This document shows, piece after piece, positions 1-27,633 of a stretch of 27,633 nucleotides of DNA. Numbering within the stretch: the first letter of the stretch is position 1; each line of letters opens with the position of its first letter. The notes below the pieces were generated by a model. It ran no database searches. It had not been told where the DNA came from and saw nothing but the letters and a program-made list of their open reading frames with translations. Source of the stretch: a virus; IMG/VR virus record IMGVR_UViG_3300046836_000242, positions 1 through 27,633 of that record. One strand, given 5' to 3'. The position numbers and the translations under genes are program-made.

Positions 1-1983
1 CCGCGCGTTCTCGGCAAACTGGAGGCCCTGCAATCCTCCACGCCCGATGTTCACCCCAGCCTGCGGCGAATTGCCGCCGAGGATACCAAGCCCCGCTGCC
101 AGCAACGTGCCCCACGGACTGGCCATAAAGTCCTTGTGCGACGATGCAAGGCCAGCGGTCTGGTGATTTTCCTGGTTAGCGCGTGCCTGTTGCTCTGCCT
201 GCATCGAGGCCAGCAGCGGTTCCCCGGTATCGCGTCCCTGTGGCGTAGGCATTGGAGGCGCGGACGGAACCGAGAAGCCAGCAACCGGAGGCGCCCCAAC
301 GTTAGGCATCGGTCCAGCCGCCGCGCCCAGCGCCGGAACGGGACTGACCGCATCCTGATTCGGGAGCGCGCTCGGCGTGGTACCGCCCAAGAGCGGCGTA
401 TCATCACGGCCGAGGTTGCTGTAGGAAATCAGCGCATCGTCATCATCGTCCCCAACCTCTCCCCCGTCAGCGAACCCTCCGGGCGAAGCCTGCATCTGCG
501 GCGGCGCCAGTCCCGCCTGTGGTGCCAAGCCGGGACCGCTCTGCGGCGCCATCTGCCGACTGCGCAGCGCCCGAGTGACGAACTGGTTCTGTGGCATCCG
601 CGATGCCAGTTCTTGCAGCTTCTCGGTCGGCATCCGCGAGTACATCGAGAACATATTCGACAGCGCCGGATTGCCACCGAACATGGCCGACTGCGCCGGA
701 TTGACCGCGCCACCATCGTCACGCCGTGGAATACGGATGCCATCGGGTACAATTCTGCCGCCGCGTTTGACGCCTGCAAGAGCAGCGGCGCTGTCAATGA
801 AACCCGCTCCTGCCCCTGCTGCTCCGGCCAATCCAGCCGCACCGTAGATCGGTGCCAATTCCGCTGCGGAAGCCGCCCCAGCCGCAAGCGCGCTGCTGTT
901 GCCAATTCCGCTGAACAGGCCATTCGCCCCAGTCAGCCAGCCGCCGGACCCGAAAGCATCCGTCGAGCCAAGCAGCGAGGCGCCCGTCAGGCCGGCCCCA
1001 GCAACCTGAGAAAGCGGCGATGCTCCAGGATAAGTAGTCGAACCCTGTTGCCCGGACGCACCACCAAGGCCGGTTGCGATACCTGAGAGCCAGTTGGTGA
1101 TCTGGTACGGATAGCCCTGTGCCGCCTGCCATTGCTGGTACGGCAGATTGAGTTCCTGCTGCGCCTGCTGCTGCTGCATTCCGCCGGCGGCAATCTGTGC
1201 ATTGGCACCTTGCAGTCCGAGCGATTGTGCTTCCTGCCCAAGATTGCCGAGCGAGAAGGCGCCCTGGCTTTGCAACCACGCATTGCCCTGCGCCGCGCCA
1301 GTCGCCGCGTTGTAGCCCTGTTGCTGCAAGTTGGCCGACGAAAGCGCGTTCTGGACGGCGTTCTGGTAGCCCTGCGTCTGAAGGTTCGCGAGCGTCGGCG
1401 CCTCGGCAAGCTGCTGCTGCTGCGCGGTCTGCGCCTCGGCTACTGCCTCCCGATCACCACCGAACGCGCCTTGTGCGCCGGCGTTGCCTCGAACCTGATT
1501 GAGCTGCTGCGCATTCTGTTCGTTGAACAGCGCCTGCGTCGGAGCGATGACCGAGTTCGCATAGGGACTGTAGTACTGCCCCACCGTGCTGCCGAAGTTC
1601 TGTGGCGAGAAGCCCGCGATGGCCGGGTTCATGTAAGCCGATTGCGTGCTGGCGAAGTTCTGCGGGTTCAGAAGCGACGTGGAATTGGTCGCAGCCTGGG
1701 ATGCCGCGTTCAGGAATGGCTGCGGAGCGTTGACCGCCGTGTTGATGTTGTTGAAACCAGCAACCTGCTGCGGCGTAAAACCCGCGCTCAGCGAGCCATT
1801 GTACGTCGGGTACGGCTGCTGGGCGAGAGTCTTTGCCTGATTGTAAACGTCGTTGTAGTTGGCGAGGACCTGGGCAGGCGGACCACTCTGCTGAACGACT
1901 GTTGAGGTATTTTGTCCGCCCCCACTTCCCTTGCGCGGTACGTTGGCCCAGCCCCAATCGTCGCTATGGTTAATGCCGCGCAT
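1..1983 (-). CDS. Large Gln/Ala-rich virion protein, candidate DNA-ejection (internal virion) protein; 3' end beyond window
   Basis: This is an open minus-strand frame of 661 codons with no stop down to position 1, so the C-terminus lies outside the window; I checked it codon by codon. It starts at ATG 1983 and overlaps the end of the upstream acetyltransferase gene by 14 bases; I see no good ribosome-binding site. The N-terminal half is rich in Gln, Ala, Asn and Tyr, with PYPTYNG, a YMNP segment, YYSPYANSVI and AFGGDREAVAEAQ, then a Gln-rich run ending in LPYQQWQAAQGYPYQ. I know this pattern from many phage genomes as a large virion protein of unproven role. The second half is Gly/Ala-rich and low in complexity, with KRGGRIVPDG near residue 406, DDGGAV just after it, and FADGGEVGDDDDD further on. 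Its place after the tail hub genes fits an internal or ejection protein, but that role is inferred. Confidence 0.72.
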   Translation of the reverse strand, partial: MRGINHSDDWGWANVPRKGSGGGQNTSTVVQQSGPPAQVLANYNDVYNQAKTLAQQPYPTYNGSLSAGFTPQQVAGFNNINTAVNAPQPFLNAASQAATNSTSLLNPQNFASTQSAYMNPAIAGFSPQNFGSTVGQYYSPYANSVIAPTQALFNEQNAQQLNQVRGNAGAQGAFGGDREAVAEAQTAQQQQLAEAPTLANLQTQGYQNAVQNALSSANLQQQGYNAATGAAQGNAWLQSQGAFSLGNLGQEAQSLGLQGANAQIAAGGMQQQQAQQELNLPYQQWQAAQGYPYQITNWLSGIATGLGGASGQQGSTTYPGASPLSQVAGAGLTGASLLGSTDAFGSGGWLTGANGLFSGIGNSSALAAGAASAAELAPIYGAAGLAGAAGAGAGFIDSAAALAGVKRGGRIVPDGIRIPRRDDGGAVNPAQSAMFGGNPALSNMFSMYSRMPTEKLQELASRMPQNQFVTRALRSRQMAPQSGPGLAPQAGLAPPQMQASPGGFADGGEVGDDDDDALISYSNLGRDDTPLLGGTTPSALPNQDAVSPVPALGAAAGPMPNVGAPPVAGFSVPSAPPMPTPQGRDTGEPLLASMQAEQQARANQENHQTAGLASSHKDFMASPWGTLLAAGLGILGGNSPQAGVNIGRGGLQGLQFAENAR

Positions 1984-2470
1984 TGCTGATAGCTGCCGCG
2001 CCGAGTTCACTCATGGCGAACGATGCCCCGATGCGATGCCCGAACCTCCCGAACAACAACTCCTTCCGTCCAAGATCGCCACGCGGCATCAGTTCGAGGA
2101 CCACCGGCTGTCCGGTCTGTTCCTCCCACCATTTCGCGAATTGGAACAGCTTCGCCGCATGTCGTGAACGCCGATGCAGCGGATGCACGTAGAACAGCAT
2201 GTCGATCCAGTACCAGTTCGCCGGATCGTCCTGCTTGGAATACCAGAGCGTGGTGGGACGCAGACCAAGCGCCGCTTCGGTGCGTTCCGGACCGTCGATC
2301 AGCGCCGTTGCGAAGCCATCCCGCTCACAGCACTTGCGGATCGCTTCTCGCACAGTGGCCGGATCGACCGTGCCAAAGCCGTTCTCCCCGTGCGCGATCA
2401 TGAAGAGATCGTACAGCCGGCGCTCGTCACCCAGTCCAGCCAATCGAACGCCTTTTGGAAATTCCGTCAT
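1970..2470 (-). CDS. GNAT-type acetyltransferase, second of a tandem pair
   Basis: This 166-residue protein resembles phage GNAT N-acetyltransferases, which transfer an acetyl group from acetyl-CoA to an amine. The fold order is visible: an N-terminal strand (VRLAGLGDERRLYDLF), a helix (ATVREAIRKCC), central strands, then WYWIDMLFYVHPLHRR, a long helix (AAKLFQFAKWWEE) and a last strand (PVVLELMP). The acetyl-CoA loop reads RRSRHAAK instead of the usual Q/RxxGxG/A, so both glycines are missing; several phage GNAT-like proteins look like this and the activity is uncertain. The start overlaps the upstream paralogue by 4 bases. The two proteins share YVH, R, HA, L, QF, W, G.P.V.EL, K..LF.R.G and F in the same order. 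The substrate is unknown. Confidence 0.7.
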   Translation of the reverse strand: MTEFPKGVRLAGLGDERRLYDLFMIAHGENGFGTVDPATVREAIRKCCERDGFATALIDGPERTEAALGLRPTTLWYSKQDDPANWYWIDMLFYVHPLHRRSRHAAKLFQFAKWWEEQTGQPVVLELMPRGDLGRKELLFGRFGHRIGASFAMSELGAAAISNARH

Positions 2471-2976
2471 GCGGCTATCGCTTCAGCAGACGGCTCATGG
2501 ATGAACAAGCCACCCACCAGCGTTCCACCCGAGCGGGAAAACAATGCCATCTTGGCCTGCACCTTCTCGGGGTGAAGCAGTTCCCACACCAGCGGCATTC
2601 CGGAGACATCAGAGAACCAGTTGCCGAACTGAAGCAGCGATTTGGCGTGCGTCGTCTTGCGGCAGGCTGCGTGGACGTAGAGCCAGAAGCCGCGCAGATA
2701 GGTCTGATCCGAATCCCAAGGCTGCGTCGGATAGATGCCGCACCCCGCCTCGATACCAAGCGGCCCGTCGATAACGCCGAAGGCCGGCCGCATCATCGGG
2801 GAACCATCCACATCGACCAGCGGCGAACGATCCACGGCGAGCGCGATCACTGCTCGAACCCGGTCGTAGCTCCTTCCGCTCAGCGCCCACTCGTTCTCCG
2901 ATTCGACCACCAGCGCGAACAGATGCTCAGCATCGGTGGGCTTGGCAATTCGGGCGTGGAGCGGCTTGGGAGTCAT
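2467..2976 (-). CDS. GNAT-type acetyltransferase, first of a tandem pair
   Basis: This protein has 169 residues from ATG 2976, whose codon overlaps the stop of the upstream gene in an ATGA; the reading frame is open further upstream, but the overlap decides the start. The layout is GNAT-like: RIAKPTDAEHLFALVVE at the N-terminus, a helix, strands around residues 64-80, then FWLYVHAACRKTTHAKSLLQFGNWF and PLVWELLHPEKVQAKMALFSRSGG. It is paralogous to the next gene (2470-1970) across the C-terminal half. The acetyl-CoA loop (CRKTTHAK) lacks the canonical glycines, as in its partner, so both may be divergent or modified for binding rather than catalysis. It lies between virion genes and shares their coupling pattern, so it should be made late. 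Confidence 0.68.
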   Translation of the reverse strand: MTPKPLHARIAKPTDAEHLFALVVESENEWALSGRSYDRVRAVIALAVDRSPLVDVDGSPMMRPAFGVIDGPLGIEAGCGIYPTQPWDSDQTYLRGFWLYVHAACRKTTHAKSLLQFGNWFSDVSGMPLVWELLHPEKVQAKMALFSRSGGTLVGGLFIHEPSAEAIAA

Positions 2977-4184
2977 TCCTTCACCGGAGGCGGTAATTTG
3001 CGCATGTGGTGGATGATCTGCTTGCGGGAATGAACGATGAGCCGGTCGATCCAGTCGTGGCCCTTGTCGAAGTCGCCACTGCCGATGCGATGAACATCCT
3101 CCGGCGGCACGATGACTTCGCCCGGCGACACCATGGTCCGGATACCGTTCGCCGCCCCGCCTCGTGCCATGTGCGGCATCCTCGGGGGCGAACTCAGCTT
3201 CGGCCCGCGCGACGGCACCCGAGGCAGTGAAAGCCCGAACGGCCCTGTGCTCAGCGCGTGCTGGAGGTTGGCAGCCCCTGCCGAGGTGTTCCCCTGTCCC
3301 CAGCCACTGACCACATCGGCGGGTATGACGTGCGAGTGGGGTGCGAGGTTCATCGGGACTGCATCCGCCCGGCCGCCGGTTGTACCGGGGATCAGGCCAG
3401 ATGGCGCACGGTCCATGCCCGACGCTTCCCGCCTGATCCACCATGGGGTCTCACCCATGGGAGGCGCCGAACCACCGCTGGCCCGCCTGATAGCACCGCC
3501 CCTAGCGTCATCTTGCGGATCAGGTGGGACCGTCGTGCGTTGACCTAAACCGCTAGTTTGTCCACGCCAAACTTCATTGGCATCGAACGAGAGCGGCGCT
3601 ACCGTCTGCATATTCGGATCGGTATTGGGATTTCCGGTTCTCTCCCGGGCCATATAGGGGTGCCAGCCACCATACCGCTCCTCATCCAGCAGCTCGTCAT
3701 ATGGCTGCAAGCGCCTCCCGTTACGCTCTTCCAGCATAGCGCCTCCCGAGACTCGCCTGATGGCGCCCCCCTGACGCGAATTGCCGGCCGGAGCAAAGGT
3801 ATTGTCGGTCGTAAAGGAGCCGTTATCGACAGGCGCTGGATTGGAAGGAGGAAGAGGGGCCGGTCCCGACATGCCCGCAATCGGGATGCCGCGCTGCGCA
3901 AGACCCTGAAGCGCCTGGAGCGATCCCGGAGTCATCGCCCCACTGGTCAGGTCGAGATTGAAGGTTCCGCCCTGCGGCACAGGCACAAACCCGGAGCTGT
4001 TAACAGCAGGCGCCCCGGTCTGGTAAGTCGGCGCCTGCGGTGCTGCGCCGCCGGCTGCCCGGCGGTTCCGGCGCTGAATGTCGAGGGCTATGGCGATTGC
4101 CTGACGATGCGGTTTCCCAGCAGCTTGCTCCCGCCTTATGTTCTCACCGACCGCTGAGCGAGATGACGACTGGACAAGCGGCAT
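2973..4184 (-). CDS. Basic Gly-rich virion-associated protein with repeated GGAIRR motifs
   Basis: This 403-residue protein has recognisable ends and a low-complexity middle. Residues 1-42 (MPLVQSSSRSAVGENIRRE, then AGKPHRQAIAIALDIQRR) match a short helical N-terminal module that I know from many phage proteins of unknown function. The middle is rich in Pro, Gly and Asn and carries QGGAIRRVSGGA near residue 138 and RGGAIRRASGGS near residue 228, an internal repeat. From residue 280, HSHVIPADVVSGWGQGNTSAGAANLQ, and later MVSPGEVIVPPEDVHRIGSGDFDKGHD followed by a basic helix (RKQIIHHMRK), are conserved in feel. A clear ribosome-binding site (AAGGGGG, 7 bases before ATG) supports the start. A 69-base gap separates it from the upstream gene. 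A virion or assembly role is inferred from position only. Confidence 0.68.
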   Translation of the reverse strand: MPLVQSSSRSAVGENIRREQAAGKPHRQAIAIALDIQRRNRRAAGGAAPQAPTYQTGAPAVNSSGFVPVPQGGTFNLDLTSGAMTPGSLQALQGLAQRGIPIAGMSGPAPLPPSNPAPVDNGSFTTDNTFAPAGNSRQGGAIRRVSGGAMLEERNGRRLQPYDELLDEERYGGWHPYMARERTGNPNTDPNMQTVAPLSFDANEVWRGQTSGLGQRTTVPPDPQDDARGGAIRRASGGSAPPMGETPWWIRREASGMDRAPSGLIPGTTGGRADAVPMNLAPHSHVIPADVVSGWGQGNTSAGAANLQHALSTGPFGLSLPRVPSRGPKLSSPPRMPHMARGGAANGIRTMVSPGEVIVPPEDVHRIGSGDFDKGHDWIDRLIVHSRKQIIHHMRKLPPPVKE

Positions 4185-4253
4185 CAGTCCGCCCCCTTGT
4201 GGTACGTCGCAATTAGCACGCCTACAAGTAGATTTCTATACCCATCGGCTCCG

Positions 4254-4520
4254 TCAGGTTGTGGAGAGCGGCGCGCCACGGGCCAAATCCTTTGCCAACG
4301 TCCCCAGCACGTCCACCACCTCGGCGATCGTCGTCACCACGGCCGGGTCGATATCCCGCGCCGTCGAGGTACCATTGACGGTGTAGGTTTCCCCGACCGG
4401 CGCCCCAAGGCTTCGCGCCCAAATCTCCAGGGTCGAGCATAGTCGCTGTGACCAGAGATTCAATTCAGGGTCCGCACCCTGGTAGCGCGGAAGCTGCGGC
4501 AGAACGGCAGTTGCCATCAT
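4254..4520 (-). CDS. Small phage protein of unknown function next to the tail hub
   Basis: This protein has 88 residues and starts in an ATGA overlap with the upstream hub gene; a second Met at position 2 is an equally good start. It has a Pro-rich N-terminus (LPQLPRYQGADPELNLWSQRL), a central patch reading GETYTVNGTSTARDID, and a C-terminal helix (VVTTIAEVVDVLGTLAKDLA). Small proteins of this shape, with a helix, a short beta segment and another helix, are common beside tail genes, but I cannot name the family. Tight coupling to the hub gene suggests a minor tail or assembly protein. After its stop come 69 bases without a gene that hold only the ribosome-binding site of the following gene. 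Confidence 0.6.
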   Translation of the reverse strand: MMATAVLPQLPRYQGADPELNLWSQRLCSTLEIWARSLGAPVGETYTVNGTSTARDIDPAVVTTIAEVVDVLGTLAKDLARGAPLSTT

Positions 4521-6301
4521 TGCCTCCCATCGGGCGCAATCCGAGCGCGCACCGCACCATGCCGCCAGAAAACCCCAATCGTGTTGTAGGCGTTGCTGAT
4601 CTGGATGGCGATCTGCCGCGCCCTGATCCGAAGGGGAATGAACTCCGTGGAGCTGCGGACGATGTAGGGACCATACTGGACCGGCGTGTCATCCGGATAA
4701 TTGCGGGCAAAAAAGGTGTAGGCCACAGGATCGCCAGTCATGATCTGATCAGGCAGGATCATATCGACAAACACGTAATTCTCACCGTCCGAAAGATAGA
4801 GATCGGCGCTGGTGATGGACCATGGCATGGACATGCCATTCACAGTGTAGCCTGTCTCGTGGCTCCATGTGTCGCCGTTGGCATCGCCGCCGATCGGATT
4901 GCCGAACACGTTGTCATCGATCCATGCCGTGCGCGATAGCTGGTCCGGGTACCATTCTCCCTCAGCGATATTCTGCGTCGCTGCTGAGTCATTTTCATTC
5001 GATGCTGCTGACGGATAGAACCATGCGATTTCGCTGAATTGGGTGTTCACCCCAGCAAAAATCTTGGACTGCTGAGCGGCGTTCAGGTTCTTGAACACCA
5101 GATCGCGTATCTCACAATCTACCGGATGCGTCGTGCCGTCGTAGGTCCAGAACTCATAATTCGACATCCACCGGGCGGTGCCACCGATCACTGCCGCCGC
5201 GTTCGGGGAAATGGCACCGCAGGCAGTGCCAAGCTGCACGAAGCTCCACACCAGCGGAGGGCCGATATATTGCATCGCGTAAAGCGCGGTGTCGGTCCAG
5301 ATCAGCGTCTGCTGCTGCGAGGTCAGCACCTGCATGATCTGCGAGCCATTGTTCAATCGGAAACTACCTGCCTGGTTCGTGGCGCTTGGCGCCCAGACGG
5401 TGTTGTCGCCCTCATCCGACCACGCAATCAGCATCGGGTCCTGTGAGCCACCTGCTGGCGGATTACAACCGAACGCGATGACCATCTGAAGCGGTGCCGA
5501 GACCAGAACGCCATTCGCGGTGGTTGGCGCATTGGTCAGGATCGCTGCTCGCACCGTCAACCCCGAGGCTGCGACCCATTGGTAGATGCTGCCGCCTCGC
5601 GGACAGGCCAGCATGTTCTCGCCCCAGTTGTCGATGGTCCAGAGCCGGGGAAAGATCACACCGGTCGATGAGCTGGAACGCGGCGTGCCCCAGGTCCCAT
5701 CGCCCCATGGACCCGAACCCCAACCATTTGCCAAGCTGGCATCTGCCGGGCCGGCCGGAAGCAGATACTCGATCGTCGGCGTGCCACCGCCCGTTGCTCC
5801 TGACGTGGCGGGCGTCGCGGCGGTGATCGTGTATTCAGTAGAACTATTAACGGCAACCACGGGGTACTCACCCGCCAGCGTAATGCCACCAACGGCCGAG
5901 GCGCCTGAAATTTCCACGAAGGACCCTGGCGTCAGAACAACCGTCAGTGCCGAATCATCCACCGTCACCGTGGTCTGTCCGTTGACCGTGGTGAATGGAT
6001 TGGTGGGCGTGGTGGTCTGTGCGATCGGCGTCACGTCATAGGCGGTCCCACCCTGTGCCACATAAAGCCGCAGGTTGGTTCCGGCGCCCAGCGTTGAGGT
6101 GCCATTCAACGTATCCCATGCGTGCATCATCCGAATGATGCCCTGCAAAGCGCTTTGCAGGAACATAACCCAGCCACCCTTGGTCTCAGGTAGCCCTTCC
6201 TTGAAGCGGATCAGGTTCGAGAACGACCATCCACCCTCATTCAGCGTCGGCGTGCGCTGGGTGTTGATGCCGGGCCGGAATACGAGTTTCTGGAATGGCA
6301 T
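4517..6301 (-). CDS. Tail hub / stabilisation protein, P22 gp10-like
   Basis: This 594-residue, beta-rich protein begins MPFQKLVFRPGINTQRTPTLNEGG, then has FSNLIRFKEGLPETKGGW, an opening typical of podoviral tail proteins that close the head-tail channel (P22 gp10 and larger relatives). Many short Trp/Tyr/Gly-rich strands follow, such as WTIDNWGENMLACPRGG, GGTARWMSNYEFWTYDG and IAWFYPSA, consistent with a propeller-like fold. A Thr/Val-rich insertion at about residues 90-170 looks like an Ig-like or beta-sandwich domain. P22 gp10 is about 470 residues, so this one is longer. In such phages the hub sits below the portal ring and contacts the adaptor and needle. The gene lies 2 bases after the previous tail gene and overlaps the next by 4. 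The family call rests on architecture and context, not on a database match. Confidence 0.66.
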   Translation of the reverse strand: MPFQKLVFRPGINTQRTPTLNEGGWSFSNLIRFKEGLPETKGGWVMFLQSALQGIIRMMHAWDTLNGTSTLGAGTNLRLYVAQGGTAYDVTPIAQTTTPTNPFTTVNGQTTVTVDDSALTVVLTPGSFVEISGASAVGGITLAGEYPVVAVNSSTEYTITAATPATSGATGGGTPTIEYLLPAGPADASLANGWGSGPWGDGTWGTPRSSSSTGVIFPRLWTIDNWGENMLACPRGGSIYQWVAASGLTVRAAILTNAPTTANGVLVSAPLQMVIAFGCNPPAGGSQDPMLIAWSDEGDNTVWAPSATNQAGSFRLNNGSQIMQVLTSQQQTLIWTDTALYAMQYIGPPLVWSFVQLGTACGAISPNAAAVIGGTARWMSNYEFWTYDGTTHPVDCEIRDLVFKNLNAAQQSKIFAGVNTQFSEIAWFYPSAASNENDSAATQNIAEGEWYPDQLSRTAWIDDNVFGNPIGGDANGDTWSHETGYTVNGMSMPWSITSADLYLSDGENYVFVDMILPDQIMTGDPVAYTFFARNYPDDTPVQYGPYIVRSSTEFIPLRIRARQIAIQISNAYNTIGVFWRHGAVRARIAPDGRQ

Positions 6302-6303
6302 GA

Positions 6304-7080
6304 TTATGTGGTGGGCTGACCGATCATGAACCAGAAATTCGGGTTCGACGGACTCTCCAACTGGAAATTCGTGGCCGTGACATTGAAAACCGATGGCGCC
6401 TGAAAGCCTCCCAGACCGGTGGCCTTGGTCGCTATCACGGTGAACGCCTGTAGCACAGGCACTGGATACGTGATGACCACAGGAAAACTGCTCTGGTTAT
6501 CCAGTCCGCCCTGCACGATGAACGACTGCGGTGAACCGAGGCTGGCTGGTCCTGGCACGCGGAATGCGAAGGTCGTCGCCGTCTGGCTACCAAGGAACTG
6601 AGAGAAGTTGGTGAAGAAATTATCAGAGGTACCAGCCCGACCAATGGCACCCGCAGGGAATGATGCCGCTAAGGGGAATGACATCGGTAATGCCGAGACA
6701 TTTGTACCATCGCAAAAGAACTGCGTCCAACTTCCAGGAGGGATAGTGACCTTACCGCCAGGGCCACTTACCTGAAGGACCACATTCTGCGCCGTTCCGT
6801 TGGAAGCCCAGCCGAACTTGGAGACCCCAGGCAAGTTAACAGTGCAGGTGGTAGGGGGTGATCCAGTGAAAAAGTATATCTGATTCCGCGCTTCGTCAAC
6901 GGTGCCATTTGCAACAGTTAAAGAGTATGAAGTAAGACCTGTGAGAAATATTGTTGCCGCTCCAGTTATCGCGGACTCTAAGAGTTGGTACTGCGTATCG
7001 GCAATCCCACCCCAGGTGTTGTTGTTGCCGCCAACCGTCTGAAGCTGGAACCTCAGGCTCGTCGTATAGGTATCCGGCAT
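6304..7080 (-). CDS. Tail structural protein with GGNNNTWG opening
   Basis: This 258-residue protein starts with YTTSLRFQLQTVGGNNNTWGGIADTQYQLLE, a short signature I recognise from the N-terminus of many phage tail proteins, where the NNTWG turn precedes a helix. The rest is beta-rich with many Thr, Phe, Pro and Gly residues (for example TCTVNLPGVSKFGWASNGTAQNV and GGKVTIPPGSWTQFFCDG). No enzyme motif is visible. It lies 3 bases after the adaptor-like gene at 7782-7084 and 2 bases before the tail hub gene, so it is probably part of the tail or its attachment site for fibres. The exact role is unknown. Confidence 0.62.
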   Translation of the reverse strand: MPDTYTTSLRFQLQTVGGNNNTWGGIADTQYQLLESAITGAATIFLTGLTSYSLTVANGTVDEARNQIYFFTGSPPTTCTVNLPGVSKFGWASNGTAQNVVLQVSGPGGKVTIPPGSWTQFFCDGTNVSALPMSFPLAASFPAGAIGRAGTSDNFFTNFSQFLGSQTATTFAFRVPGPASLGSPQSFIVQGGLDNQSSFPVVITYPVPVLQAFTVIATKATGLGGFQAPSVFNVTATNFQLESPSNPNFWFMIGQPTT

Positions 7081-7083
7081 TGT

Positions 7084-7782
7084 CTAGCCTCCCGAAGCCG
7101 GTTGCACTGACGAACCATCGGCGCGGAACCGCTTACTCGCTTCCTCGACCTGTGCTCCCTTCAAGAGCCTTGCGTATTCCGCCTCCCATGAGACCGCCTG
7201 GCGCGGATCGTCGCTCATCGCGCCAAAGTTCCTGTTATACCCCGCGAGATAGATCATCGACGCTGCCCAGAACAAATCCGGCAAGTTCTGCGAGATGAAG
7301 GTGGTCGTGTTCGTTGCCGATAATGGCGCCTGGCGCTGCGTGCAATAGGCGGTAATCGGATAAGCCTGATCCGGGACCGGGCCGAGCAGCACCGCCTGCG
7401 CCGGCACCCAGTCTGCGCCCGACGCACCGCCGATGGCTGCGTAGTATTTCGGCGGTCCCTGCGTGGCGCCACCGTAGACCGACAGGATGTAGTCACGGGA
7501 AGATGCCGTGATCGGCGTGACTGCCGCGCCATAGCCCAGCGCCTCCAGCACAACCACCGTCGTCGGAACCGAGACGGTCGCGGTCCCACCCGTTGTGCTC
7601 CCAAGCGGAAGTGAGCCGCGCATGACAAGGAACTGAAGGTCGCGATTGATGCTCAGTTCCGCATAGTCGATGCAAACCGACAGGATCGTCTGGAAGTTTG
7701 GATCGGACGCCAACGACGGTATCTGCGTCACGAGCGCAGACTGGTAGGTCGTGTAGGTAAATCCGGTGGGTCCGACTGGCAT
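7084..7782 (-). CDS. Head-tail adaptor / tail tubular-type protein
   Basis: This 232-residue protein opens with MPVGPTGFTYTTYQSALVTQIPS and then FQTILSVCIDYAELSINRDLQFLVMRG, a helical start seen in phage adaptor proteins that dock to the portal. A beta-rich centre follows, and the end is helical: FWAASMIYLAGYNRNFGAMSDDPRQAVSWEAEYARLLKGAQVEEASKRFR cannot be quoted whole, but it has the helical pattern of podoviral adaptor C-termini (split here as FWAASMIYLAGYNRN and SWEAEYARLLKGA). The second adaptor-like gene at 13677-12979 shares the general layout but not obvious sequence. The start follows directly on the stop of the tail gene cluster with 3 bases to the next gene. The precise ring position cannot be told from sequence. 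Confidence 0.6.
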   Translation of the reverse strand: MPVGPTGFTYTTYQSALVTQIPSLASDPNFQTILSVCIDYAELSINRDLQFLVMRGSLPLGSTTGGTATVSVPTTVVVLEALGYGAAVTPITASSRDYILSVYGGATQGPPKYYAAIGGASGADWVPAQAVLLGPVPDQAYPITAYCTQRQAPLSATNTTTFISQNLPDLFWAASMIYLAGYNRNFGAMSDDPRQAVSWEAEYARLLKGAQVEEASKRFRADGSSVQPASGG

Positions 7783-8031
7783 TTACTTCGGAGGCTCCAG
7801 CTTGGGCGCTGCCTTCGCCGTTGCAATCTGCTGCTGAAGGCTTGCAATCTCGCGCTGATCCGCCAGCAGTTGCGCGCGGAGGTTGACCACGAGACCAGCA
7901 AGATCGGCCGCAGTGGCAGTCCCGGCCTGCTGGAGATCGCTCGGCTGCACCTGTGGCGCCTGCTGCGCCAACGCCGGCAGTGGCGCGAGGAGAGCGACGG
8001 CGAGAATGAGATGTTTCACATGGAACCTCAT
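7783..8031 (-). CDS. Small secreted or periplasmic protein with Sec signal peptide and coiled coil
   Basis: This protein has 82 residues from ATG 8031. A GTG at 8019 is the better-supported start, because GAGG lies 6 bases before it while the ATG has no ribosome-binding site. From the GTG the protein begins MKHLILAVALLAPLPALAQQ, a textbook Sec signal peptide with an ALA cleavage site. The mature part is short and helical (DLAGLVVNLRAQLLADQREIASLQQQIATAKA), with a Lys/Pro tail, so a periplasmic coiled coil is likely. Nothing marks it as a spanin: no lipobox, no transmembrane anchor and no partner gene nearby. It follows the signal-peptide fibre gene by one base, so two exported products are encoded side by side. 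The function is unknown. Confidence 0.66.
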   Translation of the reverse strand: MRFHVKHLILAVALLAPLPALAQQAPQVQPSDLQQAGTATAADLAGLVVNLRAQLLADQREIASLQQQIATAKAAPKLEPPK

Positions 8032-8032
8032 A

Positions 8033-10036
8033 TTATTGGCACGCCGGAACATACCACGTTCCGGTCTGGCCAGTGATCGCGACAGGCACCCACCGTTCGC
8101 TGGTCAAGCCAGAGCACGGCGAGTTGGTGAAGGTCTGAGTGGCGGCGCCCGTGGTGCTGGTGGCAAGCGTCAGGGTTCCGGCCAGCGTGGTGTTCGAGCC
8201 GCTGTTGCCTAGACTGATCTGGGTAGCCGACGTAGGGCCAATGGCAAGCGTCGGCGTGCCCGGCGCCGCATAGGTGAGCGTCGCGGTGAACGCAACAGGC
8301 CGAACGGCAGTCCCAGTTGCAGTCAGGATGAAAGAGTTCGGTGTAACCGAGGTAAACGTCGATGTGGCGGGAACCGACCCGACTGGAACCTGCCCCTTGA
8401 TCTGCAAAGCCACCGTCGCTGGCGCTGTGCCAGATACCGTCGCGATCGTCACATAGTTACCATACTGGTCCTTGGCCCACATGCCGATGGACCAGTTCGA
8501 GCCGTCACCAGTAGGAACTGCCGCCGTCAGTTCGGTATTCGGGACATCAAAGCTCAAGCCGCTGGAAGTCGGAGTAACGGCGCCATAGCGCAGGTTGATT
8601 GCCCCGCTCTGAACCCAGGACCAGTTCGGGCCGCGCAGAAGGAAGCCGCCGCCGCCTGTGCTGGTGCCAGTGGCAGTGACCATTCGCATATCAAGCGCGC
8701 CGGCCATCGTCTGAAGGCCAGCCGTATTCTGATCCTCGAAGGCGATAGCCACGCCATTTGGATCGACGGCACTCTGAAAAATCAGTGGATTCACCCAGGC
8801 ATTTGAACCGCCCATAGCAAAGCTGATACCCCAATCCTGATTAAATCCCTGATTGCCACGTTTCACGAGCTGAAGGGTCGCCGCGCGGTTGGCCGTGCCC
8901 AGCATGTCATCATCAAGCTCTGCCACGACATTCTGATTATAGAAAGTCGCAGCGACGGATGAGTTCGCACCAATCACTGCCCCGAAGTTGTCGCCAACGG
9001 GTGCTGACGATATGCCGCCAATGTTGAACTGCGCGGTGTTCTGCACGCCAAGCCCAACCAATTCATTCTGGTTTTCGAGCGGCGCGTCCCATGCCCATAC
9101 GGCGGTCCCATCCGTTATGGCTCCGCCTGTCCCAGTCGGACCACCGCCGCCGCTGGCAGATGTGCCCGGCGTCGTAAGACGATACAGATTGGTCCCATTG
9201 GCGATCAGTTGGCCTGTAGGCGTGTAGGCGTGGCTCGTTGTCCACGTCGCAGCCTGTCCCGGCTGGCTCTCCTGCGACACAGACACACGCAGGCCGATCA
9301 AGTGAGCGACTGTGCCGGTCTGCGCCTGCGTCCACACCTGAAGGCCGCGAGCGCCGAAACCGCTCTGAAAGTTCGTATAGCTCTGAGTTAAGCGAGCGAT
9401 GCCATAGTCATCGGTATTAGCCGAAGTGCCCTGGATCGACTGCGACAAGGTAAATGGCGAGTTGAGCGCATCGGAGAATAGCCCAGCGTACGTCCAGTTC
9501 CGGACGAACTGCTGCTGCACATTGTTCCACTGCAATCCGGTCGTGTTTGTGGTCAGGCCCATCACGATCGGACTGGTGGCAGCATTCGGCTGCGTCAGCG
9601 TCAGCAAACCACCACCACTTCCCGAGGCCGCGAACAGACGCAGCATGTTGCCCGAGGTGGCGCTGCCGAACTGGAAACCCCCCGTTCCCTTGGCAATGAA
9701 CTTCATATCAATGTTCGTCGCTCCACCAGCCGTACTGATATTTGGGACGGACGGATCGCCGGATAATTGCAGGTAAGTCGTCGATCCTGTGCCGAGCGTT
9801 GTCGTGCCGCTCGCCCCCAGCGTCGTGAACGCGCCGGTCGATGGCGTGATGTTGCCAATCGGTGTGTTGTTGAGGGAGGAAAGCGTCGTCGATCCGAGAA
9901 CGGTGAGATTGCCCCCCACCGCCAGGTTATTCACCCCAGGCGAGCCGCACGCGGTTGGATTGGAGAACGAGCACTGTGCCGCAGCCGTGCCGCACAGCGC
10001 CAGGAAGAACACGAGGAAAGTGAGGATACGGGTCAT
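8033..10036 (-). CDS. Tail fibre-like repetitive beta protein carrying an N-terminal Sec signal peptide
   Basis: This 667-residue protein has a Ser/Thr/Gly/Asn-rich beta composition. The body opens with fibre-type repeats (VNNLAVGGNLTVLGSTTLSS, then PIGNITPSTGAFTTLGASGTTTL), known from many trimeric phage fibres. Later segments (LENQNELVGLGVQNTAQFNIGG and ELDDDMLGTANRAATLQLVKRG) are conserved in feel, and the end (ERWVPVAITGQTGTWYVPAC) could be a small beta domain. Oddly, residues 1-21 (MTRILTFLVFFLALCGTAAAQ) form a convincing Sec signal peptide with an AAA/AQ cleavage site, although tail fibres normally assemble in the cytoplasm. Cysteines at 22 and 30 could form a disulphide after export. 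The start overlaps the tailspike stop as TGATG. It could be a fibre, an exported decoy or surface protein, or a fibre with a reused signal-like leader. Confidence 0.68.
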   Translation of the reverse strand: MTRILTFLVFFLALCGTAAAQCSFSNPTACGSPGVNNLAVGGNLTVLGSTTLSSLNNTPIGNITPSTGAFTTLGASGTTTLGTGSTTYLQLSGDPSVPNISTAGGATNIDMKFIAKGTGGFQFGSATSGNMLRLFAASGSGGGLLTLTQPNAATSPIVMGLTTNTTGLQWNNVQQQFVRNWTYAGLFSDALNSPFTLSQSIQGTSANTDDYGIARLTQSYTNFQSGFGARGLQVWTQAQTGTVAHLIGLRVSVSQESQPGQAATWTTSHAYTPTGQLIANGTNLYRLTTPGTSASGGGGPTGTGGAITDGTAVWAWDAPLENQNELVGLGVQNTAQFNIGGISSAPVGDNFGAVIGANSSVAATFYNQNVVAELDDDMLGTANRAATLQLVKRGNQGFNQDWGISFAMGGSNAWVNPLIFQSAVDPNGVAIAFEDQNTAGLQTMAGALDMRMVTATGTSTGGGGFLLRGPNWSWVQSGAINLRYGAVTPTSSGLSFDVPNTELTAAVPTGDGSNWSIGMWAKDQYGNYVTIATVSGTAPATVALQIKGQVPVGSVPATSTFTSVTPNSFILTATGTAVRPVAFTATLTYAAPGTPTLAIGPTSATQISLGNSGSNTTLAGTLTLATSTTGAATQTFTNSPCSGLTSERWVPVAITGQTGTWYVPACQ

Positions 10037-11457
10037 CAGCTAATTCTGCACTGCACAACGGAGCCGTTGCGGTAGAGTTGGCCTACCGCCACCCCACCAG
10101 CGGCGGCAGCCGCGTCATTGGCATAAGTCGTGCTTCCCGGTATCGCAGTGAGCAACGTCGCTCCCAGGATAGCGAGGCTGCCACCGTTAAGCGCATTCGA
10201 CATGACCGTATCGGATATTGGCGTTAGATTATTCGGCCGATCGAAGAAATTGCCGACAAACGCACATCGTAAGCCAGCAGTACCAGCGATGGCGCTGATC
10301 ATAGATGGCGAGCCTTGGTTGTCGATAAACTGATTGCCGCTGGCATGAAGGATATTGGCAAAGTCCACATATAAGCCAACACCAGAGGTTGTGCCTCCTC
10401 CAACGTGCGAGGCCTGGTTGCCAGTAACGAGGGTGCTCGTGGCGGTACCGCCCACATAGAAGGCATAAGCTGGACTGCCAGCGAGAGTGGTGGATTGATT
10501 GCCGACGATCACCGCTCCGACACAGTGCTTGATCCCAATATCAGCGATGGTGAACCCAAGCGTTCCATTGTCGTGGCACTTGTTGTTGCTTATCGTGATA
10601 CCAGTATGCAGGCCAGTTCCTCCGGCCCCCTGGTCCACCGTAATGCCGCCTCCATACGAGTGATGAACGATGTTGCTGTCGATCAGTATGTTGCTGCATG
10701 ACGCTGGCTGGCTGGCATCGCAAAGCACATTGATCCCATCGCCCACAGTGGCCCCGGCAACGCCGCTGTTCCGAACGACATTGCCGATCGCACCGCTATT
10801 GGTCACGCCGCCATAGAACGAGAACCCGATATCCGAGGTCGGCCCATCAATCGTGCAGTTGGTGAGCCAACAGTCGTCACATCCGGATGCAAACTGGTTG
10901 GCATGTATTCCACCCAGCATCGTCACGCCATCGACAACCACGTCGGAACTCTGGACGACGCTCAGATTCCAGTCCTTCGCATTCTGAAGCGTTAGACCGG
11001 ACAGTCGCACGTTGGAGGAATTGAAGACGTAGAACACCGCCTGTGTGACTGACTGATTGGCATTGTTGCCGTCCAACGTCCCATGCCCCTGCACCGTGAT
11101 GTTAGCGACGTTCTGGATAAACAACATCGTGCCCGTGTTCGGTAACGAGGTTACCGTGCCGTTAACCAGCAGATCAGTCCCGCTTGGCACCGTGAGGCTG
11201 CCGACCATGTAGCTGTGGCCAGTAGCAGGAATAAGCACGGTGGCCTTACCAGCGAATGTATTCAGCACAGCCTGGATTGCAGCGGTGTCGTTAGTGCTAC
11301 CGTCGCCCTTGGCGCCATAATTCAGGACATTCACAATGGAATTGTTTATCGCACTGACGCTCGTATCGACGTACGCCTTCGTCGCAGCCTGCGTCGCCTG
11401 CGTGATCGGCGCCGAAAGCGTCGCCTGCGTGTAGTTCGGTGATGGCAGCCCGCTCAC
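10036..11457 (-). CDS. Tailspike with pectate-lyase-type right-handed beta-helix, candidate depolymerase
   Basis: This protein has 473 residues. Residues 1-40 are Ala/Thr/Gln-rich and helical (TQATQAATKAYVDTSVSAIN), a likely trimerisation or attachment stem. Residues 43-66 read NVLNYGAKGDGSTNDTAAIQ, the start signature of the pectate lyase 3 superfamily in phage tailspikes. A long run of beta-helix coils follows, marked by Asn/Gly turns and short hydrophobic strands (NITVQGHGTLDGNN, ITISNNKCHDNG, NRFD-like turns). Such spikes bind and often cut the host capsule or O-antigen, but I cannot assign catalytic residues. The C-terminus (DAAAAAGGVAVGQLYRNGS) is an ending shared by many phage spikes. 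The gene is 18 bases after the zinc-ribbon fibre gene, and its stop overlaps the next start as TGATG. Confidence 0.8.
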   Translation of the reverse strand: MSGLPSPNYTQATLSAPITQATQAATKAYVDTSVSAINNSIVNVLNYGAKGDGSTNDTAAIQAVLNTFAGKATVLIPATGHSYMVGSLTVPSGTDLLVNGTVTSLPNTGTMLFIQNVANITVQGHGTLDGNNANQSVTQAVFYVFNSSNVRLSGLTLQNAKDWNLSVVQSSDVVVDGVTMLGGIHANQFASGCDDCWLTNCTIDGPTSDIGFSFYGGVTNSGAIGNVVRNSGVAGATVGDGINVLCDASQPASCSNILIDSNIVHHSYGGGITVDQGAGGTGLHTGITISNNKCHDNGTLGFTIADIGIKHCVGAVIVGNQSTTLAGSPAYAFYVGGTATSTLVTGNQASHVGGGTTSGVGLYVDFANILHASGNQFIDNQGSPSMISAIAGTAGLRCAFVGNFFDRPNNLTPISDTVMSNALNGGSLAILGATLLTAIPGSTTYANDAAAAAGGVAVGQLYRNGSVVQCRIS

Positions 11458-11475
11458 GGGTGTATGTCCATCAAC

Positions 11476-12336
11476 TCATCCATTCGAGATCGCAATCTCA
11501 TCACCGTTGTTCCAAAACTGGTTCAGCTTACCAGGATTCGCCAAGGGCAGGTTGCCGCCGCCAAGAGCCAGAAGGGCCGATGGGGAAACAACCCCGAAAT
11601 AGACCGGAGGCGCAGACGGATCAGGCGTGATCCCCGGAACCACGCCTACCACAAAGTTGTTGTTCCAGACCGCGCCCGCAGGCAGCCCAGCCGGCGACGT
11701 GGGCCAGCCTGTTGCTGGCGACTTGAGTTGCAGTACCCCACCGTCATTCAGGAAGCCGATCCCGCTGGACGTGGCGATGTAGATGAAGCCACCGTTGATG
11801 AACAACTGCCCACTGCCGTCAGCAGGGTCCACAAAGGACAAGCTGGCCCCGCCGTACTGAAGCAACTCACCCGCCGTGATGTAGCCGTAGTACATCGGTG
11901 GCGTTCCAGGGAACGGCACCCCACCAGGCACCACCGACAGGAAGGTGCCGTTCGCATAGATCGCGCCGCCCGGAAGTCCGAATGGAGATTGCGGGAACTC
12001 GAATGGGTTCAGCGCATAGACAAGACCACCGTCGTCGCCCAGCCCCGTGACCGAAAGCGTCCCCATGTCCGACATATCCGGGCGCGGGTTCGACACCGGC
12101 AATGGATCAGGCGGCGGAGAGTAAGCGCGGAGCTGCGGCTGTGGTTCGTCATAGCATTTGCGGTTACAGACAAGTATTCGTAGATTCTGTAACTGTGCTC
12201 CCCTATAGTCAAACTGCCAAGAAAGATCAGTTCTATTGAATCTTTGGCCGCAACGATCGCATATGGCGAATGCAATCGGATTGCGCGGGTCAACCCGAGC
12301 GAAGCCGTTCGCACCACGTGGGAAGCTTCCGATCAC
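11476..12336 (-). CDS. Zinc-ribbon plus repeat fibre protein
   Basis: This protein has 286 residues from GTG 12336, with AGGGG 4 bases upstream. The first 70 residues form a distinct domain: ICDRCGQRFNRTDLSWQFDYRG, later LVCNRKCYDEPQPQLR and PDPLPVSNPRPD. This CxxC...CxxxC module is one I know from phages of Alphaproteobacteria; it probably binds zinc and attaches the protein to the virion. The rest contains a clear internal duplication of about 75 residues: PQSPFGLPGGAIYANG to FINGGFIYI and PTSPAGLPAGAVWNNN to FWNNGDEIAI, each with VPG, PP.Y.G, LL..GG and a closing N.G. The DNA for the zinc-ribbon part has lower GC (23 of 60 at 12181-12240), which suggests a chimera. It sits just upstream of the tailspike and may be its adaptor. 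Confidence 0.68.
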   Translation of the reverse strand: MIGSFPRGANGFARVDPRNPIAFAICDRCGQRFNRTDLSWQFDYRGAQLQNLRILVCNRKCYDEPQPQLRAYSPPPDPLPVSNPRPDMSDMGTLSVTGLGDDGGLVYALNPFEFPQSPFGLPGGAIYANGTFLSVVPGGVPFPGTPPMYYGYITAGELLQYGGASLSFVDPADGSGQLFINGGFIYIATSSGIGFLNDGGVLQLKSPATGWPTSPAGLPAGAVWNNNFVVGVVPGITPDPSAPPVYFGVVSPSALLALGGGNLPLANPGKLNQFWNNGDEIAISNG

Positions 12337-12422
12337 ACATCCCCTATGATATAAGGGGCGGTCGATGCCAGCCGTGCAAGGCCAGCACCGACCTTCGCAC
12401 GACCCTTGTTGGAGAAGAGCCA
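12337..12422. promoter_or_regulatory. Divergent spacer with hairpin overlapping a ribosome-binding site
   Basis: This spacer lies between the minus-strand zinc-ribbon fibre gene (start 12336) and the plus-strand homing nuclease gene (start 12423). At 12341-12358 there is an inverted repeat, CCCCT and AGGGG around an 8-base AT-rich loop. Read on the minus strand, its second arm is the AGGGG that acts as ribosome-binding site for the fibre gene, so the hairpin could limit fibre translation. The plus strand contains TATGAT (12345-12350), which resembles a -10 box but has no matching -35 box. The ribosome-binding site for the nuclease gene is GGAG, about 9 bases before its ATG. Any promoter here is weakly supported. 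Confidence 0.3.
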
Positions 12423-13013
12423 ATGCGAGCTAATATCCTGCCAGATGCACGCTACCTTTTGGAGCGATTTCTCTATACCCCGTCCACTGGGTCGCTGGTC
12501 TGGAGAGAACGGCCAGCCAGCCATTTCACGAGCACCAAGAGAAGTCCGGAATGGCTCGCCAATACTTGGAACTCGATCTACGCCAACAAGGAAGCTGGGA
12601 AGATTTTTCGGACTCACGGGATGGTTTATCGTCGCGTCGGCTTGGATGGCACCCAATTCCTTGCGCATCGCATCATATGGAAGATGACAGGTGGCATCGA
12701 CGTACCATTTATCGACCACAAGGACGGCAACGGACTGAATAATGCTCTGGATAATCTGCGCGAAGCCACAAGAAGCCAGAACAATGCCAATCAGCGAGGA
12801 TGGGCCAAGAAGGCACTTCCAAAGGGCGTGAGACGCAACTATCAGCGGTACGAGGCGCGCATAAGCTTCGCTGGGAAACTTGCTTACCTCGGTTCCTACG
12901 GCACACCCGAGGAAGCCCACACCGCCTATTGCGAAGCAGCGACCAGACTCCACGGAGAGTTTGCGAACTTCGGCCATGTCAGTACCGATAATACCGCTGG
13001 AGACCAGGCGTGA
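12423..13013 (+). CDS. HNH homing endonuclease with AP2 DNA-binding domain
   Basis: This 196-residue protein is encoded against the direction of the virion genes. Its ATG has GGAG about 9 bases upstream; the frame is open further upstream but without such a signal. Residues 80-116 (LAHRIIWKMTGG, then IDHKDGNGLNNALDNLREAT) are a complete HNH_3 core with the DH pair intact. Residues 133-183 (PKGVRR, YEARISFAGKLAYLGSYGTPEEA, EFANF) are an AP2/ERF-type DNA-binding domain. HNH-AP2 proteins are typical free-standing homing endonucleases of phages; they cut cognate alleles lacking the gene and are copied in by repair. Its last 35 bases overlap the 3' end of the adaptor gene on the other strand, so its C-terminal residues are read from old adaptor DNA. 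It looks intact. Confidence 0.9.
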   Translation: MRANILPDARYLLERFLYTPSTGSLVWRERPASHFTSTKRSPEWLANTWNSIYANKEAGKIFRTHGMVYRRVGLDGTQFLAHRIIWKMTGGIDVPFIDHKDGNGLNNALDNLREATRSQNNANQRGWAKKALPKGVRRNYQRYEARISFAGKLAYLGSYGTPEEAHTAYCEAATRLHGEFANFGHVSTDNTAGDQA

Positions 13014-13677
13014 TGTAGACCGGCGTCATTTCCCGATCCTGCATCTGCGCTCGCTGCTTCGAGGCCGCCGCCACTGCGCCATAGAGCTGTGCCCGGTCCG
13101 GTGCATAGGTCAGTGCCAGTTCCGCCACCAGCAAATCCTTGAACGCATTGACGAACCGATACGGCAGATCGAGCGTTGCCGCCGTGCCAAGCACCGCATC
13201 GTCGTCCTGCTGGATCGCGAGATAGATCAGCGTGTAGGGACCATTGCCGTCCGGCGTCGGATACAGGCTCATCTGAATCGGCACGACGCGATCCTGCCAG
13301 TAGACCGTGGGAGGCTCCTGAAGCAGCTTGTTCGGGTACGAGAGGTAGTCCGTCTTGCTCACCCCGTAGATCACGCGGTCATTCTGGATGCCACCCACCA
13401 GTGTCCGGATGATGCAATCTGTCACCAGCAGCACGTTCGCGGGTAGTGTGTAGGTCGTCGTGCCCTGCACCAGCGAGATGCTGTTCTGCACCAATTTCCA
13501 CAGGTTCGGCTGTTCAGTGCTTAGGTCGCTCAGCACCATGTTCGCGGCCATCGCCACGTCGGTCAGGTGATCCTGCGTCACGGTCGGACGGTGCACGCCG
13601 ACGCGGTTCAGCGCGTAGAGGCCGATGTCACCGAGGCTGGTCTGCGTGGGAAAGGTCTGCGTGCCGCTGGAAGGCAT
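12979..13677 (-). CDS. Head-tail adaptor-type structural protein
   Basis: This 232-residue protein has a helical front (LGDIGLYALNRVGVHRPTVTQ, then LTDVAMAANMVLSDLSTEQPN), a beta-rich middle (VQGTTTYTLPANVLLVTDCIIRT, YPTPDGNGPYTLIYLAIQ) and a helical end (YRFVNAFKDLLVAELALTYAP and QRAQMQDREMTPVYI). This helix-beta-helix layout, with the PTV-W-DR, P-PDG and LP-RF motifs, is one I recognise from conserved adaptor or head-completion proteins in podo-type phages. It follows the small beta protein gene by 9 bases. Its 3' end overlaps the opposing homing nuclease gene by 35 bases, which suggests the nuclease inserted right at its end without breaking it. A P22 gp4-like portal-binding role is likely but inferred. 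Confidence 0.68.
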   Translation of the reverse strand: MPSSGTQTFPTQTSLGDIGLYALNRVGVHRPTVTQDHLTDVAMAANMVLSDLSTEQPNLWKLVQNSISLVQGTTTYTLPANVLLVTDCIIRTLVGGIQNDRVIYGVSKTDYLSYPNKLLQEPPTVYWQDRVVPIQMSLYPTPDGNGPYTLIYLAIQQDDDAVLGTAATLDLPYRFVNAFKDLLVAELALTYAPDRAQLYGAVAAASKQRAQMQDREMTPVYITPGLQRYYRY

Positions 13678-13686
13678 GGGCGCCTC

Positions 13687-14019
13687 CTAGCGGGCCGACG
13701 AACCCTGGATGAGAGCCAAACGGGCATTGCCGCCCGCGAGCGCCGTGACGTTCACCTGAAGTGCCCGGATCGGGAAGCTGTAGGACCCGCCCGCACTGGT
13801 CGAGGTTGCGTTGCCGTTGGTCGGATCAGGAAGCCAGATCGGCGTAAAGCTCGCATCGTTCACATCGTCCAGCGTGTACTGCACGGTGTAAGTCGCTGTC
13901 ACACCCTCTGGGAGTTCCACCACATAGGACATATTGAATGGCGACTGCTGCCAGTCAACAACCACCAGCGCATCGGCGGTTCCGGTATGTGTGGAGATAG
14001 GGCGATAGATTGCCTGCAC
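13687..14019 (-). CDS. Small beta-rich virion protein
   Basis: This 110-residue protein is mostly beta: ALVVVDWQQSPFNMSYVVELPEG, VTATYTVQYTLDDV, then YSFPIRALQVNVTALAGGNARLALIQG. The alternating hydrophobic pattern and the ALQVNVTAL.GG..RL.L.QG ending resemble small phage structural proteins that I cannot name, possibly a head-closure or stopper piece. It sits between the DUF6582-like gene (2 bases away) and the adaptor gene (9 bases away), in the same transcript. No signal peptide, catalytic motif or metal site is visible. The gene looks real because its spacing and codon pattern match its neighbours and the protein has a coherent hydrophobic rhythm. Confidence 0.66.
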   Translation of the reverse strand: MQAIYRPISTHTGTADALVVVDWQQSPFNMSYVVELPEGVTATYTVQYTLDDVNDASFTPIWLPDPTNGNATSTSAGGSYSFPIRALQVNVTALAGGNARLALIQGSSAR

Positions 14020-14021
14020 GG

Positions 14022-14477
14022 CTACTTCTCCCCGATGTCGGGGTACTTCGCGTGAACCTTGCGGCGCACCGCAGACTTCTCGGCCGGAGAACCGTGCTGG
14101 GACACGCGAGCGAGCGCGTTCCTGGCATGGCTTTCATCCGGGATCGGGTAGCTCCCGGAACCCGCGCCCTTTGGTCCAGCACCATGACCCGGTAGCGCGA
14201 AGTCCGATTTTGGCAAAGACTGGCGCTCGTGTGCCGTCAGTCGGCCGCCATGAGCGTATTTGGGCAGATCATCGTGCTCGGGAGACCAGAGCATCCGCGT
14301 GTCGCCTTCGTCCTTCCGCTCTTCCCTTGCCGCAGGTGGACGCCACGACGACGCATCGACAGCACCACCCCCCTTCCTATCAAGCCGACGGCTCTTCGCA
14401 GCAACCCCGGTGACGCCATGGGTGTGCTTCCGGCGCTTCCGAGACGCCTCGACCTCATGCTGCGCCGGATGCGCCAT
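14022..14477 (-). CDS. Basic protein with C-terminal DUF6582-like helical domain
   Basis: This protein has 151 residues from ATG 14477, which is preceded by AAGGG with 5 bases spacing; a GTG one codon earlier is less good. The N-terminal third is basic and disordered-looking (KRRKHTHGVTGVAAKSRRLDRKGGGAVDA), with the RLDRKGG motif that also appears in two other proteins here. YAHGGRLTAHERQSLPKSDF leads into the C-terminal 60 residues: LPGHGAGPKG, YPIPDESHARNALARVSQHG, then AEKSAVRRKVHAKYP. This matches my memory of the DUF6582 pattern (LPDSAFA, IHDAAHARNALAR, then R..V..K.P), a small helical domain found in phage head and prohead-protease contexts. It overlaps the preceding gene by 23 bases. 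The function is unproven. Confidence 0.7.
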   Translation of the reverse strand: MAHPAQHEVEASRKRRKHTHGVTGVAAKSRRLDRKGGGAVDASSWRPPAAREERKDEGDTRMLWSPEHDDLPKYAHGGRLTAHERQSLPKSDFALPGHGAGPKGAGSGSYPIPDESHARNALARVSQHGSPAEKSAVRRKVHAKYPDIGEK

Positions 14478-14658
14478 CACTGCCCTTCGTCGCTTCGGCC
14501 CATTGCTTCAGCGCCTCGGCCTCTGCCGCCTCGGCACTATCGGCCATCAGCGTGAAAACGTGCGCCATCTCACCGTCGTGGACCTGGACAATGTAACCGC
14601 CCGCAGGATCGCCATCAACCTCAACCTGCGGCCCAGCCTGCTCCACGTCGTCCGACAT
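14455..14658 (-). CDS. Small acidic phage protein
   Basis: This 67-residue acidic protein begins MSDDVEQAGPQVEVDGD, continues with two short strands (GYIVQVHDGEMAHVFTLMADS) and ends in an Ala/Glu-rich helix (AEAAEAEALKQWAEAT). The strand-strand-helix order suggests a small compact fold. It lies 2 bases after the His-rich protein gene and overlaps the next gene by 23 bases, so it is made from the same coupled transcript. It is acidic while its two neighbours are strongly basic, so it might bind one of them, but this is speculation. I do not recognise the family. Confidence 0.62.
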   Translation of the reverse strand: MSDDVEQAGPQVEVDGDPAGGYIVQVHDGEMAHVFTLMADSAEAAEAEALKQWAEATKGSDGASGAA

Positions 14659-14660
14659 GC

Positions 14661-15089
14661 TCAGTCGTCCTCACGGTCCAGCTTGTAATTGTCGCTCTGA
14701 CCCTCGGCTGCCGTCAACTTCGACGCCTCGGTCATCGGATGCGAATCGGCGCCGACCGAACCGCCCCGCTTGCGCCCCGGCCGATCCAGCCGGTGATGCT
14801 TGGCAGCGTGTCCCGCTACGTGCATCGGCACCTTGCCGCCGTGCTTGCGGCCACCGTGCTTCCGCTCTTTCGCGGCCTCACGCTCGGTGCCGGAGTCGCC
14901 GCCGGAGTAGATTTCTTCCTTCTTCTCCTCGGTCGAGCCGATACCGCCGCCGCGAGCGCGCTTGTGGTGAACCGGATGACCGTGATGCGGATGTTCCATG
15001 GGCTTCCCACCGTAATGCGTCTTGTCGTGGCTGAGGCCGGCATGGGCCGGACCGTGCTTGTGGCCGGGGTGATGGCGCACCTTGCTCAT
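14661..15089 (-). CDS. His/Lys/Gly-rich basic protein with KHGGKV and RLDRPGRKRGG motifs
   Basis: This 142-residue protein has 20 histidines, 13 of them in the first 42 residues (HHPGHKHGPAHAGLSHDKTH and HPHHGHPVHHKRARGGG). An acidic stretch follows (STEEKKEEIYSGGDSGTERE). The second half carries KHGGRKHGGKVPMHVAGHAA, HHRLDRPGRKRGGSVGAD and an acidic tail. The first part could bind metal ions or nucleic acid. The KHGGKV and RLDR motifs recur in the gene at 22401-21835 and partly in the gene at 14477-14022. The start is supported by GAGG 9 bases before the ATG. I have seen the RLDRPGRKRGG pattern in phage genomes without a function. It lies 18 bases after the preceding structural gene. Confidence 0.68.
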   Translation of the reverse strand: MSKVRHHPGHKHGPAHAGLSHDKTHYGGKPMEHPHHGHPVHHKRARGGGIGSTEEKKEEIYSGGDSGTEREAAKERKHGGRKHGGKVPMHVAGHAAKHHRLDRPGRKRGGSVGADSHPMTEASKLTAAEGQSDNYKLDREDD

Positions 15090-15107
15090 GCTCTGGTTCC
15101 TCTAACC

Positions 15108-16019
15108 CTAGAACTGGGTGTTGCCGAAGAGACCCGCTTGCGTGAGGCTCCACGGCGCTGGGCTAAGCTGTACGAATAGCCGCTTGGAAGTATCCGATGC
15201 CGACTGCACCGCGTAGGTCCCGCGCACATCAGCCGTTGTCGCAGTCGATGGCGTAGCCAGAGCCAGCGCCGCTACATAGCCGGTGCTGGCAGTAATAAGA
15301 GTCGCTGCCCACTGGATATACATCAGCTCGAATGTCCAGGACGCCATCGGGAAGCCGTACACATCCCCAGTTCCAACACTCACGTTCGAGCCGGAAGCCG
15401 TGCCGGTCAGTGTGGCGGAGATGAAGAACTTGAACGCCTTCTTGCCAGAATAGACCGCCGGTGTACCGAGAGCGATCGTCTCATGCGTCAGGACACCATA
15501 CAGGTCCGCTCCCACGATCAGCATCGTGTTGCCGGTCTCATCGCCGGCGCACGTCACCCGCACGTTGCGAGCCACCGCTACGCGGGGATCGTAGGTCGAA
15601 ATGCCGCCGGCGAACGGTCCCATCGACACGACCGCCGGATTGCCGTCGATCACCAGCGCCTTCGCCGGCACGGTCGGAAATGAACCGCCGAGGCTGAAAG
15701 CCGAAGCCAGCACCGTGATGCCGGTCGCAGCCGCCGCCAGCGTCATCGGCGTGCCAACCACCGGAACCGCCGCCGGCACAAGGTTCACCGCCGAAAGCAG
15801 CGTCGGAACCTGATCGACCACAATGATGCTGTTGGTCGAATACCACTGCGGCAGGACCGCCGTGATATCCGGCGAATTGCCCGGCGTGAACCGGGTATCC
15901 ACCACCCCGATGCCATGCGCAAACGCGCTCGGCCCAGGCGTGTCGTTGCTGTCGCCACCAGGCGAGGGGCCAAGCGTGCCAGGAACAATCAGCGGTCCCG
16001 ATAGGCGCGTGATCGGCAT
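15108..16019 (-). CDS. Beta-rich structural protein downstream of the capsid gene
   Basis: This 303-residue protein starts MPITRLSGPLIVPGTLGPSP and continues with FAHGIGVVDTRFTPGNSPD, AVLPQWYSTNSIIVVDQVP, then long Ala/Thr/Val/Gly-rich strands (TVLASAFSLGGSF, VARNVRVTCAGDETGNTMLIVG and FKFFISATLTGTASG). It looks like an Ig-like or fibre-type virion protein, perhaps a head fibre or second decoration protein; I do not know the family name. The start has AGG within the end of the endonuclease gene, 9-10 bases upstream, and the two genes are only one base apart. Without the nuclease, this gene would follow the major capsid gene directly, which supports a head-surface role. Confidence 0.64.
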   Translation of the reverse strand: MPITRLSGPLIVPGTLGPSPGGDSNDTPGPSAFAHGIGVVDTRFTPGNSPDITAVLPQWYSTNSIIVVDQVPTLLSAVNLVPAAVPVVGTPMTLAAAATGITVLASAFSLGGSFPTVPAKALVIDGNPAVVSMGPFAGGISTYDPRVAVARNVRVTCAGDETGNTMLIVGADLYGVLTHETIALGTPAVYSGKKAFKFFISATLTGTASGSNVSVGTGDVYGFPMASWTFELMYIQWAATLITASTGYVAALALATPSTATTADVRGTYAVQSASDTSKRLFVQLSPAPWSLTQAGLFGNTQF

Positions 16020-16020
16020 G

Positions 16021-16671
16021 TCAGTTCACCTTCCCGCGTAGGGGGACAATGTTGGCTCGCTTGGCTTCATCTTTCTCAGCGTAGTCAGCCAGAGCGCGTA
16101 GGATCGAAGGGCTGTCCTTCGCATAGCCGAGTGCAGTATTACAGCCCAAACATAGAAGTCCCCGGATGTGCCCATCGCCATGATGATGGTCCACGCATAG
16201 CCAACGGACCGCTCCATTGCGCGTAGCAATTTCGGGTTGCTGACACGCCGCGCAAACGCCGCCCTGGGCGACATATAGGGCCATGTAGTCGGCCTCTGTC
16301 ATGCCGTAGAACTTCTTCCAGTTGGCTTTCCGATTGGACTCGGGGTGCGCATCACGAAAACGCTTGTTAGCCTCCTGTCGAGACCTAGCGTACCGCAAAT
16401 TGTCTATGCGGATATCCTGATCGTCGCCGTTCTCAAACTGGATGTAGCCAGGAGGCAATTCGCCGTTGACATAGAACCACGCCAATCTGGCCGCCTGGTA
16501 ACGCTGCCCATCAATCGAAATAACCCGACCGCCTCGCTGTACATCACCAGCGGGCCGATCCATATGGCGCCCCTGCTTCGATTCCAGCCACATGAAGATG
16601 CCGGTAGCAGGATCGTAACTCAGCAACTCCCTCAACCGCACCTGTGTCAATTCTGGCCGCGTCTTACCCAT
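16021..16671 (-). CDS. Endonuclease VII-type nuclease with degenerate HNH_3-like N-terminal domain
   Basis: From ATG 16671 this gene encodes 216 residues. The frame is open upstream, but the promoter at 16703-16731 would start transcripts near 16697, and GAGG precedes the codons at 16677 and 16671, so one of these is the start. Residues 8-100 match an HNH_3 homing nuclease layout (LRELLSYDPATGIFMW, ARLAWFYVNGELPPGY, NLRYARSRQEAN), but the catalytic DH is replaced (IQFENGD), so this half probably only binds DNA. Residues 137-200 are a full recombination endonuclease VII domain: CAAC (140-143), VDHHHGDGHIRGLLCLGC (160-177) and NTALGYAKDS, with both zinc pairs and the DH intact. Such enzymes cut branched DNA or act as homing nucleases. 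The gene sits between capsid genes and ends one base before the next gene. Confidence 0.85.
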   Translation of the reverse strand: MGKTRPELTQVRLRELLSYDPATGIFMWLESKQGRHMDRPAGDVQRGGRVISIDGQRYQAARLAWFYVNGELPPGYIQFENGDDQDIRIDNLRYARSRQEANKRFRDAHPESNRKANWKKFYGMTEADYMALYVAQGGVCAACQQPEIATRNGAVRWLCVDHHHGDGHIRGLLCLGCNTALGYAKDSPSILRALADYAEKDEAKRANIVPLRGKVN

Positions 16672-16702
16672 TTCCATGAACCTCATGTCACTGAAGTTCA
16701 GG

Positions 16703-16731
16703 ATTATACCGCGGACAGCTAAATCGTTCAA
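16703..16731 (-). promoter_or_regulatory. Strong sigma-70-like promoter for the endonuclease VII gene
   Basis: Read on the minus strand, TTGAAC (16726-16731) and a perfect TATAAT (16703-16708) are 17 bases apart. The surrounding DNA is AT-rich for this window: 26 of 60 bases are G or C at 16741-16800. Transcription would start near 16697, just before the GAGG and ATG codons of the nuclease gene. This lets the nuclease be made independently of the capsid transcript. Confidence 0.7.
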
Positions 16732-16797
16732 GCACAAATCATCACGGCGCCGATTTTTGTCAGCTTGTATGTTTGTGGTAAAGTTCATCGCGTTCAA

Positions 16798-16821
16798 CCT
16801 GAAATCCCCAATGATTTCAAG
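16798..16821 (-). repeat. Hairpin overlapping the major capsid stop codon
   Basis: A 9-base inverted repeat (CTTGAAATC and GATTTCAGG on the minus strand, one G-U pair) surrounds a 6-base loop. It covers the TGA stop of the capsid gene. No T-run follows, so it is not a classical terminator. It may protect the 3' end of the capsid message or reduce read-through into the nuclease gene. Confidence 0.5.
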
Positions 16822-17728
16822 TTGTTGGAGTGTTGCCGTAGATACAGAGGGGGTCGGAGTAGCCGACGTAGTAGCGTTGATAACCCTTGACAAGAAGATT
16901 GTCGGTGATGAAGTCAACCTCCATGCTCATCTCGAACGGCTCGCGCTCCAGGAAGATCAGGCCGTCGATCGTGGTCTGCACGAACCACCATGGCGCGTTG
17001 GTCAGGAAGTCCATCACCTCGTACTTCTCGGGCAGCGAGCCAGTGGCCTGCAACGCCGAGATGTCGTTGTCGCCAGTGCCAGGCCGGAGCGGCGTATGGA
17101 TCAGTCTCGCCGCCACCCACTCGTTGTTCGGATGAACGATCATCTTCCGGCCGCGGGCGAAAATCTTCTTGCCGGCCTGATCCTTGAAGTTGGTACGCAC
17201 CGAAGTCAGCGCCGTCAGCAATGAGCCTTCATTGAGGTCCTGCTGCGTGGTCGGCGTGTTGGCAATCGTGCCACCGTCGATGGGATGCGAGGCCGAGAGA
17301 AGTGCCACGCCATCGCCGCCGATGTTCGGATTGTAGGTGCTGGCCGTGTTGAGCACATTCGCGGTGTAGATTTCCTCAGTCTGCTCGAACGACTTCTGAA
17401 GGTCGAGGTTCGAGGCCGGGAACTGCTGCTCGTAGAGATTGTCCGCGATGGCCTTGCGGGTGATGGCATAGCCAAGCCCCACCTCGAAAGCCTCGTGGTT
17501 GTAGATGAACCGCTCGCCCGCGTTGTTGTCCATCTGCGTGGCGCCGCCCTCGAACTTGAGCTGCGCGAGAGAAAGCATACGGACGACAGCGGTGCGCTCG
17601 ACACCCATTTTCGACACGCCGCGCATGAATACCTTCGGCCATTGCCGGGGGATCATCTTGTAGCGGCCTTCGATGCCTCTGAGACCGGGACGGGTCAGGT
17701 CGTAGAGGGCGGCGACATTGACAGCCAT
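16817..17728 (-). CDS. Major capsid protein, HK97-fold, Mu gpT-like
   Basis: This 303-residue protein forms the head shell. The N-terminus (MAVNVAALYDLTRPGLRGIEG) and the central stretch are characteristic: FEVGLGYAITRKAIADNLYE, LQKSFEQTEEIYTANVLNTA, then GGDGVALLSASHPIDGG. This last pattern (LF..SHP..GG) is a hallmark of Mu gpT-like and related HK97-fold capsid proteins. The end contains FEMSMEVDFITDNLLVKGYQRYYVGY. It is shorter than many HK97-type capsid proteins, and no N-terminal propeptide is evident, which fits a separate scaffold. A strong ribosome-binding site (AGGAGG, 8 bases before ATG) fits high expression. It is 13 bases after the decoration-type gene and is followed by a hairpin and then by the inserted nuclease gene. 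Confidence 0.92.
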   Translation of the reverse strand: MAVNVAALYDLTRPGLRGIEGRYKMIPRQWPKVFMRGVSKMGVERTAVVRMLSLAQLKFEGGATQMDNNAGERFIYNHEAFEVGLGYAITRKAIADNLYEQQFPASNLDLQKSFEQTEEIYTANVLNTASTYNPNIGGDGVALLSASHPIDGGTIANTPTTQQDLNEGSLLTALTSVRTNFKDQAGKKIFARGRKMIVHPNNEWVAARLIHTPLRPGTGDNDISALQATGSLPEKYEVMDFLTNAPWWFVQTTIDGLIFLEREPFEMSMEVDFITDNLLVKGYQRYYVGYSDPLCIYGNTPTT

Positions 17729-17741
17729 TGCTCAGCCCTCC

Positions 17742-18353
17742 TCAGATGCCGGTCGTGCCAGCGGCACGGTCGGTGTTGTTCATTCTCACAATCGCCCAGT
17801 TGTAGACCGTGGTATCATCCCCACCGTTCTGGCCCGGTGGCGCATACGTCGAGTAAAGATCGACGATCTTGAACGGCAGCGTGTTCGTGGTGGTGATATG
17901 GCCATCATCGATCACATAGGAACTGATGCCGCTGGTGGTGCTACCGCCAGCCCCCACGTTCCACTGGACGTTGTTCATGACATTGGCCGCACTGATTGCC
18001 GCCGTCGAACCAAGCTCGGCCACGACGAACAGCATCTCTGGATCGTCGTAGATGTAGGCCGTGACAACGGCAGCGGAGTTCAGCCCGCTCGGTGCGGACC
18101 AGTACTTGGACTCAAAGGTGATCTTCTGCACCGGGTCGTAGTACTTGCACCCCCAGAAGATGCCCGCCACCGGGGCCGATTGCGATGAGACGCGGATGAC
18201 GTTGCCGTTCGCATCGCTCGCAACCGGGTCGCCTCGGAAGAGGGTCGAACCGTAATTGTAAGCGAGAGTGCGCCTGCGAAGCCCAAAATTGGGAACCGTG
18301 CCAGCGGTGATGCCGAACGGCGAGAAGCCGAATTGCACCTGAGTATTCGCCAT
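17742..18353 (-). CDS. Capsid decoration-type protein
   Basis: This 203-residue beta-rich protein begins MANTQVQFGFSPFGITAGTV and continues NFGLRRRTLAYNYGSTLFRG, DPVASDANGNVIRVSSQSAP, VAGIFWGCKYYDP. The sequence of a start like MANxxxxFGF, then a strand, then GDPV...G.V, then a P..GI..G turn is one I know from phage proteins encoded next to the capsid gene, thought to decorate the capsid surface. The C-terminal part is rich in Asn, Gly and Thr. Its position just before the major capsid gene and behind a promoter with a long leader fits high late expression. The ribosome-binding site is GGAG, 11 bases before the ATG, inside a short hairpin (see the leader entry). Confidence 0.66.
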   Translation of the reverse strand: MANTQVQFGFSPFGITAGTVPNFGLRRRTLAYNYGSTLFRGDPVASDANGNVIRVSSQSAPVAGIFWGCKYYDPVQKITFESKYWSAPSGLNSAAVVTAYIYDDPEMLFVVAELGSTAAISAANVMNNVQWNVGAGGSTTSGISSYVIDDGHITTTNTLPFKIVDLYSTYAPPGQNGGDDTTVYNWAIVRMNNTDRAAGTTGI

Positions 18354-18458
18354 GAGACGGCGGTCTCCGTATCAGGACCTTCGCTGGCGCACCGGGCATC
18401 GGGCTTCAGGGGTCGGATGGAGACCGCAGCGAGCGCCGCTACGGGCTATTCGGCCGCG
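18354..18458 (-). promoter_or_regulatory. Structured 5' leader of the capsid transcript with a sequestered ribosome-binding site
   Basis: If transcription starts near 18452, the message has a leader of about 100 bases. GCGGTCTCC (18419-18427) and GGAGACCGC (18360-18368) are perfect 9-base complements; the second contains the GGAG ribosome-binding site of the decoration gene. A local hairpin, GAGAC-CGCC-GTCTC (18354-18367), uses part of the same bases, and a third one at 18424-18444 (8-base stem, one G-U) overlaps the anti-site arm. These structures exclude each other, so the leader could switch translation on and off. The structures are read by eye; no folding energy was computed. Confidence 0.45.
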
Positions 18459-18487
18459 AACCTAGAGACCGTTTCGCTGCCTGTCAA
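18459..18487 (-). promoter_or_regulatory. Sigma-70-like promoter of the capsid cluster
   Basis: On the minus strand a perfect TTGACA (18482-18487) stands 17 bases before TAGGTT (18459-18464), which keeps the T, A and final T of the -10 consensus. It points toward the decoration and major capsid genes and is the only good promoter seen in the 176-base gap before them. It lies between them and the divergent lipoprotein gene, whose own promoter I could not find. Confidence 0.62.
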
Positions 18488-18529
18488 GCAAACGTGGCAA
18501 TCGCGCCCAAGATGGCGTATACGGCGGAA

Positions 18530-18760
18530 ATGAAATCCCTTCTTGCCCTGGCCGCCATCGCCCTTCTCGCCGGCTGCTCCACCTACGCCCAGCGCGTTCA
18601 GGCAACCTGTACCAGCCTCGGCGCCCCACCCGGCAGCTCCGCCTACTGGCCCTGCGTCCAGCAGCAACAGGCGATCGACGCGCAGGACCGCGCCATGTGG
18701 GGCGGCGTCCTGGCCGCCAGCGTGACGCCCGCGCCCATCATCATCGTCCCGCGCTACTAA
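18530..18760 (+). CDS. Small lipoprotein encoded against the head genes
   Basis: This 76-residue protein begins MKSLLALAAIALLAGC, a lipoprotein signal peptide with the lipobox LAGC and Cys16 as lipidation site. The mature part reads STYAQRVQATCTSLGAPPGS, SAYWPCVQQQQAIDAQDRAMW, then a hydrophobic end. The C...G..PGS..Y..C pattern resembles small lipoproteins of Alphaproteobacteria, so the gene may be of host origin. An upstream in-frame Met (12 codons earlier) would hide the signal peptide; the ATG at 18530 has GGCGGA nearby. The gene runs opposite to its neighbours and ends 3 bases before the stop of the converging gene. This is the usual position of a phage moron, for example one that blocks superinfection or alters the surface. 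It could also be an outer-membrane spanin, but no inner-membrane partner is visible. Confidence 0.75.
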   Translation: MKSLLALAAIALLAGCSTYAQRVQATCTSLGAPPGSSAYWPCVQQQQAIDAQDRAMWGGVLAASVTPAPIIIVPRY

Positions 18761-18763
18761 ACC

Positions 18764-19285
18764 CTACTTCTCGACCGCGAACTCCACCTGCACGGTCTCC
18801 CGGCGTACCGACGGCCGCGTCTTCGGATGGGCATCCCGTGGCGCAGACCCTGGCGGCGTATAGCTCAGCCGGTCGATCATCGACTCAGTTGGCTCCCGCG
18901 ACTTCCGCGCATCGAACCGCTGCTTCGCCTCATAAAGCCGCGTCGGGCATTCATACAGCATCAGCCCCTCGATCACGGTTGGCCCCTCGGTCCCCGGCTT
19001 CATCCATCTTCCGTCATGCCGCCTTTGCGGCACCGCCTTCCAACCGCGCGCCTCGACCTCCGCCTGCCGCGCATAGTCCGGCTTGCCGTACGTCTCGACA
19101 CGCACCCACTGGTAGGTCATGCCCGGCGGAGCCAGCCCCAGCGGCACGTCCAGCCTGCTGCCTTCCTCTTGCCCAGCGACGAACCGTTCCAATTCGGCGT
19201 CCGTCATGTTGCCGAAGTCGGGCAACTCCGGACCGTCCAGCGGCTCATGAAGCGGCGTGTGCAGTGATTCCTGGCGCGGTGGCAT
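18764..19285 (-). CDS. Conserved-looking phage protein of unknown function between scaffold and capsid genes
   Basis: This protein has 173 residues from ATG 19285, supported by AGGAG 6 bases upstream; the longer frame lacks such a signal. After a Pro/Leu-rich start (TPLHEPLDGPELPDFGNMTD) and AELERFVAGQEEG comes a compact core: PGMTYQWVRVETYGKPDYAR, VEARGWKAVPQRRHDGRWM, then VIEGLMLYECPTRLYEAKQR. The Trp/Tyr pattern and the MLYECPTRLYEA motif look conserved to me, and I recall similar proteins near phage capsid genes, but have no name for them. The C-terminus is basic and probably disordered. It follows the scaffold candidate by 13 bases. A head-assembly role is inferred from position. Confidence 0.66.
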   Translation of the reverse strand: MPPRQESLHTPLHEPLDGPELPDFGNMTDAELERFVAGQEEGSRLDVPLGLAPPGMTYQWVRVETYGKPDYARQAEVEARGWKAVPQRRHDGRWMKPGTEGPTVIEGLMLYECPTRLYEAKQRFDARKSREPTESMIDRLSYTPPGSAPRDAHPKTRPSVRRETVQVEFAVEK

Positions 19286-19298
19286 CAACGTCTCCTGT

Positions 19299-20291
19299 TC
19301 ATCTGCGACGGTGCGGCAAATCGCCAGAACGGCGAAGCTCAGCTTCCTCGGCGGCATAATCAGCCGGGTCAACCCCCATCCACTCCGCCACACGCTTCTG
19401 CTCCGGCGTAATGTAGGTGTCTCCCTGCCGCAGCGTCCGCCCTGTCGGTCCCGGCGCCTCCCGGCTCGGTGGTGCGGACGGCGGCGCGGAACTCTCCGAC
19501 CGGCGAGGCGGCGTCGGCGCGGCCGGCTGTGATGGCTCGGTCATGCCGGCCTGCTCCTCGATGAAACGAAAATACTCAGGACTATCGGCCGCAATCCCCT
19601 TGCCTCGCGCAAGAGCATCGGCACCCGTCACCATGTTGAAGAACGACTGGTCCGTGAAGAACCGATCGTTCTTCCGCAGCCAGTCCTGCGTGGCCGGCGT
19701 GCGCGTCGCCATGAACTGCGACCGCGGCGCCCCTACCGTTGTCCACTCATTCGGCGCCGCTGGAGGCTCAACTCGCGCCGGTTCACGCAGCCGCGTGCCA
19801 CGGTCGGCCTCGAACGCCTGCTTGCCAGCGTTGAGGCTTACCCGCTCGCCGCCGATCTCGCCCAGCCGCGTGTTGATATCCGCAATACGGTCCCAGTCAC
19901 CGGCATCGCCAGCCGACTTCAGTTCACCCCTCAGCCGCTGCTGCTCGCTTTCCAACGCCTCCAGCGAACTCGTAAGCGTCCGGTAATCCGCCTCCGCCGC
20001 GTTCTCCCGTTGCCGTTGCAACTCGGTGCTGGCGTGGCGCGCCTGGACTTCAGCCTGCCCGGCCCGCGCCTCTGCCGCCGTTCGCTGCCGCTGCAACTCC
20101 TCGTTCTGCCGCCGAAGCTGAGCCGCAACCTCTGCCGCATCATCAGCGGCACTTTCCCGCTGCGGTGGCTGCCTCTCCGGCTCTGGCGCCGCTTCCGGCA
20201 GCATATTCGGCGGCAAACTGCCCTCGCGTCGCGCGAGAATATCCGCGATGCCAGGGCCGTCCCGATCCGGGACTGTCTGTGTTTCGCTCAT
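19299..20291 (-). CDS. Scaffold candidate: coiled-coil head assembly protein
   Basis: This 330-residue protein has an acidic, Pro-rich start, a long predicted coiled coil at about residues 50-170 (AAQLRRQNEELQRQRTAAEA, LTSSLEALESEQQRLRGEL), a conserved-looking helix at 193-250 (FMATRTPATQDWLRKNDRFF, NMVTGADALARGKGIAAD, SPEYFRFIEEQAG), a Pro/Ser-rich linker, and a C-terminal helix at 293-316 (YITPEQKRVAEWMGVDPADY). This layout is typical of phage scaffolding proteins, which fill the prohead and leave before packaging, and it lies upstream of the capsid gene as expected. No protease motif is visible. The start overlaps the GroES-like gene by one base (TGATG). Confidence 0.74.
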   Translation of the reverse strand: MSETQTVPDRDGPGIADILARREGSLPPNMLPEAAPEPERQPPQRESAADDAAEVAAQLRRQNEELQRQRTAAEARAGQAEVQARHASTELQRQRENAAEADYRTLTSSLEALESEQQRLRGELKSAGDAGDWDRIADINTRLGEIGGERVSLNAGKQAFEADRGTRLREPARVEPPAAPNEWTTVGAPRSQFMATRTPATQDWLRKNDRFFTDQSFFNMVTGADALARGKGIAADSPEYFRFIEEQAGMTEPSQPAAPTPPRRSESSAPPSAPPSREAPGPTGRTLRQGDTYITPEQKRVAEWMGVDPADYAAEEAELRRSGDLPHRRR

Positions 20292-20764
20292 CAGAACACC
20301 ATGTCCGGCCGATCAAGGATCGCATAGATCGACTTCTCGTTCTCCAGCATGACGCACTCATGCAGCCATGCCTCGACGCGAAAACCCGACCCCTTCCGGA
20401 ACAGCACCCAATCCCCAACCTCACACCGATCTTCGGCCACGAACTCGATGTCCGGGTTCTTCGCGTAGCAGTGCGGCCCCATCTTCACCACGAGCGCCGA
20501 TACACCCTGCCACTTGTTCTCATCCTTGGTCTGGTCCGGCCGGTGGATCAGCAACCCGCCCTCGCTCCGATACTCCTCATCAGTCGCCCAGATCGCCACC
20601 AGAATCCGGTTCAGCGGCACGCGGATGTCCGAGAGGTCGCCCAGCTTGTTCAGGATGCGCCGCTTCTCCGCCTCGAAAAAACGCTCCTGATCGCGGACGT
20701 ACCCCATCGTGCGCGTCGGTCGCACGATCTCCATCTTCGGCTTTGCCTTGGCAATGACGTTCAT
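20291..20764 (-). CDS. GroES-like co-chaperonin domain protein
   Basis: This 157-residue protein has a GroES/Cpn10-like core at about residues 49-150: PLNRILVAIWATDEE, then SEGGLLIHRP (the mobile-loop tripeptide position, LLI after GG), GVSALVVKMGP, VGDWVLFRKGSG, and a last strand (SIYAILD). This order (P...R..V, GG-hydrophobic, G.V..VG.G, VGD.V.F..G) is that of bacterial GroES. The N-terminal 48 residues are an extra basic helix-rich part. Phages such as T4 (gp31) use a GroES-like protein so that the host GroEL chamber can fold the capsid protein. It lies directly before the scaffold and three genes before the capsid gene. A head-closure fold is the alternative, but the GroES pattern is quite specific. 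Confidence 0.7.
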   Translation of the reverse strand: MNVIAKAKPKMEIVRPTRTMGYVRDQERFFEAEKRRILNKLGDLSDIRVPLNRILVAIWATDEEYRSEGGLLIHRPDQTKDENKWQGVSALVVKMGPHCYAKNPDIEFVAEDRCEVGDWVLFRKGSGFRVEAWLHECVMLENEKSIYAILDRPDMVF

Positions 20765-20979
20765 TATCCCCTCTTGGGTTCGGCGTTCATCTCAGCTTGG
20801 ATGTCTTCGCTCCACGACAGCACGTCGCGCAGCGCCCGGAGGTACTCAACTCGGCCCTTGTAATCCACGGCATCACTGGCCAGGCCATCAACCAGTGCCG
20901 CCGCATTGTTCTCGTACTGCTGACTGATCTTGGCGTGCAGCGCGCCTCGAAACTGGCGGTCCGAGAAGGTGGGCGTCAT
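20764..20979 (-). CDS. Small helical phage protein
   Basis: This 71-residue protein is largely helical: FSDRQFRGALHAKISQQYEN, NAAALVDGLASDAVDYKGR and VEYLRALRDVLSWSEDIQAE. No motif or membrane segment is visible. It shares 4 bases with the upstream gene (ATGA) and one with the GroES-like gene (TAATG), so it is part of the coupled head transcript. Small helical proteins in this place are commonly assembly factors, but no function can be given. It might pair with the equally helical protein encoded just upstream. Confidence 0.62.
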   Translation of the reverse strand: MTPTFSDRQFRGALHAKISQQYENNAAALVDGLASDAVDYKGRVEYLRALRDVLSWSEDIQAEMNAEPKRG

Positions 20980-21221
20980 ATCGCCATCGCCAACCGCATA
21001 TACCGCGTGTGCATCTCCGCATGACGAAGCCCCACCTCGCCAACCTCCGCACCGGACGCAGCCAGCGCCGCACGTGCGAGCTGGTGGTCCAGCAGCTTCA
21101 GGATTTCGTAATGCTCCGGCGCAATCTTGTCAGCCAGCAGCATCAACAGCAGATTGGTCTTCGTACACGCATCGTACGATCCGCGATCCGGCGTGAAGCC
21201 AAGTTCTTCCTCGACGGTCAT
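20976..21221 (-). CDS. Small phage protein following the repeat-flanked cassette
   Basis: This 81-residue helical protein begins MTVEEELGFTPDRGSYDACT, continues KTNLLLMLLADKIAPEHYEI, LKLLDHQLARAALAASGAE, and ends with a helix (LRHAEMHTRYMRLAMA). Its start lies within a direct repeat (21216-21246) that is also found at the start of the next gene upstream; both proteins open MT.EEL or MT-EEE, so the first codons belong to the repeat unit. It overlaps both neighbours by 4 bases. The family is not recognised. Confidence 0.62.
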   Translation of the reverse strand: MTVEEELGFTPDRGSYDACTKTNLLLMLLADKIAPEHYEILKLLDHQLARAALAASGAEVGEVGLRHAEMHTRYMRLAMAI

Positions 21222-21246
21222 CGCTCAACCATCCGTATCTTCTGCA
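21216..21246. repeat. Direct repeat copy A at the cassette gene's 3' end
   Basis: This 31-base sequence differs from the copy at 21833-21863 by one base. It encodes the last residues of the upstream gene (RMVER), its stop, and the start codon of the following gene. Together the two copies bracket exactly one gene. Confidence 0.85.
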
Positions 21247-21838
21247 CAGGCTGTTCTGCGCTCCCAAAAACATTGTCCGCCAGCATCTCGGCAACATTAC
21301 GATCTACCTTGCCATCGTAACCGATACGCAGACGGCTATAGACAAGCCAATGGAGCCTCGTCGAACCAAATGGAACGTTACCTTGGATTTCCGGCCGATC
21401 CCGCCACCAGAGAACGTCACCAGGATTGGCTGAAACATAATCTAGAAGTCGCTGCCGCCATACTGAGATGGCTTCCTCTACCGTATGATGACAAAAAGCC
21501 CCACGATCGAACGATGCAATCTCCACGTAGCACGCGCCATCCGGCGCCAGCGGACCGGAAGGTCCCATACAGGAAAACGGAAGACACCGTTCCAGCTCAA
21601 TGATCGCTGCCAAAAGCGCGATCTCGGCGAACTGCTGTCTACTGCTAAGTTCAGCTTCCGCAAGTCCACGAGCCGCACGGTATTCTGGCGTTCTCTTGAA
21701 CCAATTGTCCGTAACCGGGTCATGTTCCCACGCTGGATCGCCTTGAAGATCGGCCAACGAGAAAAGTCCGTCCTGGACCTGGTGGCGTGTCACAACCCCT
21801 TGGTTGATGATTGCCTCGATCAGTTCCTCTCTGGTCAT
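21218..21838 (-). CDS. Cassette gene of unknown function flanked by direct repeats
   Basis: This 206-residue protein has a helical start (MTREELIEAIINQGVVTRHQ), WEHDPVTDNWFKRTPEYRAA, a helix (FAEIALLAAIIELERCLPF), a Cys/His-containing middle (DGACYVEIASFDRGAFCHH, no clear metal motif) and a Trp-rich end (VLWWRDRPEIQGN, LHWLVYSRLRIGYDG). I cannot place it in a family. Its start and its last residues (QKIRMVER) lie in two nearly identical 31-base repeats, so deleting the unit would leave a perfect junction of the neighbours. Two sampled 60-base blocks inside it have 32 G/C each, below the neighbouring head genes. It looks like an acquired single-gene insert in the late operon. Both ends use ATGA overlaps. 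Confidence 0.6.
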   Translation of the reverse strand: MTREELIEAIINQGVVTRHQVQDGLFSLADLQGDPAWEHDPVTDNWFKRTPEYRAARGLAEAELSSRQQFAEIALLAAIIELERCLPFSCMGPSGPLAPDGACYVEIASFDRGAFCHHTVEEAISVWRQRLLDYVSANPGDVLWWRDRPEIQGNVPFGSTRLHWLVYSRLRIGYDGKVDRNVAEMLADNVFGSAEQPVQKIRMVER

Positions 21839-21863
21839 CGCTCAACCATCCGTGTCTTCTGCA
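21833..21863. repeat. Direct repeat copy B at the cassette gene's 5' end
   Basis: This is the second copy of the 31-base repeat at 21216-21246 (30 of 31 identical). It spans the end of the Pro/Gly-rich gene (KTRMVER), its stop and the start codon of the cassette gene. Confidence 0.85.
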
Positions 21864-22401
21864 ATCGCCCCTCGCCCGACATCGCGCCCGCCGTCATCTT
21901 CACCTCGCCACCGCGCTTCCGCATCGGCATCCCCGGCGGCATCCCACCAGGCGGCATCCCAGGCCCCGGTCCCATGCCCGCAACCGGCGGCCGTGGTGGC
22001 ATCCCCGGCGGCATCCCCGGCGGCATCCCCGGCGGTCCGCCAGGCGGCATTCCTCCCGGCGCCGCACCCGCAGGCACCGGCACCGGAACAGGCTGACGCA
22101 CCGGCACCGGCACAGGATGCCCTTCGCCGCCGCCACCCATCACGATGTTGACCGTCGTCCCCTTGTGGTGCTTCCGGTCCAGCCGGCCGCCGCGAGCGCG
22201 CTTGCCCTCGACCTTGCCGCCATGCTTCAGCTTGGTCTCCTTCTCACCCTTGTGCATGTGCTTCTCATGCGCATGAACGCCGTGAGCAACCAGCTTCTTG
22301 TCCTCGGCCTCGTCGTTCTCCGGCACATGGCCGCCAAACCGACGCTGCCGCGCCTTGTGAGACTCATGCGCTTCCTCGCGCGCCGCATGGTAATCAGCCA
22401 T
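21835..22401 (-). CDS. His-rich basic protein with Pro/Gly/Met collagen-like repeats
   Basis: This protein has 188 residues from ATG 22401 (8-base overlap with the upstream gene). The first 45 residues are charged and helical (YHAAREEAHESHKARQRR), followed by a His-rich part (VAHGVHAHEKHMHKGEKE), then KHGGKVEGKRARGGRLDRKH, a short beta piece (TTVNIVMGGGG), Pro-Val repeats (VPVPVRQPVPVPVP) and PGMPP-type repeats (PGGPPGMPPGMPPGMPP). It ends MRKRGGEVKMTAG and RMVER. The KHGGKV, KRARGG and RLDR motifs are shared with the gene at 15089-14661, so they are distant relatives or share a binding role. Its low complexity suggests a flexible linker in the virion. The function is unknown. Confidence 0.65.
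   Translation of the reverse strand: MADYHAAREEAHESHKARQRRFGGHVPENDEAEDKKLVAHGVHAHEKHMHKGEKETKLKHGGKVEGKRARGGRLDRKHHKGTTVNIVMGGGGEGHPVPVPVRQPVPVPVPAGAAPGGMPPGGPPGMPPGMPPGMPPRPPVAGMGPGPGMPPGGMPPGMPMRKRGGEVKMTAGAMSGEGRLQKTRMVER
21998..22033. repeat. Three perfect 12-base tandem copies
   Basis: The unit GGCATCCCCGGC is repeated three times without change and encodes the PGMPPGMPPGMP part of the protein at 22401-21835. Degenerate copies surround it, from about 21926 to 22080. The number of units is likely to vary between related phages by slippage. Confidence 0.85.
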
Positions 22402-22666
22402 CTGTTCTGTCCCTTTCCTTCGCAGCGCGGTACTCCATACGCCCGGCAAATTCCTCAAAGAACCTGCCGATCGGCTCAATATGAAGCGGAGCATTCTCCA
22501 TATGGTCGTACATTCCATCGCCCCGAACCGTGACCAAAAGGCCGGCAGACTGCGGAAATTCCCTCAGCGTAAGACGCTCGATCGTATGCCCCTTCGGAAG
22601 CGCAAGAAACCGCGCAAGCTCTTCGAGACTGATCGACAGAATGCCGCATCCCTTTCCGTCAGCCAT
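22394..22666 (-). CDS. Small phage protein of unknown function
   Basis: This protein has 90 residues from ATG 22666, chosen over a longer frame because it gives the short overlap (8 bases) seen along this operon. It reads MADGKGCGILSISLEELARF, LALPKGHTIERLTLREFPQS, AGLLVTVRGDGMYDH, then IEPIGRFFEEFAGRMEYRA. A helix, strand and strand-helix order is visible with a beta hairpin around LLVTVRGDG. It has no known motif. It sits in the group of small genes between portal and scaffold, where accessory packaging and head-assembly proteins are often found. Confidence 0.6.
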   Translation of the reverse strand: MADGKGCGILSISLEELARFLALPKGHTIERLTLREFPQSAGLLVTVRGDGMYDHMENAPLHIEPIGRFFEEFAGRMEYRAAKERDRTDG

Positions 22667-22832
22667 TGGTGTTCTCCTTCTTGTCCATCGGCGCAAAACT
22701 CCGGGCCAGTAGACGATCAAGGTGCGCTTTCTGCTCTCCAGTTACAGTCCCGATCGGGATCACGATCTTTTCCGCATCCGCCGGCACTTCCGCCGCGAAC
22801 GTCTTCAGCCACTCAGGCCAAAAATCGGTCAT
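22659..22832 (-). CDS. Very small phage protein
   Basis: This protein has 57 residues from ATG 22832, whose codon shares ATGA with the stop of the zinc-ribbon gene; the longer open frame upstream is a shadow of that gene. It reads MTDFWPEWLKTFAAEVPADA, EKIVIPIGTVTGEQKAHLDR, then LLARSFAPMDKKENTNG. A Trp-rich N-terminal helix, a short strand and a helix can be seen. No family is recognised. Its coupling to both neighbours supports that it is a real gene. Confidence 0.58.
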   Translation of the reverse strand: MTDFWPEWLKTFAAEVPADAEKIVIPIGTVTGEQKAHLDRLLARSFAPMDKKENTNG

Positions 22833-23053
22833 TGCACGGTGCCCAGCTCGCCGTAGTATTCGTCCAACACAATCACCTCGCCATCTGCCGGATGCACCCA
22901 TCTGCCATTGCCGCAATTCGGGCAACCAACCCCGTAGGGCAGGCGCTCGCTGCAAGCCGCTATCCTTGTTTGGCCAAATCGGAATTTCGAGTTGCAGGCC
23001 ATACATACCCACTGTCGCTCCATGATGTCAGGAGTCATGTCAGATTTGCTCAT
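22829..23053 (-). CDS. Zinc-ribbon small protein
   Basis: This protein has 74 residues from ATG 23053, set by the ATGA overlap with the upstream gene. It contains CMAC at 17-20 and CPNC at 44-47, two knuckles typical of a zinc ribbon, with an extra Cys34. Strand segments lie between them, and an acidic tail (VHPADGEVIVLDEYYGELG) follows. Zinc ribbons of this kind bind nucleic acid or protein partners; in phage late operons they may act in transcription or assembly. It lies directly after the small gene behind the portal. No partner can be named. Confidence 0.7.
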   Translation of the reverse strand: MSKSDMTPDIMERQWVCMACNSKFRFGQTRIAACSERLPYGVGCPNCGNGRWVHPADGEVIVLDEYYGELGTVQ

Positions 23054-23298
23054 GGGAACTTCCATCCCCGTCGTGGGCATCCAAGCCCTTGGCATGTCGC
23101 TTCCGCTGTGGGGGGACAGATACATCCGCGCGACTGTTGGTCTGGTGAACCCATCGGTCTCAGCGGCCCACAAATGCGCAGCGTGTATAAAGTATCGTCC
23201 TTAATGCCAATGACTTCATTGATCGCGACACCATCCGGCAAACAGACAGGAACCAGAACCATGATGTCCGGGGCCGTTTTGTCGGTCAGCGAAGTCAC
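23050..23298 (-). CDS. Small Cys-containing phage protein behind the portal
   Basis: This 82-residue protein starts at GTG 23298, which overlaps the portal stop by 4 bases (GTGA). It reads MTSLTDKTAPDIMVLVPVCL, PDGVAINEVIGIKDDTLYTL, RICGPLRPMGSP, and ends with a Cys/Gly/Pro-rich tail (SRGCICPPTAEATCQGLGCP). The N-terminal half looks like a small beta domain; the tail has four cysteines in C.C and C...C spacing that might bind metal. It shares the coupling pattern of the operon. The family is unknown, and a shadow of neighbouring coding cannot be fully excluded. Confidence 0.55.
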   Translation of the reverse strand: MTSLTDKTAPDIMVLVPVCLPDGVAINEVIGIKDDTLYTLRICGPLRPMGSPDQQSRGCICPPTAEATCQGLGCPRRGWKFP

Positions 23299-25592
23299 TT
23301 CTTCTCCCCCTGAGCCAGAACCGGAGCCGTCGCCGCCTGATGCACCGCCAACCCAGCCTCGTGCTGCTGCTGCTGGCCAGCCAATCCCGCCTCGTGCGCT
23401 CGCTGCTGCTCTGCCTCCGCCGCATCCGCATGGTGCTCAACGCCCGCCTGCACCATCCCCGCACCCGTCTTCATCGCCTCGGTCCGCTCGCGCATCGTAG
23501 CAATCGCCAGATGCGACGCCCGGTCCGCCGCGCGCTCCTGGTTGTCCACAACCGTCGCCGCCGCCTTCTCCTGCCGGTCAGCCTGCTTGTCGGAGAACTC
23601 CGCCCCCGTCTGCTGAACCTCAGCCCCAGCCTTCGCCGCCTGCGCCCGAGCATTCGTCGCCTGCGCCTGCGCCAGCTCAGCCTTCGCCGCGTTCAGTCCA
23701 GGGTCCTGCGCCGCGCCACCCTTCCCCTGCGAGGCCGCCGCCTGCTTCTGCGCAATCGCCGCCGCATCGTCCAGAATCGCCTCCGGGTCCGGCACCCCAA
23801 TCATCCGCATCAGCCGCAAAGCCGTATCCCGCAGCTTGAACAGCATCGGCGCCGCCTGCGCCAACTCGAACAACGCCCCGGCAATCGCCACACGCTGCAC
23901 CTGGCTCGACGTGTTCGGGTCAGCCATCGGCACCAGATTGCAGTTCCCCAGCGCTTGCACCAACTCTGGTTCCTGCCAACCCCGCGCTGGCCGTGCATTA
24001 TACCGCCACAGCGCCGAGGGGTTCTCCTTGAACCGGTCCCGCAAAAGCTGAAACTCCTCAGCCTGCGCCCGATGCAATCCCTTGAACACACCCTTCAGCG
24101 GCTTCACCGCCTGCTCGATCGCCGCCAGCATCGTCCCCACCGGCATGTTCGACCGCCCCTCACTCAACGGCGCCGATACCTCTCCACCCAATGCCTTCCC
24201 CGAATCCTCCAAATGCTGAATGAACCCCATGAACGCCGCATCCGGCGACCTGTACGGCAGGTTCATCACCACATCCGAAATCGGCTTGCCGCCCGTCTGG
24301 ATCGGCGCCAGCGAACCCGGCGCCACCCTGATCTCGTTCGTGATCTGACGCCCACCAACATCCGAGATCAACCCTCCCGGAAAGTTCGCGAACATCCCCG
24401 CATCCAGAAACTCACGGAACGCCGCCGTCAATGCCCGAACCGTGTTCCCCAATATGTGAAACAATCCAATGGGATAGAACCCCAGCCCATCTATATACGC
24501 ATACTTCACATATTCCCGCCGAGGCATCTTCAACTCATCGTCCTCAGCCCAGTTCCGCCGTATCGACAGAACCGTCCGGCTCGTCTCCTCAATCGTCACC
24601 TTGTACGGCCGATACGTCCCATCCCCAGCGCCATCCCCAACCACCTCCGGGTCCAGCCCCGTCGAACACTCGAAGATCGTGTGCGGATGGTCCGCCGCAA
24701 GCTGCGAGAACATCGTCAGCCCCTGCGCCCGCCTCTCAGCCTGCTCCAAGGCGTCCGCCTGCTCGGTCGGCTCCGTCAGCTCCACATCGCGATAAACGCC
24801 CGCCTTGATCATCCGCCGCAGCATCGCGTTCTGCATCTTGATCCGGTGCGTCACCCGACCCACCAGCGAAGCATTCTGAATATCCGTCGCCGAGTGATCC
24901 ACAATCAGGTCATTGATCTCGATCGACTCGCTCACCGGCCGCTTCCTAAGCGGGCAGTCGTAAACCTTCTTGAACCCACCACCGAACAACCCAACCCGGA
25001 ACGACATCCGCGTCGTGTCCGGATAATACTCCGTCGCCGTCACCGTCAGGTAATGGTTGAGGTCCTTCTCCAGCGAAGCCGCCAGATCGTCCTCCGTCAT
25101 CTCCTCAGCCTGGTTGTCCATCCCAACCGGCGCCTCGGTCTCATCGCTCCGCACCTTTACCGGACCGTCCGCCGGCAACATCTCCGCCACAAAGTCAGCC
25201 TGAAACCGGATCACCGCCTGCAACAGCAACGGATGGTCGTACGTCGCCATCCCCTCCAAAGGAGCCGCACCGTCATCCGCCGAAGCCCCCGACTTCTTCA
25301 GCCGAAGCCCCAGCATCTCCACCGCATCCGCCAGACCCTGCAACCATTCCCGACGCGATAGATCATCCGCCTGGATACCGCGCAGCAAATCGTCCGCTAG
25401 CACCGCCAGCGCAGCATCACTCATCTTCAGCGCCAGATTCGCCGTGTGCTTCCCATCATCCGCCTCAACCGGCGCCCGCCAGTTCGTCCGGATGATGATC
25501 CCGCCGTCCGGCGTCTCGATGTGCAGTCGCCCGCGTGCATCCAGCGTCCCAGGGCCATCGTCCGTTTCAACCTGGCGAGCGGTGCCGCTCAT
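23295..25592 (-). CDS. Portal protein
   Basis: This protein has 765 residues from ATG 25592, which shares ATGA with the stop of the upstream gene; a GTG 30 bases earlier is less consistent with that pattern. The core shows features of large podo-type portals: a start with beta-rich segments (GIIIRTNWRAP), a helix-rich section with YDHPLLLQAVIRFQADFVAE, FRVGLFGGGFKKVYDCPLRK, then KVTIEETSRTVLSIRRNW, YVKYAYIDGLGFYPIGLFHI and GGLISDVGGRQITNEIRV with an extended region of wing and stem type. The last 150 residues are a Gln/Ala-rich coiled coil (AKAELAQAQATNARAQAAKA, QQQHEAGLAVHQ), like the long barrel of P22-like portals. The portal is the DNA channel and the docking site for terminase and adaptors. 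It lies just after the terminase group. Confidence 0.88.
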   Translation of the reverse strand: MSGTARQVETDDGPGTLDARGRLHIETPDGGIIIRTNWRAPVEADDGKHTANLALKMSDAALAVLADDLLRGIQADDLSRREWLQGLADAVEMLGLRLKKSGASADDGAAPLEGMATYDHPLLLQAVIRFQADFVAEMLPADGPVKVRSDETEAPVGMDNQAEEMTEDDLAASLEKDLNHYLTVTATEYYPDTTRMSFRVGLFGGGFKKVYDCPLRKRPVSESIEINDLIVDHSATDIQNASLVGRVTHRIKMQNAMLRRMIKAGVYRDVELTEPTEQADALEQAERRAQGLTMFSQLAADHPHTIFECSTGLDPEVVGDGAGDGTYRPYKVTIEETSRTVLSIRRNWAEDDELKMPRREYVKYAYIDGLGFYPIGLFHILGNTVRALTAAFREFLDAGMFANFPGGLISDVGGRQITNEIRVAPGSLAPIQTGGKPISDVVMNLPYRSPDAAFMGFIQHLEDSGKALGGEVSAPLSEGRSNMPVGTMLAAIEQAVKPLKGVFKGLHRAQAEEFQLLRDRFKENPSALWRYNARPARGWQEPELVQALGNCNLVPMADPNTSSQVQRVAIAGALFELAQAAPMLFKLRDTALRLMRMIGVPDPEAILDDAAAIAQKQAAASQGKGGAAQDPGLNAAKAELAQAQATNARAQAAKAGAEVQQTGAEFSDKQADRQEKAAATVVDNQERAADRASHLAIATMRERTEAMKTGAGMVQAGVEHHADAAEAEQQRAHEAGLAGQQQQHEAGLAVHQAATAPVLAQGEKK

Positions 25593-25801
25593 GGCCGCGG
25601 CGTCCGGAGGGCAGCTCTCCACTCCGTAACAAAAACCTCGTAGTCCTCATTCAAAACCAGTCTCTCGGCGCTACCCACAAGCCGAATCTCCACCCCTCCC
25701 TCCAAACGAGGCCAAACAGCCATAACCCGCCGAAGATCAATCGAAACACGCCGAGTAGCAGTCGTGTACTCGTAAACCGTGCTGGCTGGCGGGTCGCTCA
25801 T
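25589..25801 (-). CDS. Small phage protein before the portal
   Basis: This 70-residue protein has alternating strands: STVYEYTTATRRVSIDLRRV, MAVWPRLEGGVEIRLVGSAE, RLVLNEDYEVFVTEWRAAL. It looks like a small beta-rich fold, perhaps a DNA- or protein-binding domain, and no motif is recognised. It overlaps the next upstream gene by 4 bases and the portal start by 4 bases. Coupling with the portal suggests a packaging or head function, which is inferred only. Confidence 0.62.
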   Translation of the reverse strand: MSDPPASTVYEYTTATRRVSIDLRRVMAVWPRLEGGVEIRLVGSAERLVLNEDYEVFVTEWRAALRTPRP

Positions 25802-26001
25802 TCCCGCGCCACCAACACCCGCTCAAGAAACGCCGCGTAAACCCGCGACACATGGCACCGCACCAGCACCGGCCGCAGTTCCTTCAGCTTCGCCCCCACC
25901 GTCTCACGCGGAACATTCGCCGCACAAGCCGCAACAGGGCCAACCCCACCATACCGGCTGGAGTCATATGCCTCGGCCAGATACGCAGAAAGTTCGGCCA
26001 T
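25798..26001 (-). CDS. Small helical phage protein with promoter at its start
   Basis: This 67-residue protein (MAELSAYLAEAYDSSRYGGV, GPVAACAANVPRETVGAKLK, ELRPVLVRCHVSRVYAAFLE) is mostly helical and ends in ERVLVARE. Its ATG has AGGG 5 bases upstream and is placed right after a promoter-like sequence, so it may begin the portal-to-head transcript. It overlaps the next gene by 4 bases. No family is recognised. The protein has a helix-turn-helix-like rhythm around residues 15-50, but no signature strong enough to call it a regulator. Confidence 0.6.
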   Translation of the reverse strand: MAELSAYLAEAYDSSRYGGVGPVAACAANVPRETVGAKLKELRPVLVRCHVSRVYAAFLERVLVARE

Positions 26002-26006
26002 ACCGC

Positions 26007-26035
26007 CCTATAGTCCCCACCCCGGCTTATTTCAA
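26007..26035 (-). promoter_or_regulatory. Sigma-70-like promoter close to a start codon
   Basis: On the minus strand TTGAAA (26030-26035) and TATAGG (26007-26012) are 17 bases apart, in the 48-base gap before the small gene at 26001. The -10 box ends only 5 bases before its ATG, so the transcript would be leaderless or nearly so, unless the start codon is further downstream. It would allow the portal cluster to be transcribed separately from the terminase group. Confidence 0.45.
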
Positions 26036-26049
26036 CACTATCCAGTAAC

Positions 26050-26232
26050 CTACGCCGCCCGCTTGGTCTCACCCGCGACCTTCCGCCGCGGCATCTTCCG
26101 CCACCCAGCCGCCCAAACCGCATCCGCCAGCTTCCGAAACTTCAGCACCCGGTCAGGATGACGCCCCCACGGCGCCACAAAGCCCAACTCCCGGTACAAC
26201 AACCGCGCCAGCTCCTCGCGCTCAGCGTCCAC
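26050..26232 (-). CDS. Small basic phage protein
   Basis: This 60-residue, basic protein reads MDAEREELARLLYRELGFVA, PWGRHPDRVLKFRKLADAVW, AAGWRKMPRRKVAGETKRAA. It is helical with a strongly basic C-terminus, which could contact DNA or the portal. Its start overlaps the preceding gene by 11 bases. It is one of five small genes between terminase and portal, where small terminase partners or packaging accessory proteins are usual, but no match to a known family can be claimed. A 48-base gap follows it, holding a promoter-like sequence. Confidence 0.6.
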   Translation of the reverse strand: MDAEREELARLLYRELGFVAPWGRHPDRVLKFRKLADAVWAAGWRKMPRRKVAGETKRAA

Positions 26233-26536
26233 CGCGAAGCGCCGCGTCGATCATGGCTTCCCAGATGTCTATGACGGATGCGCAATTCTCAGAAAGCGCG
26301 AGAATGCCATCACCCGCCTCTATCATCGCCTCCTCCGGCTCCCGCATTGCAGCAATCGCCGCACGAGCCGCCTCCACCCACTCGCCCTCAATCTGCTCGA
26401 CGCTGTGATAGTGCTCGGCATCATAGCCGGCCAGCAACCCGCGCCGAAACCACTCAATGCTAGGCTCCCGCCATGTCCCGCATGAACATTGCGCATCGTG
26501 AAGCGCCCGCGCCACCCGTTCCACCATCTCATCCAC
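26222..26536 (-). CDS. Small helical phage protein between terminase and portal
   Basis: This 104-residue protein starts at GTG 26536, with an in-frame ATG 9 bases further in that is a possible alternative. It reads MVERVARALHDAQCSCGTWR, EPSIEWFRRGLLAGYDAEHY, then VEQIEGEWVEAARAAIAAMR, EEAMIEAGDGILALSENCAS and IWEAMIDAALRGG. The pattern V..VA.AL, then W...AR.AI.AM.EP.E.M..AG, then IW..MIDAAL is one I recall from many small proteins in phages of Alphaproteobacteria, without a known function. It is mostly helical. Two cysteines (C.C) in the first third may not bind metal. Confidence 0.66.
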   Translation of the reverse strand: MDEMVERVARALHDAQCSCGTWREPSIEWFRRGLLAGYDAEHYHSVEQIEGEWVEAARAAIAAMREPEEAMIEAGDGILALSENCASVIDIWEAMIDAALRGGR

Positions 26537-26759
26537 CGCCCATCACCCTCTTCACCCGCTCCGCAACCTCAAACCCGCGAACCCCACGCCCATACAGCCC
26601 GCGCGCCATCCGCTCCGTCCCAACCGCGTCCCACACCCGCCGCAACTCAGCCTCCGCCGCGTCGAACCGCCTCATCCGCTCCTCCGCCGCGAACTTCTGC
26701 ATCTCGTAATCCCGCGCACTCCGGGCATCCACATACTCCCCCTCCACCTCAGGCAGCAT
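26529..26759 (-). CDS. Small charged helical phage protein overlapping the terminase gene
   Basis: This protein has 76 residues from ATG 26759, which overlaps the terminase stop by 11 bases; the longer open frame upstream is a shadow of the terminase gene. It reads MLPEVEGEYVDARSARDYEM, QKFAAEERMRRFDAAEAELR, RVWDAVGTERMARGLYGRGV, then a short helix. It is almost wholly helical and charged, like a coiled-coil or head-to-tail joining protein. The position right after the terminase would fit a packaging accessory protein, but no family is recognised. Confidence 0.6.
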   Translation of the reverse strand: MLPEVEGEYVDARSARDYEMQKFAAEERMRRFDAAEAELRRVWDAVGTERMARGLYGRGVRGFEVAERVKRVMGGG

Positions 26760-27633
26760 ACAATGCACGCGCCGAACTCTTCCCGCGATACGCCGCAAGG
26801 TCCCGCTCCCTCTCCCGCTGCTCCTGCTTCCGCGACAGTATCCCCGCATCCCGAAGATACCGCAGCCCCGCCACAGTCGCATCCACCAGATCATCGTGCC
26901 GGCCACGCGGAAACACCGCACACTCATCCTCAACCATCAGCCCCCATTCCGTATTCGGCCGGTGCACCATCCCCTCATCAAACAGATGCGTCACCGAGTG
27001 CGCCCGAGATTCCTTGCTCCGCGTCGGATCAGTCATCACAACCGACCAGTCCGTCCGCATATACATCCGCATCATCTCGCTCTGCACATCCAGCCCCGAT
27101 GCCTTGTTCTCGATCAACAGCCCATCCACCCGGTACTTGTCGCACGTATGCGCCACCCGCCGGACCAACTCATGCAGCGTCAACCGATCCCGCCAGGCAT
27201 ACACCAGCATCACCTGCTGGAACCCCGTGTCCGGATGCGCCCATACCCCCAGGATCACCAGCGCAGACGGATCGTTCTCCTCCTTCCCCGTGAACGCCGT
27301 GTCCAGCGATGCCACCACATACGAGAACGGCGGAAACTTCAGCTTCATCGCAATCGGATCATCCGGCCCATACATCCGCCACGCCTCGCGCCGGATAATC
27401 CCGCCGCCACGCGGCTCCGGCCGCTGCTGATACTGCCCAGCCCAGGCAAACGGTCCGACCTTGCTTTCCTGCTCCCGCGCCCACGCCTCATCGAACCGCG
27501 CCGGCCAAAGCAGATCGCCGTCCCGCTTCCGTGGGTCCTCAATCCCCAGCACAGTCACGCACCGCCGCTCATCCTCGAACCGCAGCGGCAGGCACAGATG
27601 CACCACATCCTCATCGTTGCTCAGCAGGTGCCC
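26749..27633 (-). CDS. terL: Terminase large subunit, C-terminal (nuclease) part; 5' end beyond window
   Basis: This is a partial gene: the frame stays open to the window edge, so the ATPase part lies outside. The visible 294 residues hold the linker (LLWPARFDEAWAREQESK, then FAWAGQYQQRPEPRGGGIIR), typical of the C-terminal domain family of phage terminases, and the RNase H-like nuclease domain. Its three acidic sites are visible: VASLDTAFTG (Asp), DGLLIENKASGLDVQSEM (Glu), and RGRHDDLVDATVAGLRY (Asp pair). The motor packages DNA through the portal and cuts the concatemer. The tail of the protein is basic (RKQEQRERERDLAAYRGKSS). Genes after it overlap and encode small proteins. No small terminase subunit is visible in this window. 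Confidence 0.9.
   Translation of the reverse strand, partial: GHLLSNDEDVVHLCLPLRFEDERRCVTVLGIEDPRKRDGDLLWPARFDEAWAREQESKVGPFAWAGQYQQRPEPRGGGIIRREAWRMYGPDDPIAMKLKFPPFSYVVASLDTAFTGKEENDPSALVILGVWAHPDTGFQQVMLVYAWRDRLTLHELVRRVAHTCDKYRVDGLLIENKASGLDVQSEMMRMYMRTDWSVVMTDPTRSKESRAHSVTHLFDEGMVHRPNTEWGLMVEDECAVFPRGRHDDLVDATVAGLRYLRDAGILSRKQEQRERERDLAAYRGKSSARALYAA

Follow-up and report, generated by a model that had tools for sequence, protein, structure and literature searches.

The stretch of DNA analysed here (the window) is a 27,633-base virus record, one metagenomic contig. Its minus strand carries a head operon made up of a terminase large subunit gene, an SU10-like portal gene (23295–25622), small genes, a gene for a Pro/Gly-rich protein (GP; 21835–22401, starting at the ATG that matches the GP start of the relative G002), a 206-aa gene (cass; 21218–21838), an 81-aa gene (g81; 20976–21221), a small 71-aa gene (g71; 20764–20979), a GroES-like gene (PHROG 3188; 20291–20764), the major head protein gene (16817–17728), and others. 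GP and g71 are the conserved upstream and downstream neighbours of a slot that holds cass and g81 in the window, and the GroES-like gene provides an anchor downstream of it. The portal, GroES-like and major head protein genes agree with the first-pass annotation, which had placed cass within a head operon. GroES is described among the core genes of HTVC023P-type phages (PMC9599517), and one phage of this type matches the portal and head proteins of the window.

Adjoining the major head protein gene, a single gene at 16021–16809 joins an HNH_3 match to an endonuclease VII match, and L013, L014 and L015 have similar sequences after their head protein genes. The interval between the portal and GP (22401–23294) contains several small ORFs and is a second variable spot of the operon; GP starts 10 nt past the portal stop in G002, and two other small ORFs occupy the interval in G004. 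Within this phage group, a Pro/Gly-rich stretch is common to the GP proteins, as is an SGEGRLEK-like C-terminal motif followed by a variable end.

Two direct repeats of 31 nt bracket cass, copy 1 at 21833–21863 and copy 2 at 21216–21246, both read on the minus strand and identical at 30/31 positions (36/40 for the extended repeat family). Each copy comprises the last eight codons of one gene, its TGA stop and the ATG of the next gene (ATGACC), with the genes meeting in 4-nt ATGA overlaps: copy 1 spans the end of GP and the start of cass, and copy 2 spans the end of cass and the start of g81. The lone difference between them is ACA in GP versus ATA in cass. With up to one mismatch allowed, no direct repeat in the window is longer than this pair; second in length is a 22-nt repeat inside the low-complexity GP gene, and the longest one-mismatch repeat in 100 first-order Markov resamples reached 22 nt at best (mean, 17.4 nt). 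The repeat pair is far beyond chance, and the coordinates and resampling together confirm the initial description of near-identical repeats running across a gene end, a stop and the next start. In all loci collected (1.56 Mb, overlaps included), these are the only two copies, and no unrelated genes ending in the same DNA were found in them; a search for the exact repeat pattern in other viral_contigs records gave no match. Around copy 2, the predicted fold was not markedly structured (z −0.75). The collected loci were also searched, on either strand, for further genes lying between repeats (22 nt or longer) that span a stop and a start. The sole further distinct case, a small gene in L044 (1468–1694) with 24-nt flanking repeats that carry an RBS-like sequence and a start, was not counted as support because its two genes look, by eye, like paralogues of the kind left by tandem duplication.

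The bracketed gene has no match in Pfam, PHROGs, NCBIfam or PADLOC, in line with the earlier remark that it belongs to no known family, and nuclease, transposase and integrase domains were absent from it in these four libraries. Comparison with the PDB yielded nothing convincing. No matches were obtained with cass, the portal or g81 as single-protein queries of viral_contigs, with cass, the L026 homologue or a related protein of L111 (see below) against phages, with the cass core against plasmids, or with cass alignments against genome_contigs. Similarly, g81 had no match in phages and no relative in the other loci examined. Structure prediction with AlphaFold2 was poor both for cass (pLDDT 48) and for the core domain (L111 protein leading; pLDDT 57), and when the latter model alone was passed to Foldseek, neither PDB nor BFVD contained a match at E ≤ 0.001. 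With a GC content of 54.4% and a GC3 of 53.4% (0.534, z −2.2), cass has the lowest GC3 of the 27 window genes examined; its homologues in G004 and L026 have GC3 values of 0.596 and 0.615, against 0.77–0.86 for portals (0.766 and 0.861 against the G004 and L026 copies). The low GC3 of cass is suggestive only, since the window has other genes of this kind, namely a 214-aa gene (0.556) and two small ORFs between the portal and GP (~0.6). A simple consensus scan detected no promoter-like sites by cass and three terminator-like sites, near the shuffled expectation (1.4 ± 1.4). The product of cass would most likely be a dispensable accessory protein.

Relatives were collected by a scan with the major head protein (six loci), a scan with the cass alignment (four loci, each on its own contig, of which one was already known) and two scans with portal alignments (best 80 loci each), so that the counts below describe a non-exhaustive sample. 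From 177 sequences, we retained the 52 rows in which GP and g71 were both detected with g71 on the plus strand. Several rows represented the same contig, and the 52 rows correspond to 42 records in 30 clusters at 95% identity over 400 nt; the contig map and gap values for this count were entered by hand from the loci table. Homologues of cass are present in G004 (also on contig L027) and in L026, which is 99.7% the same as L016 over 1,626 nt, and in both they lie between GP and g71. They are 34–42% identical to the window gene over aligned positions, and share with it a core of approximately residues 33–172 but not its N- and C-terminal parts.

Among the matches listed, cass thus occupies the slot in 3 of the 42 records with GP and g71 (the window, G004 and L026). 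These three belong to a near clade of eight records, whose other five members are closed at this junction (G002, G003, L029, L030 and L111). In G002, the closest of the listed relatives whose sequence covers the slot (portal identity 74–75%), GP ends in RMVE and its stop overlaps the g71 start by 4 nt; the other four records are likewise closed. Because L029, L030 and L111 cluster together at 95% identity, the closed members represent three distinct lineages. Cass is found in none of the 34 outer records among the matches listed, and GP and g71 lie within 20 nt of each other in 27 of them. The exceptions are L078, L085, L086, L163 and L164 (gaps of 104–147 nt), L153 (ambiguous g71 start) and L174, which has an HNH_3 gene in the slot. 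Hence the possibility raised at the outset, that all relatives might carry the gene, is contradicted by closed junctions in five of eight near records and by the lack of cass in all the outer ones listed. In the records of G002 and G004, the portal lies close to one contig end and the major head protein close to the opposite one, as though the cut had fallen between them in a circular or permuted genome.

In a portal tree of 18 records (made without L111, and with L003 scored as empty because its record has no cass match), well-supported branches force at least three gains or losses of cass. These data bear out the view that cass is a single-gene module gained or lost within a coupled operon, as relatives without it exist, the junctions consist of 4-nt overlaps and the tree requires at least three changes. 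With the closed outer records taken into account, three changes correspond either to three gains or to one gain and two losses, and the pairwise identities among the three copies (34, 42 and 32%) do not appear to separate repeated gain clearly from one gain followed by losses. One could accordingly envisage a single ancient gain that predates the splitting of the near clade, followed by loss in G002 and again in the branch of G003, L029, L030 and L111, with the repeat formed later by gene conversion between the two gene ends. All three copies do sit at the same junction downstream of GP, and this history also needs just three changes. However, the GC3 of cass is low in all three genomes, and gene conversion would require prior similarity between the two gene ends. 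In addition, the L026 core resembles that of the window more than that of G004, which conflicts with the portal tree, although this argument is weak because GroES and GP show a similar order. On balance, we consider a single ancient gain rather improbable.

A second type of gene has used the same slot. In L174, a distant relative, an HNH_3 gene (3228–3716; Pfam, 1.2e-10) lies between GP and g71 and overlaps both the GP end and the g71 start. Conversely, the cass core recurs at a second junction: L111 encodes a 123-aa protein (1705–2076) with this core (32.9% identity to cass, E 1.3e-6; HMM, 9.2e-8) between the terminase small subunit gene (terS) and a 107-aa gene (g107), and the same terS–g107 junction is closed in G003, whose 107-aa product is 93% identical. 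The GC3 of the gene for the 123-aa L111 protein (0.69, versus 0.68 for terL) is not low for its genome. In a search of 38 larger records with the cass core (E ≤ 0.1), two had a match, namely the record of L111 and G004, the latter with its known cass copy and a marginal match at E 0.018. Taken together, the patchy distribution, the three or more changes on the tree, the HNH gene in the same slot and the cass core at the L111 junction support the idea of a cassette.

An HNH_3 gene at one and the same junction, and the cass domain again at another, are what one might expect if a mobile element or homing gene had entered and duplicated its target. Yet cass matches no nuclease, transposase or integrase family, and flanking repeats were not found at the other occupied junctions, where the longest shared words are 8 (L026), 7 (G004), 6 (L111) and 10 nt (L174). 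Neither a nuclease-type domain nor a target duplication at each insertion was thus observed, and the repeat occurs in the window only; we regard such an origin as highly improbable.

The C-terminus of cass bears on how the repeat arose. Whereas VYSRL or its equivalent lies within a few residues of the end in the homologues, the window protein runs 34 residues further (21221–21322), and this extension terminates in QKIRMVER, a copy of the QKTRMVER with which GP ends. No cass homologue has a QKIRMVER-like end, and the 26 residues preceding the copied end resemble nothing else in the loci searched. Eight of eight compared codons (stop included) match between the two ends, for which the chance given the residues is ~0.003. 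Relative to the GP end of G002, both copies have three common substitutions and a 3-nt insertion (read by eye), which makes the copying more recent than the divergence from G002, barring later homogenisation of the two copies. The GP copy looks ancestral, as G002 has C at the single differing base, and copy 2 carries a derived T. The searches gave no donor for either g81 or the window cass, and the copying event is therefore a reconstruction from its result. Among the loci listed, no GP–g81–g71 or GP–cass–g71 intermediate sharing the GP end of the window was seen.

The first-pass annotation had also allowed that the repeats could reflect shared protein ends under selection, or by extension a selected translation signal, with no duplication of DNA. 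An SGEGRLEK-like motif is indeed conserved at the GP ends of many relatives. This motif, however, lies mostly upstream of the repeat, the match extends to codons at a level hardly expected from the residues, and such an end is present in no cass homologue. Selection as the source of the repeat therefore seems very doubtful.

The annotation had further suggested that cass may be gained or lost by recombination. In the strongest form of this idea, recombination between the repeats would regularly remove and restore the gene, giving presence and absence within a population. Near-identical 31-nt repeats do exist, as do relatives without cass, and excision would, on paper, join the neighbours with the same overlap. 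The downstream neighbour joined in this way, however, is g81, and because g81 is an 81-aa orphan with no relative found, the conserved neighbours of the slot are really GP and g71. The relatives that lack cass have the closed form GP–g71, also without g81, and so cannot be simple excision products. The predicted product, GP–g81–g71, is present in 0 of the 42 records among the matches listed. Moreover, gain or loss of cass in L026 and G004 needed no repeats, since the flanks there have none (8 and 7 nt shared at most), the exact repeat pattern occurs in no other viral contig, and the copy is younger than the split from G002. These results speak against the repeats as the cause of cass loss, and we consider a switch of this kind unlikely; the repeats could nevertheless permit later deletion of cass.

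Based on these findings, we think it probable that the GP–g71 junction is a reused landing site, which in the window holds cass and g81, and that the repeat is the scar of a GP end copied onto cass. We propose that single genes would enter the operon at stop/start overlaps. An entrant would need its own start to overlap the stop before it, and its own stop to overlap the start after it, and in the window lineage the second need would have been met by a copy of GP's own end. Ectopic recombination would have placed the GP 3′ end (eight codons, stop and ATGACC) onto the end of cass, which would thereby have gained a foreign C-terminus, and g81 would have received the same stop/start overlap as GP uses. 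This arrangement may have arisen through two crossovers, one within shared GP sequence and the other illegitimate, just inside the GP end; other routes are possible. The copied end would supply translational coupling to g81. Gene mosaicism is well known in phages, and what is described here is phage mosaicism with an unusual junction scar. A broader reading, which we put forward only tentatively, is that the stop/start junction acts as a portable adaptor: an entrant receives the last codons, stop and overlapping start of its upstream neighbour, and translation passes on. If so, junction grafting would be a general route for single genes into coupled operons without polar damage. The locus offers a base-level, relatively dated example of single-gene entry into a structural operon with predicted translational coupling, including occupied and closed forms of the junction, a second gene type in the slot and the same domain at a second junction. 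Should the copied end function as such an adaptor, this would account for the addition of genes at places where careless insertion would harm downstream head genes.

In a limited search of the open-access literature, we came across no report of an inserted gene with a copied stop/start junction; several known systems are similar in part. The ORFanage region of cyanophage S-PM2 consists of genes of unknown function, ~9.5 kb of which were lost at once, as described in PMC4503421, which also cites T4 mobile regulatory cassettes. As with cass, the phage can lose genes that have no known function; the difference is that a region of this size went in one event. The main text of PMC4503421 contains the word "repeat" 0 times. 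Start Associated Sequences of cluster K mycobacteriophages are described as 13-bp sequences repeated genome-wide near gene starts, for which a function in initiating translation has been proposed (PMC3203893). They resemble the present repeats, on this description, as short repeats at gene starts and differ in that each of the two 31-nt copies in the window takes in eight codons from the gene before it.

Free-standing HNH homing-type genes also occur in phage operons. The HNH_3 gene in the GP–g71 slot of L174 is similar to these, whereas cass matches no nuclease family. The T4-type mobile regulatory cassettes (PeSLs), reportedly described by Arbiol and colleagues in 2010, are said to be intergenic promoter/stem-loop elements repeated at many junctions. 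The likeness lies in a repeated sequence at gene boundaries that is tied to gene shuffling; the window repeat, by contrast, is coding, spans a stop and a start, occurs twice only, has no promoter-like site and lacks a marked fold (z −0.75). Finally, a phage moron is an extra gene between genes that are adjacent in relatives, with an odd base composition and its own promoter and terminator, and is expressed from the prophage. Cass is likewise extra between GP and g71, which are adjacent in five of eight near and 27 of 34 outer records listed, and its base composition is unlike that of its neighbours (lowest GC3 of 27 in the window, and low in G004 and L026). It differs from a moron in having no promoter-like site and terminators only near shuffled expectation in a simple consensus scan, and in lying inside a run of stop/start overlaps, with one end that is a copy of its neighbour's end.
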